DNA of 64,000 nt from Streptomyces roseochromogenus subsp. oscitans DS 12.976 (lineage in GTDB: Bacteria > Actinomycetota > Actinomycetes > Streptomycetales > Streptomycetaceae), in contig NZ_CM002285.1 of the NCBI RefSeq assembly GCF_000497445.1, positions 9,330,961 to 9,394,960 of the forward strand, given 5' to 3'. The number at the start of each line of letters is the position of its first letter. The stretch's first letter is position 1. The notes below the pieces were generated by a model, which saw only the letters and a list, made by a program, of their open reading frames with translations, made no database searches and was not told the DNA's origin. This document shows positions 1 through 64,000 of the stretch, piece after piece. A program made the translations under genes and the position numbers.

Positions 1-105
1 GGGTGTTCTGTGACGGTTCGTTCTGAGCGGTCACGGGGTTGTGCCGGTGCTCAGCCCGACTCGGGCCCTGGCGAGAACGGCGTCGGCTGGGCCGGATCCG
101 TGCCA

Positions 106-648
106 TCAACTCCGGCGCCGAATCGTGATCTGTGGGTCCCAGCGGAAGAAGCCCAGTCGATTCTTACCGCTGAGGAGCTGGAAGAAGAATTTGTACCGGT
201 CGCTCCCTGACCTCTGGACGTGTGCGGCCCAGTAGTGCCCCAGGACGGCCTGCGTTTCGAATTCGTGGTCTGTTTCGGATACCGGGAGCGGAAGAAGAGC
301 GTCAACGATCACAGGTTGAAGGTCGCTGATGAGCTTCCTGTCAGTGCGGACCACGTACTTGTACAGCAGGACGCTGTAGTCGAAGCCGAGTGACAGGGTT
401 GTCTCGCGCCACCTGATCACGTCTCCAGGATCGGCTCTGACGCAAAGCCGGTGTGCCGACTGGCCGATCACGCCGTCCTGCTGGGTCGTCAGGTGGATCA
501 GTGCCGGGTCGACCGGCGTCGGTCGGGCGGGGTCCTGCGAGGGGTTCGGGTATCGCTCGACGATAGTGAAGGCATCGAATGCGATCAACACATTGACGAC
601 ACGCAGGCATTCCTGCGCAGTGCAACCTGCGGGGATTGCTGTGATCAC
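106..648 (-). CDS. AidA/PixA-family (inclusion body) protein, copy 1
   Basis: 180 aa with a GTG start at 648 and a GGAGGG ribosome site just upstream. The whole length matches the AidA/PixA family, named from Xenorhabdus PixA inclusion protein and Ralstonia AidA. It opens with the family hallmark VLIAFDAFTI followed by YPNPSQDP and ends in a KNRLGFFRWDP block. There is no signal peptide or membrane segment, so it is probably cytoplasmic and may self-assemble; its biochemical activity is not known. A second, clearly related copy lies upstream on the same strand, separated by a strong hairpin, so the two are probably separate transcripts. A tandem duplication is the simplest origin. The family call is firm, the function is not. 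Confidence 0.85.
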   Translation of the reverse strand: MITAIPAGCTAQECLRVVNVLIAFDAFTIVERYPNPSQDPARPTPVDPALIHLTTQQDGVIGQSAHRLCVRADPGDVIRWRETTLSLGFDYSVLLYKYVVRTDRKLISDLQPVIVDALLPLPVSETDHEFETQAVLGHYWAAHVQRSGSDRYKFFFQLLSGKNRLGFFRWDPQITIRRRS

Positions 649-735
649 GGTTCGCCCTCCTTCGGCTGTCCGATCGGATGATTCCGGTAATGCCGCACAA
701 TGGGCGTAAGAACCTGGAAGCCGCGGGAAGTCCAG

Positions 736-782
736 AGCCGGGCGGCCCAGCGGGCAGGATGCGCCCGCCGGGCCGCCCGGCT
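736..782 (-). terminator. Long hairpin between the two PixA-family genes
   Basis: Perfect 13-bp arms at 736-748 and 770-782, with further inner pairing of GCGGGC and GCCCGC. It lies about 50 bases past the stop of the gene at 832-1365 and has no U-tract, as is usual for Streptomyces terminators. It probably ends transcription of the upstream copy before the second copy. Confidence 0.7.
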
Positions 783-831
783 AGCCACGTGCGGAAGGGT
801 CTGTTGCCGTGACGGCTCCGTGCTCCGTCAC

Positions 832-1365
832 TCAGCGCGGCTTGATGGTGATGAACGGGTCCCATTGGAAGAACCCCAGCCGGTTCTTGCCGTCGAGAAG
901 CTGGAAGAAGAACCTGTACGTGACCGTTCCCAACTTCAGAACTTCCGTGCTCCAGTAGTGCTGCTCGATGTCCTGCGTTTCGAATTCGTGGCTGTTGGGG
1001 ATCGGCAGCGGCAGCCTGGCGTCGATCCTCCGGACCTGCGGGGGACTGATGAGGTGCTGGTCTGCGCTCACATACCTGTACAGCAGAGCGCTGTAGTCGA
1101 AGTTGAGCGACAGGGTTGTCTCGCGCCACCTGATCAGGTCTCCAGGACTGGCAGCGATGTTGAGCTCGGCTCCCGGCATGCCGATGATGCTGTCCTGGCG
1201 GGTCGTCATGTAAATCAGATCGTGGCCGACGTGTGTCGGATTGTTGGGGTCCTGGGAGGGGTTCGGGTACCGCTCCTTGATGGTGAAGGCGTCGTAGGAG
1301 ATCAACACGTTGATGATCTTCGAGGCTTGTGCGGGAAGGGCTTCTTCGTTGGCTTCTGCCGTCAT
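832..1365 (-). CDS. AidA/PixA-family (inclusion body) protein, copy 2
   Basis: 177 aa, ATG start with AGGAGAGG eight bases upstream. It carries the same family blocks as its neighbour: VLISYDAFTI, YPNPSQDP, the WRETTLSL(N/G)FDYS core and KNRLGFFQWDP at the end. The two proteins are obvious paralogues, collinear with only a few one-residue indels. It is cytoplasmic by sequence and has no recognisable catalytic motif. It has its own terminator hairpin downstream. The region upstream (1366-2068) contains no other recognisable gene, so the pair is not visibly part of a larger operon. Confidence 0.85.
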   Translation of the reverse strand: MTAEANEEALPAQASKIINVLISYDAFTIKERYPNPSQDPNNPTHVGHDLIYMTTRQDSIIGMPGAELNIAASPGDLIRWRETTLSLNFDYSALLYRYVSADQHLISPPQVRRIDARLPLPIPNSHEFETQDIEQHYWSTEVLKLGTVTYRFFFQLLDGKNRLGFFQWDPFITIKPR

Positions 1366-2068
1366 GGTTCCTCTCCTTTTCTCTGCCGCTCTGGCGACGC
1401 TTGCCGGGTCGCGCGACGAGCATGTAGATCTGGGGACCGGGGAACTCTGGAACTCCTTTCGCGCGAATATCTTCCACGGCTGGTGCGCGGATCACGAACC
1501 CTGGGTCACTTTTCGTTGCGGCGAATATTCAGCTACACAGAAGCTCGCAACCTGCCGTTGGTGGAACACGAAGAAGAATTACAGCTACTAGATACGCTAA
1601 CAAGCACGGTATCCGGACATGCGTGAGAATTGGACGTGAAAACCCCCTATGAAGTCACGGTGATGAAGCCTGAAATATGCCATCAGCCAAGGCCGTGCAG
1701 AGGACCGGCTCTCGCTTGTGTCACGCCAGGCGCTCTCTTCTCTTCTGTGAGCGGGGCGTGTTCCGGGCGGGATGAGGGAAGTACTGTGTGGCGACGGGGT
1801 GCGTACAAGTTGCGCTGACAACAACGAAATTAGGATCGGTCAGAACCGGCGAGGTCATGCGCATATGACAACAGCAGAGCGTTCTGTGCACCGCAGCCCA
1901 GGACTTGCGCCGCTCGATCAGCGGCGCGGTGATTGTCCGTGGCGCCGGTTGACACGACACGCCGACCGCACCATCGGGCTCATGCACTTCGCCTTTGCTG
2001 GCCGCGAAACCGGGTGAGGTTATCCGGAGCCGAGAAGCCATGGCCATGACCCGTCACCCGTTGCGACG
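1366..2068. other. Gene-poor stretch, nothing recognised
   Basis: About 700 bases without a convincing gene on either strand. The open frames present have no recognisable domain or credible start. The part next to 1365 should hold the promoter of the PixA-family gene. Confidence 0.4.
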
Positions 2069-2094
2069 GCGGCACCTTCGGGAGTACCGGGCCA
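2069..2094 (+). repeat. 26-bp direct repeat, copy 1
   Basis: Matches 2485-2510 in the same orientation with one mismatch (position 2075). The core is CTTCGGGAGTACCGGGCCA. The two copies bracket the MITE-like element with unequal spacing (91 bases on the left, 66 on the right), so they are not its target duplication. Origin unknown. Confidence 0.7.
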
Positions 2095-2185
2095 AGGAGC
2101 GAGTTCACGAATCCTGAATCCCAAGAAATCCGCAGGTCAACGTGCTGGACAGGCGTCAAGACGCTTCCCTCGCCAGGGAGTCGGG

Positions 2186-2418
2186 TGTGCCGGGACACGG
2201 TAGTTGTCACCGAACAACGTCCACGACCTGGTGGTCGACGGCGGCGGGACACGGTGGTTGTCACCAGCGGGACGCGGTTCTTGTCACCACGGCGCTGAGG
2301 ACAGCGCGTATGTCACCGGTTTCACGACGCCGACCAGCGTCGACGACTCGGCCGTGCGTTATCGCCGCTCGCGGTGACAGAAACCCTGTCCAGGTGGCAA
2401 CTGTCGTGTCCCGGCACA
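2186..2418. mobile_element. 233-bp MITE-like element with TIRs and 5-bp target duplication
   Basis: The ends are inverted repeats starting TGTGCCGGGACACG. The first 14 bases are identical in both ends, and 23 of the first 26 match. The element begins TG and ends CA and is flanked by TCGGG on both sides (2181-2185 and 2419-2423), a perfect 5-bp target duplication. Inside each end the subterminal motif GGGACACGGTnnTTGTCACC recurs: three good copies on the left (2192-2211, 2246-2265, 2269-2288), a weaker one at 2298-2317, and inverted copies at 2373-2391 and 2393-2412. Several repeats inside each end, TG/CA termini and a short duplication are features of IS21-type elements. It has no coding capacity, so it looks like an internally deleted, non-autonomous derivative. 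The IS21 assignment is inference. Confidence 0.8.
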
Positions 2419-2484
2419 TCGGGCAACAGGTGGCGACGCTTCACCGCAGGCCAAAGGTGATTACGGAGAGTTACTTTTCACTTC

Positions 2485-2510
2485 GCGGCAGCTTCGGGAG
2501 TACCGGGCCA
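2485..2510 (+). repeat. 26-bp direct repeat, copy 2
   Basis: Second copy of the repeat at 2069-2094. It ends 34 bases before the stop codon of the cyclophilin gene, which lies on the other strand, so it sits in that gene's 3' region. Confidence 0.7.
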
Positions 2511-2544
2511 CCATGCGGACCGTTGAACCTCGCAGAACACCCAG

Positions 2545-3045
2545 TCAGAGCTGACCGGATTCGTCGATGACGATCTTCTGCGAGGTCTTCCCTGACTGAC
2601 TGCCGAAGGCCTCGATCTTCTTCACCACGTCCATGCCGCTGGTGACCTCGCCGAATACGACGTGCTTCCCATCCAGCCATGAGGTCACCGCGGTGGTGAT
2701 GAAGAACTGCGATCCGTTGGTGTTCGGGCCAGCGTTGGCCATGCTGAGGAGGCCGGGCCGGTCGTGCTTGAGCTTGAAGTTCTCGTCCGCGAACTTGGCG
2801 CCGTAGATGCTCTTGCCGCCGGTTCCGTTGTGGTTGGTGAAGTCGCCGCCTTGGAGCATGAACTGGGGAATGACCCGGTGGAAGGTCGAGCCCGCATAAC
2901 CGAAGCCCTGCTCGCCAGTGCACAGCGCCCGGAAATTCTCCGCTGTTTTGGGCACCGTGTCCGCGAAGAGCATGAACGTGATCCGCCCGAGAGGTTGACC
3001 GTTAGCACTGACGTCGAAGTAGACCTGGGGATTAGACGCTGACAT
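2545..3045 (-). CDS. ppiA: Cyclophilin-type peptidyl-prolyl cis-trans isomerase
   Basis: 166 aa, the usual length of a single-domain cyclophilin. The start is ATG at 3045, chosen because the family begins near [13 protein letters not shown] and a GAAGG site lies about 10 bases upstream; an in-frame start at 3060 would add five residues. Signature blocks are [20 protein letters not shown] (active-site arginine in FHRVIP), [33 protein letters not shown] and KHVVFGEV. It catalyses proline isomerisation during protein folding. There is no signal peptide, so it is cytoplasmic. It appears intact and stands alone. Confidence 0.95.
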
Positions 3046-3252
3046 ACAGCATACCTTCACTCATTCCAGGCTGAAGACGGTGTTCGCACCGCAATCGGCA
3101 CCCGCACGGGTGAAGGGCTACCAGCCCGGCGTCTAGTTCAACCAGCCACCGCTGGGCAGAGCAGGCTGGCGACCCGCAACGCCAATTGGGTTACCGAGCC
3201 GTGTCTGGTGCGTCCATTCGGTGTGAGGCGTTCTGCGAGCGTTCGCCGGATC

Positions 3253-3675
3253 TCAGCTTGAGCTGGCCTCTGGGGCAGCTGGTGCTGCCTTGGCGAGGGT
3301 GAACAGGCCGGGCTCAGGTTCGGTGAGGATGTCGCGGGTCACCAGGCGTTTCAGCTTGGCACGGGTGTTTTCGGTGTGCCGCGGCTCGGTGCCGAGGCCG
3401 AGCGCCCGGGAGACCTCCCTGGCGCGGAGCCCTTCTCCCGCCTGCTCGAAGAGCGCCAGGATCTCGCGGTATCCGTCAGGCAGCGGCTCAGGTGGCGGGG
3501 TGCCCTCCTCGGGGGCCAGTTCCAGGATGGTCTCCCGGGTGGTCTCCAGACGGTTCAACGTCTCTTCGGCCGCGGCGAGTTGTTCAGTGAGCCAGGCAAT
3601 CTGGTCACGCAATCGTTCGGCCGTCTCGCGGATGAGCTGCTGCCGGGTCTCGATCTTCTCCAGGAGTTCCCTCAT
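3253..3675 (-). CDS. Coiled-coil plus winged-helix protein next to an IS5-type transposase
   Basis: 140 aa. Residues about 1-60 form a heptad-rich coiled coil (KIETRQQLIRETAERLRDQI onward). After a proline linker, residues about 80-130 look like a winged helix (REVSRALGL, then RAKLKRLVTRDIL, ending PGLFTLAKA). It lies directly downstream of the IS5-type transposase on the same strand and overlaps that reading frame by about 70 bases. A related but truncated protein sits beside the second IS5-type remnant at 5.8 kb. From memory, similar small proteins often accompany such elements in Streptomyces. A role in regulating or assisting transposition is inference. The reading frame looks intact. Confidence 0.7.
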   Translation of the reverse strand: MRELLEKIETRQQLIRETAERLRDQIAWLTEQLAAAEETLNRLETTRETILELAPEEGTPPPEPLPDGYREILALFEQAGEGLRAREVSRALGLGTEPRHTENTRAKLKRLVTRDILTEPEPGLFTLAKAAPAAPEASSS

Positions 3676-4624
3676 CGACGCTCCCGCTGGTCGGGGATGC
3701 TGCGTGCCGGGCCGGCGGATCGCGCCAGGTCGGGGTGGAGGTGCGGGTGAGGCGCCGGAGCATGACGTCGGTCATGGACCAGTGGATCATTGCCACCGAG
3801 CTGGCTGGCCGTGCTTCGTAGTCGCGTGCCAGACGCCGGTGGAGCATAAGGGTGCCCAGAGTCTGCTCGACCACCCACCGCTTGGGCTCCGGCACGAACC
3901 CTCGTGCACCGGGCTCGCGTTGGACGATCTCGACGTCGATTCCGAGGCGGGCGCCGTGTTCGACCACCTGGTTTTTGAATCCGGCGTCCACTCATGCCTT
4001 CGTCACGGTCGGCGCGGAGGCGGCGGCCTTGTCCAGCAGCGTGATGCCGATCGCGTTGTCGTGGACACTGGCCGCGACTACGACGGCCGCGATGACCAGG
4101 CCGAGAACGTCGGTGGCGATGCCTCTCTTGCGGCCCGGGCTCTTCTTCCCCGGATCCAGCCCGGTCGTCTGCTTCGGTGCGTTCACCGACCCGCGCACGG
4201 TCTGGGAGTCCATCACGACCGCGGTGGGGTCCTCGCTCCGTCTGCGGCTTTCGCGGACCTGCCAGCGCAGCAGGTCATGGATGGTCTCGGCAGTGCCGTC
4301 GTCGCGCCATCTGCCGAAGTAGTAGTACACGGCGCTCTTCGGCGGCAGGTCGTGGGGAAGGTAGCGCCACTGGCAGCCGGTGCGGGCCTGATAGAGGATC
4401 GCGTTGACGATCTCCCGCATCGCGTACTCGATCTCGAGCGGTGGCGGTCGAATGCGGGTCCCGGTCGGGTGATCCATCCGTGGCGAGGGCATGGGGAAGG
4501 GGCTTCCTGAACAGCTCGTGGGTGTCGAACCATGCGGCAACAGGAGGTCCCAGTGCCGCAGTCTTCCATGTCGATGACAGGGCAGCCCGACTTGGCTGCT
4601 CTGCCATGTGACTGCCTCGCGCAC
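3605..4624 (-). pseudogene. IS5-family transposase interrupted by an in-frame TGA
   Basis: Two consecutive pieces lie in the same frame, split only by a TGA at 3992-3994. The upstream piece has the IS5-type blocks REIVNAILYQARTGCQWRYL, VVMDSQTVRGS (first Asp of the DDE triad), DPGKKSPGRKRGIATD and TLLDKAA. The downstream piece continues VDAGFKNQVVEHG (second Asp) and RWVVEQTLGTLMLHRRLARDYE (DDE Glu region). Relatives have tryptophan where this has the stop (KAWVD), so one TGG-to-TGA change explains it. The first 40-50 codons of the frame are poorly conserved, so the true start is unclear. Unless the stop is read through, no functional transposase is made. Confidence 0.85.
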
Positions 4625-4755
4625 GTGTGCGCAAACGCGGCCGACCGGCCCGAGCGGCAGCGCCGGTACCGGACATGACGGACGGGGAGCGGGCGGCGAT
4701 CCAGCCCACGGCGCCGCCTCTCACCCTGCGTCCATCGACCGAGGGGCTCGACCGC

Positions 4756-4761
4756 TACACT
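4756..4761 (+). promoter_or_regulatory. Candidate -10 box for the lipoprotein gene
   Basis: TACACT fits the Streptomyces vegetative -10 and lies 40 bases ahead of the GTG start at 4801. No clear -35 is visible. Confidence 0.35.
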
Positions 4762-4800
4762 GCCTGCGCCGGTCGAACTGATGATCCAAAGGTTGGGGCT

Positions 4801-5583
4801 GTGAATCTAAAGGCCAGACGCGTTGCGTGCGCAGCGGCTCTCTCGCTGGGCATTATTCCGGTGTCGGCGTGCAGCAGTGCCAGCGGGACGGCCCAGGCAC
4901 CCCACAAGCCTTTGCCAACTGCCGCAAGGCAGTCGACACAGTCGAGTTCCAACCCCACCCATTCACCAGCCGGCTCCACTTCGCCTTCGGCGGCGAGTGG
5001 GACCCCAATGACGGAGAGTCAGCTAAAGGCTGCCGCGATAGCCGCCGCAGACGTTCCGGGCCTGCGAGCCGACCCAGCACATGACAGTACCGGGATCATG
5101 ACCCGAAGGCTCACAGCGAGCTCCGGAGGGCCGGTCTGCACGGAATTCCTGAACGCTTCCAACGCGTCCGTAGACTCCTACCATCCCTCTTCCGAGCTGG
5201 GTAGGGCCTTCACCGCCAACACGGCCGCCGGAACGATGAAGATCAGGGTCTCCTTGGTGGGCCATGCCTCGTCGGCCGATGCACAGCAGGTCATCAACGA
5301 CACTCGTAGCTCTGCAAAGGGATGCTCCCATCTTACGGACGAGGGTGGGAAGCAGCGCATGAACCTGGCCCCCCTGCCGCTGCCGGTAATGGGTGACGAT
5401 TCCACCGTTACCCGTGTCGGTCTGATATCCGGCAGGCTGAGCGAATGCGTGACCATTGGCCTGGTGCGAGTTGGCACGGTATCGCTCACCATCACGGTGT
5501 TCGCACATGACGGGTATTACCCCCACATGCTGCAAGAGGTGGCGAAAGCGTCCGTGAGCAAGCTCCAAAAAGCCCAACGCTAG
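4801..5583 (+). CDS. Secreted lipoprotein with two conserved-type cysteines, PknH-sensor-like
   Basis: 260 aa with a GTG start at 4801, chosen because it directly precedes a basic n-region (KARR), a hydrophobic core and the lipobox VSAC; an AAAGG site lies just upstream. Residues about 25-70 are a Ser/Thr/Pro-rich linker. The mature domain has a cysteine in GGPVCTEFLN, another in KGCSHL, the PLPVMGDDS segment and a further one in SECVTI. This layout resembles the extracellular sensor domain of PknH-type lipoproteins. It should be anchored outside the membrane. The lipoprotein at 27700 has a similar plan. No operon partner is visible. The fold call is inference, the lipoprotein call is strong. 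Confidence 0.8.
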   Translation: MNLKARRVACAAALSLGIIPVSACSSASGTAQAPHKPLPTAARQSTQSSSNPTHSPAGSTSPSAASGTPMTESQLKAAAIAAADVPGLRADPAHDSTGIMTRRLTASSGGPVCTEFLNASNASVDSYHPSSELGRAFTANTAAGTMKIRVSLVGHASSADAQQVINDTRSSAKGCSHLTDEGGKQRMNLAPLPLPVMGDDSTVTRVGLISGRLSECVTIGLVRVGTVSLTITVFAHDGYYPHMLQEVAKASVSKLQKAQR

Positions 5584-5819
5584 ATCGTTGTCTCCTATCC
5601 CGATGCGCGCCTGACATTGCGGCGTCAGGGAAGGCCCGAGCGGCGTAAGTAGCCTGTTGTCGTACCGATCTTGGGGTTTGTCGATCGAACGGGAGTCCCG
5701 ATTGGGTGGCCGCAGTGTTCCGTGTCGAGGGCCGGGCGGTCCAGTTCCGTCACGTTGGAGTGTGACTGTCTGGCTCACCGGTTCGGAAACGCCGCCGACA
5801 CCGGCTCCCGGCGGCCGCG

Positions 5820-6176
5820 TCATCCGACGGACATGACGGACGCGGAGTGAGCAGCCATCCGGCCGTTGCTGCCTATGCCTGGCTGGATGCGCGGCCGGGG
5901 AGGGCAGTCGGAGGCGTATTTCGGCTTCGCCGCCTCCCGGGGCGCCGATGGTGCGTCCGCATCCCGCACATCCGGGGTGGTCTCCGTCTCGGCGCTGCTG
6001 CCGCCGTCCGGATCCAGTACCGTACCGACCCGTCTGCGATCGATCGCCCACTCCTGCCATTCCTGCTCGGCCGGGGCCAGTTCGGCGTGGATGCGGTGGG
6101 CCTGCTCACGCAGCTCGTCCACGCGACGGCGAGCACCCAGCTCACGCTGTTCCAACAGCCCAGCCACCGACGGCAT
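5820..6176 (-). CDS. Truncated coiled-coil accessory protein, IS-associated
   Basis: 118 aa. The first 60 residues (LLEQRELGARRRVDELREQA and EQEWQEWAIDRRRVG) form a coiled coil like the N-terminal half of the protein at 3253-3675. After about residue 80 the frame runs antisense through the 5' end of an IS5-type transposase remnant, so the usual C-terminal winged helix is missing. I read this as a real N-terminal half fused by rearrangement to meaningless sequence. It may not be expressed. Confidence 0.5.
   Translation of the reverse strand: MPSVAGLLEQRELGARRRVDELREQAHRIHAELAPAEQEWQEWAIDRRRVGTVLDPDGGSSAETETTPDVRDADAPSAPREAAKPKYASDCPPRPRIQPGIGSNGRMAAHSASVMSVG
5833..5930 (+). pseudogene. N-terminal scrap of an IS5-family transposase
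   Basis: Translates as MTDAE, stop, AAIRPLLPMPGWMRGRGGQ. This is the typical start of IS5-type transposases, in which the stop position is tryptophan (MTDAEW). As in the copy at 3.6-4.6 kb, TGG has become TGA. The rest of the gene is absent: homology fades within about 30 codons. Confidence 0.6.
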
Positions 6177-6367
6177 CCGCGACCTCCCCAGGAGCGACAG
6201 TACGCCAGGCCACCACTCCCACGGGACCGCCGACCCTACGCCCGACCAGCGGAAACGCAGCCCTCAAGTCCGGAAAGACAACAGCTTCTTACCGACACCC
6301 AGTAACTGGCCGTCGGGACTCCAAGATCATCCCGCGGCGGGTTTCTGGCGTATCTGGGTCATGCCCC

Positions 6368-6505
6368 TACGACGAGCGGGAGAAAGTCGTCCAGCAGATC
6401 GCCGACATGTTCGGCGTGCCCCGCTCGACGGTGTGCGGACACCTCGACAAGACCGAGACAGTCCCGCGCCAGCCGAAGAAGACCGCGGTCACGAAGCCCC
6501 GACCG
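6368..6505 (+). pseudogene. C-terminal helix-turn-helix scrap of a serine recombinase
   Basis: Translation includes VQQIADMFGVPRSTVCGHLD followed by a KKTAVTKP tail, the Hin/resolvase-type C-terminal DNA-binding domain. The catalytic domain is missing upstream, so this is a relic. A second, differently truncated resolvase relic lies at 48958-49287. Confidence 0.6.
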
Positions 6506-6589
6506 CTACGCTGCGGCTGGGGTCAGAGAGAGGAGCCCAGGGCCGATTCCGAAGGACGCCTCGCACATCGAGTTCACTCAGTGCGCCTC

Positions 6590-7255
6590 TCGGCTACAGC
6601 CTCGGCGAGTGCACCCCGTCGACGACGCGGCCCTCAGTCTCTTCGTCCTGCACACGCGGGCGGCTCCCGCCTCGCCGGCGCTGATGGGTGCCGCACCTCC
6701 CCGACGACTGGGACGTCTGCCGTGTCGAGGCGCCCAGCCGGGGCCCACTAAGCGCGATGCCCGTCCCGAGAGCGCCACCGGCCTCGCCGCCTGCTCCTCA
6801 CGGACCTGCGCCCCTGTTGGACACGCCATTCGCCCTGTTAGGCCACAGCATGGGCGCCCTCGCCGCGTACGAGATGACACTCCAGCTCGTCGAACAGGGC
6901 CTGGAGCGTCCGGTGTCGCTCGGTATCCCCGCCTGCGAGGCGCCTTCCGCCGAGCAGCCCCGCTTCGGCAGCACGGCCCTGCACACACTGCCCTCTGACG
7001 GCCTGGACTCCGCCCTCGCCGCCATGGCGGCCTGCCAGGGGCGATCTTTGAGGACGACGACATCTGTGCGGTGTGTGGGCCGCGCCTGCGCGCGGACTTC
7101 CGCCGGGTGAAGAACTGGCGCCCGCGCGCCGCGGACCGCGCCCGCACACCCATTACCCTGCTCGCTGTTCGGCGGCGAGGACGACCACGTGGTCAGCCGC
7201 GACCAGCTCCTCGTCTGAGCCCGGGGCGCCGGCTTGATCCGCCACCTTCCAGGGA
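6590..7255 (+). pseudogene. Decayed type II thioesterase of a PKS/NRPS pathway
   Basis: The family's blocks appear in order but in changing frames: LFVLH (near 6640), PDDWDVCRVEAPSRG (near 6690), FALLGHSMGALAAYE with the nucleophile serine (near 6830), LERPVSLGI, then EDDDICAVCGPRLRADF (near 7055) and GGEDDHVVSRDQL (near 7175), which stops early. At least three frameshifts are needed to join them. Such enzymes remove wrong or stalled acyl groups from carrier proteins. No PKS or NRPS gene is visible in the window, so this is an orphan relic of a lost or distant cluster. Confidence 0.75.
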
Positions 7256-7843
7256 CCGCCCTCAGTAGCGGTCCCCACCCTTGCCACAGCTCGGGCGAAT
7301 GCTCACTCAGAGTATTCACCAACGTGTAGGCAAGGCCCGCCGTGACCCCTATCCGGGCACGGGTGTGTCCGGAGGGCGGGCGGGGCGGACGGGCAAGGAA
7401 GTGGGCCCCTTCGGAAACGGCCTGCGGCCATGGGGCGGGGTAAAAGCTCCCGTCGCCCAGTGGTCGGCCCCCCGCGCGGGGCCAGAACCTCGCGCGTTCC
7501 GTTCTGGGGCTCAGTCCGCGTGTTGGGGAAGTCTCCTGCACTGTGTTACGGCGCGCCCCCGATACGACTGCGGTGTGATGGTGCGACGGGTTTCCGCGGG
7601 CCTGGGCTGACGGCGTTGCGTGAGTTCTGGGAGAGACCGGACACGCTGGCCCATTGTTGCTGAAAGTAACGGCGTGGTCTCGTGCTGGCTGACATCATCG
7701 GCTCTACTCGCGGCAGTTTTCGACGTTTGGTCTGCGGCGAGAGGACTGTGCGCTGGTGTGACGTGCTGGGAGGGAGCTCTGCTTGGCTTGCGCACGTTGA
7801 TGACGGTCCGGCCTGTCCGCGCGATGTTTTGGGGGCACCGTCG
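7256..7843. other. Gene-poor stretch, nothing recognised
   Basis: About 590 bases with only low-credibility open frames. An in-frame upstream extension of the next gene starts at 7682, but it lacks family-like features, and I placed the start at 7844. Confidence 0.4.
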
Positions 7844-8629
7844 ATGAGTTGGCAACATGCCTGGTTGGCTGATTATGTGCTACCGGCTGCGGTGAGCGCG
7901 GTGATCGCGTGGGTCGGGCTGGCGCGTGAGTTCTCCGGCAAGGGCCGGCTGCTGGGCAGCTGGGCGTCGTCCGGTCTGGTGTTGCTTGTGCTGGCATTGA
8001 TGGGTGTGGTGGCGGCCGGCGCGGTGGTGCTGCTGCCGCACGCGGCGTCCATTCCTCCGGTGGTTGCGGGTGCTGCGACGGGAGCCACCGCGCTGCCGCG
8101 GCGGAAACAGGATGAGACAACGCAGCCGTACGTCAAGTTCATGACACTGGGCATCGCCCTGGCCAGGGAGCGGCTGGTGCAGCGCGTGCACCTTGACGCC
8201 TGTACCTGGTCGGACCGCTTTCTTCGCGGTATCGAAACGTCTGCCCAGCTCAGGGTGTTCGTCCACGATCTCAAGCTGTACCTGCTGGAGCGGCATCCGC
8301 TCGCTGCCGAGACCAAGGTGATCACCGCCATCTATACGGATGTGGAGAGGGCGATCGACGTGGCGCTGGACGTGCAGACAGGGATCGATGAGGCATGCCG
8401 TCAGGCCGAGCGCGAACCGACGGGTGACGAACTCATCGCCCGGCGCCAGGCGTTCGGCACCGCCCTCGCGCAATGTGGACACCTGCTGCGCTTCGCGTAC
8501 GTTCACGGCCGCCGCAGCGAGAACGAAGAACTTAAGACCCTGCGTGCGAAGGCGATGTCCGACGACGCGTTCCACAGTCCGGTTCTGCCACCGCAGCGTC
8601 GCTGGTTCGACCGCTGGCTGACCCGCTGA
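7844..8629 (+). CDS. Membrane protein of unknown function
   Basis: 261 aa from the ATG at 7844; a G-rich site precedes it and the N-terminus then begins right at the membrane region. Two transmembrane segments are visible, about residues 8-24 (YVLPAAVSAVIAWVGLA) and 36-62 (GLVLLVLALMGVVAAGAVVLL). They are followed by a soluble cytoplasmic-looking domain of about 180 residues that is rich in charged helices (RERLVQRVHLD, DLKLYLLERHPL, IYTDVERAID). I do not recognise the family. It ends 58 bases before the convergent XRE gene. An alternative start at 7682 would add 54 residues of unlikely composition. Confidence 0.65.
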   Translation: MSWQHAWLADYVLPAAVSAVIAWVGLAREFSGKGRLLGSWASSGLVLLVLALMGVVAAGAVVLLPHAASIPPVVAGAATGATALPRRKQDETTQPYVKFMTLGIALARERLVQRVHLDACTWSDRFLRGIETSAQLRVFVHDLKLYLLERHPLAAETKVITAIYTDVERAIDVALDVQTGIDEACRQAEREPTGDELIARRQAFGTALAQCGHLLRFAYVHGRRSENEELKTLRAKAMSDDAFHSPVLPPQRRWFDRWLTR

Positions 8630-8687
8630 AAGGAGGCGGATCACCCGCCAACGAGATGACTTTGGGACGCAAGTGCCGTTCCAATGC

Positions 8688-9020
8688 TCAGCGGTGGGCC
8701 GAGAGCCCGCTGCTCCTGATGGGCGACGAGTCCGTGCCGTCGCAAGCTTTGGTGCCCGTCGACTGCCCTCGGGTACAGAAGGTGATCTGGACATCGGCAT
8801 CCAGCGCCTCCGCCACGGCGGCGAGTGTCCGCACTGTCAGGTTCGCATCGCCGGACATGATCTGGCTGACGCGGCCCGGGCTGACGCCCATCGCCGCTGC
8901 CAGATCGGAGCGGGTCTTGCCCTGCCCGGCCAGCAGGCCGGCCAGGGAAGCAGTCGCCTGTCTCGCTATCCGGGAAGCCGCTAGGGTGGTCCGGCTCTCG
9001 TCACGGGCAAAAATGCCCAT
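8688..9020 (-). CDS. XRE-family helix-turn-helix regulator
   Basis: 110 aa. A classical HTH lies at about residues 32-85 (LAGQGKTRSDLAAAMGVS, then GRVSQIMSGDANLTVRTLAAVAEAL). The domain ends with DADVQITF, as in antitoxin-like or prophage-like XRE proteins, but no partner toxin is adjacent. It is convergent with the membrane protein at 7844-8629. The region upstream (9021-9110) is AT-richer than average and probably holds its promoter. Confidence 0.85.
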   Translation of the reverse strand: MGIFARDESRTTLAASRIARQATASLAGLLAGQGKTRSDLAAAMGVSPGRVSQIMSGDANLTVRTLAAVAEALDADVQITFCTRGQSTGTKACDGTDSSPIRSSGLSAHR

Positions 9021-9230
9021 GATTCACCCCCAACTCATGGAGAGACAACACTCGTTGCCACTCCATCAGCATGCCACCTTTAGCTATGACTAAAAACTCG
9101 GTTGGTGAAAAATCTACACCCGACACTCCCCATCCAGGGCCCTGGTCTGCAGCAGTCCGTCGCGAAACTGACGCAAAGTCACCCTGTTGGGCCCGTGATA
9201 GGAGCTGCTAAGGACACTCGGCGGACAGAT

Positions 9231-9440
9231 TCATGCGCTGTACGCGAGGGTGTCTTGGTGCCCCGCCGGGCCCGGGGTGTCCGACGGGCGGCGGCCCCAT
9301 GCCGAGATGGTCATTTGAGGGATGTCGATGAACGCCGGGTCCTTCAGCAGTTGGTCGACCAGGGGATAGGGGGAGGTGGCGGCCGGCAGGTCGTAGGGCT
9401 CTTCGACGACTAGCCAGCCGCCGGGGGAGGGCCAGCCGGC
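9231..9440 (-). pseudogene. C-terminal fragment of an unidentified enzyme
   Basis: One frame reads GGWLVVEEPYDLPAATSPY, then PLVDQLLKDPAFIDIP and QMTISAWGRRP before a stop at 9231-9233. This has the look of a real protein, possibly a methyltransferase-like C-terminus, but the family is not certain. Its upstream part runs into the TetR fragment on the other strand, so it is truncated by rearrangement. Confidence 0.35.
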
Positions 9441-9450
9441 GGATCAGCTG

Positions 9451-9888
9451 CTCGCCGGGACTCGGTTCGACCCCGCAGACTCCCTGGTGGAACAGCTCAG
9501 CCAGGGTATGGACGTCCATCTCGAGCACTCCGTGGCGAACCGCAACGCCGTCCTTGCCGCGAACCGGGTCCTCGCGGGTGGCCCGGTGATCCAGAAGATC
9601 ATGACGAACGAGCTGGACGCGCTCCGGGCGCGGCTGCTGGCCGTACTCCCACTCGCGGACGAAAGTACCCGCGAGGCTGTGTCGGGCGTCCTGAAGAGCG
9701 GGCTGGTCTTCGACCAGGTCCTTTGCGTCGACTGGCTCACCCGCGAGACCTGTACCCGCACCCATGTGCGCGACGTCTGCATCGGCGCGGTTCTCGGCGC
9801 CCTCCGGCCGCTGCTCGCAGAGGACGGCCGAGTTGCTGCCCCGGCCATCCTTGGCCTCTGCCGGCTTGCGGTGCCTGTCGGGGGTTGA
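9451..9888 (+). pseudogene. TetR-family regulator lacking its DNA-binding domain
   Basis: The frame from 9451 reads FDPADSLVEQLSQGMDVHLE, then NRNAVLAANRVLAGG, DELDALRARLL-type helices and VLCVDWLTRETCTR. This resembles the ligand-binding C-terminal half of Streptomyces TetR regulators. The N-terminal helix-turn-helix is absent: upstream sequence belongs to an unrelated fragment on the other strand. The first internal ATG is at 9487. As it stands it cannot bind DNA in the usual way. Confidence 0.55.
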
Positions 9889-10157
9889 GGTGGCTCGGGC
9901 GGGAGGGTCCTCGGGACCGGCCATCGGGCTGTGGGTCCGGGGCGGGACGGGATGTGATGACAGCGGTCCCGGGGCTTGGTCGGGTGTGCGGCCAGGTCGG
10001 CCTGGCCGCGGTTTGGTGGCCTGGCGGCGGCAGCGTGGGTGGTGGGTGGGGCCGGACGGTGTCGGCTCAGGTGGGTCGGCGGGTGCAGGGCGGTGGGGTT
10101 GGGCCGGTTGCCGTGTGGAGGTGCGGGCGGCTTGAGTGTGGTCTCAGGATCGTGGCC

Positions 10158-10946
10158 ATGTGGACTTTCTTGGTGGCCCTGTCGTGTCGTCGGCGAGTGT
10201 GGCGCGGTGATGTGTGTCGTGTCATAAGTGCGGTTGTTGCCTGTGGTGTGTTGCTGGGTGGTGTGTCGGGGTGCGATCGCGGGGCCGGGAACAGGGTGGC
10301 GCACAGGATTCCGGGTGGTGCGCCGGGTGCGGCGACGGCTTCTCCTGGCCGGCCTGTGGTTCAGGCGCGTGTTCCGGGTGTGGGGGAGCGGATGTGGGAG
10401 CAGGTTCCGGCTGACAGCGGGCAGGTTGTGGTGGTGTATGGGGAGGGGCCGGATTCGGCCGAGAGTGTGGTGGTGCTGTATCAGAAGCGGGGTTCGCTGT
10501 GGGAGCGGACGGCGAGCTGGCCGGGGCACAACGGCCGGTTGGGCTGGACGACGGACCATCACATGGACGACGAGCACAGTCCGGTGGGTGTGTTCACCCT
10601 TACGGATGCGGGAGGCTCGCTGGAGGATCCGGGGAGCCGGCTGAGGTACTGGCAGGACGACAATGCTTTCGCGTCGATGCTGGCTCCTGGGGAAGTTCAT
10701 GATCACGATTTCGACTATGTGATCGCTATCGACTACAACCGGGTGAGCGGTGTTCCGCCGTTCGACTGGAGTCGCCCCGACGGAGTAGAGCGTGGTGGCG
10801 GGATCTGGCTGCACATGGATCACGGTGACGGGACGTCGGCCTGTGTCACGGTGCCGGAGTCGGGTATGAAGACGCTTCTGCGTGTGCTGGACCCGGCGCG
10901 GCGTCCGGTCGTGGTGATGGGGGACCGGCAGCACCTTGAGTCGTGA
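10158..10946 (+). CDS. Lipoprotein with L,D-transpeptidase-like catalytic domain
   Basis: 262 aa from ATG 10158; GTG 10197 is a possible alternative. A short basic stretch precedes a hydrophobic core and the lipobox GVSGC. The domain has VVVYGEG, LYQKRGSLWERTASWPGHNG, HSPVGVFTLTDAGG and WLHMDHGDGTSACVTVP, where HMDH and SACV give the His and catalytic Cys of the YkuD-like fold. This is the variant typical of actinobacterial secreted proteins rather than the SHGC type at 37631. The likely role is cell-wall cross-linking or remodelling outside the membrane. It stands alone. Confidence 0.8.
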   Translation: MWTFLVALSCRRRVWRGDVCRVISAVVACGVLLGGVSGCDRGAGNRVAHRIPGGAPGAATASPGRPVVQARVPGVGERMWEQVPADSGQVVVVYGEGPDSAESVVVLYQKRGSLWERTASWPGHNGRLGWTTDHHMDDEHSPVGVFTLTDAGGSLEDPGSRLRYWQDDNAFASMLAPGEVHDHDFDYVIAIDYNRVSGVPPFDWSRPDGVERGGGIWLHMDHGDGTSACVTVPESGMKTLLRVLDPARRPVVVMGDRQHLES

Positions 10947-11099
10947 AAGCCGGGCCGGCCGTGCAGGTACCTGCTGCGGGGGCTCGCGTATCGGCGGTTC
11001 TCGCCGCCTGTCGGCGCCGCCGCTTTTGGTGGTCAGGGCGGAGGTGAGTGCGCTTTGTCCCGAAGGAGACGGGCGGGAGGGTTTTCTGTCCGGGCAGGA

Positions 11100-11250
11100 G
11101 GGTCTTCTGGGGGACGAGGGCGGCGTTTGCAGCAGCAGAGGGTTGCGACGATTCCGGGGAATGCCACGTAGTTGCCGGGTTTGCGTTCGCGGTGGTTGAG
11201 GCGCCGGCAGCCGGTCAGCCAGGACGGGTGCTGGCGGCGGAGATGGGCGG
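11100..11250 (-). pseudogene. C-terminal scrap of an IS5-type transposase
   Basis: Reads SWLTGCRRLNHRERKPGNYV followed by AFPGIVATLCCCKR. This is close to the conserved tail of IS5-type transposases (WLTGCRRLNHRYER...). Nothing of the catalytic core is left. Confidence 0.6.
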
Positions 11251-11326
11251 AGTCGAGGACCACACACGACAGCCGCCCACTCCCCATGACCCGTCGAACG
11301 GCCAACTGACCGTGTAAGACACGGCT

Positions 11327-13000
11327 TTACACGGTGAGCCAGGCCGCGTGGTCAGGCGCGAGCAGGCCGTCCTCGACGGGGCCGCTCGACAGCAGGAGCG
11401 AGGTGTGGGTGGGCAGCTGGTACGCCTCGGCCGAGAGGTTGACCACGCAGACGAAACCGGGGTCGCGGCGGAAGGCCAGGACTCCCTCGGGGGCGCCCAG
11501 CCAGGTGAGGGTGCCGTCGCCGAGCGCGGGGTGCGCACGGCGACGGCGCAGGGCGCTGCGGTAGAGCTCCAGCATCGACGTCTCGTCCCCGGTCTGCGCC
11601 TGCACGCTCAGCCGGCCCCATGTGGCGGGCTGTGGCAGCCAGGGCGCGGCGGAGGGGGCCTCGGGACTGAAGCCGTACGGTGCGGTCGTTCCGGACCAGG
11701 GGATGGGCACGCGGCAGCCGTCGCGGCCTCGGTCGGTGTGTCCGGAGCGCTCCCAGACGGGGTCCTGGAGCACGTCCTCGGGCAGGTCCTCGACCTCCGG
11801 CAGGCCGAGCTCCTCGCCCTGGTAGATGTAGGCTCCGCCGGGCAGGGCGAGCATGAGCAGGGCGGCCGCGCGTGCGCGCCGGGTCCCCAGCGCCGGGTCC
11901 GCGGGGCCTTCCGGACGGTACGGCTCGTTCGCGGTCCAGCGCTTGACGGTCCTGCGACCGTAGCGACTCGGGTGGCGCATGACGTCGTGGTTGGACAGCA
12001 CCCAGGTAGCCGGCGCGCCCACCGCGCCGAGCATGGCGAGCGAGTCGTCGATGACCGCGCGCAGATCCTTCGGGTTCCAACTGGACATCAGGAAGTCGAA
12101 GTTGAACGCGGTGTGCAGCCCGTCCTCGCGGACGTACGCGGCGAGCCGTTCGGGGGTGTCCGCCCACGCCTCTGCGACGAACGACCGGTTGCCCGGGAAC
12201 TCGTCGGCCACCCTGCGCCAGGCACGGTAGATGTCGTGGACCTCGTCACGGTCCCAGTGAGGGTGGTCGACGTGCTGCCGAGGCCCCGTGTCTGCGGAAT
12301 CCCGGGAGACGAGGGGACCCAGCACCGCAGGCTCCGGGCCGGGCGACAGGTCGGGCAGTTCGGGGTGCTTGACGAGTCCGTGGGCGACGTCGATGCGGAA
12401 CCCGTCCACACCCCGGCTGAACCAGAAGCGCAGGATCGACTCGAACTCCGCGCGTACGTCGGGGTGTTGCCAGTTGAGGTCGGGCTGCTGAGGTGCGAAC
12501 AGGTGCAGATACCACTCCCCGTCGGGCAGCCGGGTCCAGGCGGGGCCGCCGAAGCAGGAGACCCAGTCGTTGGGCGGTTCGGCGCCGTCCGGTCCACGAC
12601 CGGGCCGGAAGACATAGCGTTCGCGTTCCGCGCTGCCGGGTCCGGCCGCCAGCGCGGCCTGGAACCAGGCGTGCTGGTCGGAGGTGTGGTTGGGCACGAT
12701 GTCGGGGATGACACGGATCCCGTGCCGGTGCGCTTCGGCGATGAGCTGCTCGGCCTCGGCCACGGTGCCGAAGACGGGGTCGATCGCGCGGTAGTCGGCC
12801 ACGTCGTATCCGTGGTCCGCCATCGGCGACTTGTACCACGGGTTGATCCAGACGGCATCGACACCGAGCGACTTGAGATACGGCAGGCGGGAGCGGATGC
12901 CGGCGATGTCGCCGACGCCGTCACCGTTGGCGTCGGCGAAACTGCGGATGTAGACCTGGTAGATGACGGCGCTGCGCCACCACGGTGCGGTGCTGGACAT
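11327..13000 (-). CDS. GH13 alpha-glucosidase
   Basis: 557 aa, the normal size for the oligo-1,6-glucosidase/alpha-glucosidase branch of GH13. The N-terminus WWRSAVIYQVYIRSFADANG is characteristic. Catalytic residues are visible: nucleophile Asp204 in GFRIDVAHG, acid/base Glu277 in VAEAW and Asp339 in SNHD. There is no signal peptide, so it acts inside the cell on imported oligosaccharides. It is the last gene of the run binding protein, permease, permease, glucosidase, with 42 bases to the preceding permease. Hydrolysis of alpha-1,4 or alpha-1,6 glucosides such as maltose, isomaltose or trehalose-like sugars is inferred from family and context; the exact substrate cannot be read from sequence. 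Confidence 0.93.
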   Translation of the reverse strand: MSSTAPWWRSAVIYQVYIRSFADANGDGVGDIAGIRSRLPYLKSLGVDAVWINPWYKSPMADHGYDVADYRAIDPVFGTVAEAEQLIAEAHRHGIRVIPDIVPNHTSDQHAWFQAALAAGPGSAERERYVFRPGRGPDGAEPPNDWVSCFGGPAWTRLPDGEWYLHLFAPQQPDLNWQHPDVRAEFESILRFWFSRGVDGFRIDVAHGLVKHPELPDLSPGPEPAVLGPLVSRDSADTGPRQHVDHPHWDRDEVHDIYRAWRRVADEFPGNRSFVAEAWADTPERLAAYVREDGLHTAFNFDFLMSSWNPKDLRAVIDDSLAMLGAVGAPATWVLSNHDVMRHPSRYGRRTVKRWTANEPYRPEGPADPALGTRRARAAALLMLALPGGAYIYQGEELGLPEVEDLPEDVLQDPVWERSGHTDRGRDGCRVPIPWSGTTAPYGFSPEAPSAAPWLPQPATWGRLSVQAQTGDETSMLELYRSALRRRRAHPALGDGTLTWLGAPEGVLAFRRDPGFVCVVNLSAEAYQLPTHTSLLLSSGPVEDGLLAPDHAAWLTV

Positions 13001-13042
13001 GGTGTGGAGTGAGTCCTTCGGGAGTTTGGGACAGGACGGGGT

Positions 13043-13876
13043 CTATTTGGCCGCGCCGGCGGTGAGTCCGGCGACGATACGGCGCTGGAAGACAAGCACC
13101 AGCACCACCAGAGGGACGGTGACCAGGACTCCTGCGGCCATCTGGCTGCCGAACGGCGTCTCGAACTGGGTGGCGCCGGAGAACTTGGATATGGCGACCG
13201 GCGCCGTCTGCATGGCGGACTTGTTCGTCATCGACAGGGCGATGAGGAACTCGTTCCAGGCGGCGATGAAGGTGATGATCGCGGTGGTGAAGATGCCCGG
13301 CGCGGCCAGGGGGATGATGACCCTGCGGAACGCCTGGCCGCGGGTGCAGCCGTCGATCATGGCTGCGTGTTCCAGCTCGTCGGGCATCTGCCGGAAGAAC
13401 GTGGTGAGGTTCCACACCGCGAGCGGCAGCGTGAACGACATGCTCGGCACGATCATGGCCTGGTAGGTGTTGATCCAGCCGACGTCGGTGAACAGCTTCA
13501 GCAGCGGAACCACGATCGACACCACCGGGAACATCGAGGTTGCGATGATCAGCGTGAGGATCAGCCGCTTGAACCGGAACTCCAGCCGAGCCATCGCATA
13601 GGCGGTGAACGTGGCCAGCAGCAGTGCGAGCGCGGTGGTGACGCCCGCCACGATCAGGCTGTTGAGCAGCGCACGCGTGAAGCCCTGGGAGGGGTCGAAC
13701 ACCGCCTGGTAGTTCTCGAACGACACGGGGGAGGGCAGCAGCGAGGTGTCGAAGATGTCGGAGGTGCGGCGCAGGCTGGAGACGAGCATCCAGTAGAACG
13801 GGGCCAGACAGTAGGCCACCACCGCCACGACGCCCACGTACAGCATGCCGTTGCGCCATTTCGCCGTGAGGCTCAT
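13043..13876 (-). CDS. Sugar ABC transporter permease, MalG type
   Basis: 277 aa with six predicted membrane helices. It begins MSLTAKWRNG followed by the first helix VGVVAVVAYCLAPFYWML. The cytoplasmic EAA-type loop that docks to the ATPase is seen as MIDGCTRGQAFRRVIIPLAAP. The ATG overlaps the stop of the upstream permease (ATGA at 13873-13876), so the two are translationally coupled. It forms the inner-membrane channel together with the MalF-type partner. Confidence 0.92.
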   Translation of the reverse strand: MSLTAKWRNGMLYVGVVAVVAYCLAPFYWMLVSSLRRTSDIFDTSLLPSPVSFENYQAVFDPSQGFTRALLNSLIVAGVTTALALLLATFTAYAMARLEFRFKRLILTLIIATSMFPVVSIVVPLLKLFTDVGWINTYQAMIVPSMSFTLPLAVWNLTTFFRQMPDELEHAAMIDGCTRGQAFRRVIIPLAAPGIFTTAIITFIAAWNEFLIALSMTNKSAMQTAPVAISKFSGATQFETPFGSQMAAGVLVTVPLVVLVLVFQRRIVAGLTAGAAK

Positions 13877-14934
13877 GCGGCCCTACCTTCTTTCGCACGG
13901 CGTGCCGCCGGATTCCGTCGGTGCCTGCTCCGGCTCGCCTTCCTGCCGTCACGGTCGCTGACGAGGTCCGTGCCCAGGAGCCGGACGAAGGCGAGCGCCA
14001 TGAGGAGGACGTAGAGGAAGAGGAGCACCGCATAGGCGGAGGCTGGTCCGAAGCGGACGTTAGAGGCTTCGTTCTGGGCGAGCATGGACAGGGTTTCCAC
14101 CGAGTTCTTCTGCGCGCCGATGAGAATGTAGGGCAGATCGAACATCCGCAGTGCGTCCAGGCAGCGGAACAGCACCGCCACCAGCAGCGCGGGCTTCACC
14201 AGGGGAAGGGTGATGTGCCAGAACTGCCGCAGGGCGCTGGCTCCGTCGATGCGGGCGGCCTCGTAGACCTCCTTGGGGATCACCTGCAGGCCGGCCAGGA
14301 CCAGCAGCCCGATGAAGGGGGCGGTCTTCCACACCTCGGCAACGATGACCGCGACCTTGGCGTGGAAGCCTTCGGTGGTCCAAAGGATCTGGTGGCCGAG
14401 GATGGCGTTGGCAACGCCGTCGCTGTTGAAGATCCACCGCCACAGCAGGGCGGAGATGGCCGTGGGCACTGCCCAGGGCACCAGGATGCCGGCTCGTACC
14501 AGGGCGCGGCCCCGGAACGCCCTGTGCATGATCAGCGCCATCGCGACCCCGATCACGGTCTCCAGCGCCACTGTGACGACTGTGAAGAACGTCGTGTTCC
14601 CAAAGGCGTTCCAGAAGCGGTCTCCGGCGGCGCCGAAGACGTCGGCGTAGTTGCGTAGTCCGACGAACGGCTCAGTGGTGCGGATGAACCCGGTCTTCGG
14701 GTCCAAGCCCTTCGGCCCGTACAGCGATTCCCGCAGCGCCATGAGCGTCGGGTAGAACACCACGATCGTCAGGACCAGGAGCGTCGGGGAGACCAGCAGG
14801 GCCGCCATCCGGCCCGAACCGGCAGTCGCCCGGGCCCGCGTGCGGCGGCGCGGGCTCAACGGTGCCGAGGACTGCCCGTAAGCGTTGCCGCGATCGGGCG
14901 CAGTGGTGTCGGGCGTGATTGTCGTGTCGGCCAT
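13873..14934 (-). CDS. Sugar ABC transporter permease, MalF type
   Basis: 353 aa. A cytoplasmic leader of about 40 residues precedes six membrane helices starting at MAALLVSPTLLVLTIVVFYP. The EAA loop reads YEAARIDGASALRQFWHITL. The start is ATG at 14934 with GAGGAGCG upstream, 10 bases after the stop of the binding-protein gene. No ATPase gene is present in the operon. Streptomyces sugar importers of this class typically share the ATPase MsiK encoded elsewhere, which is the likely arrangement here. Confidence 0.92.
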   Translation of the reverse strand: MADTTITPDTTAPDRGNAYGQSSAPLSPRRRTRARATAGSGRMAALLVSPTLLVLTIVVFYPTLMALRESLYGPKGLDPKTGFIRTTEPFVGLRNYADVFGAAGDRFWNAFGNTTFFTVVTVALETVIGVAMALIMHRAFRGRALVRAGILVPWAVPTAISALLWRWIFNSDGVANAILGHQILWTTEGFHAKVAVIVAEVWKTAPFIGLLVLAGLQVIPKEVYEAARIDGASALRQFWHITLPLVKPALLVAVLFRCLDALRMFDLPYILIGAQKNSVETLSMLAQNEASNVRFGPASAYAVLLFLYVLLMALAFVRLLGTDLVSDRDGRKASRSRHRRNPAARRAKEGRAA

Positions 14935-14944
14935 GACCCGCTCC

Positions 14945-16243
14945 TCACTGTGCCGTGTACTTCTGCAAGTCGTTCTGCAGGTCCTTGAGCGCCTGCGTGC
15001 TGCTCTTGCTGCCGGTCAGTGCGGCGTACGCCTCCTGTTGAATCGCCGAGGTCGCATCGCCGTACTGCACGACCCGCGGACGTGGCACGGCGTGCAGGAT
15101 GGACTGCTTGAGGTCCGGCAGGTACGGATACTGCTTGACGAGCGAGGCGTCGTCGTACAACTTCGCGTACGGCGGGGCGAGGGAAGCATCCTTCAGGAAC
15201 GTGCTCGCGCTGTCCTCGCTGCTGAAGAACCTCATGAAGTCCAGCGCGGTGGCCCTGTTCTTCGCGAAGGACGACAGGGCGAGGTTGTGACCGCCCAGGC
15301 TGGAAGATCCGGGGCCGTTCAGGCCGGGCAGCGGCGCGACCGTGAACTTCCCCGCCATTTTGCTCTTCTCGGCCAGTGCGTACACGTACGGCCAGTTGCG
15401 CAGGAAGATCACCTTGCCGGACTGGAAGGCCTGACGGCTGTCCTCCTCCTGGTAGGTGACGGCCTCCCTGGGGATCGTCCCGTCCTTGACGGCACCGGCG
15501 AGGAATTCCAGGCCCTGTCGCGCCTGGGGAGTGTCGACGTCCGGCTTGCCGTTGGCGTCGGTGACGACACCGCCCGCGGAGTCCACGGCCTCGGCGAAGT
15601 TGACCGTCAGGCCCTCGTACTTCTGGAACTGACCGGCGTAGCACGACATGCCTTTGGCCTCGGGCAACCGCTTCACCTTGGCGCAGTCGGCCGTCATCTC
15701 CGACCAGGTGGTGGGGGGCTTGGTGATTCCGGCCTTCTTGAGCAGGTCGGTGCGGTAGTACAGCAGTCCGCCGTCCGAACTGGCGGGGACCGCGTACAGG
15801 CCGCCGCGGTACTTCGCCGTGTCCACCACGGGCTTGAGCATGTTCCGCAGCGGGAACTGCTGCTCGGGCAGGCGCTCGATCCACTGGTGGGCGGCGAACT
15901 CCGACGTCCACACGACGTCGAGGGAGAGCACCGTGTAGGCGTCGGACTTCGTCTCCGCGTTCTGGATCATCTGCTGCCGCTGCGAGTCCGCGTCCGTCGG
16001 CAGCTGCACGAAGGTGACTTTCTCCGTCGGGTGCAGCTTGTTCCAACCGTCGATGACCTTCTGCACGACGCCGGAGGCGTCCTTTCCGGCCACGTACGTG
16101 ATGGGGCCACGGCCCTCGAACGACGTGCTCCCGGCCTGTTCCCCCGACCCGCTGCCTCCCGACGAGCCGCAGGCGGTGAGGAGCAGCCCGGCGGCGACGA
16201 GCGGCGCCGAGCACTGGAGGGCTCTGGTGGTCCTGGTCTTCAT
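14945..16243 (-). CDS. Sugar ABC transporter substrate-binding lipoprotein
   Basis: 432 aa from ATG 16243, chosen over the in-frame ATG at 16285 because AGGAGAG lies eight bases upstream and the signal peptide starts there. The n-region KTRTTR, the core APLVAAGLLL and the lipobox LTAC are clear. The mature protein is a MalE-type extracellular solute-binding protein (ITYVAGKDASG, TVLSLDVVWTSEFA, GLYAVPASSDGGLLYYR, GGHNLALSSFAKN). It captures the sugar outside the membrane for the two permeases. It is the first gene of the operon and should be regulated by the divergent LacI protein through the palindromes at 16.3-16.5 kb. Confidence 0.92.
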   Translation of the reverse strand: MKTRTTRALQCSAPLVAAGLLLTACGSSGGSGSGEQAGSTSFEGRGPITYVAGKDASGVVQKVIDGWNKLHPTEKVTFVQLPTDADSQRQQMIQNAETKSDAYTVLSLDVVWTSEFAAHQWIERLPEQQFPLRNMLKPVVDTAKYRGGLYAVPASSDGGLLYYRTDLLKKAGITKPPTTWSEMTADCAKVKRLPEAKGMSCYAGQFQKYEGLTVNFAEAVDSAGGVVTDANGKPDVDTPQARQGLEFLAGAVKDGTIPREAVTYQEEDSRQAFQSGKVIFLRNWPYVYALAEKSKMAGKFTVAPLPGLNGPGSSSLGGHNLALSSFAKNRATALDFMRFFSSEDSASTFLKDASLAPPYAKLYDDASLVKQYPYLPDLKQSILHAVPRPRVVQYGDATSAIQQEAYAALTGSKSSTQALKDLQNDLQKYTAQ

Positions 16244-16315
16244 TGTCTCTCCTGGTCGTGCGGAACCGAAGGCGCGGCTGATCACCCGCGAGACTGTGCT
16301 GTCACGGCACTAAAC

Positions 16316-16327
16316 TGCTTAAAAGCA
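16316..16327. promoter_or_regulatory. Inverted repeat TGCTTAAAAGCA upstream of the sugar operon
   Basis: Perfect 5-bp arms around AA, 73 bases upstream of the binding-protein start. The location suggests an operator or a promoter element for the operon, with the LacI protein as a candidate binder. Confidence 0.45.
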
Positions 16328-16331
16328 CAGG

Positions 16332-16343
16332 TCAAGGTCTTGA
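16332..16343. promoter_or_regulatory. Inverted repeat TCAAGGTCTTGA upstream of the sugar operon
   Basis: Perfect 5-bp arms around GT, centred 16 bases from the neighbouring repeat at 16316-16327. It is part of the same intergenic control region. Confidence 0.4.
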
Positions 16344-16513
16344 GTGAGGGACTCACAACGACGATGTCAACCCTGCCGAGACAACGCTTGCACGCTAGGA
16401 GTGCACCTGGTGGAAGTCAATCCGTAACTAGCCGGTAGCTCGGACGGATTTGGGTGGAGTGCGCAGCTAATTATTGGGCAAATGCAGCCATGGCAAGCAT
16501 GTGGATAGCGCCG

Positions 16514-16527
16514 TGACAGCGCTGTCA
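16514..16527. promoter_or_regulatory. LacI-type operator TGACAGCGCTGTCA
   Basis: A perfect 14-bp palindrome with the central CG typical of LacI-family operators. It ends 45 bases before the LacI gene. It is the best candidate for autoregulation, and perhaps for control of the divergent operon. Confidence 0.65.
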
Positions 16528-16572
16528 TGAGTAAGCGGGGAACGAGACCCGCGTCTGTGCTAGCTTCCGCAC

Positions 16573-17634
16573 ATGTCACCCGCTCAACGGCATCCCACGA
16601 TGGCCGACGTCGCCGACCGAGCCGGCGTCTCCGCGTCCACCGTCTCCCGCACCCTGCGCGGCCTGCCGACCGTCTCGCCGGAGGTCCGTGCCCGGGTCCA
16701 ACAAGCCGCCCGCGAGCTGAACTTCGCGGTCTCGCGCCAGGCCGCGAGCCTGGTGACGGGCAAAACCGGGGTCGTGGCAGTACTCGTACCGACACTCAAC
16801 TCGTGGTTCATGGGATCGGCGCTGTCCAGCCTGGGCCCCCTGTTGCGCGCCGCCGGCCGGGAGCTGAACGTCTACGTCATACCCGACATGACCGAGCGCA
16901 CCTCGTTCTTCGAGCGCCTTCCGGCCCGCCGGAACGCCGACGCACTGCTCGTCTTCGGATTCGACCTCACCGACGATGAGACGGCACGGCTGGACGACCT
17001 CGGAATGCCGGTCATCTACGTCAGCCAGCACGCCGAGGGCCGGCCGAGCGTGTACGTCGACGACGTGGCCGGGGCCCTGAAGGCCACCCGACATCTTCTC
17101 AACCTTGGGCACCGCCGGATCGCGTTCGCGCCGACCACGGGGGCCACCGGCTTCAGCTTCAGCTCACGCGAACGACTGCTGGGCTACCAGCAGGCACTCA
17201 CCGAGGCCGGCATCCCGCTCGACGACGAACTGGTGGTCACGATGGCGTTCGAGGACAAGCGAGGCCTCATCGCCGGGGTGGGGCACCTGCTGAGTCTGCG
17301 GGAGCCACCCACCGCTCTCTTCGCCGAGCAGGACGAACTGGCCGTCGCCGTCATCCACACCCTGCGCCAGGCCAGGATCGAGGTGCCGGAACAGATGTCC
17401 GTCATCGGCTTCGACGACCACCAGGTGGCCGAGTGGTTCGATCTGTCCACGGTGGCCCAGTCACCGTCGGACATGGGCCGACAGGCAGGAGAACTGGCCT
17501 TGCAGCTCATCGACGACTCCGAGGCGGACCACACACGGCACATCGTGCTGCCCACCCAGCTGATCCCCCGGGCCACTACCGCCCGGCGGGCATCGCCCCA
17601 GGAGGACGACGAGACCCCGCAGACGCCCTCGTGA
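16573..17634 (+). CDS. LacI-family repressor of the alpha-glucoside operon
   Basis: 353 aa. The N-terminal helix-turn-helix is MADVADRAGVSASTVSRTLR (about residues 10-29), followed by the hinge (VRARVQQAARELNF). The periplasmic-binding-like ligand domain starts near residue 60 (GVVAVLVPTLNSW) and includes VGHLLSLREPPTALFAEQDE and IGFDDHQVAEWFDLSTV. The start could be ATG 16573 or ATG 16600; neither has a strong ribosome site. It is divergent from the sugar operon and separated by 329 bases containing three palindromes. Repression relieved by an imported sugar is the expected mechanism. Confidence 0.92.
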   Translation: MSPAQRHPTMADVADRAGVSASTVSRTLRGLPTVSPEVRARVQQAARELNFAVSRQAASLVTGKTGVVAVLVPTLNSWFMGSALSSLGPLLRAAGRELNVYVIPDMTERTSFFERLPARRNADALLVFGFDLTDDETARLDDLGMPVIYVSQHAEGRPSVYVDDVAGALKATRHLLNLGHRRIAFAPTTGATGFSFSSRERLLGYQQALTEAGIPLDDELVVTMAFEDKRGLIAGVGHLLSLREPPTALFAEQDELAVAVIHTLRQARIEVPEQMSVIGFDDHQVAEWFDLSTVAQSPSDMGRQAGELALQLIDDSEADHTRHIVLPTQLIPRATTARRASPQEDDETPQTPS

Positions 17635-18226
17635 GTGCATGCCGAGCCGACTCCGGAAAGCCGAGGAGGCGAAGGTGTCGGGTCTGAAGCTGTTCCAGGC
17701 GACGGCAGTGACACGACCGAGGTCACCTGCGTCGTGCTGATGTCGGGGCCGATACGCAGCAGGACCTCATCGAGGCGCCCATGCAGACGATGCTCGGGGT
17801 GCGGTTCCTGGCCCTGCGGATCGAGGGGAAGGGCGGGCGGCGGTCGTGGACGATCGTCTGGCCCGAGGGCTCGGTTCACGCTGAGGCGGACCGGTTCCTG
17901 CGCCCGCCTGACGGCCCGGGTCGGAGTCTTCTCGGTCGGCATCGGGGAGAGGAAGGCTGGCACACCTGCGGCGGTGCTGCATCGTGTTTCTCTTCGGGCA
18001 GGCCGCACCGACGGACGCTCTACTCCGCCAACTGTTCCCACGTCCAGCGTGAGGACTACGAGCGCCGGTCACATCAGCCCTTTGGCCCTGCGACTTCACG
18101 TTGCCGCGGGCTCGGCGTTCCGCATCCGGGAGCCCGGAGCCGAGGGGGCGGTCAGAGGTTCGGCTCCCGGATGCGGTGCTGGGCCAGGCCGATGTCAATG
18201 CGCTCCGGTCCGCGCCCCGGGGCGGA
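17635..18226. other. Gene-poor stretch with one copy of a 35-bp repeat
   Basis: No credible gene on either strand. It contains the repeat copy at 18039-18073. Open frames here are short on conserved features and are probably degenerate sequence. Confidence 0.4.
18039..18073 (+). repeat. 35-bp direct repeat, copy 1
   Basis: Identical to 19142-19176 at 33 of 35 positions (mismatches at the 16th and 26th bases), same orientation. The two copies bracket the SDR gene about 1.1 kb apart. No transposase lies between them. Confidence 0.75.
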
Positions 18227-19006
18227 TCACTCGGCTGCGATCGGTCCGAGGTAGGTACCGCCGGAGACGTCGATGGTCTGGCCGGTCACCCAGCGCCCCT
18301 GCGACCCCGCAAGGAAGGCCACTACGTCCGCGACGTCCTCCGGTTCGCCGATCCGTCCCAGCGCGGTGATCGACTCGAGCCCGGCGACCGCCTCGGGAAC
18401 CGCGGCGTAGGGGGCGATCATGTCGGTCAGCACGACCCCGGGTTCGACCGTGTTCACGGTGATCCCACGCCGACCCAGCTCGTTGGCGAGTGACGGGCCG
18501 AGCGCCGCCAGCGCCGCCTTGGTAACGGTGTAACCGATCTGGAGGGGGTTCGCGATCCGGGTGGCCGCGGAGCCCATGTTGACGATCCGTCCGCCGTCCC
18601 GCAGCAGCGGCAGCGCCCGCTGGACCACGAAGACCGGCGTGCTCACGTTGACCGCCAGCAGCCGCTCGAACTCCTCCTCGGTGAGCTTCCCGATCGAAGT
18701 AACCGAGTGGATGCCCGCATTGTTGACCAGGATGTCCAGGCCGTCCGCGTCGTGGTCCGCCAGTCCGGCCGTGAGCCCCTCGAACAGCCGGTCCACCGCA
18801 CCGCTCTCGCCGAAGAGGGCCCGCACCGCGAACGCCCGGCCGCCGCTCTCGGCGATCTTCGCTACGGTCTCCGTGGCGGCCGCGTCATTGCCGCCGTAGT
18901 GGACCGCGACCAGCGCCCCCTCGGCGGCGAGCCGCAGGGCGACCGCCCGCCCGATCCCGCGCGAGCCGCCTGTCACCAGTGCAGTCCTGCCGTCCAGTTC
19001 GCCCAC
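18227..19006 (-). CDS. SDR-family NAD(P)-dependent oxidoreductase
   Basis: 259 aa, a standard classical short-chain dehydrogenase/reductase. GTG start at 19006 with GGGAAGAGG upstream. The cofactor motif is TGGSRGIG (residues 12-19), NNAG is at 95-98, the catalytic serine is in NMGSAA (Ser146), and the Tyr159/Lys163 pair is in GYTVTKA. The C-terminal block GQTIDVSGG is also typical of FabG-like members. The substrate cannot be deduced. It stands alone between two copies of a 35-bp repeat. Confidence 0.92.
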   Translation of the reverse strand: MGELDGRTALVTGGSRGIGRAVALRLAAEGALVAVHYGGNDAAATETVAKIAESGGRAFAVRALFGESGAVDRLFEGLTAGLADHDADGLDILVNNAGIHSVTSIGKLTEEEFERLLAVNVSTPVFVVQRALPLLRDGGRIVNMGSAATRIANPLQIGYTVTKAALAALGPSLANELGRRGITVNTVEPGVVLTDMIAPYAAVPEAVAGLESITALGRIGEPEDVADVVAFLAGSQGRWVTGQTIDVSGGTYLGPIAAE

Positions 19007-19141
19007 GATCGCCTCTTCCCTTACGATGTCCCGGCCGAATCCGGGAACGATTCAGCCTAACTAGCCACTGCAAGAGCCAAGTTGTGGGCGGCGCCAGAAA
19101 CGGGAGACCTGACCTGCGCCGCCCGCCTCCTGCGCACCGCG

Positions 19142-19176
19142 CACGTCCAGCGTGAGCACTACGAGCACCGGTCACA
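19142..19176 (+). repeat. 35-bp direct repeat, copy 2
   Basis: Partner of 18039-18073. It lies 136 bases beyond the SDR start, ahead of the next gene. Confidence 0.75.
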
Positions 19177-19336
19177 GGCGACACCACGGCGCCTCGGCGG
19201 CCATCATGTTTCCGCCTCCCCTGGGGAGTCCTCCTTTCTGGCAGAGCGAGGAAGAAGAAGCCCTGATCGTTCGTCAACAATCCGCTGTGGCACAGTGGTT
19301 CCGCACGAGAGGGACGATCGAGCAGGGGAGCGGGCG

Positions 19337-19774
19337 GTGCCGGCAGAGCTGAGCGAGCAGGTGCGCAAGCGGCTTCAGGAGCCGAACTTCTGGTACGTGG
19401 CCACGGTGACACCCGACGGGGCGCCGCATGTCACGCCGATGTGGGTGGGGCTGGAGGACGGTCTGATCGTCTTCAACACCTCTGTCGGCCGCATCAAGGA
19501 AGAGAACCTGCGCAACGACGCCCGGGTCCACCTCTCGCACGCGGATGCCGACGACCCCTACGACCGAGTGCAGATCTTTGGCCGTGCGGTGCGCCTGGTG
19601 GAGGGGGCGGAGGCCGAGCGGGGCATGGACCGCCTCGCCCGCAAGTACCTGGGCCTGAGCGGGTATCCGTGGCTGGTCGAGGGGGAGCAGCGGGTGCACG
19701 TCCTGGTCGAGCCGGAGCGGGTGCGCCGTATCGTCGGCGTCGAGCCGTTCAGGCCGGGAGTCATCCCCTCCTGA
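19337..19774 (+). CDS. PPOX-class F420-dependent oxidoreductase
   Basis: 145 aa from the GTG at 19337, preceded by AGGGGAG. The split-barrel flavin/F420 fold of the pyridoxamine-phosphate-oxidase-like group is recognised from PNFWYVATVTPDGAPHVTPM, GLIVFNTSVGRIKEENLR, VQIFGRAVRLVEG and the long helix GMDRLARKYLG. Such proteins are small dimers that reduce substrates with F420H2 or bind related cofactors. The natural substrate is unknown. It is a single gene with no obvious operon partner. Confidence 0.85.
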   Translation: MPAELSEQVRKRLQEPNFWYVATVTPDGAPHVTPMWVGLEDGLIVFNTSVGRIKEENLRNDARVHLSHADADDPYDRVQIFGRAVRLVEGAEAERGMDRLARKYLGLSGYPWLVEGEQRVHVLVEPERVRRIVGVEPFRPGVIPS

Positions 19775-20052
19775 GCCCGGCGCGGGGTCTGCTTCACGCT
19801 CCTGGCCCAGGGGTGGGCGATGATCGTCCTCGGCACGGACGGCGGCCGCTGCCGGCCAGAAGCGGCGGGATGGGCGCACGTCGGGGCCGTGACGGACGTG
19901 TGCGAGGACTGCCGTGCCCCGCGCTGCTGGTGAGGCCGGACGGGTACGGTCGCCTGGGAGGCGGGCGACGCGGACCTGGCCGACGCCCTGCGGTTATGGT
20001 TCGGGGAACCGCGATGAACCCCCTGGGCCCGCCGCCCGGCCGCCGTCCGGCT

Positions 20053-20715
20053 TCAGACGAGTACCGCGGTCGGTGCGTCCGGCGAGTCGAGTTCGGCCGC
20101 GGTCATCGCTCCACGCCCGGGGGACAGGTCCAGCGCCGCGAGGACCGCGGGCACGGCGATGCTCGGAAGCAGGTACCGGTGCAGCTGTGCCACGCGCTGG
20201 GTGACGTCCTCGTATCCGGTGAGGACCTGGGACATGGCCTGCACCCCGGCGAAGGCGCCGACGATGAGTTCGCAGACCTCTTTGATGCGCACGTGAGGGA
20301 GTAGTTCGCCCTGCGTCTCCGCGGCGCTGAGCACGTCGTCGAGCGCATCGACCCACTGGCGGAAGGAGCCACTGCGGTCGAGTCCGTGGGCGCGCTGGTC
20401 CATGGCCAGTCGCACGGCCGCACGGGCCAGCGGGTCGGTCTGCAGCCGGTAGGCGTGCAGGGCGCTGAGGTCGACCATCTCCTGCAGTTTGCAGGCGCGG
20501 GCGGGGATCTCGACCCGACCCTCCTGCTCGGCCAGCACCGCCTGGGCCAGCTCCTCCTTGGAGCCGAAATGGAAGTACAGGGCCCCCTTGGTGACCTGAG
20601 CCCGGTTCAGGATCTCCAGGATGGTGGCGGCCTCGTAGCCCTGTTCCTGGAAGACCACGGCCGCAGCTTCCACGATCGTCCGGCGTGTGCGGATCGCTCT
20701 GTCCTGCTTGGCCAC
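20053..20715 (-). CDS. TetR-family regulator resembling gamma-butyrolactone receptors (ScbR/ArpA)
   Basis: 220 aa from GTG 20715, chosen because GAGGAGG lies seven bases upstream; ATG 20733 is in frame but poorly spaced. The HTH (IRTRRTIVEAAAVVFQEQGY, then ILNRAQVTKGALYFHFGSKE) and the following ELAQAVLAEQE closely follow the A-factor receptor group. The ligand domain contains DPLARAAVRLAMDQ and LLPHVRIKEVCELIVGAFAG. Receptors of this type control antibiotic production and bind ARE sites; a candidate site lies 64 bases upstream. No butyrolactone synthase gene (AfsA/ScbA) is present here, so it may sense a signal made elsewhere. Confidence 0.85.
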   Translation of the reverse strand: MAKQDRAIRTRRTIVEAAAVVFQEQGYEAATILEILNRAQVTKGALYFHFGSKEELAQAVLAEQEGRVEIPARACKLQEMVDLSALHAYRLQTDPLARAAVRLAMDQRAHGLDRSGSFRQWVDALDDVLSAAETQGELLPHVRIKEVCELIVGAFAGVQAMSQVLTGYEDVTQRVAQLHRYLLPSIAVPAVLAALDLSPGRGAMTAAELDSPDAPTAVLV

Positions 20716-20778
20716 GCCGTCCTCCTCGGTCATTCATGTCTCGCCGTGGCCGCACCGAAGCGACGCCCTCGCCAGATC

Positions 20779-20796
20779 ATACCGCTCGGTTCGTAT
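20779..20796. promoter_or_regulatory. Candidate ARE (gamma-butyrolactone receptor site)
   Basis: ATACCGCTCGGTTCGTAT, a semi-palindrome with matching ATAC/GTAT ends in an unusually AT-rich patch. The layout resembles autoregulatory elements bound by ScbR-type receptors. It would place the receptor under its own control. Confidence 0.5.
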
Positions 20797-21009
20797 TTTA
20801 CTGATCCTTTTCTATATGACTCCTTGTCAAAATCAGATTTTGGAGGCCTGCCGTAGCGAACGGTGACGACGTCGTCGGGACCGGGTTGAGGTCGGCCTCC
20901 GCCGGTTCGGGCAAGTCGCAATCCATCCGGGAGAGCCGGTGCAGCACCTTGCAACCTGTACCGTTGATGGGGGCCGAAGGCGCCCGGCGTCGGTGAGCCC
21001 GTTACGCGA

Positions 21010-21672
21010 CTACTCGACGGCGTCGCGTCGTGGCAGGTCCGCCGTCGTGCCGAACAGCACCTCGGCGGCGACTTCCCATTCCCGGACCAGGTCGAAAGTG
21101 TGCGGCGCGCGCAACCACTGGATCTGCAGGCCGTCCATCATCGCCACGATGTGCCGTGCGAGCGGTTCCGGACGGTCGCTGAAGTCCCTGGCCAGGGACG
21201 CGAAGGCAGCCACCGCCTGTTTTTGTCGCTTCGCGAAGTAGGCGTGTGCGGGATGGCTCGGTGTCAGTGACTCGGCCTCCAGCACGGTGAAGAGCCGCAC
21301 GATCTCGGGCTGCTCCGCATTACGCCGCATCGTCGCCGAACACAACTGCCGCAGATCGACTCCCTCAGGGCCGCCGGCGGACCATTCGTCCGGGATCTCG
21401 TTCTCGCCTACGCCGAGTTTCGTGCGAAGCGATCGGGCGTCCTCGACATCCCGGTGTTCCAGCACCGCGACGAGCAAGCCGGTCTTGGAGCCGACGTGGC
21501 GCAGCACACCGGGAACCGTGAGCCCGCAACGGTCCGCCACGTCCTGCATCGACAGTCCCCAGAAACCTCGGTCTGCGATCAGCGCCGAGGAAATCTCGAT
21601 GATCTGGCGCCGTCGCTCGGCGGCCGGCAGGCGCGGTCGGTCTCGCCGATATGAGGGCACCCCCTCGGCCAT
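21010..21672 (-). CDS. TetR-family transcriptional regulator
   Basis: 220 aa from ATG 21672, with GGAAGG about 11 bases upstream; the in-frame ATG at 21741 would add 23 residues of non-conserved sequence. The HTH is RRQIIEISSALIADRGFWGL, then DVADRCGLTVPGVLRHVGSK. The C-terminal domain (EAESLTPSHPAHAYFAKRQK, MMDGLQIQWLRAP) is of the TetR_C_6-like type common in actinobacteria. It is divergent from the cellulase gene, with a 24-bp palindrome in between that may be its operator. Confidence 0.88.
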   Translation of the reverse strand: MAEGVPSYRRDRPRLPAAERRRQIIEISSALIADRGFWGLSMQDVADRCGLTVPGVLRHVGSKTGLLVAVLEHRDVEDARSLRTKLGVGENEIPDEWSAGGPEGVDLRQLCSATMRRNAEQPEIVRLFTVLEAESLTPSHPAHAYFAKRQKQAVAAFASLARDFSDRPEPLARHIVAMMDGLQIQWLRAPHTFDLVREWEVAAEVLFGTTADLPRRDAVE

Positions 21673-21876
21673 CTTCGCCCAGACCCTTCCTCGGGCGTCA
21701 TTGCCGCCCCCGGACAGCGATACAGCGACAGTACGTTGCACGAGCAGGGGTCAGTATCGCATCACCCCAGCCGTCGTCGGCGGGCAACCATCATCTGTTA
21801 CTTGAGGACGCGTCATCACATCCACCGTCGGCTCATGGGTGGTCGTCGGAAACTCTGCCAGCGGCTACCAGGGCGA

Positions 21877-21900
21877 ACTAGTTAGTAGCTACTAGCTAGT
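21877..21900. promoter_or_regulatory. 24-bp near-perfect palindrome, possible TetR operator
   Basis: Twelve-base arms with a single mismatched pair; the centre is TTAGTAGCTACTAG. It lies 205 bases upstream of the TetR start and about 385 bases ahead of the cellulase start. The AT-rich TAG/CTA composition stands out in this high-GC window. Confidence 0.55.
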
Positions 21901-22202
21901 GACTTATCCGGGAGGGGACCTTAGTCCTGCCCGGGCGCTTCGGCAAGAGAGCCGTTCGTATCGCAGCCCCGAGGGTGCCGCGCACCGCCTTCATGAAGTG
22001 AACGAGCGCAGACCGCTTGACAGTTGGTCAGCCGCACTGGCTTCATGTGTCGCGGCGTGAGCGAGCTGGGCGAGTTCGCACGCCGCGTTCTGGTACCCCC
22101 TTCGGGGGCGGCGCTCCCCCTGGGGAGCGGCACCGACAGGCCGTCTTGGGCCGAGAACCCCTCATTTCATTTCCGGAAGGTGCCGACGTCGACTTTGCCG
22201 AT

Positions 22203-22220
22203 CATGGGAGCGCTCCCATG
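22203..22220. promoter_or_regulatory. CebR-type operator
   Basis: CATGGGAGCGCTCCCATG is a perfect 18-bp palindrome. Its inner 14 bases, TGGGAGCGCTCCCA, match the known CebR-box consensus of Streptomyces exactly. It lies 65 bases upstream of the cellulase start, so the cellulase is probably repressed by CebR and induced by cello-oligosaccharides. Confidence 0.88.
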
Positions 22221-22285
22221 CCTCGGCGAAGCCCCGTGTGAGTGCCGCAGACACACCCGACCACCGGACGATCGAAAGGAATCCG

Positions 22286-23482
22286 ATGACCAGCTCACCT
22301 ATGAAGCCGCGCCGTAGGGCCGCGGCCGTAGCGACAGTCGTGGCCGCCCTGTTAATGGTCACCCTTTCGCTGACCGGCGCTTCGCCGGCGGCCGCGAGCA
22401 CCACCCTCTGCGGCAGGACCGACAGCGTGAAGGTCTCGGGCGGCAAGTACGTCGTCCAGAACAATGAATGGGGCGACACGATCCGCCAGTGCATCGATGT
22501 GTCGGATGACGGCTTCAGGGTCGCCACCGGCTGGCACGACGTGGGCACCAGCGGCGCGCCGGCGGCGTATCCGTCGATCTACGCCGGCTGTCACTACGGC
22601 AACTGCTCCAGCGGCAACGGCCTGCCACTTCAGGTGTCGGCGTTCGGCAACCCGCAGTCCAGCGTCGATTTCTCCACCGCTGACGGGCAGTGGGACGCGG
22701 CGTACGACATCTGGTTCGACACCAGCCCCAACCCTTCGGGCCAGAACAACGGTGAGGAGATGATGATCTGGGCGAACCACTCCGGGTCACCCAGACCGTT
22801 CGGCTCCAAGGTCGCCACGGTCTGGATCGAGGGCGCCAACTGGGATGTGTGGTACGGCCGTCAGGGCAACGGCATCGCCTGGAACACCGTCTCCTACGTC
22901 CGCCAGCAGCCCACCGACTCGATCACGGTGAACATCAAGGACTTCACCAGCGACTCGATCAGCCGTGCCTACCTGTCGTCGGCGTGGTACATGACCAGCG
23001 TGCAGTTCGGCTTTGAACCCTGGGTCGGCGGCCCCGGTCTGGCCGTGAACTCCTTCTCCTACGACTCGGGCGGCTCCGGCGGCGGTGGCGGTACGTCCGG
23101 CACGATCGCCGGGCACCAGAGCGGCCGCTGCCTGGACCTGAAGGACTGGGGCACGGCCGACGGCACTCCCGTCCAGTTGTGGGACTGCGGAACCGACTGG
23201 AACCAGCAGTGGACGCGGACCGGCGGTACCGTCGTCAATCCGCAGTCGGGCAAGTGCCTCGACGTGGCCGGCGGTTCCGTGGCCAACGGCGCCAAGGTGC
23301 AGCTGTGGTCGTGCAACGGCACCGGTGCCCAGCAGTGGCAGTTCAACACCGACGGCACCATCACCAACCCCCGGTCCGGAAAGTGCCTGGACGCCGGCGG
23401 CTCCGGCAACGGCGCACTCCTGCAGATATGGGACTGCTACGGCGGAGGTACACAGCCCAACCAGGTCTGGACACAGCGGTAA
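22286..23482 (+). CDS. Secreted GH12 endo-1,4-beta-glucanase with CBM13 (ricin-type) domain
   Basis: 398 aa from ATG 22286, with GAAAGGA upstream. The signal peptide (KPRRRAA, a hydrophobic core, cleavage near ASPAAAS) is followed by a GH12 domain (about 40-265). The probable nucleophile is Glu158 in EEMMIW and the acid/base Glu244 in FGFEPW. A Gly/Ser linker leads to a C-terminal ricin-B/CBM13 domain (about 275-398) with three repeats ending NQQW, AQQW and NQVW. Streptomyces GH12 cellulases usually carry other binding modules, so CBM13 is a less common partner. The enzyme cleaves cellulose outside the cell. A CebR operator lies upstream and a strong terminator follows. Confidence 0.93.
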   Translation: MTSSPMKPRRRAAAVATVVAALLMVTLSLTGASPAAASTTLCGRTDSVKVSGGKYVVQNNEWGDTIRQCIDVSDDGFRVATGWHDVGTSGAPAAYPSIYAGCHYGNCSSGNGLPLQVSAFGNPQSSVDFSTADGQWDAAYDIWFDTSPNPSGQNNGEEMMIWANHSGSPRPFGSKVATVWIEGANWDVWYGRQGNGIAWNTVSYVRQQPTDSITVNIKDFTSDSISRAYLSSAWYMTSVQFGFEPWVGGPGLAVNSFSYDSGGSGGGGGTSGTIAGHQSGRCLDLKDWGTADGTPVQLWDCGTDWNQQWTRTGGTVVNPQSGKCLDVAGGSVANGAKVQLWSCNGTGAQQWQFNTDGTITNPRSGKCLDAGGSGNGALLQIWDCYGGGTQPNQVWTQR

Positions 23483-23539
23483 CGCCATCCCGGCGTGGCG
23501 GGGCACGGGCATGAGCGTGAAGGCCGTCCACGCAGGCCG

Positions 23540-23577
23540 GCGCCCCGTGACCACCCAGCGCGGTGGTCACGGGGCGC
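23540..23577 (+). terminator. Strong hairpin after the cellulase gene
   Basis: Perfect 16-bp arms at 23540-23555 and 23562-23577 with a six-base loop, starting 58 bases past the stop. It could serve both the cellulase and the convergent oxidoreductase gene. Confidence 0.85.
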
Positions 23578-23755
23578 GCTCACGCCGCACATCATGGTCC
23601 AGCCCGCCGCTCGGGCCCGAAAGGACTCCAGCCGACGTGCACGCCCCTGGGCCGAGGGGGAGCGGCGAGAGTGCGGGGGAGAGAACCCACCGAAGCGCGG
23701 GGCCCACATGGTCGATTCGATCCCGCCGCTCTCGTCGGAGCGGTGGCCCTTCGGC

Positions 23756-25573
23756 TCACCCCAGGTCGAAGGTGTTGGGAAGACCCAGCCTGTAGCGCAC
23801 CTCGTCGATCCGCTTCAGGGGCTCCATCTCCGGCGGCCGGTACAGCTCCCACACACGGCACCGCTCGGCGTCCGAACGGTCCGCGTCGAGCAGGGCGTTG
23901 ACGGCTCGCCGTGCGGACTCGTTGGCGCCTTCCATCGTCGCGAGGTCGACGTCGGTGCGGACGTAGTCGCCCGCGAGGAAGAAGTTCGGGATCGCCGTCC
24001 GCGCCGAGGGACGATGGTAGAGCGTGCCCGTCGGGTGGATGAGGAGCTGTTCGCGGTTGTGCGGGTCAGGGCCGCCGAGGCCCGTCACCGCCGGGTCCAT
24101 GAACCAGCCGAGGCGGTCCTCGTCCCTGAGCGTGGTCTTGCCCGCGTCGTTCAGCCCGTCCTTCAGCTGCGCCCACAGCTCGGCGACGATCTCGTCCCTG
24201 GTGCACTCCTTGGCTGTCTTGCCGTACAGGATGCCGGGCTTGTCCCACTCCGAGATGATCGCGGAGAGGCAGTCGTGGGCCCGCCCGTCGCCGTAGTCGC
24301 GGGAGAAGTCCCGTACGTCCCAGAACTGCGCCTGGCCGATGGCCGTCACCGACCAGGGTGAGTCGAGGCAGTTGATGTGGCCGTGCACGACGGGTGTGGG
24401 AGTGCGCAGGTAGAACATCACGCCGGTCATCCAGTCCGTCTTCAGCGCGTCGCACCGGCCGAGCTGCGGGTCGGCGGCGCGCAGCGCCCTGCCCCAGGTG
24501 GCGCGGGCGTGTTCGACGGGCATCGCGGAGACGTAGTGGTCGGCGGTGACCGTGCGCTCGTGGCCGCCGTCGCGGGCCGCGACGCGGACGCCGGTCACCC
24601 GCCCGCCCTCGTACCCGACCTCCAGTACCTGCGTTCCGGTCACGAAGTCGACGCCGAGCGACCGCAGATGCGCCTGCCAGGGGTCGATCCAGGCCTCGCT
24701 GGTGGGAGCGTTCAGGACGCGGTCGATGTCGGCGTCGCCGTCCATCCCGCGGCCGAGCAGGCCCCACAGGATCAAGGCCTCGATGATGACGCGGCCGACG
24801 GTCCTGGTCGACGCCACCTCGGCGCGGGTGGCGACGAGGTTACGGGTCTGCCCGATGCCGAGGAGCGTCTGGTACTCCCTGCTCATCTCCCCCGCGCGGA
24901 TGAAGTCCCACCAGGCGACCTTCTCCCACTGGCCCTCGCGGCGTGCGTCGCAACTGGTGAGGTGGACAAGGAGACGGTCGGCGAAGTAGGCGACCTCGTC
25001 GGCGGGCAGGCGGGTGCCCACATCCAGCACGGACAGGATCTGGTCGCGGATCCAGGACGCGGTGATGTCGCCGGGTGCCGGTGGGGTCGTGGTCCGGCGC
25101 AGCGGGAAGTGCAGGTCGGGGCGGCCCGAGCCGCGGGCGAACAACTCCTCGGTGGCGTTGCGGAGGTTGCCGTGGACGCCGGCGGTGTTGCCGGGGAAGG
25201 GGATGCGGCGCATCGTGTCCGGCAGGTTCCGGTAGAAGCCGGGGAAGAAGCGGAAGCCGTGCTCGCCGGGCAGGGGCCCCCGGCCGCCGGCGGCCGTGCC
25301 GGGGACGTCCATCGAGCGGGCCTTGCCGCCGAGGGTGTCGTAGTACTCGTAGACGGTGACGGCGTAGCCGCGTTCGGCGAGTTCGTGGGCGGCGCTGAGC
25401 CCGGAGACGCCGCCGCCGAGGACGGCGACGCGCCGACGGGAGGGCGTGGCCGCGGCTGACCGGGCTCCGGGCCGTAACGCGGTCGCGCCGACCGCGCCGC
25501 CGGCGGCCGTGAGGAAACGTCTGCGGGAATGTCCGACGGCCGGCTGGGGCTGTTGCGCGTGTTCTGTTGTCAT
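23756..25573 (-). CDS. Tat-exported FAD-dependent amine-oxidase-fold oxidoreductase
   Basis: 605 aa. The N-terminus has a twin-arginine signal (SRRRFLTAAGGAVGATA). The dinucleotide-binding motif VAVLGGGVSGLSAAHELAER and YEYYDTLGGKA mark the amine-oxidase/phytoene-desaturase-like FAD family. The second FAD contact is FFLAGDYVRTDVDLATMEGA near the C-terminus. EHGFRFFPGFYRNLPDTM is a hallmark of the hydroxysqualene-dehydroxylase-like (HpnE-like) subgroup. The substrate is not known. It is a single gene convergent with the cellulase. Confidence 0.85.
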   Translation of the reverse strand: MTTEHAQQPQPAVGHSRRRFLTAAGGAVGATALRPGARSAAATPSRRRVAVLGGGVSGLSAAHELAERGYAVTVYEYYDTLGGKARSMDVPGTAAGGRGPLPGEHGFRFFPGFYRNLPDTMRRIPFPGNTAGVHGNLRNATEELFARGSGRPDLHFPLRRTTTPPAPGDITASWIRDQILSVLDVGTRLPADEVAYFADRLLVHLTSCDARREGQWEKVAWWDFIRAGEMSREYQTLLGIGQTRNLVATRAEVASTRTVGRVIIEALILWGLLGRGMDGDADIDRVLNAPTSEAWIDPWQAHLRSLGVDFVTGTQVLEVGYEGGRVTGVRVAARDGGHERTVTADHYVSAMPVEHARATWGRALRAADPQLGRCDALKTDWMTGVMFYLRTPTPVVHGHINCLDSPWSVTAIGQAQFWDVRDFSRDYGDGRAHDCLSAIISEWDKPGILYGKTAKECTRDEIVAELWAQLKDGLNDAGKTTLRDEDRLGWFMDPAVTGLGGPDPHNREQLLIHPTGTLYHRPSARTAIPNFFLAGDYVRTDVDLATMEGANESARRAVNALLDADRSDAERCRVWELYRPPEMEPLKRIDEVRYRLGLPNTFDLG

Positions 25574-25671
25574 GCTTCCGGGAGGGTAGGAGGGGTTCCG
25601 GGAGCTCGGAAGCCTGTTTCCCGTCCTCTACAGCATCCTCACCATCACAGGGAGAAACAGACGTGCCACGA

Positions 25672-26670
25672 GCAATGCTCAAGACCTGTGCATCGGTTCC
25701 GGGAGGAACACGGAGTGCGTACCTTCCCGGATGATCCCGTGACGGTCATCGACGAGTTGGCCCATGGGCGGGACGAGACGGGGCGACGCCTGGTGGTGCG
25801 CAACGGCTACCACCAACCGCGGAAGGTCACCACCGCGGCCGGGGTGATCGAGGTCAAGGCCCCTCGGGTGAACGACAAGCACATCGACGGGGCCACCGAC
25901 GAGTGCCAGTGGTTGTCTTCGGCGATCCTTCCGCCCTGGTGCCGCAAGTCCCCGAAGATCGCCGAGGTGCTGCCGCTGCTCCACCTGCAGGGCCTGTCCT
26001 CAGGCGACTTCGCACCCGCTGAGGAGCAGTTCCTCGGCTCCGCGGCCGGACTGTCCCCGGCCACGGTCACCAGGCTGACGGCCCAGTGGCAGGCCGACGG
26101 CAGCCATCTGCGTATCCGCCCGGACGAGGCCAAGGCCGCCGTCCTGGTGGTCATCGGGGTCCGGGCGGACGGCACCAAGGAGCTGGCCGCGGTGGCCGAC
26201 GGCTACCACGAGTCGTCCGAGTCCTGGGCCGGGCTGCTGCGGGACTGCGCGAGACGGGGCATGCAGGTGCCGGTCCTCGCGATCGGCGACGGGGCACTCG
26301 GGTTCTGGAAGGCCCTGCGTGAGGTCTTCCCCGACACCCGCGAGCAGAGGTGCTGGGTTCACAAGACGGCCAACGTCCTGGACGCCCGGCCGAAGCGGCC
26401 CAGTCGGCGGCGAAGAAGGCGATCCAGCGCATCTGCAACGCCGAGGACCGTGAACACGCCGAGCGAGCGATCACGACGTTCGCGAAGCTCTACGGCACGA
26501 AGTCCCCAAGGCATGCCGCGAAGATCACCGGCGACCAGGACATGCTGCTGGAGTTCGTCAACACAAGGTCACCAGGGGCGCCGGTTCCCGCGCCACCGCC
26601 CTCGCCATGGTCTTCAAGCTCGTCGAGTCGAACGGCCTGCGGCCCTGCCCGCGTGAACCGCCGGGACATT
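25672..26670 (+). pseudogene. IS256-family transposase with deletions and a frameshift
   Basis: The translation follows mutator-type transposases (DPVTVIDELAHGRDETGRRL, LLHLQGLSSGDFAPAEEQFL, DGYHESSESWAGLLRDCARR, REQRCWVHKTANVLDA). It is broken in three ways. About 25 residues are missing between QWQAD and HLRIRPDEAK, including the conserved VWADG block. A frameshift follows NVLDA near 26390. A second deletion near 26565 removes the TTNPIES block before the final VTRGAGSRATALAMVFKL-like segment, which is again in another frame. The N-terminal end is also unclear. It cannot be functional. Confidence 0.88.
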
Positions 26671-26678
26671 CTGGTGCC

Positions 26679-26885
26679 ATGAAGATGCCCCCTACGCAGG
26701 GCGCTCTGGACGCGGTGGAGTCCGCTCTCGCGGCGATCGGGGACGAGATCTCGGAACACGTCTCAGGCCGCGGCACCGTCGGCAGTCTCCAGCAACGGAC
26801 AGCCTTCCACGCCAACCTGGAGGCGATAACAATTACTCGCATCTCTGACCAAGCGGCCTCGGCTGCGGCCTGCTCGCTCGCTTGA
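26679..26885 (+). CDS. Small open frame of unknown function
   Basis: 68 aa from an ATG at 26679, directly after the IS256 remnant. The first half (ALDAVESALAAIGDEISEHV) looks like a genuine helix; the rest resembles nothing I know. It may be a gene fragment exposed by the deletion in the element. Confidence 0.25.
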   Translation: MKMPPTQGALDAVESALAAIGDEISEHVSGRGTVGSLQQRTAFHANLEAITITRISDQAASAAACSLA

Positions 26886-26914
26886 GTCTTAAGCTTGATC
26901 GCTTTCGGGGCTGG

Positions 26915-27586
26915 CTACTGCTCTGCGCACTTCGGTCGGCGGCGCCGGCCCTGTGGGGTGAATGTGAAGCTGTCTACGAACTTGCCGTCACCACAGCGGA
27001 CAGCCAGGAGCAGCGGTTCTGTGCGCGCTGGTGGCCAGTCAGCCTCAGTGTCAGGATCGGCGCCGTTCCACAGATGGAAGGAGACCATCGGCTGCGCGGG
27101 ATCATCAGTCACATAGCCGAGCGTCTTTCCGTAGAACGGATTGGTGCCACCGAACAGCACCGATGGGGGGCCAAATGCAGTCGTCACGTCGGCCCAGACC
27201 CGATCGCGTCGGCCCCACTGACGAACGGCGTTCCGCATGGCCGTGTACGCCTCGGCATCCAGGACCCGGTCGGGCTTGAGCCATCCCTGCCGACGCGCGA
27301 ACTCGGCGTAAAGAGAAGCCACGCAGTGTCCATGGCCGGTCGGAAGCAAAGAGCTGAACGCGCCCTTCGCACCGGTCGGGCTCCATCCCCCCTGCCGGCT
27401 CCAGGCGCGCTTCTGCTCCTCCCAGATCTCAGGGCGTCGCTCCAGGAAAAGCAGGTGGTTGACGATGATCCACATGGCCGCCTCCATGTCCCCGTACATA
27501 CCCGGCCTGCGCAGCACGCTGTTGAGCTGGTCCACGAGGTAGGTACGCATTTCGTCAGGTGCTGCGAGCACCGTTTCGCAGGTCAT
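26915..27586 (-). CDS. Conserved-looking protein of unknown function
   Basis: 223 aa from ATG 27586 (an in-frame ATG at 27646 would add 20 unlikely residues). Recognisable stretches include DQLNSVLRRPGMYGDMEAAM, WIIVNHLLFLERRPEIWEEQ and WGRRDRVWADVTTAFGPPSV, ending in a basic tail. There are no signal peptide, membrane helices or catalytic motif that I can identify. It is divergent from the lipoprotein at 27700, and the 113-base gap holds a promoter with an inverted repeat that could serve both. Composition and start support a real gene; its function is unknown. Confidence 0.65.
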   Translation of the reverse strand: MTCETVLAAPDEMRTYLVDQLNSVLRRPGMYGDMEAAMWIIVNHLLFLERRPEIWEEQKRAWSRQGGWSPTGAKGAFSSLLPTGHGHCVASLYAEFARRQGWLKPDRVLDAEAYTAMRNAVRQWGRRDRVWADVTTAFGPPSVLFGGTNPFYGKTLGYVTDDPAQPMVSFHLWNGADPDTEADWPPARTEPLLLAVRCGDGKFVDSFTFTPQGRRRRPKCAEQ

Positions 27587-27639
27587 GCCGACAGTCTTGC
27601 CCACGACATCGGCAGGAGGAGATCCGCAGGGTGTGGGGG

Positions 27640-27670
27640 TTAACACTCAAGCTTGGAGTGTGTTTATGAT
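27640..27670 (+). promoter_or_regulatory. Candidate promoter with internal inverted repeat for the lipoprotein gene
   Basis: TTAACA at 27640-27645 and TATGAT at 27665-27670 resemble -35 and -10 boxes with 19-bp spacing. Between them, ACACTC and GAGTGT (27643-27648 and 27656-27661) form an inverted repeat suitable for a repressor. The start codon is 30 bases downstream. Confidence 0.5.
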
Positions 27671-27699
27671 CTGCCCCTATCGGCGGGCCGGGGGGAGCC

Positions 27700-28422
27700 A
27701 TGATGCGTAGGAGAACCAGAAGGTTTGCCATCGGCGTGGCATTGGTGCCGGTTGCGGTCGGCGTGAGTGCGTGCTCATCCTCATCGGCCCCCGAGAGCCC
27801 CGCGAGGGCTTCCGCCCAGTCCGCAGACCCAGACCACGACGTGTGGACCGGGGAAGACCTGTCAACCCTGCTGCTATCGGCCGGCGACCTGCCCAAAGGC
27901 AAGGCGTACAAGGTACAGAAAGGGTACCCGATCAACAGCGGTACGCATTTCGGCGGTCCGATCAGCAAGCCTGTGCAAGCGCGCTGCGATTGGCTCATGA
28001 GCACAACGTGGTCCGAGGCCTCCAACGTCGGGCCCGCCTCCTACGCCGCCTCCTACTTCGCCAACGCAGCGCAGGAGGAGTACCTCGAGGAGATCGACTC
28101 CTACCGCAGCACCGACGCCTGGACCGCCATGGCCCGGCTGAAGAATTACGCGCGAAGCTGCTCCACCTTCAGGGACACCGACGGACCGCCGATCACCGTC
28201 ACGGCAGCGACGAAACCATTGCCAGGCCTGGGCGACGACAGCCTCGAAGTCGACATGACCTCTAATGTCAACAGTGTTGGGGGACACATCACAGTTGTCT
28301 CCCGGATCGGTCACGACATCATTTTCTCCGGCTCCACTGGTACCCGCTCTCAGGCAATACAGATGGCCGAGGAGAACGCAGGCAAGCTTGCAAGCGCTGT
28401 GAAGGCCAAAACCGGGAACTGA
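27700..28422 (+). CDS. Secreted lipoprotein with sensor-like domain
   Basis: 240 aa from ATG 27700, with GGGGGAG upstream. The basic n-region MRRRTRR, the hydrophobic core and the lipobox VSAC are clear. A Ser/Ala linker follows. The mature domain has LLLSAGDLPKGKAYKV, a cysteine in VQARCDWLM, another in YARSCSTF, and PLPGLGDDSLEVD. This is the same plan as the lipoprotein at 4801 (two cysteines, a PLP-x-(M/L)GDDS turn), reminiscent of PknH-type extracellular sensor domains. It is predicted to sit on the outer face of the membrane. The ligand is unknown. Confidence 0.82.
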   Translation: MMRRRTRRFAIGVALVPVAVGVSACSSSSAPESPARASAQSADPDHDVWTGEDLSTLLLSAGDLPKGKAYKVQKGYPINSGTHFGGPISKPVQARCDWLMSTTWSEASNVGPASYAASYFANAAQEEYLEEIDSYRSTDAWTAMARLKNYARSCSTFRDTDGPPITVTAATKPLPGLGDDSLEVDMTSNVNSVGGHITVVSRIGHDIIFSGSTGTRSQAIQMAEENAGKLASAVKAKTGN

Positions 28423-28539
28423 CGGGTCGTCCTCGGGCATGAGGCGGAACCCGGAGCCCCGCCTTGCTCGCTCTTGCTGCCACCCGCAGCAGCGGTGTCG
28501 CTCCGGGCGCCATCGAAGATGGGGCGTCGGCGTCGCCGG

Positions 28540-28990
28540 TTCCGGCGCCGCGACGCGATTGCTCCTCGACGGTGGCCCGGTAGGCGCCGGCGGCCGCGCC
28601 GGAGTAGTCGGCGATGGCCGCCTGCATGTCCGAGGCCATGTGCAGCTGCTGGACGGTGCTGTCTTCGTCCGCGGCGGTGGCGAGCAGCCGGTCCCAGATG
28701 AACCGGTCGGCCAGTCGGTTGGCATAAAGGAGCCCGGCCAGTGGGATGCCCTGTTCCGCCTTGAGCCGCCCGGTGGCGCGGGGCGCCTCCGGCGTCGTGG
28801 GCCGCCCCTGCGGCGCCGCGAACAGCGTGGCAAGTTGTAGCGCACCACAATCCGCAGCTGGTCCCGGCCGAGCGGAGGGCTCTCCGCGCGCGAGTGCTTC
28901 CCCGGAGGATCTCGTCGGAGAGCGCCTGCGTGAGCCGTCGACCTCGGTCAGCAGGCATCCGGCCAGTTCGACGACCCGGTCGCACGCCCT
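28540..28990 (-). pseudogene. Fragment of a PucR/CdaR-type regulator (N-terminal RsbRD-like domain)
   Basis: The typical blocks occur in several frames: ALSDEILRG near 28920, then LKAEQGIPLAGLLYANRLAD and RFIWDRLLATAADEDS, VQQLHMASDMQAAIADY and YRATVEEQSRR. They match the N-terminal domain of Streptomyces PucR-type regulators. At least one frameshift separates the first block, and the GGDEF-like and HTH parts are missing. It is non-functional. Confidence 0.6.
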
Positions 28991-29336
28991 CGGCTGCGTC
29001 GTCACGCGAGCAGTGGAGCCCGGCGCGATGGTGCACCGGCACAGTCTCGCCTTGCCTTGCCCCACCGCCTGCCCGTGGCCGTAAACCAGTGGTGAACGCT
29101 GGAATCACCGGCGGCGTGTTCGCACCGAGGCCGCACCAATGGGGCGTGTGCGCAAGACATGGCGGATCAAAGGAAATCACGTGAGACCTGCGACCGCGTC
29201 GTCATCGGGGCGGGCGCAGTGCCACGAGGGTCTTGCCGGTGATCGCGAGCAGGGAGATCCTCAAGCGGGTACAGGGACAGGAAGCACCGCAAGGAGCCGT
29301 GGCGAAAGCAGACAATGCGCGTCGCTGGGAGGACAG
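28991..29336. other. Intergenic stretch upstream of the molybdenum hydroxylase genes
   Basis: Contains no gene I can support and should hold the promoter of the iorBA-like pair. No clear -35/-10 pair is seen. Confidence 0.35.
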
Positions 29337-31676
29337 TTGACGGACAAGGAAACCCCCTCTGCGCGACGGGGGCAAGAACCCGCGGCGGTCGGGTTGGGGC
29401 GGCGGAGATTCCTCGGCTATGTGCTGGCCGCCTCGACACTGACCGTGGCCGCCGAACTCGGTGAGGCGCTGCTCGCGCCCGACGAGGCGGCGGCCGTCGT
29501 CCCGTCCGTGCCGGGTCCGGCGGAGATCTACGACCTCAACGACATGCTCACCCATGCGACGCTGCCGACGGCCAACCTGATCACGATCCGGATCGACGCC
29601 GACGGCACGGCCTCCTTCGCGCTTCCCCGGGCGGAGGTCGGGCAGGGCATCACGACGTCCAGCGCCATGCTGATAGCCGAGGAACTGGACCTGCCGCTGG
29701 AGCGGATCCGGGTCACGCTCGCGGACGCGCGGCCGGAGCTGCTGTTCAACCAGCTCACCGGCGGCTCCAACACCACGATCTCGACCTTCACGCCGATCCG
29801 CGTCGCCGCCGCCGTGGCCCGGGGCCGGCTGCTGAAGGCCGCCGCCCTGGAACTCGGCGAGGCCCTCGACATCCTGACGGCGAAGGCCGGTGTCATCACC
29901 TCCTCGGCCACCGGGCGCAGTCTCACCTATGGTGAACTGGCCGAGAAGGCAGCAGCGGTGACGACCGGTCGGGTCTCAGTGGCACTGAAGGAGGCGGCGG
30001 AGTTCAAGGTCATCGGCACCGCTCAAGGACGTGTCGACGCGGTCGAAGCGGTGACCGGGCGCAAGAAGTTCGCCATGGACCTGCACATCCCTGACGCCCT
30101 GCCGACGATGGTGTGCCGACCGCCGACGATCAACGGCACCGTGCGCTCGGTGGACAACCTCGCCGAGGTGCGGGCCATGCCCGGCATCACCGACGTCGCG
30201 ACCGTCTCCACCGGGGTCGCCGTCCGCGGCCGTACCTTCGGCCAGTGTATCGACGCCGTGCGCGCGCTGAAGGTCTCCTGGGGGCCGGGAAGTGCCGAGG
30301 GCGCCTCCGACACCACGATCCGCGACGAGCTGAGAAGGGCGGAACTTCCGCTTCCCGCACTGGACTTGCTGACCGAGTCGGTCGACGCCCGGTTCACCTT
30401 CCACTTTGCGAGCAACAGCGCGCTGGAGACCAACTGCGCCATCGCCGACGTACGACAGGACTCGGCCGAGATCTGGGGGAGCATGAAGTCCCCGATCGTC
30501 GCCCAGGAGCAGATCGCGCTGAAGCTGGGGCTGCCCGTCTCGGCGGTGACGGTCCACATCACCGAGGGCGGCGGCTCCTTCGGGCGCAAGCTGTTCCACG
30601 ATGCCGCCGCCGAGGCCGCCGAGGTCTCGAAGGCGATGGGTAAGCCGGTCAAGTTGATGTGGCACCGTACCGACGACTTCCGGCAGGGCCGTACCCACCC
30701 GATGGCCACCTCGCGGGTGCGGGCCACCTATGCCCTCGGCCAGGTGCTGTCCTACGACCAGCGGCACACTTCCGTCGCCACCGACTTCGGCCACGGCGTC
30801 GGTGAGATCATCACCTCCGAGGCCGCGCGGCTGCCGGTCGGTGATCTGGCCTTCTCCGAGACGATCTTCGCTCTCAGCCAGCAGACGCCGTACAACTTCG
30901 GCGTCGTCACCCAGTTGCTCAGCGAGACCGACAAGGACTTCAACACCGGCTCCATGCGCAACATCTACTCGCCCAACGTGCGCTGTGCGCAGGAACTGGT
31001 CGTGGACGAGCTGGCCGGGCGGATGGGGAAGGACCCGTACCGGTTCCGCCGCGAGTTCGTCAAGGACGAGCGGCTGCGGGCTGTCCTGGACAAGGTGGCC
31101 GACGTCGGGAACTGGGGCCGGAGCATGCCCGCCCGCACGGCGCAGGGCATCGCGCTGCATCCCGAGTACCACGCCTGCGTCGCCGTCCTCGCCGAGATCG
31201 ACTGCCGTCCGCAGACCACCGGCCGCAAGGTCCGCGACGCCTGCACCGGTCCCCGTGTCACCAAGGTCGTGTGCGCGGTCGACGTGGGCCTGGCGGTCAA
31301 TCCGCAGGGCCTTCAGGCACAGATGATGGGCGGCATCATGGACGGCATCGCGATCACCCTCAGCTCCGGCCTCCATCTCGACGACGGGCACTTCCTGGAA
31401 GGCAGTTGGGACAACTACTTCTACACCCGGCAATGGAACGCCCCGCCCGAGCTGGAGATCGTCGTCATGCCGCCGACCACCGGGCGGCCCGGCGGCGCCG
31501 GGGAACTGGCCGTGGCGGCTGCGGCGGCCGCCGTGGCCTGCGCCTACGGCCGTGCCACCGGCACCATGCCGACGAGCTTCCCGATCAACCACGCCGGACC
31601 GCTCGGCTTCGATCCGCTGCCCACCACCCCGCCGATCCCCGCGTCCCCGACCGACGGACTCAATCGCGCCTTCTAG
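29337..31676 (+). CDS. iorB: Molybdopterin-binding subunit of an isoquinoline 1-oxidoreductase-like enzyme
   Basis: 779 aa from TTG 29337, chosen because GGGAGGA lies just upstream and a Tat-type signal follows (GRRRFLGYVLAAST). The molybdenum hydroxylase large subunit is recognised from PRAEVGQGITTSSAMLIAEE, GGSNTTIS, EGGGSFGRKLFHDAAAEAAE, TPYNFGVVTQLL and the C-terminal GRPGGAGELAVAAAAAA. This is the IorB branch, which hydroxylates N-heterocycles or aldehydes. It is followed nine bases later by the iron-sulfur subunit. A cytochrome or chaperone gene is not present. The order large-then-small is the reverse of the classical iorAB. Confidence 0.88.
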   Translation: MTDKETPSARRGQEPAAVGLGRRRFLGYVLAASTLTVAAELGEALLAPDEAAAVVPSVPGPAEIYDLNDMLTHATLPTANLITIRIDADGTASFALPRAEVGQGITTSSAMLIAEELDLPLERIRVTLADARPELLFNQLTGGSNTTISTFTPIRVAAAVARGRLLKAAALELGEALDILTAKAGVITSSATGRSLTYGELAEKAAAVTTGRVSVALKEAAEFKVIGTAQGRVDAVEAVTGRKKFAMDLHIPDALPTMVCRPPTINGTVRSVDNLAEVRAMPGITDVATVSTGVAVRGRTFGQCIDAVRALKVSWGPGSAEGASDTTIRDELRRAELPLPALDLLTESVDARFTFHFASNSALETNCAIADVRQDSAEIWGSMKSPIVAQEQIALKLGLPVSAVTVHITEGGGSFGRKLFHDAAAEAAEVSKAMGKPVKLMWHRTDDFRQGRTHPMATSRVRATYALGQVLSYDQRHTSVATDFGHGVGEIITSEAARLPVGDLAFSETIFALSQQTPYNFGVVTQLLSETDKDFNTGSMRNIYSPNVRCAQELVVDELAGRMGKDPYRFRREFVKDERLRAVLDKVADVGNWGRSMPARTAQGIALHPEYHACVAVLAEIDCRPQTTGRKVRDACTGPRVTKVVCAVDVGLAVNPQGLQAQMMGGIMDGIAITLSSGLHLDDGHFLEGSWDNYFYTRQWNAPPELEIVVMPPTTGRPGGAGELAVAAAAAAVACAYGRATGTMPTSFPINHAGPLGFDPLPTTPPIPASPTDGLNRAF

Positions 31677-31684
31677 GAGTTGCC

Positions 31685-32161
31685 GTGCCCCAACACACCT
31701 TCATCCTCAACGGCAAGCGGGTGACCGTCGACATCGAGGACGACGTCCGGCTGCTGTGGGTGCTCAGAGACGTCCTCGGGGTCACCGGACCGAAGTACGG
31801 CTGCGGGCTGGGCGTCTGCCAGGCCTGCACCAGCCACATCAACGGCAAGGCGTTCAATCCCTGTTCGGTGCCGGTCGGCGCGGTCGGACCGGACGACGAG
31901 GTGACCACCATCGAGGGCCTGCCCGCCACCGTCGGCAAGGATCTGCACCCCATGCAGGAGGCCTGGCTGGAGCACGACGTGGCGCAGTGCGGCTACTGCC
32001 AGCCCGGCCAGATCATGACCGCCGTGGCCAAGGTCCGCCAGGCTCGCGAGGAGGGCCGGGAGATCACAGAGGCCGACCTCGACGACATCCGCAACGTCTG
32101 CCGGTGCGGCACCTACCACCGTATCCGGGAGGCGATCGTGGCCGGCGCGCAGAAGTACTGA
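31685..32161 (+). CDS. iorA: (2Fe-2S) subunit of the molybdenum hydroxylase
   Basis: 158 aa from GTG 31685, eight bases after the stop of the large-subunit gene, with TAGGAG ahead of it. The plant-type cluster is bound by CGLGVCQACTSHINGK...C, and the second cluster by CGYCQPGQIM...CRCGTYHRI. It transfers electrons from the molybdenum centre. It lacks a signal peptide and would have to be exported with its Tat-signalled partner as a complex. Its length and motifs are those of IorA. Confidence 0.92.
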   Translation: MPQHTFILNGKRVTVDIEDDVRLLWVLRDVLGVTGPKYGCGLGVCQACTSHINGKAFNPCSVPVGAVGPDDEVTTIEGLPATVGKDLHPMQEAWLEHDVAQCGYCQPGQIMTAVAKVRQAREEGREITEADLDDIRNVCRCGTYHRIREAIVAGAQKY

Positions 32162-32253
32162 GGCGCCGTGCTGGACCTCGGTGCCCGCCACGATCGCGGC
32201 GCGCATCGCAGGAGAGACCGATGACCAAAGGTGCGGGGATGGTGGCGCGGGGG

Positions 32254-33201
32254 TCAGCTTGCTGCGGCTGAGGACGGCGACCGGGCAGGGAGGGGCTCGG
32301 GGGCCGGATCCGGGTGACTCGCGGGCGACGACTCCGGTCGGGTGTCCGCAGAGTCCAGGCGGAGCATGGCTTGCTCGTCCGGGGTGCCGGGGGATGCCTG
32401 GTAGACCACCATCCGCTGGCCGCCTGTCCTTGCCAGTCGCATGACCTCGTAGGTCAGGGTCATCGGTCCGACCTTCGGATGCCGGAAGGACTTCTGCCCG
32501 CCGCCGCGCTCGCAGACGTCGTACCGCTCCCAGAGCCGTGCGAACTGTGGTGACTTCAGTACCAGTTCGCCGACGAGCGTGGTCAGCTCGGGGTCGTCCG
32601 GGTCGGCGCCGGCGACTGCCCGCAGATGCGCCACCGAAAGGGCGACCGTGTCCTCCCACGGCTCGTAGAGCGTCCGCCCGACCGGGTGGAGGAAGAGATA
32701 GCGGGTCAGGTTGCGCTGGTGCTCCGGCCAGTCCCAGAGTCCGGGCAGCAGCCGCCGGCCTGGTGGGTTCGCGGCCAGTACGCGGTTGTATCGGCTCACC
32801 ACATAGGCAGGCAGCGGGCGTACCGACTCCAGCATCCGCAGTATCGAGTCGCGGACGGTGTGGTCCGCGCAGGACGGCAGTTCGGAGACCCGGCCGGAGG
32901 CCAGCTCAGCGAGTTCGTGCAGGCGTTCGTATGCGTCGCCGCGTAGTCGCAGGGCGCGGCCGAGGGCGTCCACGACGGCGGGCGAGGGGTTGGTCTCCCT
33001 GCCACGCTCCAGGCGGATGTAGTAGTCGACACTCACCCCGGCCAGCGCGGCCAGCTCCTCCCGGCGCAGTCCGGGAGTGCGGCGCAGGCCCGCGCCGGCC
33101 GGGAGGCCGACGTCCTCCGGGCGCACCTGTGCCCTGCGGGCTTTCAGATATCTGCCGAGTTCGGTGCCCCGCACCTCAGTTGCTGCTGCCATTCGTCCCA
33201 T
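32254..33201 (-). CDS. Helix-turn-helix regulator with MmyB-like ligand domain
   Basis: 315 aa from ATG 33201; ATG 33192 is equally possible and neither has a clear ribosome site, so it may be leaderless. The N-terminal XRE HTH reads RTPGLRREELAALAGVSVDY, then YIRLERGRETNPSPAVVDAL. The MmyB-like C-terminal domain includes PAYVVSRYNRVLAANPPGRR, NLTRYLFLHPVGRTLYEPWE and VGPMTLTYEVMRLARTGGQR, and ends in a Pro/Ser tail. Such proteins often control an adjacent divergent gene. Here that is the MFS exporter at 33446, which is a plausible target. Confidence 0.9.
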   Translation of the reverse strand: MGRMAAATEVRGTELGRYLKARRAQVRPEDVGLPAGAGLRRTPGLRREELAALAGVSVDYYIRLERGRETNPSPAVVDALGRALRLRGDAYERLHELAELASGRVSELPSCADHTVRDSILRMLESVRPLPAYVVSRYNRVLAANPPGRRLLPGLWDWPEHQRNLTRYLFLHPVGRTLYEPWEDTVALSVAHLRAVAGADPDDPELTTLVGELVLKSPQFARLWERYDVCERGGGQKSFRHPKVGPMTLTYEVMRLARTGGQRMVVYQASPGTPDEQAMLRLDSADTRPESSPASHPDPAPEPLPARSPSSAAAS

Positions 33202-33445
33202 TGTGGCAGGCAAGCGGAAGCCGTGGGGGGCCGTGTCAGGGCCTGGAACGCCGCACCCCGGGTACAGCCCGGTCTGCCGGGCGGTCACGAGCGGGCGGAG
33301 AGTTGATCCCCAAGCGGGCGGCCCGGCCGCCGGGGCCCAGGGGGTGCGAGACACCGGACCGCGGCCCCGACGGACCGCAGCCGCCCGCCCGATCGCCCCC
33401 GACGTACACCGTCACCCATGCCTTGCCTTGTCCAGGAGGTCACTG

Positions 33446-34903
33446 ATGCCGCGCATCCCTTCCCCGTCATCGTCCACCGCCCCCGCCCACGGGCACGACC
33501 CCGAGGTGTCGGCGCCCGGGTCCCGGCGACGACAGCCGGACCGAACCCGACCAGCCGCGCCACCCAACCGCACCCCCGTCGCCCTGGTCGCTTCGCTCCT
33601 GGGGTTCACCGTGATCACCATCGACGTGTCGGCCGTGAACATCGCACTGCCGGCGATCCGGGTCTCCCTCAACAGCGGGATGACCGGGCTGCAGTGGGTG
33701 GTAGACGCGTACACATTGATGTTCGCGGCCTTGATGCTCTCCGCCGGCGCCATCGCCGACCGCGCAGGCGCCCGCCGCGCCTACGCCTGGGGCGTGGCTC
33801 TGTTCACCCTCGCCTCCCTCGGCTGTGCGCTCGCGCCCGGTATCGGCGTGCTGGTCGCCGCGCGCGTGGCGCAGGGCGGCGCCGCCGCGGTCGTGATGCC
33901 GGCCTCGCTGGCTCTGATCCGGCAGGCCTATGAGGAGGCCCGGGAGCGCGCCCGCGCCATTGCGCTGTGGACGGTCGGCGGATCGGTGGCGATGGCAGCG
34001 GGGCCGGTGCTGGGCGGGCTGCTCACGGAGTCCGCCGGCTGGCGGGCGGTCTTCCTGCTCAACCTCCCGGTGGGCTTGGTGATCCTCGGCCTGCTGGTCC
34101 GCGTGCCACACTCCCCGCGCCGGCCCGCCGCACTCGACGGCGGCGGCCAGCTCACCGCCGTACTGGCTCTGGCCGGGCTGACCTTCGCGGTGATCGAAGG
34201 CGGCCACCTGGGCTGGACCAGTCTCCCCGTGCTGATCGCCGCCGTGCTCGCCGTCGCCTGCGGGTTCGCCTTCCGCGCGGTGGAGTCCCGACACCGCCAA
34301 CCCATGGTCACCCTGACCATGCTGACGAACCGTCAGATCACTGTCCCGCTTGCGGTCGGATTCGCCGTCAACGCCGCCTTCTACGGCGGGATTTTCCTCC
34401 TCGGGCTGTACTACCAGCAGCTGCGCGGGATGTCGGGGACAGCGGCGGGCCTGATGTTCGTCCCCATGTCGGTGGTGGTGACGGCGAGCAACCTTTTCTC
34501 GCCGCGCCTGGTTGAGCGGATCGGGCGACGGCCGGTGATCGTCGCCGGTCAGCTGGTCTTCACCGCGGCCATGCTGGCCATGCTGCCGCTGGCCGCACAC
34601 ACCCCGGTGTGGCTGGTGCTACTCCTGCTGCTGCCACTGAGCATCGGCGGGGCACTCGCGGTACCCGCGCTGACCGCGCTGCTGATCGACGCAGTCCCAG
34701 GGGAGCGCGCGGGGACGGCGTCAGGGCTGCTCAACTCCCTGCGCCAGACCGGCGGTGCGCTCGCCGTCGCGCTCTTCGGCAGCTTGCTCTCCGGCCCCGG
34801 CGGCGGCTTCTCCCTCCCGGGCATGCGCCTCGGACTCCTCGCCGTCGCCGCCCTCCTCCTCGCCACCGCCATCCTCTCCCGCCTTCTCCTGCCCCGCGAC
34901 TGA
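33446..34903 (+). CDS. MFS transporter of the DHA2 (14-helix) drug-exporter type
   Basis: 485 aa from ATG 33446, with AGGAGG seven bases upstream. A basic, Pro-rich cytoplasmic leader of about 48 residues is followed by 14 predicted helices. Motif A-like sequence lies after helix 2 (GAIADRAGARRAY) and motif C-like sequence in helix 5 (GGSVAMAAGPVLGGLL). LQWVVDAYTLMFAALMLSAG is a DHA2 hallmark. It probably exports small toxic compounds by proton antiport. It is divergent from the MmyB-like regulator, which may control it. Confidence 0.92.
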   Translation: MPRIPSPSSSTAPAHGHDPEVSAPGSRRRQPDRTRPAAPPNRTPVALVASLLGFTVITIDVSAVNIALPAIRVSLNSGMTGLQWVVDAYTLMFAALMLSAGAIADRAGARRAYAWGVALFTLASLGCALAPGIGVLVAARVAQGGAAAVVMPASLALIRQAYEEARERARAIALWTVGGSVAMAAGPVLGGLLTESAGWRAVFLLNLPVGLVILGLLVRVPHSPRRPAALDGGGQLTAVLALAGLTFAVIEGGHLGWTSLPVLIAAVLAVACGFAFRAVESRHRQPMVTLTMLTNRQITVPLAVGFAVNAAFYGGIFLLGLYYQQLRGMSGTAAGLMFVPMSVVVTASNLFSPRLVERIGRRPVIVAGQLVFTAAMLAMLPLAAHTPVWLVLLLLLPLSIGGALAVPALTALLIDAVPGERAGTASGLLNSLRQTGGALAVALFGSLLSGPGGGFSLPGMRLGLLAVAALLLATAILSRLLLPRD

Positions 34904-35219
34904 GTCCCCATCAGCCCGCTCACCCGGCCTCGTACAGCCGCTCCAGGCCACGAGAACGACCTCGTCGCGCCGCCCCGCCTCGGCAGTTCAAAGGGGCGCC
35001 CCCCTTCCGCTGCAGCAGGCGGGTGACGGGTGGCGGGCGCCGCCTCAGCGACCTGGAACGCCTCACCGCCGACGAGGAAGCACCGACCAGCGAGGCCAGG
35101 GCCTCTACACTGCTCGCACCGCATTTCGTCAGTAGCCCCGAAGTAGGCTCGATCGGCGGGCTGCGGCAGCCGAGGGTTGCCTGCCCCGTGCCTCAGCAGC
35201 CCTGTGCGACACTCGCCCC

Positions 35220-35924
35220 GTGATCATCGAACGCGCGTACGTGCCCGTGGCTTCATTCCAGGACGAGTGGCCCTGGTCCGTTCCCTGTGTACGCGCGCTC
35301 CTGGCGGACGGACTGCGCTTCACCGCGCCGGTGACGTTTCTCGTCGGAGAGAACGGTTCGGGTAAGTCAACCCTGGTCGAGGCCCTGGCGGAGGGATTCG
35401 GTCTGGACTCCTGGGGAGGCTCGCACAACTGGCGCTATGCCCCTGACCGCCCGAAGTCGGTGTTGGGTGAGCGGATCCGCTTTGACGCGGCGCCGCACGG
35501 ACGACGCATGCTGAGAAGCTGGTCGGCCCGCAAAGGATTCTTCCTGCGCGCCGAGACGGCCCTGAACGCGTTGAGCCGGGAAGGGTTCGAGCCGGATTCA
35601 CTCAGCCATGGGGAGGGCTTTCTCGCGGCCTTCCGAGGCCAGTTCATCCAGCCGGGGCTATACGTGATGGACGAGCCGGAGGCGGCGCTCTCGTTCGCCT
35701 CGTGCCTGGAACTGCTGGGGCACCTCGACCAGTTGGCCAAGAAAGGGGGCCAGGTCATCTGTGCCACCCACTCTCCGCTCCTGACCGCGCTGCCCGGGGC
35801 GGACATCATCGAGATCGGCGAGCACGGTCTGCGCCGGGCGGCCTGGGACGAACTTGCCCTGGTCGATCACTGGCGCCGCTATCTCACCGACCCGCAGTCC
35901 TATCTGCGGCACGTCCTCGACTGA
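35220..35924 (+). CDS. AAA-type ATPase (ABC/RecF-like ATP-binding protein)
   Basis: 234 aa from GTG 35220. No ribosome site is visible and a -10-like TGCGAC lies about 10 bases upstream, so the mRNA may be leaderless. Walker A is GENGSGKST (residues 43-51), the signature-like LSHGEGFLA and Walker B VMDEPEAALS follow, and the switch histidine is in CATHSPLL. This is the small single-gene AAA family (AAA_15/21-like) and not a transporter ATPase, since no membrane partner is present. Related ATPases occur in some defence and toxin-like modules, but no nuclease partner is adjacent, so I assign no role. Confidence 0.88.
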   Translation: MIIERAYVPVASFQDEWPWSVPCVRALLADGLRFTAPVTFLVGENGSGKSTLVEALAEGFGLDSWGGSHNWRYAPDRPKSVLGERIRFDAAPHGRRMLRSWSARKGFFLRAETALNALSREGFEPDSLSHGEGFLAAFRGQFIQPGLYVMDEPEAALSFASCLELLGHLDQLAKKGGQVICATHSPLLTALPGADIIEIGEHGLRRAAWDELALVDHWRRYLTDPQSYLRHVLD

Positions 35925-36682
35925 GCTCGCTTCGACGTCCTGGCCTCGCAGGCGGTTTTGGCTCACCGACGACATGCGCTTCGAGCGGTGGCGGAATGAG
36001 GCCCGGCACCAGTCTGCGGGGTGGCCTCCTCGCGTGCGGCGGCATGAGCGGCGCACGGGGGTCCCAGTGTGGGAGCGTGGGCGCTGCCGTGGGATCGCCG
36101 GCAGTGGGCGGTGTACGAAGTCGGGGTCCGCGGCGAGGGCTTGGCGGGCCTCGCCCGTCGTCGTTGCGGGCTGATTTCGCCCCGAGCCAGCTTGCGGATC
36201 TCTCGTACGAAGCTCTCCAGCAGATCCGACAGGTTGGCCTTCTCCAGGTCGGTGGTGCGGTTGTCGACCACGCGATCTTCCCTGTGCCCCAGGAGTCGGT
36301 GGCACAGCCCATGCGCGATCGGAAAGCGGGGCAGGCTCCTTGCGATCCTGCCCAGCCGCTCCACCTCCTCTGCAGCGCCCATCAGTTGGCAAGCGCGTGC
36401 TGTCGCGGGAGCCCGGTGCCCATCAGGCTGCCGTACCTGCTCGGCCTTCAGCCTGTGGGCTTTCTGCTGGGCGCCGTGCGCCCGGGATTCTTCCCATGAC
36501 ATCACGGGATCACCACCCAGGAAGCTTCGCAAAGCCGCGGGTCAAGCTATTTCGCCGGTAGGTCAGTCGGCTTACCGAACGGCAGCAGGGTGTCCACCGT
36601 GTCGTACGCCTCCGCCCCGGCAGGGGCTGGTTCGCCGACGGCTGGTAGCTTCGGGGCGCGTCGAACGGATGGGGTGTTCGGG
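35925..36682. other. Low-confidence region; one possible gene fragment on the minus strand
   Basis: A frame of 189 codons (35963-36532, minus) has a few natural-looking helices (AAEEVERLGRIARSLPRF, LSDLLESFVREIRKLARG), but its second half is Arg/Pro/His-rich like an antisense frame. I do not call it a gene. Nothing else is recognised. Confidence 0.3.
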
Positions 36683-37279
36683 ATGGACACGCAGGGGGCC
36701 CACGGTCACCGGCACCGACAGCGGGGGCGCGCCGGCGGCGGCCCGAAGTTCAGGCGTCGCCGCGAGCACGGCAGCTGGCGGCTCACCGCTGACGGCCTGG
36801 AACACGAGGCGGCGTTGGTAGTGCTGCGCAAGCGGCGCCCGTCGGTCGGCGCCTGGCCGGCCTGCCGCGTCGGCTCGGGCGGCTCGATCGCGCTCAACGC
36901 GCCCGGCCGCAATCAGAGCGCCAAGTTCCGTGGCCGGCTTGACGTGGTGCCGGATCCGGACGGGGGCGGCGGCGCACTGGTGGTCTCCGGAGCGATGCTG
37001 GAGACCATGAACGGGATCATGCTTGCGCCGTTGTTCGGGTTCGTGACGCTGGTGACGCTCGGCATCTTCCTCCTCGGAGCTCTGACCGTCACCATCCCGC
37101 CGCTGGTCATCGGCCTGGTGGCGACCCCACTGATGGCTGCGCTGACGGTGTTCTTCGCGCGCGGCCGCGGCCGGGCGTACGACCTCGACGCCGACCGGCT
37201 CTACCGCGACCTGCACAAGCTCCTGGCGCCGATGCGCCCGGAGCCTCTTGGAGACTCCCGGCGATTGGACCGGTCCTGA
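36683..37279 (+). CDS. Small membrane protein of unknown function
   Basis: 198 aa from ATG 36683. Residues about 12-70 are a basic soluble part that may bind nucleic acid or phosphate. Two hydrophobic helices follow (LAPLFGFVTLVTLGIFLLGA and IPPLVIGLVATPLMAALTVF), then a C-terminal cytoplasmic segment with AYDLDADRLYRDLHKLL. A GC-rich self-complementary sequence, GGGCGGCGCCGCCC, lies four bases past the stop and may be a short terminator. No family recognised. Confidence 0.5.
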   Translation: MDTQGAHGHRHRQRGRAGGGPKFRRRREHGSWRLTADGLEHEAALVVLRKRRPSVGAWPACRVGSGGSIALNAPGRNQSAKFRGRLDVVPDPDGGGGALVVSGAMLETMNGIMLAPLFGFVTLVTLGIFLLGALTVTIPPLVIGLVATPLMAALTVFFARGRGRAYDLDADRLYRDLHKLLAPMRPEPLGDSRRLDRS

Positions 37280-37485
37280 AACGGGCGGCGCCGCCCCCCC
37301 GCTCTCCAGGCCGCGACGGGAGCACGCACGGGTTCCTGCGCGGACGCCACCCCCGTGATCGAGCGGATTCCAACAGGCCGAAGGCCCGCGTTCGAGGCGC
37401 CGCTTTGCACGCCAGCCGATACCCCCGGGCCACAGCAATGCGGCCCAACTCCCTGCACCCGGCGCGCCCTGGAGGCGACGACGAC

Positions 37486-37614
37486 GTGCCCGTCACGGTG
37501 TACGGCCCGGCGGCGCTCACCGAGTTTTGGGACACGTTTTACGCAACGGACGCAACTACAGGCCATGCCTTCGCTGTCCGACAGGGAGTCGGGCCCATCA
37601 GGGCCGACGAATGA
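37486..37614 (+). CDS. Possible 42-residue peptide or gene fragment
   Basis: From GTG 37486: VPVTVYGPAALTEFWDTFYA, then TDATTGHAFAVRQGVGPIRA. The composition is natural for Streptomyces, but there is no known match. It overlaps the 5' leader of the L,D-transpeptidase gene. Confidence 0.25.
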   Translation: MPVTVYGPAALTEFWDTFYATDATTGHAFAVRQGVGPIRADE

Positions 37615-37630
37615 GAGAGCGGGGCAGGTC

Positions 37631-38620
37631 GTGGGACAGCGTAAGGGCGGCATAGGGATCGCACTCGTCACAGGCGTGATGCTGATGGGCGTGAGTGCCT
37701 GCGGCGGGAGCGCCAGTGCCAAGGCGAGCGGGGACGACGCGAAGGTGTCGGGCAAGCCGGGTGCGAGCGCCTCTCCCGCGCCGACGAAGCCCGCGGGCCC
37801 GCCGATGCTGCTGGATTCGATCACCCCGCAGACGGGAACCACGGTCGGCGTAGCCATGCCGATCTCGGTGGTCTTCACGAACCCGGTGGCGGCAAAGGCA
37901 CGGGCCGCGGTGGAGAAGCACATGAAGGTGAGCGCCTCGCAGCCGGTCATCGGCGCCTGGCACTGGTTCAGCGACGGCACGCGTGTCGACTGGCGGCCGC
38001 AGACGTACTGGCCCTCCGGTACGAAGGTGAAGGTCGACGTTGACATGCAGGGCGTCAGCAACGGCAACGGACGCTACGGCGTGCGCAACTACACGCACGC
38101 CTTCACGATCGGCGATGATGTGCGCGCGGATGTGTCGGTGACCGGCCACACCATGAAGGTGACCCGGAACGGCAAGCTGCTGCGCACCCTGTCGATCAAC
38201 GCGGGCAGCGCTCAGTACCCGACGTGGAACGGCACGATGGCCGTCATCGACAAGCAGGAGAAGGTCCACATGACCTCCTGCAGCGTCGGCATCAGCTGCG
38301 ACAAGTCCAGCCCCAACTACTACGATCTGACGCTGCCCTGGGACATCCACCTGACGCAGTCCGGCACATATGTGCACTACTCGACCGGCGACCCCACCCC
38401 GGGCAGCGGCAGCGCCCGCGGCTCGCACGGCTGCGTCCACCTGTCCATGCCGGACGCCAAGTGGTTCTACAGCCAGATCAAGCAGGGCGACCCCGTCACC
38501 ATCACCGGCTCGTCCCGCGCCAAAGCCGAGGCCGACAACGGCTACGCCGACTTCAACCTGGAATGGGACCAGTGGCTCGCGGGCAGCGCGTCCGGGAAGG
38601 CGACGACCGCGGCGCTGTGA
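37631..38620 (+). CDS. L,D-transpeptidase lipoprotein (Ig-like domain plus YkuD domain)
   Basis: 329 aa from GTG 37631. The signal ends in the lipobox GVSAC. An Ig-like domain (about 60-155; LDSITPQTGTTVGVAMPISV, NYTHAFTIGDD) precedes the YkuD domain (about 165-300) with the catalytic motif SHGCVHLS, in which Cys268 is the nucleophile. This is the LdtMt2-like architecture of actinobacteria: it forms 3-3 peptidoglycan cross-links outside the membrane. It appears intact, with all catalytic residues. A hairpin about 70 bases downstream may end the transcript. Confidence 0.93.
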   Translation: MGQRKGGIGIALVTGVMLMGVSACGGSASAKASGDDAKVSGKPGASASPAPTKPAGPPMLLDSITPQTGTTVGVAMPISVVFTNPVAAKARAAVEKHMKVSASQPVIGAWHWFSDGTRVDWRPQTYWPSGTKVKVDVDMQGVSNGNGRYGVRNYTHAFTIGDDVRADVSVTGHTMKVTRNGKLLRTLSINAGSAQYPTWNGTMAVIDKQEKVHMTSCSVGISCDKSSPNYYDLTLPWDIHLTQSGTYVHYSTGDPTPGSGSARGSHGCVHLSMPDAKWFYSQIKQGDPVTITGSSRAKAEADNGYADFNLEWDQWLAGSASGKATTAAL

Positions 38621-38690
38621 CACGCCCAGGTGGCGGCGCCGGTCAGCACTCGATGATGCCGACCGCGAGACCACTGTCGTACCCGACCTT

Positions 38691-38716
38691 GGGGCCGGCC
38701 GGAAGCGGTCGGCCCC
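38691..38716 (+). terminator. Hairpin after the L,D-transpeptidase gene
   Basis: Seven-bp arms GGGGCCG and CGGCCCC with a 12-base loop, starting 70 bases past the stop codon. Confidence 0.5.
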
Positions 38717-39084
38717 TTGGTCACACCCCCACTCGTGCCACCGTCGGCCAGGTCAGCGGACAGGGGACCGAACCCGTCGAAACACTTCACCCACTAGGGT
38801 GTGGACCAGAACTCCACGCTGTCTCCTGCCTGCTGGTCGGCCAGCGAACCCTCGGATGCGCCATGAAGCAACTGGTCCGGGCGTCCGGCGATCTTCAGGT
38901 GGTGGGCGGCTCGCCGTCCTGGCCGCACTCGCACATCGGACCGCCCTGCGTTACACGATGCCAGGCATGACCTCGTCCGGGACGACCAGCTACGTCGCAA
39001 GAACCTCGTCGACTGGGCCGCCGCCCGCACGTAGGTGAGCGAGGTCGTCCGTGGCTGCGGGGGGGGGGCCACAGATCGCAGCGA

Positions 39085-39273
39085 GTGGCATGGGAGCGCA
39101 ACAGCCGAGCTCAAGCCTTCTACGCCCGGCACGGATGGAAGCCCGACGGACACCATCGGCCTGGTCCAGGTAGCGCGAACTACGTTCGCATGTGCCTCCG
39201 CCTGGACCCCGAAGTCCGACCCCGCCGAGGTGGTCAGCTCGCTTCAGACCTCAGGGACAGAAACGGGCACTGA
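39085..39273 (+). pseudogene. C-terminal fragment of a GNAT acetyltransferase
   Basis: Reads WERNSRAQAFYARHGWKPDG and then NYVRMCLRLD. The run NSRAQAFYARHGW is the last conserved GNAT motif. The acetyl-CoA-binding motif and the first half are absent upstream, so only the tail is left. Confidence 0.65.
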
Positions 39274-39571
39274 ACCACCGGCACCTTGCCGAAGGAGACG
39301 ACACCTCACCGACAACCGCCCCGCCGGAACACCCACCGGCGGGGCGTCGCCGGCACAGTTCGTCGGCACCGCGAGCGCCGCCTTCGCCGGCGTTTTCAGC
39401 GCCGGGTGACAGGGCTGTCTCCTGGCGTACGGCCTGCGTCTTTTCTCACCCGTTCGGGGGTGGGGGAAACGCCGGGAGGGAGGCGGGTGGCGAGGGCACG
39501 GGGGGAGTGCCCGCGGGAGGCGTTCGGCGCGGAAATCCCAAGGCGGATCGGCGGGCGGGGGGACGGGCGCC

Positions 39572-39610
39572 GGCCCGGGCACCAGGGGTGTGACGTCTGG
39601 TGCCCGGGCC
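39572..39610 (-). terminator. Perfect 13-bp-arm hairpin
   Basis: Arms at 39572-39584 and 39598-39610 (GGCCCGGGCACCA and its complement) with a 13-base loop. It is the second of two stacked hairpins downstream of the gene at 39716. Confidence 0.6.
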
Positions 39611-39662
39611 TGGCGGTGCGTGCATGGTGCGTAGGTTGTCAGACAATGGTGGGGAATGGGGT

Positions 39663-39689
39663 CCCCGGCCCGATTCCGGCGGGCCGGGG
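39663..39689 (-). terminator. Hairpin directly after the secreted D/R-tailed protein gene
   Basis: Perfect 10-bp arms CCCCGGCCCG and CGGGCCGGGG with a seven-base loop, 27 bases past the stop of the gene on this strand. Confidence 0.7.
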
Positions 39690-39715
39690 CTCCGTATTGT
39701 GCTGTCGGTTTCCGG

Positions 39716-40309
39716 TCAGTCGTCGTCGCGGTCCCCGCGGTCCCCGCGGTCACCGTGTTCGTCGCGGTCGTCGCGGTCGCAGTCCACGCGGAAGCTCGCG
39801 ACCACGCCGTTCTTGACGTGGATGCCCTTGGTGTGCAGATCGTCGACGCCGAAGCTGGAGCTGTGGGGGCCGACGGTAGCGATGGGGGCGCCGTTGTCGC
39901 AGACCGCCCCGCGGAAGACCTCGACCCGCTTGCGGCTCTCGTTGTGGACGTTGAGGGTCTTGGCACCCAGGTCGCTGACCACAGTGATGCAGTCACCCGG
40001 GTGGGCGGAGTAGGACCGCTCGTTGATCTCGATCCGGCCTTCCTCCTCGCGGCCTCGGCCTTCTTCGCGCCGGCCTTCGTTGCCCTTGCCCTGCCATTCG
40101 TTGTTGTTGTTGCCCTTGCCCTGCCCGGAGCCGGCGCTGGGGGTTGCCGCTGGGGCGGTTGCCGGGTCGGCGGCGGCCGGGACGGCAGCCGCCGGGGCCG
40201 CCTGGGGCGCTGGGCCGGAGGCCGCCGAGGCGTAGGTGATGCCGGTCACGGCGAGTGCCGCGGCGGCCCCGGCAGCGGCGGTCACCATGGTGGAACGAGC
40301 GAGCTTCAT
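39716..40309 (-). CDS. Secreted protein of unknown function with an alternating Asp/Arg tail
   Basis: 197 aa, ATG 40309 with GGGAGAAG upstream. A signal peptide (KLARSTMVTAAAGAAAALAV) with a likely cut after ASAAS is followed by an Ala/Pro linker and a Gly/Asn/Glu/Arg-rich hydrophilic segment (residues about 60-93). A compact domain of about 85 residues with two cysteines (GDCITVVSD and GAVCDNGA) comes next. The protein ends in a tail of DRDD, DEHGDRGD and DRGDRDDD repeats. The low-complexity tail could bind metal or matrix; that is speculation. Expression is probably controlled by the AT-rich region upstream. Confidence 0.75.
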   Translation of the reverse strand: MKLARSTMVTAAAGAAAALAVTGITYASAASGPAPQAAPAAAVPAAADPATAPAATPSAGSGQGKGNNNNEWQGKGNEGRREEGRGREEEGRIEINERSYSAHPGDCITVVSDLGAKTLNVHNESRKRVEVFRGAVCDNGAPIATVGPHSSSFGVDDLHTKGIHVKNGVVASFRVDCDRDDRDEHGDRGDRGDRDDD

Positions 40310-41234
40310 GTCGCTTCTCCCGTCTCGAATCTCGGAGATGTCGGCTCGTCAGCCGACTGCGATCAAACGTACTCATGGCTGTCATATCGGTCATATCGGA
40401 AAGTTCGTGACATGGAGCCGATTGGGGTATATGTGGACCTCTCCGTCGCCTGGTCGGGATGTGAAGTAACCAAATAAAAAGGCGTATTGAATGACTATTA
40501 ACCCTTCCGGATGATCTACTGACGTCCGCTCACCCCATGCCGACGCGTGTCGCTGCGAAATCCATGAGTTGATCCGTGTTACGGGACCGGCCGTGCTGAA
40601 GACGGCCGGCGGGAGATCGCAGACTGGCGGCGAGCGCTGGCCGACCGCAGCACGCGGTGGCCGGGCACCGGCACCGCGCCGCCGGGTTCTTCCCGGTTGA
40701 CTGCATGGGATCGCGATCGGTGTTGTTCAGTCAATCGAGAGGTGGCAACGTGCTGTTGACGTCTGCGAGGTGCGGGTCTGACGGAGAAACTGCGCGTTCT
40801 CGAGCCTGCCGGCGTCGACCTGGTCTGAGATCGGCACGCGGCCGCGGCCAGGTCGCGGTGCGGGCTGACGGACATCGACCACACCAGTCCTCCCGGCCAC
40901 ACCAGTCCTCCCGACCCCGCCCTTGGCGACACCGTCACCCCCCAACTCCGTACCCGAACCACGATCCCGTCCACTTCCGGTCTGAGCTGAACAGCACTGC
41001 CGCCGCCGTCTGAGTGCATGCGGTCCCTCCGATCGCGACCGCGCCGGGGCCCGTAGGGGGAGACGTTCCGCGCCGGGAGGCTCGGCGAAGGCGGTACGGG
41101 CGCGGGCCGGCCCGGCGTCAGCTCCCTTGCCGGCCCGGCCGATTCGCGCCCGCACTCTTGTTAGGGCTTGTCATGTTCGTGGTAAGAAAGATGAACCTGT
41201 AGCCACTAGCGGTTCAAGGAGGCGCATCAGCCCC
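40310..41234. other. Gene-poor stretch with an AT-rich promoter-like patch
   Basis: No supportable gene. At 40381-40398 GTCATATCG is repeated twice in tandem, and 40470-40510 is markedly AT-rich for this genome (TAACCAAATAAAAAGG). Both lie upstream of the secreted-protein gene and may be its control elements. Confidence 0.4.
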
Positions 41235-41843
41235 ATGAGCACACGCATAGCCGCCGCGGCGGCGCTGGTCCCGGCCGTGCTGGCCGCCACCGCCGGTGTC
41301 GCGTCGGCCCAACCCGCACACACCGCCGCGCAACCGCGCCCGGCCGCCGTCGTCACCCTCACCTACGACGACAGCCAGGCCGGCTCCTGGGAGAGTGCGA
41401 TCGACCAGGCCGTGGCCAACTGGAACGCCGCGGAGCACAACGTGCAGCTGCAAAAGGCCGATTCATCCAGCTCGGCCGACTACACCTACGTGGCCACCGA
41501 CGGCTGGCCGCAGACCACCCTCGGCCCCATCTTCCCTGGCGGCAGCAAGGGAGAGGTCGACCTAGGACAGGAGGCCCTGAACGAGGGCTACGACGCGACC
41601 CGCATCGCCGCCCACGAAACCGGGCACATCTTCGGACTCCCCGACGACTACAGCGGCCCCTGCTCCGAACTGATGTCCGGCCACGGTCCGGGCCCCTCCT
41701 GCACCAACGCCAAACCGGACGCCGCCGAAGCCGCCCAGGTAGACCAGAACTACGCCAACAGCGGTGGCACCGCCTCCCGTGCCACCCACCACATCGTCAT
41801 CACCGACGGCTGGCCGAACCGCACCCTGGCCCACGCACACTGA
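41235..41843 (+). CDS. snpA: Snapalysin (small neutral metalloprotease, M7 family)
   Basis: 202 aa from ATG 41235, with AAGGAGG upstream. A signal peptide ends near ASAQ and a short propeptide follows. The zinc site is HETGHIFGLPDD, giving His127, Glu128, His131 and the third ligand Asp137, the HExxHxxGxxD signature of snapalysins. A GPCSELMSG turn with a cysteine pair (CSE and CTN) follows, as in the family. It is a secreted milk-hydrolysing endoprotease. In S. lividans and relatives a LysR gene (snpR) sits divergently upstream; none is present here. A very strong hairpin follows the gene. Confidence 0.93.
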   Translation: MSTRIAAAAALVPAVLAATAGVASAQPAHTAAQPRPAAVVTLTYDDSQAGSWESAIDQAVANWNAAEHNVQLQKADSSSSADYTYVATDGWPQTTLGPIFPGGSKGEVDLGQEALNEGYDATRIAAHETGHIFGLPDDYSGPCSELMSGHGPGPSCTNAKPDAAEAAQVDQNYANSGGTASRATHHIVITDGWPNRTLAHAH

Positions 41844-41895
41844 CACCCCTCAACTCAGCGACAGCCCGGCCCCGTAGCGGTACGGCGACCCACCC

Positions 41896-41929
41896 GTGCC
41901 GGTACGTCACCTCGGTGACGTACCGGCAC
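41896..41929. terminator. Perfect 16-bp-arm hairpin after snapalysin
   Basis: Arms at 41896-41911 and 41914-41929 (GTGCCGGTACGTCACC and its complement), two unpaired bases between them, 53 bases past the stop. Confidence 0.85.
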
Positions 41930-42300
41930 TGCGGCCGAATCAAGGTCTGAAGCCCCGATGCACTGCCCGGAAGACGGCCGCCTGTTCCGAGTGCCCGCAA
42001 GCCAGACCGCGCTGCAGGTCCTTGCAGTGTCACTTCCTCCTGCTGCAGACAGTCCTCGCCCTCCACCCTCGCCAGGATCCGGGCATCGGGCTTTTGCCCG
42101 TCGGGAGGCCTCCGCCGCTTATGTCCGTCCTGTCAGCGACCGCGATCTTGTGCGGATGTTCGGCCAGGGCGCGTGCAGGCCGCCGCCATTGCGTCCGATG
42201 CCGTAGCCGAAGCGGTTCTGCGGCGGCCCGGGCAGCGTCCCAGTTCTTGGGCGTGACCTCGCCTGTTCAGGTGTAGGCAGCCGGAATCCGGGCAGGGGCG

Positions 42301-42594
42301 GTGAAGAAACGGACCACGAACAACGGGGTGAACACCATACACGGCGGCGGAGGGTTCAGCGGGGGCGGCCACCACGGGGGTGGATTCAGCGGGCACCATC
42401 ACAGCGGTGGGCTGGGCCACCACGGCAACTCCCAGCATCACCATCACACCGGGGACTCGCAGGGCTTCGCCTGGATCCCCTCGTTCCGGCGTCGTGGGTC
42501 ATCAGGCGACTCCGCGGGAGCGGGTCCCATGCGCGTGACGCTGGGCCTGGTGCTGGTCATGGGCATCGCTGCGTTGCTGCTGGCGGCCCACTGA
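42301..42594 (+). CDS. Gly/His-rich small protein with C-terminal membrane helix
   Basis: 97 aa from GTG 42301. The first half is basic and then strongly Gly/His-rich (GGGGFSGGGHHGGGFSGHHH type). It ends in one hydrophobic helix (VTLGLVLVMGIAALLLAA) at the extreme C-terminus. A tail-anchored, metal-binding or matrix-like role is possible but speculative. The ribosome site is weak, so the gene call is moderate. Confidence 0.45.
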   Translation: MKKRTTNNGVNTIHGGGGFSGGGHHGGGFSGHHHSGGLGHHGNSQHHHHTGDSQGFAWIPSFRRRGSSGDSAGAGPMRVTLGLVLVMGIAALLLAAH

Positions 42595-42644
42595 TCAGGG
42601 ACTCATGCGCTGTCAGCGCTGGCACACAAGGCGAGCCTCCTGCG

Positions 42645-43372
42645 ATGGCACAGCTCGCTCTGGGTACCTACCGGTGCCGGGTGATCCCGGAGGCGACCGT
42701 GCGTGCGGCCGCCTCCGCCGCGCAGCAGGGGATCGCCACCGCCCCCGACTACGCCACAGGCCACGTCGAGACCCTGCTCACGCCCGCCCTGGCCGCCCAC
42801 CCGGCCCTGCGGGTCGACACGAAGGCCGGCTGCTTCACCGCGGCCACCGGCACCGACGCGGTGAACGCCAGTCCTGGCTGGGGGCAAGGCGCCGGCCGGG
42901 CACGGCATTGCCTCGGACTACCTGCGCCGGCAGATCGGCCGCAACCGCGAGCAGCTGGACCTGCTCCTGCTGCACAACCCTGAGCACGCCCATCCCGGCT
43001 ATCGCACCGCCCTGCACCGTGCGATCCGGGACGCGTTCGTGGTCCTGGAGGAGGCCGTGGCCGCCGGGCACGCGGCCGGGTACGGGATCACCACATGGGC
43101 GGGTATGGAAGAGCAGCGTTCACGGTGGGGGAGCTGCTCGCCCTTGCCGCCGAAGCCGCAGGCGGCCGACACCATCTGGCCGCGATCCAGCTGACGGTCA
43201 GCCCGGTGATGATGACGCCGATCACGCAGGCCCTGCACGGCCGTGGCCCGCTGCCGGCCACCGTCGGCGGGTGGTCCGCCGTGGCGGAGGAGGTCGTCGA
43301 GGAGTTGCAGGTAGCGGCCGTAGCGTCCCGGTGTGAGGGTGAGGGTGAGGGTGTCGAGGGCATGACGGACAC
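42645..43372 (+). pseudogene. Aldo/keto reductase broken by frameshifts
   Basis: Starts normally (LALGTYRCRVIPEATVRAAA, a glycine-rich first strand and helix). It shifts frame near 42890 to SDYLRRQIGRNREQLDLLLL followed by HNPEHAHPG, and shifts again near 43090 to FTVGELLALAAEAAGGRHHL and IQLTVSPVM. The order of blocks follows the TIM-barrel reductase family, but no single frame covers them. Confidence 0.65.
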
Positions 43373-44129
43373 GACGCGAGCTCACCAGTATCCGGACCAT
43401 ACATGTCGAGCGATCAGGTCCGCCGAGCATCTCAGGTCAACCCCTGCGTGCCGGTGCTGCCGCAGCATCCCTGCGCTGCTGCGGCGGGCCAGGTCCGCAT
43501 CGTCGATCAGTGCGTCCCGGATGAGCGTGGACCGTCCGTGAGGCAGACGGGTGGGGATGGTGAGCCACCGCTGCCGGACCGGGTCATCGAGGTCGGCGAG
43601 GCGGGTTCGGTGCTGGTCGTCGCGGTGGGTGAACTGTACCGAGGTGCGGTTGCTGGTCTGGCTCGCGGCCTGGACCTGGCCGGGCACCGGGCCGGACGGC
43701 CGGGAAGGCGCCCACGTCCTGATCACCCACACCCCGCCTTCACCGGCCATCAGTCGCCGAGGTGATCGAGGCCCGCATGCGGCGCCTCGCCGACAGCCTC
43801 GGCGGACTGGGCGGGGCCAGGGACGTCGTGCGGGACGTCGGCCAGTGCCTGCAGATCATCGGTGGTCGGGTGCCGCTGCACTTCCCCGGTGCCTCCCGCC
43901 AGCCGCGGCTGCCCACCCGCCCGGCTGGACGGCACTGCTCGCCCGCAACAGCGAGGCCGTCCTCCTGCTTGACCTGGACCCTCTGTCGCAAGCCGCCCAA
44001 GCCGCCCAGATCGATACCGTCCTGGACGCCGCCCTCGCGGCCGACCGGTTGCTGTTCGGACGCGCACGCACCCGCTGAACCGTGGATCTTCTCGTACGGC
44101 CCCGGATGGACGGATGAGAGGGAACTGCC
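43373..44129. other. Degenerate stretch with an unassigned fragment
   Basis: On the plus strand near 43760-44078, pieces such as ARMRRLADSLGGLGGARDVV and LLARNSEAVLLLDLDPLSQA read like one protein split by a frameshift, ending in LAADRLLFGRARTR. I do not know the family. Nothing else is supported. Confidence 0.35.
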
Positions 44130-44384
44130 GTGGAAATCTTCGAACGCGCCCGGCTGGACGCCTACTTCGCCAGGATCGCCGCCCGGTTCGCCCGCGGTGA
44201 GCAGACCGTCTGGTTCCTGATCCCTCGCTCTCCACCCTCACCACAGTCCACAGCCGCTTCAGCGGCCGCCTCGCCGGAGTGATCGAGGAGACCGAGAACG
44301 GACACCGCCACTACGAGGGCCTCGACAAACTTCCCTGCCAACGAGAGCGACGACTTGGCCGCTTCCGCAACCACTCCAGGTAAA
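44130..44384 (+). pseudogene. Short frameshifted gene of unknown family
   Basis: From GTG 44130: MEIFERARLDAYFARIAARF, then GEQTVWFLIP. Near 44222 the frame must shift to continue as LSTLTTVHSRFSGRLAGVIE, then ETENGHRHYEGLDKL, before a stop at about 44384. The two halves are natural in composition and collinear, so one indel probably broke a gene of about 84 codons. Confidence 0.4.
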
Positions 44385-44962
44385 GGTGGCGAGACGGACA
44401 CGGGTACCTGCACCTGGCCGTAACCGCCGCGAGCTGCCAGCCGTTCTTGCGCCTCGCCCGCCCCGGCAGACCACGGACGGGGTCCCGCACCCGCCGCCGC
44501 AGATCCGCCCGGACGAACCTGCCCGCCACCCGAGCGAACAACGCCTCCAAGTCAGCAGTCTGGCCCGCGACTTCAGTCATCCCCTCCACACCGGGACAAC
44601 GCCAACTGCCACCTCAGGTCACGAGCCGCTGCTGGACTACCGACCCTCGCTGTGGCGGGGCCGCTCGTCCCGTACCCGGTTACGCAGCGTTTCCCTGCTG
44701 ATACCGAGGTCCTTCGATACGCCCTCCAGCTTGTGGCCCGGGTCTGACAGGTGCATGCTGCTCGGACTCGGCTGCCTGCGTCCGACACCTGATCGAGATG
44801 CCGGGCCCCGCAAGCCGGCCCGTGGTGGTCCGATTGTCGTGGTTTCGTATCAATGACCTGCTGGACGGCTTGATGGAGCAACCTCTGGCCTGGGAGGCCC
44901 ATCAGACGGAACGGAACTGACCTTCTTGCCCCCTTTGGGGCAGTACCAGCCGGAGCCGCAAG
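44385..44962. other. Gene-poor stretch, nothing recognised
   Basis: About 580 bases without a convincing gene. A long open frame on the minus strand runs from here antisense through the esterase and is rejected as a shadow. Confidence 0.4.
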
Positions 44963-46069
44963 ATGAGAAACCGATCCGCCGGGGTCCACCGGTCCCGTGG
45001 CCGGCGCCGTGTGTCCCGTGCCCGTCGTTGGATCGTAGGGGCGGTGTCCGTGGCCACACTCGGACTGGTCGCCTGGCAGGTGATGAGCTACTACGCGATC
45101 CCGCCGTTCACAGACAAGGGCGACCCCGTCAACTACGACCAGGCTGGCAGCGCGCAGCACGGGAAGAGCGCGAAGGCCGCCGACTCCAGGACGCTGATGC
45201 CCACGGGCCCCAGGGCCGAGTTCAGGAACGTCAAGACCCTGAGCGACGGCACCCACGTCAGCGTCGTCACCCTGGACGGACAGAAGTCCGGGTTCAAGGG
45301 CAAGGTGTGGGTCTGGGCGCCCAAGGAGTACCAGGAGGCGAAGTTCGCCTCGAGCGGCTTCCCCGTGATGATCGCCCTGCCCGGCGGTCCCGGCAACGAC
45401 AGCAACTACTGGTCGGTGGGCGAGTTCGGCCCGGACAGGCTCTCTCTGGAGAAGAGCATCTCCAAGTGGTACGAGGAGGGCAGGAGCAAGCCCTTCCTGC
45501 TGGCCATGCCGATCCTCAATCCGGGACCGGACACACACGGCATCTACTGGGACGCCAGTGACATCCCCGACCAGCCCAAGATGGGCACATGGCTGACAGA
45601 AGACGTCCCGGACCTGATGAAGGCCAATTTCCGCACCATCAAGGACCGTGCGGGCTGGAGCTACATGGGTTCCTCCACCGGCGGCTTCGCGAGCCTGAAA
45701 GCCGTCCTGAAGCACCCCGACAAGTTCAAGACCGCCATCGCCAACGGCCCCGATATCGTCCCCGACTCCCCGCTGTGGCGGGGTCACGAGAAGGAGATGC
45801 GGGAGAACAATCCCAAGGTGCTGGCCAAGCGACTGGCGGCCGCCAACGGACCGGACGTCTACATCGCGTTCCAGGTCGGCACGAGGGAGAACGCCGCGAC
45901 CATCAACGCCGTCAAGAACTTCATGGCCACCTACGGCAAGGGTCCCGTCCACACCAGGCTGTGGGAGATACCCGGCGGTACCCACAACGGCGCCACCTAC
46001 CTGAAGCAAATGGAGGGGCCCACGCAGTGGATCAGCGAGCAGGTGGAGGGCCCCACACCATCCTCCTGA
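44963..46069 (+). CDS. Secreted or membrane-anchored esterase (antigen-85/esterase-D-like)
   Basis: 368 aa, ATG 44963 with GGAG eight bases upstream. A basic n-region and one hydrophobic segment (WIVGAVSVATLGLVAWQVMS) act as signal or anchor. The alpha/beta hydrolase fold is seen from KVWVWAPKEY, FPVMIALPGGPGNDSNY and the nucleophile motif YMGSSTGGFASL (Ser in GSSTG); the acid lies in the segment following HPDKFKTAIANGPD and the catalytic His is in PGGTHNGATY. This is the esterase/mycolyltransferase-like group frequent in Streptomyces. It is a single gene; the natural substrate is unknown. Confidence 0.85.
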   Translation: MRNRSAGVHRSRGRRRVSRARRWIVGAVSVATLGLVAWQVMSYYAIPPFTDKGDPVNYDQAGSAQHGKSAKAADSRTLMPTGPRAEFRNVKTLSDGTHVSVVTLDGQKSGFKGKVWVWAPKEYQEAKFASSGFPVMIALPGGPGNDSNYWSVGEFGPDRLSLEKSISKWYEEGRSKPFLLAMPILNPGPDTHGIYWDASDIPDQPKMGTWLTEDVPDLMKANFRTIKDRAGWSYMGSSTGGFASLKAVLKHPDKFKTAIANGPDIVPDSPLWRGHEKEMRENNPKVLAKRLAAANGPDVYIAFQVGTRENAATINAVKNFMATYGKGPVHTRLWEIPGGTHNGATYLKQMEGPTQWISEQVEGPTPSS

Positions 46070-46193
46070 GCCCGGGGTGCTGCGCTGCGGCGTTTCCGCA
46101 ACGGTGTTCCAAAACCTCTGCCGCCGACAGCAGGGCCGTACCCGAAGCGGCCCGGGCAGTACACCGCCGGCTTCGGCCGGTCCGCTCCGTGCT

Positions 46194-46310
46194 CAGCCCG
46201 GCAGGCCCCGCACGAACCTGGTGATCAGCGTCGCCACTGCTTCGGGGGCTCGCAGGCCCATGCGGTGACCGGTGTCGATCTGAGCGACCGTGATCCTCGG
46301 CCGGTTACGG
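46194..46310 (-). pseudogene. C-terminal fragment of an alpha/beta hydrolase
   Basis: Reads RITVAQIDTGHRMGLRAPEA, then VATLITRFVRGLPG. DTGHRMGLRAPE is the catalytic-histidine region of an alpha/beta hydrolase. No upstream part exists, as the reading frame enters the DUF6262 fragment on the other strand. Confidence 0.5.
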
Positions 46311-46471
46311 GAAAACTGGGCCACACCGAACAGCTCAAGGCCCGGATCAGCACCCTCGAACAGCAGGTGATCGACCTGGAACTCGCGATCCAGGAGCCTG
46401 ACGACGACCTTGCCGCCGCCCGTGCCGCGAACCGCGAGCTGATGGCCCAGCTCAACCGCCACGCCGATTGA
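46265..46471 (+). pseudogene. C-terminal fragment of a DUF6262 (TnpC-like) protein
   Basis: Reads TEQLKARISTLEQQVIDLEL, then DDDLAAARAANRELMAQLNR HAD. This leucine/alanine heptad coiled coil is the tail of DUF6262 proteins, which accompany Tn554-type tyrosine integrases in Streptomyces. The integrase and the N-terminal part are missing. Confidence 0.6.
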
Positions 46472-46512
46472 TCAAGCAGTCGTGATCAGCTGAGACATGC
46501 GGGCGCCCGAGG

Positions 46513-46553
46513 CCGTGACTGCTCTCCACTCGAGAAGCTTCGATGAGACCCCA
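46513..46553 (-). repeat. 41-bp inverted repeat, left copy
   Basis: The reverse complement matches 50352-50392 at 36 of 41 positions. The pair brackets a 3.8-kb block (FAD monooxygenase, TetR, Dam/resolvase remnants, hydrolase). The element type is unknown. Confidence 0.7.
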
Positions 46554-46648
46554 GGCGAGTGGCTTCGCGGCACCCGGCCACGGAGCCTGCGGTGCCGTGC
46601 TGTGAAGCCGTGGGGAGCTGTTGGTGGTGGTGCTCTCGCGCTTGGCGG

Positions 46649-47773
46649 TCAGGATGGCTGGACTTGGTCGAAGAGGGCGAGGGCTTCGGCGGGGTCCGGG
46701 CTCACGAGGCGTTCCAGACCGGCCGTCGTGATCTTCGCCCACCTGCTGGCCCGTACCCACATGTGTTCCTCGAAGGCGCGGACGGCCTCGTCCAGATCGC
46801 CAGGGGTGGGGGCGGCGGCGATGGACTCGGCGAGTTCGGCGCCTTCCAGCATCGCGAGGTTCGCGCCCGCCCCCAACGGGGGCATCAGATGGGCGGCGTC
46901 GCCCAGTAGCGTCACCCCGGGGACGTGGGTCCAGGTGTGGGACACGGGCAGGACGTAGAGGGGGCGGTGGACGAAAGCGGTGCCGTGGTGGAGGAGGTCG
47001 AGGACGGGAGCGGCCCAGCCGTCGAACAGGGCCAGCAGGCTTGATCGCACGGCCTCGACGTCGGCCAGGTCCAGGTTGGTGTGCCAGTCGAGCGGTGCGC
47101 GGAACTGGGCGTGCACCTTGACGTGGCCGCCGCTGTTGCGCTGGGCGACGAGAGCTCGGTTCACGCCGTACACAGCCACGGAACCGTCGCCGATCAACCG
47201 GGCGAGGTCAGGGTGGCGGGTGTCGACGTCGTCCAGGGAGGTCTCGACCGAGGTGACGCCGGTGTAGTGCGGCGTCACCGAAGAGACTGCCGGGCGGATC
47301 CGGGACCAGGCGCCGTCCGCGCCGACCACGAGGTCGAACGTCTCCTGTCGTCCGTCCGCGAATTGGACCAGTACGCCATCCCGGGTCCCCGGCACCACCT
47401 GCGTCACGGCCCGCCCCCACTGGACGTCGAGAGGGCCGAGCAGCAGGTCACGGAGTTGCCCGCGGTCGATCTCGGGATTGGCCCGGTCACCGGGGCGGGG
47501 TTGCCAGTCGCGCAGGACGGTCCCGTCCGCGTCCAGGATGCGCATGGCCTGCCCCTCGGGGCGAGACAGCGCCTGGAACTCCGCCAGCAGCCCCGCCTTG
47601 TCCAGTGCGAGCTGGCCGAGCCCTTCGTGCAGGTCCAGTGTGCCGCCCGGGGGGCGGGCGTCGGGGGCGGGATCGCGTTCGAGAACGGCGACGGGGTAGC
47701 CATGGCGGTGCAGGACGCGGGCGAAGGTAAGGCCGGCCGGGCCGCTCCCCACCACTGCGATACGATGTCTCAT
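46649..47773 (-). CDS. FAD-dependent monooxygenase (TetX/PHBH-like)
   Basis: 374 aa from ATG 47773. No clear ribosome site precedes it and the start is three bases from the operator repeat, so it may be leaderless. The dinucleotide fold VVGSGPAGLTFARVLHRHGY and the FAD-binding LLGDAAHLMPPLGAGANLAM mark the class A flavoprotein hydroxylases, close to TetX-like tetracycline-inactivating enzymes. The DG motif VVGADGAWSRIRP is intact. It is divergent from a TetR regulator across 47 bases that hold an inverted repeat, the usual arrangement for a drug- or xenobiotic-induced detoxifying enzyme. Its substrate is unproven. Confidence 0.88.
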   Translation of the reverse strand: MRHRIAVVGSGPAGLTFARVLHRHGYPVAVLERDPAPDARPPGGTLDLHEGLGQLALDKAGLLAEFQALSRPEGQAMRILDADGTVLRDWQPRPGDRANPEIDRGQLRDLLLGPLDVQWGRAVTQVVPGTRDGVLVQFADGRQETFDLVVGADGAWSRIRPAVSSVTPHYTGVTSVETSLDDVDTRHPDLARLIGDGSVAVYGVNRALVAQRNSGGHVKVHAQFRAPLDWHTNLDLADVEAVRSSLLALFDGWAAPVLDLLHHGTAFVHRPLYVLPVSHTWTHVPGVTLLGDAAHLMPPLGAGANLAMLEGAELAESIAAAPTPGDLDEAVRAFEEHMWVRASRWAKITTAGLERLVSPDPAEALALFDQVQPS

Positions 47774-47775
47774 GT

Positions 47776-47808
47776 CGATACACTGTATTTCTCCAATACG
47801 ATGCATCG
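47776..47808. promoter_or_regulatory. 33-bp imperfect inverted repeat between divergent genes
   Basis: Fourteen-base arms (11 of 14 positions paired) around TCTCC. It occupies almost the whole gap between the monooxygenase and the TetR gene. It is the obvious operator for the TetR protein, covering both promoters. Confidence 0.7.
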
Positions 47809-47820
47809 CAAGAGAACGGT

Positions 47821-48519
47821 GTGACCATGACTGTGTGGGACCGGCCGGAGCCGCCGACTCGCCCCGTGCCGCTCGACCGGGAGCGGATCGTCGCCGCCGC
47901 CATCGCGCTGGCCGACGCGGGCGGGCTGGAGGCAGTGTCGCTGCGCAAGGTCGCCGCGCGGCTGAACGCCGGCCCGATGCGGCTGTACGGATACATCTCC
48001 ACCAAGGAGGAGCTGTTCGACCTCATGGTGGACGAGGTCCAGGCCGAGATTCTCCCCGAGGAACAGCCCGGTGACTGGCGGGAGGCGCTGCGCATCCTCG
48101 CCCACCGCACCAGGCAAGCCGCTCTTCGTCACGAATGGCTGGCCGACCTGCTCGGCGGCCGCCCGACCCTGGGCCCGAACGGCCTCGCCGTGACCGAGGC
48201 CACGCTGGCCGCCCTCGACGGCCTCGCCGACGTGGACACCGTCATGCGTGCTGTGGAGACTGTCAGCGCCTACTTCACTGGCGCGATCAGGCGCGAGATC
48301 GCGAACCTGCGGGCCGAGCGCGCCACGGGCCTGTCCAAGCGCGACTGGCAGCGCGCCTCCGGCCCGCATGTGACGAGAATGTTGGCCACGGGCCGCTTCC
48401 CGGCGCTGACCAAGGCCGTGTACGACGCCACGGACGTGGACGCCGGGGCATCCTTCGCGACCGGCCTGGACTGGGTCCTCGACGCCGTGGCCGCCAAACT
48501 CACCCGACCGCCGGCGTGA
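47821..48519 (+). CDS. TetR-family regulator with a TetR-type C-terminal domain
   Basis: 232 aa from GTG 47821 (ATG 47827 is in frame). The HTH is DRERIVAAAIALADAGGLEA, then LRKVAARLNAGPMRLYGYIS. The C-terminal domain (WREALRILAHRTRQAALRHE, GLDWVLDAVAAKL) is of the TetR_C_1/tetracycline-repressor-like type. It is the probable repressor of the divergent FAD monooxygenase through the 33-bp repeat. Confidence 0.9.
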   Translation: MTMTVWDRPEPPTRPVPLDRERIVAAAIALADAGGLEAVSLRKVAARLNAGPMRLYGYISTKEELFDLMVDEVQAEILPEEQPGDWREALRILAHRTRQAALRHEWLADLLGGRPTLGPNGLAVTEATLAALDGLADVDTVMRAVETVSAYFTGAIRREIANLRAERATGLSKRDWQRASGPHVTRMLATGRFPALTKAVYDATDVDAGASFATGLDWVLDAVAAKLTRPPA

Positions 48520-48535
48520 CGCTCAGGATTTCCAG

Positions 48536-48983
48536 GTGACGTCCGTGGCACCGCATGACGCCGCCAGACCGGCCGTGGGCGGCGATGACCTCCAACGTGT
48601 CGCGGCACTCGAGCGACACCCGGGCCAGGCGGTCGGCCACGCCGTACATCCGCTCCAGGTACCCCGTTCAGCCGCGCCGGCAAGGAGATCCTGGCGGTGT
48701 CGGCCGCGTCGAACCGCCAGCCGGTACGGCGCAAGGTCCCGGTCCGCCCCTGGGCGGGCCGTACCCAGACCCGGCGGGCGCCCTCCAGATCCTCCAGACA
48801 GGACAGGTCGCCGCCCAGCGTGGAGGGCTGCTCGGCAGTCAACACCGCGAGCGACCCGCAGAACGGTTCGACGTAGTAGGCGTGCTCGGGCAGCATCGCG
48901 GCGATCTGCTCGGCGAGCTTGGCTTTGCCGCCGTAGAGGATGATCGGGGAAGCATGGTCACCGTCCCGGTCGGGATCCGTCAC
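48536..48983 (-). pseudogene. DNA adenine methylase (D12 class) remnant
   Basis: Starts with LYGGKAKLAEQIAAMLPEHA, then YYVEPFCGSLAVLTAEQPS, the SAM-binding motif I of Dam-type enzymes. The middle, including the DPPY motif, is deleted. Further pieces appear in other frames (RISLPARLNG, then YLERMYGVADRLARVSLECR with CRDTLEVIAAHG). It is non-functional. The gene begins inside the 3' end of the resolvase remnant. Confidence 0.7.
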
Positions 48984-49287
48984 GCCGCTCGGCGGACAGG
49001 TAGTGGTGGAGCGCGGCCTTGGGGATGCCGGTCTTGGCGGCGATCCGGCCCAGCGAATCGCCCTGCTCCTGAAGCAGCCGCGCGTAATCGATCTTCTCAG
49101 CGGGGTGAGCCACGGGCCGGCCGACGTGTCGTCCGTTGGCCTTGGCCGCGCTGGGCGCGTGCTCGGCGCGCTCGGCGGTGAAGATCCGCTCCATCTCGGC
49201 GAACAGGGCCAGGAGGAGGAAGGCGATGCGCGCCATGCCCTCGCCGGCGGGGTTGACGGGCAGCGGGTCGGCCAAGGCCCTCCGCAA
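48958..49287 (-). pseudogene. Serine recombinase C-terminal half
   Basis: 109 codons: [20 protein letters not shown], then [40 protein letters not shown] and [20 protein letters not shown]. These are helix E and the HTH domain of a Hin/resolvase-type recombinase. The N-terminal catalytic domain with its serine is missing, so the reading frame begins mid-protein. Confidence 0.8.
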
Positions 49288-49421
49288 AAACCCGTTGGCG
49301 GACCACGGCGACCGCTGCTACTTTTCCGGAGGCCGTGCGAGAGAACGAGGAGGTGGTACCCGTGAACGCAGTATCGACATGGGTGCTCCCCTCCGGGGTC
49401 ACGGTCGGGCGATAGGTCGTC

Positions 49422-49448
49422 CGGGAGTGCCGTTCAAGAGCACTCCCG
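49422..49448. promoter_or_regulatory. Inverted repeat just ahead of the alpha/beta hydrolase
   Basis: Nine-base perfect arms CGGGAGTGC and GCACTCCCG with a nine-base spacer, ending 12 bases before the ATG and touching the GAAAGG ribosome site. It could be an operator, or an mRNA hairpin limiting translation. Confidence 0.5.
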
Positions 49449-49460
49449 AAAGGCACGACC

Positions 49461-50183
49461 ATGCACTTCACTTCCGAACAGCGCCTCGACGGCGGCGTCC
49501 TCGAACGCGAATTCACCCTCGGCGAGATCCCCGGCACCCTGTGGACGCCTGAATCCGCCGCACCGGCCCCGCTGATCCTGATGGCTCACAACAACGCCCT
49601 GCCCAAGAGGGAAGCCCGGCTGGTGGCCAGGGCCCGGCAGACCGCGGCGTACGGCTACGCGGTGGCCACCATCGACGCCGCCGGGTGCGGCGACCGGCCC
49701 CGTTCCGCCGCCGACGAGCAGGCCCGCGCCGACCTCCGCCGGGCGATGCAGACCGGCGAGCCGGTCGACGAGATCTTCGAGTCCTTCATCGGCCCGCTGG
49801 TCGAAAAGGCGGTTCCGGAATGGCGGACCACCCTGGACGCCCTCCTTTCACTGCCCGAGATCGGCGGCCCGGTCGGGTACTCGGGGTGGACCGCCGTGGG
49901 CATTCGGCTGGCGGCGGTCGAGCCGCGTATCGCGGCCGCCGGTTTCTTCGCCGGGGGCTACGTGCCCCGCGCCCAGCGCGAGGAGGCCCGGCAGGTCACT
50001 ATTCCGCTGCTGTTCCTGCTGCAGTGGGACGACGAAGGGAACCCCCGGCAGCGGGCCCTGGACCTGTTCGACGCCTTCGGCACCGAAAAGAAGACGCTGC
50101 ACGCCAATCTGGGCGGGCACACCGGCACCCCGTGGTTCGAGATGGAGGAGGGGGACCGGTTCTTCGGCCGGCACCTGAAGTGA
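49461..50183 (+). CDS. Alpha/beta hydrolase of the dienelactone-hydrolase-like type
   Basis: 240 aa, ATG 49461. Family blocks are PAPLILMAHNNALPKREARL, DGxGCGDRP-like IDAAGCGDRPRSA, the nucleophile elbow GYSGWTAVG (Ser in GYSGW) and the C-terminal IPLLFLLQWDDEGNPRQRAL, then GGHTGTPWFEMEE, which carries the catalytic His. There is no signal peptide, so it is intracellular. The substrate is unknown. It stands alone between degenerate sequences. Confidence 0.85.
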   Translation: MHFTSEQRLDGGVLEREFTLGEIPGTLWTPESAAPAPLILMAHNNALPKREARLVARARQTAAYGYAVATIDAAGCGDRPRSAADEQARADLRRAMQTGEPVDEIFESFIGPLVEKAVPEWRTTLDALLSLPEIGGPVGYSGWTAVGIRLAAVEPRIAAAGFFAGGYVPRAQREEARQVTIPLLFLLQWDDEGNPRQRALDLFDAFGTEKKTLHANLGGHTGTPWFEMEEGDRFFGRHLK

Positions 50184-50351
50184 GGCCGGTCCGCCAGGCA
50201 GGCAGCAGACGGTAGGCGGTGTCGGCCAGATGCCGCTCGTCGAGGACAGGTCCCGGCCCTCCTCGATGGCGGTGGCCAGCAGATGCACAACCGCCCCGAT
50301 CGCGGTGGTACCGGCCATCGGCGGTACCCGGCGGTCGGGGCGGCGGCTACT

Positions 50352-50392
50352 TGGGGTCTCATCGCAGCTTCCCGAGTGGAGGGCCGTGACGG
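50352..50392 (+). repeat. 41-bp inverted repeat, right copy
   Basis: Partner of 46513-46553 (36 of 41 identical in inverted orientation). It lies 169 bases past the alpha/beta hydrolase. Confidence 0.7.
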
Positions 50393-50432
50393 TGGCACCG
50401 CCTGGCCGTGCAGCGTCCGCCATGTGTACCGC

Positions 50433-51120
50433 CTCGGCATCGGGCTTCTGCGGGACAAGCACATGGGCCACTCCCGCAGGAACTACTCGGTTGACGTCCG
50501 CGAGGTCGGCCACCTGCGGGAGACTGGGCGGCTGCCCTGGGAGTGGATCACCGACGGAACTCACATGGTCCGGCAGGAGACCCGGTACGACTCGCTCGAC
50601 GATGCCATGCAGCGCAACACGGAGACCTATCGGCGCGATCTGTGGGCCTCGCAGTCCCGCCGCGTTGCGGTCTGGTGCGAGAACGACTCGGTCGGTGGCG
50701 TGCTCCTGCCGATCACCTCGGCCTGGGGCGTGCGCCTGTACTCCTGCCGCGTCCAGTCCTCCAAGGCCTTCGTCCACGAGGCGGTGCAGCAGTACGTGCA
50801 CCAGGCAAAGGAGTGACGGTGGTCTTCTGCGGCGACTGGGTTCCTACCGGCAGATGTGTCCCTCGTTGCGTGGTCGAGCGGATGGAGCGCTACGGCAACG
50901 GCGAACTCGACCCGGAGTTCCGGCAGATCTCCATCACCGCCGACGACGTCCGCTCCGGCCGGCTCACCACCCACGACGTCAACTTTGCCCGCTACCGCGA
51001 GGAGTGCCTGCGCGAAGGCATCGATCCGCACACCGCCGTCGAGGTCGAAGCCCTCCGCCCCGGGCTGCAGCGGCAGCGGCTCGACGAGACGATCGAGAGC
51101 CTGGTCGACGACGTCCGGCA
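50433..51120 (+). pseudogene. Plasmid/phage-type conserved protein split by a frameshift
   Basis: The first part ends EAVQQYVHQAKE at the stop 50814-50816. The sequence continues one frame away as VVFCGDWVPTGRCVPRCVVE, then VRSGRLTTHDVNFARYREEC and EVEALRPGLQRQRL. Before the break, ETYRRDLWASQSRRVAVWCE and NDSVGGVLLPITSAWGV are natural. From memory, such pieces form one protein in Streptomyces plasmids and prophages (with a GDWDPSGR-like motif). Here an indel near 50805 splits it; the GTG at 50813 overlapping the stop could restart translation. Function unknown. Confidence 0.6.
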
Positions 51121-51170
51121 GTGGACATCGAGTTCGGAACGGAAGGTGCCGAACGGGAGTGGATGGGCAG

Positions 51171-51431
51171 GTGCGCGCGTACCAGCTGCCGTCGGCGGAA
51201 GGGAAGAGGGACGATCCGCGCTGGCCCGGGTTTGCCCGCCGCTACGGCTTCGACCTTGACCGTCCCGTGCAGCGGGAGGTTGAGGCACTGGAACCGGCCG
51301 AACTCAAGCGCCTCGTGATGGAGGCCGTCGGCGGCTACGTCGACCGGGAGATCCTCGCCGGGGTCATGGCCGAGGAAGAGCAGCAGCGTGCCCAGCTCGC
51401 CATCCTCCTCGGCCAGCAGCAGGACGGCTGA
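51171..51431 (+). CDS. Small conserved accessory protein
   Basis: 86 aa from GTG 51171: VRAYQLPSAEGKRDDPRWPG, then FARRYGFDLDRPVQREVEAL and RLVMEAVGGYVDREILAGVM, ending in a helical tail. It lies directly downstream of the split gene above, and comparable proteins share this order in actinobacterial mobile elements. Function not known. Confidence 0.5.
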   Translation: MRAYQLPSAEGKRDDPRWPGFARRYGFDLDRPVQREVEALEPAELKRLVMEAVGGYVDREILAGVMAEEEQQRAQLAILLGQQQDG

Positions 51432-51577
51432 ACGAGCGCACGGGCTCGGCCATCGGGAAGTGCGGGTGCCGGTGAAAAGCGCCCTGGGCGGGGCTCGGGC
51501 TGCGACAGTGGTCCTGTCCCGCTGTCCCTTTGAGTCAGGAGGCCCTTCGCCGTGAGCGGGGTGCGGATGAACTGGGG

Positions 51578-52447
51578 TCAGTCCTCGTCCTGGGCGCGCC
51601 GGTAGAGCTTGGCGATGTCGTCGTCGAAGTACGCGGCGTAGGAGACATCGTCCTGGTCGCCGCCGCCCTCGTGGCCGCCCAGGACGCCGATGACCGTCCC
51701 GGTGTGGCTCTTGGGGTCGTAGTCGGCGAGCCAGGGGCTGCCGCTGGTCCCGCCCTCGAAGTCGGTGCACTGGATGCGCAGCTGGGTGTCGCTGAACTTC
51801 GTGGTGCGGTTCTGGCACGAGATCGGGGTGTCACGGCTGGTGGGATAGCCGGTGATCTTGACCTTGTTGTCGAAGCCGCGGTCTATGCCGAGGGTGTTGC
51901 CGCCCAGGACGTCCTGGATGTGCTTGCCGTCCTTCTGGTCGAGGACGAGGAAGGCGACGTCGAGGGCCTCGTCCTGCGACGTGGCCCAGAGGTCGTCGAC
52001 GACCACCTTGCTGACCTTCCACAGGCCGGAGGGTTCGTCGCCGTCGCGGTAGCCGGGGGCGAAGACCAGGTCGTTCACCGGCTGTCCGGAGTCGGCGTCG
52101 AAGGCGCAGTGGGCCGCGGTGATCAGCATGTTCCGGCCGGGACTCCGCACCACGCTCGCCGTGCAGAAGTGGTCGCCCTGGTCGTCCTTCTCGAAGATCG
52201 CGCCGATCCGGGCGTTCTCCTCGGTCCTGCGGGGGGTGTACGCGATGCCGTCCTCGGCCGAGGCCGTCGCGGAGAGGTCCTGGTCCTGGCCCTGCGGGGA
52301 CTGGCCCGGCTCGCCGGACTTGCCGAAACCGCTGCGCCCGCTGCTTCTGGGCGTATAGGTTTCCTCCGCGGCGTCGCCCACCACTGCGGCTGCCCCGATG
52401 ATGACCAGCGTCAGGGGCAGGATGGATTTCCTGGCTAGCGAGCGCAC
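51578..52447 (-). CDS. Secreted trypsin-like serine protease
   Basis: 289 aa from GTG 52447, at the start of the signal segment (KSILPLTLVIIGAAAVVG). A hydrophilic pro-like segment follows. The catalytic triad is visible: His in LITAAHCAFD, Asp in LDVAFLVLD and Ser in GGTSGSPWL. The cysteines in FCTASVV and AAHC fit the usual His-loop disulfide. It is secreted and probably processed. The remnant of an IS30 transposase begins about 60 bases beyond the start codon, so the native promoter may have been lost or altered. Confidence 0.88.
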   Translation of the reverse strand: MRSLARKSILPLTLVIIGAAAVVGDAAEETYTPRSSGRSGFGKSGEPGQSPQGQDQDLSATASAEDGIAYTPRRTEENARIGAIFEKDDQGDHFCTASVVRSPGRNMLITAAHCAFDADSGQPVNDLVFAPGYRDGDEPSGLWKVSKVVVDDLWATSQDEALDVAFLVLDQKDGKHIQDVLGGNTLGIDRGFDNKVKITGYPTSRDTPISCQNRTTKFSDTQLRIQCTDFEGGTSGSPWLADYDPKSHTGTVIGVLGGHEGGGDQDDVSYAAYFDDDIAKLYRRAQDED

Positions 52448-52509
52448 AAGGTCATTATTGACACGGGCCGGGAATTCGCGAGGTGCTTCACCGGGAGGCT
52501 CCCGTGACA

Positions 52510-52939
52510 ATCCACCGTCCGGATCGGCCATCGGGACGCTGGTCGAGCGTGCCACCCGCTACGTCATGCTCCTGCACCTGCCCGCCGACCACGGCGCCGA
52601 AAGTGTCCTGGACGCGCTGGTCACCACGGTCCAGCCCCTGCCCTCCCACCTCCGACGGTCCCTGACCCGGGACCAGGGACGCGAGATGGGCGCCCACGAC
52701 GCGTTCACCGTCGCCACCGGCATCCCGGTCTACTTCTGCCATCCGGCCAGCCCCTGGCAGCGCGGCTCCAACGAAAACACCAACGGCCCGATCCGGCAGT
52801 ACTTCCAAGGGCACCGACCTGCCGGTCCACACCCGCAATGACCTGGACACCGTCGCTGCCGAGTTCAATAGCCGCCCACGCAAGACGCTCGGCTGGGAAA
52901 CTCCAGCTGAGCGCCTGTCTGAACTTCTCGCGGCCTGAT
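52510..52939 (+). pseudogene. IS30-family transposase fragment with a frameshift
   Basis: Starts at GSAIGTLVERATRYVMLLHL, the DDE core entry. It includes [15 protein letters not shown] (first Asp region) and [18 protein letters not shown] (the Glu region). Near 52805 a one-base deletion (TTCCAAG for TTCCCAAG) shifts the frame; the tail resumes as [20 protein letters not shown], then [20 protein letters not shown] and a stop at 52939. The N-terminal HTH half is missing. Confidence 0.85.
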
Positions 52940-53220
52940 CAACCGACCACGTGTTGCAATGATCAATGGAGTCCGCCCCCGTCGGCGCTTTTTCCTCGGC
53001 GCGGCACTGGCCCGGCTGGGAGGCGCGATTGCCTGAAAGTCGGCAGTCCCCCCTTTGATCAGGTCGTGGGCTGATCAGGTCGTGGGCCGCGCCAGCACCG
53101 TGGATTCTCCGGGTACCGCAACAGCTGCCGCAGGACACGGGACGCTCGATGCGACCCTCGACCACCTCGGCTGCGACCTGCCCTGGGAAGCCGTCTACGG
53201 GGCCCGGCCGCGCCCGCTCT

Positions 53221-54214
53221 GACCTGCGCCCAGTGCGTTCTGCCCATGCACGCCAAGGTCTCCTAGCGCGGCGGACGCTTCTTCGAGCACGAGCGCCGCT
53301 CCGCGATGTGCGCGGCGGCTGGCAAGACGGAAGAGCACCGGAGCCTGGAACAGGCCCTGGACGCGACCGCGCGCGAGTCCGGCCACCAGGCTGAGCTGGA
53401 AGTGGCCGCCGCCCACGGGGGCTGGCGGGCCGACGTGCTCGTCACCACTCCCGACGGGCGGCCAACGGCCTTGGAGGCCCAACTGTCCTCCGCGTCCCTC
53501 GTCGACGTCCTCGCGCGCACTCGCCGTTGCGACGCCGACAGAGCCGGCGTCGTCTGAACTCACCCACCGCGCCGCCCGCTGGCTCGATCACGTGCCTGCC
53601 GCACGCCTGTACCGGTCGGCAGCCCAGCACGGACCGTGGACGCGCACCCACCCGCTCGTGAACTCCTTCAGCGTCGTGAGCTCTCCGGAAGTCTGCGACC
53701 CGCAGCTTCCCCGGCACGGTCCCGAACACGCTGGCTGGAGCGACGGCGAGGAGCGGGCCCATGGGGAGATCGTCGGCGATCTACTGCACGGCCACCTCGT
53801 TCCCCTGGATCACCGCCGACCTGCACACCACCACGACGGCTGGACCACTTCCGAGGCCGTCCAAGCAGCCGCAGGCTACGCCTTGGCACACCAGCCCCCC
53901 GCACCCGCATCCCTACCCGCGTACGTCCCCGACGCCGATGCACCCTGGTACCAGCGGCGGCCGCCCCCAGACCAGCAGCGGCTGCTGAAGGCGGCCAAGA
54001 GATGGGTGAAGCAGACCACCGGCGCGTGGCCCGTGGCCGGGGCGCAGTGGGAGGGGGCTGGGTCGCGGGCGGACTCGAGGCGCACTCTGCATTCGAATCC
54101 GGCTCGCCCGTAGAGCTGTCTCTTGAAGAGGTCACCAACTACTCGTGGCAGTGCGCGGACATACTCACGGCCGCGCTGCTGCGCTCCCGAGTGATGGCCG
54201 CGTCGCGCTCGTAA
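53221..54214 (+). pseudogene. CoiA-like competence/nuclease-family protein, frameshifted
   Basis: Pieces: LTCAQCVLPMHAKVS, stop, RGGRFFEHERRSAMC, then WRADVLVTTPDGRPTALEAQ and LSSASLVDVLARTRR (CoiA-type nuclease core), then in the next frame LTHRAARWLDHVPAARLYRS. The tail in a third frame ends YSWQCADILTAALLRSRVMA. At least two frameshifts and one in-frame stop are needed. Actinobacterial relatives are full-length proteins of unclear role. It is non-functional here. Confidence 0.6.
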
Positions 54215-54307
54215 CCCCAGGTCACGGTGACGGCCCTGGCACCCGCGTCTGGGGAGTGCCGGGGACTCTCGGCTACTCCCAGCCGGCGATCGCGCTGTGA
54301 GGATGAT

Positions 54308-54877
54308 TCAGATGCCTTCCGTCGCCACATGTGCGATGACACGCCGGATGTATGCCTCGCGGTGCCGAAGCAGTTCAGCGCTGACGAGGATGCGGTATCT
54401 GCTGATCGGGAGGAACAGGGTGCCGGTGACGGGCAACGCGGTCACCTTGATCCGGAATCCGCCGAGGCGGGTACCGGTGGTCCTCTCGTACTCGCGTACG
54501 GCATCCCTCATGCGCGGAGCACCACGCCGAGGGCGGCTCGCGTTCGCGACTTCGCGTTTGCGTTCGGCGCTCCACAGGCGGACGATATCGCGGTTGTCCT
54601 TGACAACGCGGCCGAGCAAGCCGCCCGGCGACAAAGGAACCGCCGATTCATCCTGCTCCGAGGCGGCCAGAGCGCGGTCCCACCACCGCAGCCACTCCGC
54701 GTCAACTTCCTTGGCACCGTGCACAGTCGATTCGACAGCCAGGCTCGGCGGCGCTATGACTGCCGGTATGCCCAGCGGGTCACGGATGCCGAGCGCGTCG
54801 CGGACTGCCAGCGTAGCGGCCAAGTAGGAGGTGTACCCCAGGACTACTTCCCACGGCGCACCCGACATCGATCCCAT
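54308..54877 (-). CDS. Protein of unknown function
   Basis: 189 aa, ATG 54877 with GAGGGGG upstream. No signal peptide. Natural-looking blocks are PWEVVLGYTSYLAATLAVRD, ESTVHGAKEVDAEWLRWWDR, MRDAVREYERTTGTRLGGFR and the C-terminal ILVSAELLRHREAYIRRVIA. I do not recognise the family. It looks intact although both neighbours are IS debris. Its start overlaps, on the other strand, the IS21 remnant. Confidence 0.6.
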   Translation of the reverse strand: MGSMSGAPWEVVLGYTSYLAATLAVRDALGIRDPLGIPAVIAPPSLAVESTVHGAKEVDAEWLRWWDRALAASEQDESAVPLSPGGLLGRVVKDNRDIVRLWSAERKREVANASRPRRGAPRMRDAVREYERTTGTRLGGFRIKVTALPVTGTLFLPISRYRILVSAELLRHREAYIRRVIAHVATEGI

Positions 54878-55306
54878 GAGTCCCCCTCAGGCCGGTGCCG
54901 CCAGCCGGTTCACCTTAATGCACGACGCTTGGTGGGGTGCCGCCGTCAAAGCCCACGGCGAACGCGACGACACCCGGACCCTGATCGAGGTCCTCCTGTC
55001 CAGTCCCATCTGCCTCACGAACACCTCGTCATCGGTCTTGCCGCGGCCCTGAAGACCGGTGCTCTCACCGCCGATGCCGTCGCCCTGGAAGCCCGCAAGG
55101 CATCCGACGCCGATACCGGACCGGACCCGAAGAAGCGCCGCAGATGCCCTCCACCACCAGCCAGACCCGCCATCGCCCCACTGCCCGCAGCCGTCCGAAC
55201 CGACCTGCCACCCGACAAACGGCCCATGCCCTCCGTCGCCCACTGCGGCCAGTTCCTGCGGGTCCGCCGACCCGACCGCCCCATGAACGAGGAGACAATG
55301 CCGTAG
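54876..55306 (+). pseudogene. IS21-family transposase (IstA) C-terminal fragment
   Basis: Reads MSPPQAGAASRFTLMHDAWW, then AHGERDDTRTLIEVLL. Near 55000 it must shift frame to LVIGLAAALKTGALTADAVA, and it ends with LPPDKRPMPSVAHCGQFLRV. These are the last 140 or so residues of Streptomyces IstA proteins. Both the catalytic core and IstB are missing. Confidence 0.75.
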
Positions 55307-55328
55307 CGGGCCTCAGTGTCATGGGGGC

Positions 55329-55960
55329 TTACCAGCCTCTAGTGTCCAGGGGGCAGGTCCTCGCCCTCACGGATGTGCACGCCGTCCGGGCCGCGGTGGT
55401 ACTGCTGCACCCACACCTGGCGCAAGATCTGCAGGGCGGGTATGCGGCGCAGCCAGTCGGTCGACCGTTCCGCCAGGGCCTGCTCCAGCCGTCCGGTGCA
55501 CCCGCGGCTTGCGCCTCCAGCGCAGCACGCAGGGTCTCGGCAACTAACTCCATCCGGTTCGGCACGCACACGTCGGCCACCACCCGGGTGGAGTCGATAC
55601 GCTGGCGTCCGCCCCGGCGCAGCAGCCCCTGGCCCACGTGGCCTCCAACTCCGTCTCCAAGACGCACTCTTCAAGTCCGTGCGCGACCAGCCGGGCCCGG
55701 AGCCGGGCCAGCAACGAGTGGTCGAACCCGCTGCCGTCGAGGTCCAGGCCCAACAAGTACTTCCGGTCGGTCCGCGCCCGCACGGCCTCGGCGGCCTGCC
55801 GGTCGCACAGCCTCTCGGCGTACTGCATCACCGACACCATCGCCGACGCGCCGGGCGAGGCTGTCGGCCGCCCATCAGCAGGGAATGCGGCTGCGAAGAG
55901 CGCGTCATCGAAGACCTGTCCCACACTGTCACGCAGCCGTATCGCCAGCGAGCGCGCTGG
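55329..55960 (-). pseudogene. IS1182-family transposase remnant
   Basis: Minus-strand pieces in order: LFAAAFPADGRPTASPGASA, then MQYAERLCDRQAAEAVRART, KYLLGLDLDGSGFDHSLLAR (first conserved block). A frame change gives RQRIDSTRVVADVCVPNRME (Asp region), then LRQVWVQQYHRGPDG. The C-terminal half with the rest of the catalytic triad is gone. Confidence 0.75.
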
Positions 55961-56076
55961 TGACTCAACCTCACCATTTCACCTGAGCTTGCTGTCCGGT
56001 GCGGGCCAACGCTCTAACGGTCGGTGTCCGCCTCCAGGTGTGAGGTCCCGGGACACAGAACGAATGGGCACGGTCG

Positions 56077-56952
56077 ATGGCGCAGACGAAGCTCGACAAG
56101 CAGGCGGAGGAGACCGCCGAATCCCGCATGTTCTGCATCGGCCGGATCCTGGCCGGCCGGGACCTGGACGGCGTGAAGCGCACCCGAGGCCACCTTCTGG
56201 CGTTCCGGAAGCCGCGTCCTGCTCGAAGTGGAGGGGCCGTGCACCCAGCCGCCCCTACAGGCGTCACTGTCACGCGGGGCGCCTGCCGCACCGGCTCCCC
56301 GCAGGGCGCGGTGGCGCACAGCTACGGCATACTGACGCCCTACCAGTGCAACAAAATGTTTAAGGAGGGGAAGTTGGCAGCCTGTTTCAGGATCGTCACC
56401 GAGGTGGGAGAGCCTCATCTTGCCCAGGCGGAAGCCCTGGGGCGTGCCTTCCAGGAGGCGATCGCGCCCGCCACCGTGAACTACGACTTCGGCCACATTC
56501 GCGATGCCGCCGCCATGCTTCCCGACAGTGAAATCGTCAAGATGGTCCGTGGTTGGGGGCTCCAGGAAGAGGCGCCGGTCCTGGTGATGGCGCTCTCCCT
56601 CAAGGAGGCGGTCCGCCAGGCGCTCCCGCCCGAGGCGGCTGAGGCGTCGTTCTGGGACACCGTCGAGCGCGACCTCGTAGATGCCTTCACCGGTCTCGCG
56701 GCGCAGGAGGGCGAGCCGGGACTGGCCTACTACGAGGAGGGGCCGGACCAGACGAGCTACTACCGCGATTTGTTCTTCGCCCTCCAGGACGAGCAAGCCG
56801 GCGCGTACCTGTACGCCGTCGCCTTCTGCGCCGACGTCACCGTGGGCTTCGGCAAGTCCCGTGTGGGGACTCTGAGCTTGACTGACACCGCACCGTTCGC
56901 GGTCCGGCTCAATGCGATCGTCGTGCGCCAGAAGCTCGCGAACGTCGCTTGA
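56077..56952 (+). CDS. Protein of unknown function
   Basis: 291 aa, ATG 56077. The last 200 residues have natural composition (MFKEGKLAACFRIVTEVGEP, LAQAEALGRAFQEAI, YLYAVAFCADVTVGFG), whereas residues 30-90 are Pro/Arg/Thr-rich and could be degenerate. No signal peptide, membrane helix or known motif. An alternative start is ATG 56356 (MFKEGK). It is surrounded by IS debris. The gene call is moderate and I assign no function. Confidence 0.5.
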   Translation: MAQTKLDKQAEETAESRMFCIGRILAGRDLDGVKRTRGHLLAFRKPRPARSGGAVHPAAPTGVTVTRGACRTGSPQGAVAHSYGILTPYQCNKMFKEGKLAACFRIVTEVGEPHLAQAEALGRAFQEAIAPATVNYDFGHIRDAAAMLPDSEIVKMVRGWGLQEEAPVLVMALSLKEAVRQALPPEAAEASFWDTVERDLVDAFTGLAAQEGEPGLAYYEEGPDQTSYYRDLFFALQDEQAGAYLYAVAFCADVTVGFGKSRVGTLSLTDTAPFAVRLNAIVVRQKLANVA

Positions 56953-57439
56953 TCCTCCGGGCATCGTGGGGACGCAGGCAAGCCCGGACCGGACCGTTGC
57001 GGGTGAGCGAGCGTTCGGTGGAACGCCGGCGGCGTGCCTGGCGGGAGGGTGGCATGGCCGCCCTCGCCTCCGTGGAGCCGCCGAAACCGCCCAAGCTGTC
57101 CGATAGCCGGTTTGCCGAGCCGGAGAGGGAACTGGCGAGGGGGCCGGCCGTGCATGGCTGGGAGGACCGACGCTGGACCCTGGCCCGAACCAGAGTGTTG
57201 ATCGCCCGGAAGTTCCGGCTGGACTGCTCGTCGGCGGTGGTGTGGCGGCTGATGCACCGGCACGGCTGGTTCTGGCAGTGTCCCGCCCGCCGGGCGCTGG
57301 AACGCGACGAGCAGGCAGTGGGCTTGTGGAAGAAGGATGTGTGGCCGCAGGTGGAATGACTGCGTCGGCGCTGGGGGCCTATCTCGTCTTCGAGTACGAG
57401 GCCGGGTTCTCGATGATGCCGCCGCGCGCCGGGGAGTAG
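56952..57439 (+). pseudogene. IS630-family transposase N-terminal fragment
   Basis: Reads LRVSERSVERRRRAWREGGM, then WEDRRWTLARTRVLIARKFR and WRLMHRHGWFWQCPARRALE, the HTH half. A one-base shift near 57357 leads to SALGAYLVFEYEAGFSMMPP, which begins the DDE domain, then stops. The rest is absent. Confidence 0.8.
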
Positions 57440-57454
57440 GTCCGCCAAGTGCCG

Positions 57455-58090
57455 TCCGCGGAGTGGACGGCACCGCGTTCGATGTCCTGTCGTACGCCGT
57501 CGCGCGCCAATTGAATCTGTGCACCGCGCGGATGCGGTCGGGATCCGGGTGGTGGCCGGGAGCCCGGTGGTTACCGAAGACCACGGTGACGTCGCGGGCA
57601 GGCCAGGACGATCTTGCGCGGGCGGCGTGCAGGAGCCAGGTGGGTGAGGTGGCCGCCGAGAGGAAGGGCGTTGTCCAGGCCGCCGTCAAGGCGCCAGCCG
57701 GTCAGGCGTCCGCTCGCGGTGACCCGGTCGAGCATCAGCCCACCGACGACGTGGTGCCGGTCTTGTGCGCGTGGGCAATCACCTTGGAGCAGCGGGCCGG
57801 AGTAGTGGTGAAACGCGTCGGCGTCGGCGAGCAGGTGCCAGCCCGGCCCGGTGCCGACGTGCGTACCGCGGTTCGCTGTTGGTGTGCTAGCGCCAGGGGC
57901 CGGCGCTGGTGCGGCCGGGGATGATGCCCGCGTCCCGGGCGACGGCCTGGAGTTCGTGCCGACGGATCTCGGGTACGTGCTCGGGGCAGTGGAAGGCGAT
58001 CAGGAACCGCTCGATGCCCAGCTTGCGGTAGTGGCGGACCCAGGCGGCCAGCAGTTCGGTAACCCGGGTATCTCCGGCGGCTGTTGGTGA
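57455..58090 (-). pseudogene. Glycosyltransferase (family 2/92-like) remnant
   Basis: Minus strand: RVTELLAAWVRHYRKLGIER, then FLIAFHCPEHVPEIRRHELQ and ARDAGIIPG, an in-frame TAG at 57887-57889, and in another frame GWHLLADADAFHHYSGPLL (a DADxF-type metal motif), then GLMLDRVTASGRLTGWRLDG. The order follows small Streptomyces GT2-like proteins. The stop and frameshifts make it non-functional. Confidence 0.7.
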
Positions 58091-58141
58091 CCGAAGATGT
58101 TCACCGATGCCGGCCGCCGAGGACGGCTCAGCGAACGAGCG

Positions 58142-59122
58142 TCACCGCGCCGGGAGCCAGACGGGGTCGGCGACCTGATAGGCCGGATTGCCTGGGAGGA
58201 TCGTGCGTGGTGTGCCAGGCCGGGCGAGGGTCAGGCCCACGATGCTCCTCAGCAGATCGCCTCCGCGGTCGCCACTGGGTGTGATCGACATGAAGGCCAG
58301 CTGTGTCCCGTCCGGGGAGTAAGTGGGTTCTAAGTAGCCCGTGGTGCTGTTGGGGCTGGTGACCAGGGTGCGCCAGGTCGAGCCGTTGGCGGCCACCTCG
58401 TACAGGCCCTTGCCGTCGGCGAAGACCAGGTGCCTGCCGTCCGGGGACCAGCGGAGCCATCCGTACGGGTCGTTCGGCAGTCCCGGCTTCCTGACGGTCA
58501 GCGGTGCGGCGGGCTTGTTGCCCTTCTTCAGCCAGATCACGCCCCCGACGGTGAAGGCCAGGGTGCGGCCGTCGGGGGAGAAGCGGGGAACGCCGTCGGG
58601 GGCTGTGCTGACACCGAGGTCGAGCGGTGCGAGGCCGGTGCCGTCGGTGTTGATGGTCCAGTAGCGCGTCTGCGAGGGACCGTGCGGGAACGTCCCGAAG
58701 AGGATCCGTTTTCCGTCCGGGGAGATCGCGGGGTTGCCCACTACGGACTGGCGGTTGCCGAAGTCGGGCGGCATCTGCCAGACCACACGTTGTCCCGTGC
58801 CGTCGCGGTTCATCACGCTGACGGTGTCGCCGCCGCGGTCCGTGAAGTAACCGCAGACGGTGCTGTAGACCAGCGTTTTCCCGTCCTGCGAGGCGGCGAG
58901 ATTGCAGCCCTTGATCCGGTTCGGGGCGCCGATGTCGGAGGTGGCGCCGGTGACGGGATCGGTGTTCTGGAGATAGATGACCTCCGCGCCGTAGTCCGTG
59001 GCGATCTGGCCGTTCCTGATGTGGTGTGAAGCGGTGGCGGCTGTGGCCGCCGTGGTGCCCAGTCCGCAGCTGACCGCGAGTGCCCATGCGACGGTGATGG
59101 GCGTGGTCAAGCGTAAGCGCAC
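58142..59122 (-). CDS. Secreted TolB-like beta-propeller protein
   Basis: 326 aa from GTG 59122, chosen because AGGGGGG lies eight bases upstream; an upstream in-frame ATG at 59143 would begin within the ribosome site. A signal peptide (LRLTTPITVAWALAVSCGLG) is followed by WD40/TolB-type repeats: NLAASQDGKTLVYS, PAISPDGKRILFGT, PRFSPDGRTLAFTV, LRWSPDGRHLVFADG and PTYSPDGTQLAFMS. This is an extracellular beta-propeller, probably for protein or ligand binding. No operon partner. Confidence 0.85.
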   Translation of the reverse strand: MRLRLTTPITVAWALAVSCGLGTTAATAATASHHIRNGQIATDYGAEVIYLQNTDPVTGATSDIGAPNRIKGCNLAASQDGKTLVYSTVCGYFTDRGGDTVSVMNRDGTGQRVVWQMPPDFGNRQSVVGNPAISPDGKRILFGTFPHGPSQTRYWTINTDGTGLAPLDLGVSTAPDGVPRFSPDGRTLAFTVGGVIWLKKGNKPAAPLTVRKPGLPNDPYGWLRWSPDGRHLVFADGKGLYEVAANGSTWRTLVTSPNSTTGYLEPTYSPDGTQLAFMSITPSGDRGGDLLRSIVGLTLARPGTPRTILPGNPAYQVADPVWLPAR

Positions 59123-59289
59123 GATGAATCCCCCCTGGAACAAGGCGAGTTGAACGCCACAGGCTCCGATCGAGCCGCCCCCTGCGGCCCATCGCCCTCG
59201 GAGCTGAGCGTCAGGTTAAAGGGCCGCACGCGTCACGGACACCCGTCGCGCACAATCAGTGCAAACAGAACCACTTCATGTGGAACGTG

Positions 59290-60110
59290 CTGACCCTTCA
59301 TCGTGGGATGGGAGAGCAGTTGGACGTGGCGAGTTCAGTTCGGTGCGGCAGGGGGTGATCCTCGTGGCCTGGATGGAGTGGCGGAAGCTCAGGTCCGGAT
59401 CGGTGATGGTCGGAGCTCTGACGGCCTGGGTCGCGCGGGGGCGGAGTCCTTGGCCGTGCTGGTAATGGCGGGCGGTGACTTGTGTCCAGGGCAGGGAACG
59501 CGGTTGCTGGGACAGGGCTGGCTGGCTGGCCTCGACGCCCAGTGGGCGGTGCGCGTTCTTCTCCTTGACCAGGAATCGGGGGTGGGATCGCTGAATGTGC
59601 CGTGCGTCGGTCGTGACCACGACTCCCGTGAGGTCGAACGGGGCGAGCAGGGCGGGGAAGCAGGTGGTCTCGTTGGTGCGGTCGGATACTCGCAGTTGGG
59701 TGACGGTTTGCCCGGTGCTGGTCATTGCTGTCGGCAGGTGCTCGGCTGGACTGTCACCGTGCCCCGCGAGCCCCGCGCTGACTTGCCGGCCATGGCGAGC
59801 GTGTCCTGACCGGCAGGGTCGTATCCGGTGAGCTCGGCCAGCCCGCCGGGGCAGACGGGTCCGGCGAGCTGCCGGATGGTTGCCGTGTTCGGTGGGATGC
59901 GGATGCTCAGCACGCCGACCGCCTGTGCGCGGAGTCGGGCCGGGCTGTGCTGCGGCGCGGAGGTGGCTCACTGCCCGATCGCCGCATACGACTTCGCGCC
60001 CGTCGACGCCGTGCTCGCGCCGATCAGCAGCACGCTCACGAACGGTTGGCGTCGCCCGCGCCGACAGCGCCGGTCCGGCAGCAACCGCCCCACCACGCCC
60101 ACGCTCGTGC
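59290..60110 (-). pseudogene. ISAs1-family transposase, degenerate copy 1
   Basis: Minus-strand pieces: DRRCRRGRRQPFVSVLLIGA, KSYAAIGQ then a stop, TLAMAGKSARGSRGTVTV, AMTSTGQTVTQLRVSDRTNE and CFPALLAPFDLTGVVVTTDA, HPRFLVKEKNAHRPLGVEAS, RATQAVRAPTITDPDLSF. The whole plan of the family is present, but with stops and changing frames. The C-terminus is incomplete. Confidence 0.85.
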
Positions 60111-60416
60111 CGCGTTGACGGGCCGGTGTCTTGGCGAGGCGGACGCTAGCAGACTGACGGCACATCGAAGCCTGGGCGGTTCAGGGCGACTTGGGAAGGT
60201 CAGTCCGGTTCAGCTGGGGCTTCGTCGTGTTCGTGACGAGCCGGCCCGGACTTTCCGCGCGGCTTTGACAGGCTGTCGGCGTACGAGTCCATGTGCACAG
60301 GTAGGTACAAGCGAACATACATGGCCGTCTGTAGGAGCCCAGGACTCACCGGCGAAGAGCGGCCCATCGCCTTCTGGGACCTTCTCCGGCCCCGTCTGGA
60401 CTGTCAGAATGCCGGC

Positions 60417-61919
60417 ATGCTCACTCGGGGGGATGCGCAGCCGTGCCTGCGGCTGTTCGCAGCCGGGCCGGTCGGGGGGATCGCGGCTGCGGCCGCGACG
60501 CTGCTGATCGCACTGTCGGGCCGCTACGGCTTTCACCGCGACGAGCTGTACTTCCTGCTCGCCGGCCAGCACCCGGCCTGGGGCTACCCGGACCAGCCAC
60601 CACTCACCCCGCTGCTTGCCAGGCTCGGCGCGGAGCTGTTCGGCTCCACCCCGACCGGCGTGCGGATCCTGCCCGCGCTGCTCACCGCGGTCACGATCAC
60701 GCTCACTGCTCTGGTCGCCCGCGAACTGGGTGCCGGACAGGGCGGGCAGGTACTGGCGGCAGGAGCCGCGGCCTGCTCGGGCTATACGCTCGGAATCGGC
60801 CACCTGCTCTCCACCGCGACTTTCGACCTGACGGTCTGGCTGGCGATCATTCTGCTGACGCTCCGACTGCTGCGCACGGGCGAATTCCGCTGGTGGCCTT
60901 CGCTGGGGGCGTTGGTCGGGATCGCACTGCTGAACAAGCTGCTGGTGCTGGGGCTGTTGCCGGCCCTGGCGTTGGGTGCGCTGACGGCCGGACCGCGCGG
61001 CTTCTTCGTACCGCGTCCACGCGCGCTGCTGGGCCCCCTGACCGCTGTCCTCGCCGCGCTGCCCTTCGCGATCCCGACCCTGTGGTGGCAGGCCGTGCGC
61101 GGTTGGCCCGAGCTGACGGTAGCTCACGCAATCAGTGCCGATGTCGGAATCGGCGGGCGCCTGCTCGCCTTGCCGATGCAGCTGCTCCAGTTCTCCCCGG
61201 TGCTGGCGCCCCTGTGGCTGACCGGGCTGAGTCGGCTGTCGCGCCGACCGGAGCTGCGCTGGGCCCGACCGGTCGCGGTGGCCTGGGTGGTGCTGTGCCT
61301 GCTGGTGCTGGCCGGCGGAGGCAAGGGGTACTACCCGATTCCGCTGCTGTACGCGATCAGCGCCGCTGGCTGCGAGCCCTACGCCCACTGGATCCGCGAG
61401 CACCGCGCCAGGCTGGCAGGCGGACTGCTCGCGGCTCTGCTCACCAGCGCCCTGGCCGCCCTGCCGGTGCTGCCCGCATCGGCGCTGACCGTGCCGATGG
61501 CCGTTGACCCCGACCTCGGCGAGGAGGTCGGCTGGCCACAGCTCGCACGCGCCACTGCCACCGGCTGGGAGGCGATCCCCGCCGACCGGCGGGCCACCGC
61601 CGTGCTGCTGACCGCGAACTACGGCGAGGCCGGGGCCATCGCACGGTACGGGCCCGCCCTCGGCCTGCCCGCATCGTACTCCGGCCACATGGGCCTGCAC
61701 GCCTGGGGCCCGCCGTCGGCCACCGCCACCGGTCCGGTGCTGCTCGTCCACCCGGCGGGCTATCCCGAGCTGGAGCAGCACTTCACCGCCTGCCACACGG
61801 TGGCACGCGTCGACAACGGGCACGGCACCGCGAACCAGGAGCAGCACGCGGCCGTGGTGCTCTGCGCGGGGCCGGACCGGCCATGGCCCGTGCTCTGGCC
61901 GCTGCTGCGCCGATACTGA
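60417..61919 (+). CDS. Glycosyltransferase family 39-type membrane protein
   Basis: 500 aa from ATG 60417. Eleven or more hydrophobic segments. The N-terminal periplasmic-loop motif GFHRDELYFLLAGQHPAWGY contains the acidic pair DE expected for ArnT/PMT-like GT39 enzymes; LLSTATFDLTVWLAI and GIALLNKLLVLGLLPALAL follow. The C-terminal extracytoplasmic region carries ANYGEAGAIARYGPALGLP. Such proteins transfer a sugar from a polyprenyl-phosphate donor outside the membrane. The acceptor is unknown. It stands alone. Confidence 0.85.
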   Translation: MLTRGDAQPCLRLFAAGPVGGIAAAAATLLIALSGRYGFHRDELYFLLAGQHPAWGYPDQPPLTPLLARLGAELFGSTPTGVRILPALLTAVTITLTALVARELGAGQGGQVLAAGAAACSGYTLGIGHLLSTATFDLTVWLAIILLTLRLLRTGEFRWWPSLGALVGIALLNKLLVLGLLPALALGALTAGPRGFFVPRPRALLGPLTAVLAALPFAIPTLWWQAVRGWPELTVAHAISADVGIGGRLLALPMQLLQFSPVLAPLWLTGLSRLSRRPELRWARPVAVAWVVLCLLVLAGGGKGYYPIPLLYAISAAGCEPYAHWIREHRARLAGGLLAALLTSALAALPVLPASALTVPMAVDPDLGEEVGWPQLARATATGWEAIPADRRATAVLLTANYGEAGAIARYGPALGLPASYSGHMGLHAWGPPSATATGPVLLVHPAGYPELEQHFTACHTVARVDNGHGTANQEQHAAVVLCAGPDRPWPVLWPLLRRY

Positions 61920-61924
61920 GCAGC

Positions 61925-62530
61925 CAGGTTCCTCTGCACGTTCACCCGTAGGTGGCTCTGTACTCCTAGCCTTTTCTTGGTACTCAGCACCATGATCAAC
62001 CCATGACCGCCGCTCACCCCGTTGCCGAGTGTGTTGCCGCCTCTCAACGCGCTGGGGAACACTTCCAAGCCGGTCTTGCCCAAGTCACCTTCCGGCTGGC
62101 GGATCGCCTCGACGAGCATGTCCGAAGCGACGACGTGGTTGAGCGCTAGCACCTCAGTGCCGCTCTCCAACCCGAGCGGCACGTGGAACGATCCGCCCTT
62201 GTCCACGATCGGCTGTTGGTAGCCGGGACGGACGACGGAGCCCTGGCTTACTGCCGCTGTGACGTCGATGGGCTCCGGCTGAGCACGCCGAAAGGCGGCT
62301 CTTCTGCTCAGACGAGCCCGATGGGCACCTGACTGTAGGCAAAGAACGGGAAGTCCGGGTCGGTCGCCTGCGTTTCCATCCGGGAACCGTGGTGCCAAAG
62401 TTCTCCTTCTGCCTGGGTCGGGTCGCCCAAGTCTCCGGGCAGCCCAGTCCGACCGTGACCGTAGTCAAGCCGGGACCTGCTTGCTGAGCGACACGTTGCC
62501 GTGCCTTGGTCAGGGACACGCCCATTCACG
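61925..62530 (-). other. Unassigned, probably degenerate coding sequence
   Basis: Two minus-strand frames look protein-like: one with VVRPGYQQPIVDKGGSFHVP, then LALNHVVASDMLVEAIRQPE and GLEVFPSALRGG (61925-62290), another with WHHGSRMETQATDPDFPFFA ending YSQVPIGLV (62308-62420). They may be two parts of one broken gene downstream of the IclR gene. No family recognised. Confidence 0.35.
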
Positions 62531-62568
62531 TCCTCGGCAGCTGCTTCCGCTTCCCGCCTTCATCGCGG

Positions 62569-63324
62569 TCAGCGTGCCCCCAAGGCAGTGGCTCTTCCGT
62601 CACACAACACCGCGCCGACTGCCCGGCTGGCCTGGGTGACGATCCGGGCCAGCCGTCGCAGGTCCTGCGCGGGGTCGACCATGGCGCACAGGGCGCCGAC
62701 GACCTTGCCGCGCGGCAGGCTCACCGGTACGGCGACACAGCAGACTCCGGGGATCAACTCCTCACGATCCACGGCCACTTCGCTCTCCTGGATGGCCTTC
62801 GCCTCTCGCTTCCAAGAGGTCGGCAGTGGGCCCAGCGGGACGGCCGGGGGTCCCGTCGCCACCAGGAGTTTTCCCGCCGCGGTGGTCCAGGGCCAGGTCG
62901 CGCCCGCCTGCAGGGGGGCCAGTTCGTCCACCATGCCGGAGATACCTGTGGCAGCCATGGTGCGGCCTTCGCGCAGTACGCACAGGCAGACGCTGGCACC
63001 GGTGGTGCCTGCCAGCCGCTGCAACGGTTGCCGTGCTGCGGCCCGCAGGCCGGGATGCGGCTGCCACTGGCGCCCCAGCCGGAAGATCCGTGACCCCACC
63101 CGGTAGCAGGTGCCATGGCGTTCCACGGCGCCGAGTTCGGTGAGCTGCTCCAGCAGGCGGTATGCGGTCGTCTTGGGTAGGCCGCTGCCCGCGACAAGTG
63201 CGGCCAGACCCGCCTCGTTGCGTTCCGCCAGTGTCTCCAGCAGCGCGAACGCCCCTTCCAGTACGCTCCGTCCGGGGAACGGATCCTCATCCGGCTTCCG
63301 GACCGCCGACCCTCGCCCCGCCAT
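62569..63324 (-). CDS. IclR-family transcriptional regulator
   Basis: 251 aa from ATG 63324, with AGGGGG upstream; an earlier in-frame ATG at 63486 adds non-conserved sequence. The winged HTH is RSVLEGAFALLETLAERNEA, then GLPKTTAYRLLEQLTELGAV. The IclR ligand domain has ELAPLQAGATWPWTTAAGKL, ELIPGVCCVAVPVSLPRGKV and a C-terminal helix. The target genes are probably the degenerate sequence downstream or an unlinked pathway; none is identifiable. Confidence 0.88.
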   Translation of the reverse strand: MAGRGSAVRKPDEDPFPGRSVLEGAFALLETLAERNEAGLAALVAGSGLPKTTAYRLLEQLTELGAVERHGTCYRVGSRIFRLGRQWQPHPGLRAAARQPLQRLAGTTGASVCLCVLREGRTMAATGISGMVDELAPLQAGATWPWTTAAGKLLVATGPPAVPLGPLPTSWKREAKAIQESEVAVDREELIPGVCCVAVPVSLPRGKVVGALCAMVDPAQDLRRLARIVTQASRAVGAVLCDGRATALGAR

Positions 63325-63659
63325 GGGCCCGACCCCCTTCCGCTCCGGGAACCAGTCAAGGCAGCGGGGATAAACGTCCCATGTCATGGGGATAAATCGG
63401 CTGATGGGACTGCCGTTGGGGAGCCAGTGGGGGAGTGGTACGGCAGGTTCGGCCGCGTGGTCGGGCCCGGCGCAGGGCGATGACAAGGTCGGATCGATCT
63501 TGAGTATGTGCTGGTCACCGCCGTGTGACGATGCCCGCCGGGGGTGTCACCCATGCAACGAAGCTCCCGTTGAGGACGGATGACTCTCCAAGTCTCCGTT
63601 CACAACAGGAGCTTCGAGGTTCAGTCGGTCTGCCCGTGTCTGTCTGGTCAGCTCGCCCG

Positions 63660-64000
63660 CCTGCTGGCACCGCGCCATCGCGGACTTGCCGGAGCGGCTT
63701 GCGACCTTGGCGGATCCTCGGGACCGACAGGGGAAGCCTCACCCGTTCTTGAGTGTGCTGCTGGTTGCCTGCCCGGCCGGTGGGAGAAGAACGCTCCGCA
63801 GGACACGCTCGCCCGGCTCGGTGCCCGCACGGCGACGGTGTGTCGGTATCCGGGTGACACCGAGCGGGTCGACCGTCCGGCCCCTGATGAACTGCACCTG
63901 TCTAGGCGGCCTGGCCGACCTGCTTGGATGCGACCCTCCAGAGGCCGACCCCCTGGCCGTAGACGGCAACCGCGGGTGGCTCGCGTACCTCCGGCAGTCC
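63660..64000 (+). pseudogene. ISAs1-family transposase, degenerate copy 2 (cut by window end)
   Basis: Plus-strand pieces across three frames: LPERLATLADPRDRQGKPHP, then FLSVLLVACPAG; WEKNAPQDTLARLGARTATV; and SGSTVRPLMNCTCLGGLADL, LGCDPPEADPLAVDGN. These are the N-terminal blocks of the family, joined only by two frameshifts. It continues beyond the window. Confidence 0.8.

Follow-up and report, generated by a model that had tools for sequence, protein, structure and literature searches.

A 233-bp non-autonomous element with Tn7-like ends in Streptomyces roseochromogenus and its relatives beside tpg and on linear plasmids

The window, i.e. the whole stretch of DNA that was analysed, comprises 64,000 nucleotides from Streptomyces roseochromogenus subsp. 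oscitans DS 12.976 and harbours a 233-bp element whose features are collected in Table 1. The 3′ end of a peptidyl-prolyl isomerase gene lies 126 nt from the element, and two mechanically called ORFs, at 1980–2264 (minus strand) and 2142–2570 (plus strand), overlap or traverse it. Two neighbouring ORFs further out, at 832–1365 and 106–648 (minus strand; 177 and 180 aa), resemble each other in the manner of tandem paralogues. A preliminary description of the locus had reported terminal inverted repeats matching at 23 of 26 bases, a TCGGG duplication on both flanks, and at least five copies of a 20-bp subterminal motif in opposite orientations at the two ends. Direct reading confirmed the pairing of 23 of 26 positions (2186–2211 against 2393–2418) and a perfect 5-bp duplication, and six copies of the ~20-bp GGGACACGGTNGTTGTCACC motif were found, four on the left (one of them weak, at 74%) and two abutting copies on the opposite strand on the right. 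Since TCGGG stands at both 2181–2185 and 2419–2423, the span 2181–2423 noted earlier corresponds to the 233-bp element plus both duplicates.

Table 1. Features of the element and its immediate flanks in the window.
Feature	Position	Strand	Remark
Non-autonomous element (MITE), 233 bp, very probably Tn7-like	2186..2418	+	left end at 2186 (TGTGCCGGGACACG tip; sites at 0, +54 and +77 nt), right end at 2418
TCGGG target-site duplication, left copy, 5 bp	2181..2185	.	direct reading
TCGGG target-site duplication, right copy, 5 bp	2419..2423	.	direct reading
Left terminal inverted repeat TGTGCCGGGACACGGTAGTTGTCACC	2186..2211	+	25/26 identical to left tip of Catenulispora rubra Tns element
Right terminal inverted repeat, includes site R1 (2393-2412)	2393..2418	-	sequence
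Site L1, predicted TnsB binding site	2192..2211	+	motif copy; putative function
Site L2	2246..2265	+	54 nt from L1, spacing as in C. rubra element
Site L3	2269..2288	+	77 nt from L1, spacing as in C. rubra element
Site L4, degenerate	2298..2317	+	74% to reference copy
Site R2, abuts R1	2373..2392	-	motif copy
Conserved ~52-nt block	2458..2511	.	starts 40 nt beyond right end; putative Tn3-family identity

Among inverted 26-bp pairs spanning 150–400 nt in the 64-kb window, 23 had at least 20 matches and the element's pair was the best; the other pairs with at least 21 matches were shifted echoes of it, and among the best 15 of the 23 only the element's pair had identical 5-bp flanks. The best inverted pair in 20 simulated windows (first-order Markov) reached 19–22 of 26 matches, compared with 23 of 26 in the real one. 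Short length, inverted-repeat ends, target duplication and kinship with a transposase-bearing element are features of MITEs, and the 5-bp duplication and arrays of ~20-bp sites, unlike at the left and right ends, are features of Tn7-like transposons. On the two plasmids examined, the conserved ~52-nt block found on the right directly adjoins a resolvase gene or overlaps a fragment of a Tn3 transposase, and a recombinase accompanies it in other matches listed; because of these neighbours, the block is probably the relic of a Tn3-family end forming the landing context, the distance of +40 nt to this putative recognised site being known for the window copy from a single case. A 26-bp direct repeat (96%), at 2069–2094 and 2485–2510 and thus 416 bp apart, flanks the element, and as its second copy lies within the block, two Tn3-family end fragments are probably present here.

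The preliminary description had further proposed that the element is MITE-like, non-autonomous and recurrent in other Streptomyces, a proposal that occurrence at a sole locus would contradict. Three further end-to-end relatives, one of them aligned with a gap, were found in S. virginiae, S. scopuliridis and the same-genus genome G304. Pairwise identity among the four copies is 70.8–77.7% over 217–235 columns, with indels in the alignment, and their flanks are largely unrelated. The S. virginiae relative (235 bp, linear plasmid) is 77% identical to element positions 1–233 and has GGTGG at both sides; S. scopuliridis carries a 221-bp form on a linear plasmid, with limits set by hand, and G304 a 235-bp form, the duplications of these two copies being imperfect. 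The lineage is rare: at E≤1e-8, with two candidates scored in each genome among the matches listed, a search of 392 same-genus genomes detected it in the window genome and in G304 only. The phage collection gave no match to the element. Several copies per genome, a hallmark of MITEs, were not seen in the 9.78-Mb genome, which holds one copy only; neither a second element nor any other end with at most three mismatches to the left tip was found there. The single copy and the two positive genomes of 392 together speak against a burst; the element functions in the manner of a MITE without having been amplified.

An end-pattern scan of one genome per species returned 110 stretches. The taxa represented among 80 of them were Streptomyces, Kitasatospora, Nonomuraea, Actinomadura, Catenulispora, Wenjunlia and Actinacidiphila, along with an unclassified actinobacterium (two contigs) and a metagenome bin labelled Mucilaginibacter, which is suspected to be misbinned because it has a tpg flank. 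Three contigs of 7.0–7.7 kb (L075, L123 and L159) contained a full Tns set end to end. L075 is a 7.45-kb element of Catenulispora rubra encoding TnsA-, TnsB-, TnsC- and TniQ-like proteins, whose left end has further sites likewise at +54 and +77 and whose right end is of the window type, with two abutting sites. Local alignment of the window with C. rubra gave a score of 81 for the left end and 56 for the right end, against maxima of 37 and 25, respectively, in 2000 single-base shuffles. The ends of the window element, which might have matched no transposase-bearing element, are thus shared with a complete one, and because both the ends and the site spacing are common to the two, the parent of the window element is, by its sequence relationships, Tn7-like. 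The closest transposase-bearing match belongs to the order Catenulisporales and not to Streptomyces. In C. rubra, the outer flanks pair as GTATC/GTATC and GCTCT/GCTCT when read across broken contigs, and the genome probably contains two insertions with 5-bp duplications.

In Pfam searches of L075, TniQ (4e-20) and AAA_22 exceeded the cut-offs while TnsA-N, rve and TniB (2.5e-5 to 4e-4) fell below them; in L123, a Streptomyces relative, TniQ and AAA_22 exceeded the cut-offs, TniB was just above, and the TnsA-like N domain and rve were below. The L123 TnsA matched NCBIfam TnsA_like_Actin above cut-off (1.3e-40). The C. rubra TnsB is 65–72% identical to that of four Streptomyces relatives and matched TnsB chains in the PDB, at 1.5e-9 those that we take to belong to CRISPR-associated transposons and at 1.4e-6 those of the Tn6677 transposon, and its TnsC had no PDB match at E≤0.01. 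A CRISPR-associated reading was considered, as tnsB/tnsC are described as adjoining CRISPR in some Streptomycetaceae (PMC12231136), and was rejected on the scan of ten proteins from L123 and L075, none of which matched a cas family.

End pairs were compared across the window, two plasmid loci, 12 same-genus genome loci and the 110 stretches, with five duplicate contigs and L033 excluded. Of 43 pairs with readable flanks, 24 showed an exact 5-bp duplication and 4 a one-base difference; the other 15 differed at at least two positions and may, on an unproven reading, be tandem or nested insertions. The same test shifted by 1–8 nt gave 1, 0, 0, 0, 0, 0, 0 and 0 exact duplications, with a chance expectation of about 0.04. 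The 24 elements with exact duplications range from 233 to 3,126 bp and include those of the window, S. virginiae and NBC_01207; when the Tns proteins of L123 were searched by tblastn at 1e-8 against a database that included the window, Tns pieces were present inside one of them, L087 (TnsA and TniQ), an evident deletion intermediate. Cargo was sampled as 20 ORFs, for the most part the longest one of an element that passed a codon-periodicity filter. The 18 elements sampled were 14 of these 24 together with L057, L064, L082 and L110, which show a single mismatched base or have an end that is weaker or an alternative one. Pfam matches were obtained for 12 of the 20 ORFs (8 had none) and included phosphotransferase, racemase, Fic, alpha/beta hydrolase, DUF4232, AAA_33, epimerase and NUDIX families, an aldo-keto reductase with TetR and flavodoxin-type neighbours, and a mycothiol-dependent isomerase domain; no transposase family was matched by any of the 20. 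The NBC_01207 cassette (2,724 bp, ~2.7 kb) is flanked by GGTGG on both sides. Its sole large ORF (L035 3279–5618), in a cassette free of Tns genes, encodes a 779-aa protein with two P-loop regions, AAA/NACHT-type matches, NCBIfam ATPase_Sll1717 at 1e-47 and partial PADLOC matches. Elements abutting with exactly 5 bp between them were seen at five junctions in four loci (L054 twice, L063, L069 and L135; duplicates excluded), and a further junction, in L168, has 4 bp; such tandem junctions are what successive insertions into a single site would leave.

Comparison of the 400-nt outer flanks of 185 ends (duplicates counted, 33 ends unclassified) gave 393 matching pairs, 222 of them right–right and 25 left–left. 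Among the matches listed, flank homology often begins about 36 nt out, and the flanks commonly share the 3′-terminal part of a single gene, of which one tested copy encodes Tpg, the telomere-protecting terminal protein (NCBIfam, 7.8e-88). Tpg homology was detected in the flank of 30 of 88 right ends and 0 of 52 left ends (tblastn, duplicates removed), as well as 5 of 29 unclassified ends, proportions that are not natural frequencies since the scan pattern favours right ends. All 30 flanking genes run in the same direction, and at 26 of the 30 the extrapolated tpg stop lies 22–45 nt from the element (34–37 nt in 17 of the 26), e.g. in L058 at 7846–8403. One Tns element that is complete, L270 from Streptomyces sp. 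SA15, also occupies a tpg-adjacent position; it has a 4-bp TCCA in shifted register and no exact duplication. The position beside tpg is, as far as flanking sequence can tell, an apparent homing site for right ends of the wider family. Tn7 itself encodes tnsABCDE, inserts at attTn7 downstream of glmS with a 5-bp duplication, and has asymmetric arrays of ~20-bp TnsB sites. By analogy, the arrangement described here looks like that of Tn7 and TnsD, with tpg replacing glmS.

The S. virginiae element and the cassette of NBC_01207 occupy a different landing site, both at the identical base position between homologous flanks (82% identity on the left, 86% on the right). NBC_01207 has a second, empty copy of this site with a single GGTGG, and plasmids of S. 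vietnamensis and S. avidinii likewise have the site empty with one GGTGG, as does NBC_00513 with GATGG; in S. goshikiensis, the outer 18 bases of a right end remain at the site, as recognised by eye where the end model did not flag them. The search for empty sites that had been proposed for the window element thus succeeded for its S. virginiae sister, and the window locus itself, covered in 0 of the 60 other genomes searched, yielded no empty counterpart. The G304 copy has only its right flank in common with the S. virginiae-type site, at 74% over 191 nt from 36–37 nt out or 71.5% over 200 nt from 22–23 nt out. The landing block occurs in 70 plasmid records, 69 of them Streptomyces, and in most of the matches listed is free of any annotated gene; topology is known for eight of these records, and all eight are linear. 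In L032 (5273–5478) and in plasmid hits H55–H84, this landing site takes the form of a conserved block of ~200 nt with GTTGCACC repeats. Searched against Rfam, the S. virginiae-type site gave a single chance-level match (E 0.64).

Across the genus, TnsC was present in 15 of 150 genomes at E≤1e-40, and 12 TnsC loci in 11 of these had related ends at five, none with the window tip, and no model-recognised ends at seven. The window genome lacked TnsC at the same threshold, and its six TnsB-like matches are only 30–32% identical. A helper in the same genome was sought at five of these six places, where no related end was found, and looking for end pairs bordered by 5-bp duplications yielded weak ones only (12–13 of 18). 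The window genome also contains a distant tnsABC-like set (about 24–34% identical) at G000:C1:10162–13889, with copies near C1:9650392 and C2:106169. At each chromosome end, as on the second contig, these sets are within a few kb of tpg, and their ends were not found. With a single copy and no cognate transposase found in the genome, the window copy is probably dormant unless a helper enters.

The preliminary description had put forward an IS21-like parentage for the element, pointing to an IstA relic at 55 kb. IS21 elements combine a DDE integrase-type transposase with an ATPase and likewise have multiple terminal repeats and short duplications, and the genome holds 13 IstB-profile matches, 11 of which exceed the cut-off, as might be expected were the element an IS21-derived MITE mobilised by IstA/IstB. 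However, we know of no IS21 element with TnsA and TniQ, both of which are carried by the three end-to-end contigs of the present family. None of 18 IS21-type loci examined in the genome scored above 3.1 against the end model, whereas the two ends of the element scored 40.8 and 30.5 (at most 6.2 elsewhere among the best eight scores of the window). One multi-copy IS21 type ends in unrelated sequence, and the true ends of a second may lie outside the readable stretch. No ends shared with an istA/istB-bearing element were found in the readable sequence at these loci, and an IS21 parent was rejected on that sequence, 25–50 bases beside most copies being unread. As the ends match TnsA/TnsB/TnsC/TniQ elements and, where readable, are unrelated to those of IS21, the IS21-like parentage was not borne out, and we regard it as extremely improbable.

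Two other explanations remain within the Tn7-like family. A large element may have shrunk by deletion in place, never having been mobile at 233 bp; the single copy, the failure to find a helper in the genome and known deletion derivatives such as L087, with its TnsA and TniQ remnants, would suit such decay. Against this, internal sequence is 71–78% identical across four copies of comparable length whose flanks are largely unrelated, which requires that the short form moved or spread, and decay in place is accordingly very improbable. The main mobiliser might alternatively belong to a Tn7-like subfamily other than the C. rubra type, for example the Streptomyces TGAGCCGAAGC elements, acting across families: TGAGCCGAAGC tips are commoner among the ends seen, the TnsB of these elements is 73% identical to that of C. 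rubra, and the ends share TAGTTGTCACC cores. The window tip nevertheless differs from the listed TGAGCCGAAGC tips at 4–9 of 26 positions and from the C. rubra left tip at one, so that mobilisation chiefly by such a subfamily is possible but rather unlikely. The element at 2186–2418 is thus very probably a minimal non-autonomous Tn7-like transposon, in which the two ends of a TnsABC-TniQ element are joined with almost nothing between them. On this view, the six ~20-bp sites would be bound by TnsB provided in trans; cleavage at the TG/CA tips would fall to TnsA and TnsB, and TnsC together with TniQ would be responsible for target choice and for a joining step that leaves a 5-bp duplication. An internal deletion in a C. 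rubra-like element probably gave rise to the ancestral copy, which went on to found a spreading lineage of its own; what remains of it in the present genome is an orphan, probably immobile.

Bacterial MITEs and mobile insertion cassettes are short units that carry no gene or a single cargo and are bounded by the ends of a relative with a transposase. To our knowledge, the known bacterial MITEs derive from single-transposase ISs; unlike these, the window element has a parent that would need a four-protein Tn7-type machine. The family resembles Tn7 in its 5-bp duplication, its asymmetric TnsB-type site arrays, its combination of TnsA, TnsB, TnsC and a TniQ-domain protein, and, for many right ends of the wider family, the position next to an apparent target site. 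Unlike in Tn7, no gene was recognised inside the window copy, relatives are found next to tpg or at a non-coding block of linear plasmids instead of at glmS, and the proteins are only distantly related to solved TnsB chains. In the portions available, Benler et al. 2021 (PMC8649781) describe an Actinobacteria-dominated TnsB clade with no experimentally characterised member, to which the present elements may belong. As far as that text extends, binding-site arrays were used to mark transposon boundaries, transposons were found via Tns genes with median sizes of 14–29 kb, and the terms nonautonomous or MITE and terminal protein or tpg do not occur; since surveys of this kind rely on transposase genes, transposase-free members would easily be missed. 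By gene content alone, and from the excerpted account, Tn7706 of Rhodococcus erythropolis (tnsA, tnsB, tniQ and tniB among 19 genes) is a like gene set in an actinobacterium (PMC12915292). Within open-licence full text, where an absence carries little weight, no reports of Tn7-like MITEs in Streptomyces, of tpg targeting or of transposase-less Tn7-like cargo were found.

Together, the observations make it slightly more probable than the contrary that Actinobacteria with linear replicons harbour a two-layer Tn7-like system, in which a small number of TnsABC-TniQ elements act for a larger set of cassettes that lack a transposase (0–3 genes, 0.23–3.1 kb). A TniQ/TnsD-type selector would place these cassettes ~36 bp downstream of tpg or at the conserved non-coding block of linear plasmids, tandem copies would accumulate at sites that travel with telomere-bearing DNA, and the window element would be the zero-cargo form of its lineage. 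A 233-bp relic thereby leads to a little-noticed family of small cassettes with ordinary genes and Tn7-like ends in Streptomyces and relatives. If confirmed, the family would add a new target, beside tpg, for Tn7-type selectors, would connect Tn7-like mobility with linear replicons, chromosomes as well as plasmids, and would give the engineering of antibiotic-producing hosts natural ends of minimal size (about 103 + 46 bp) and possibly an insertion site.
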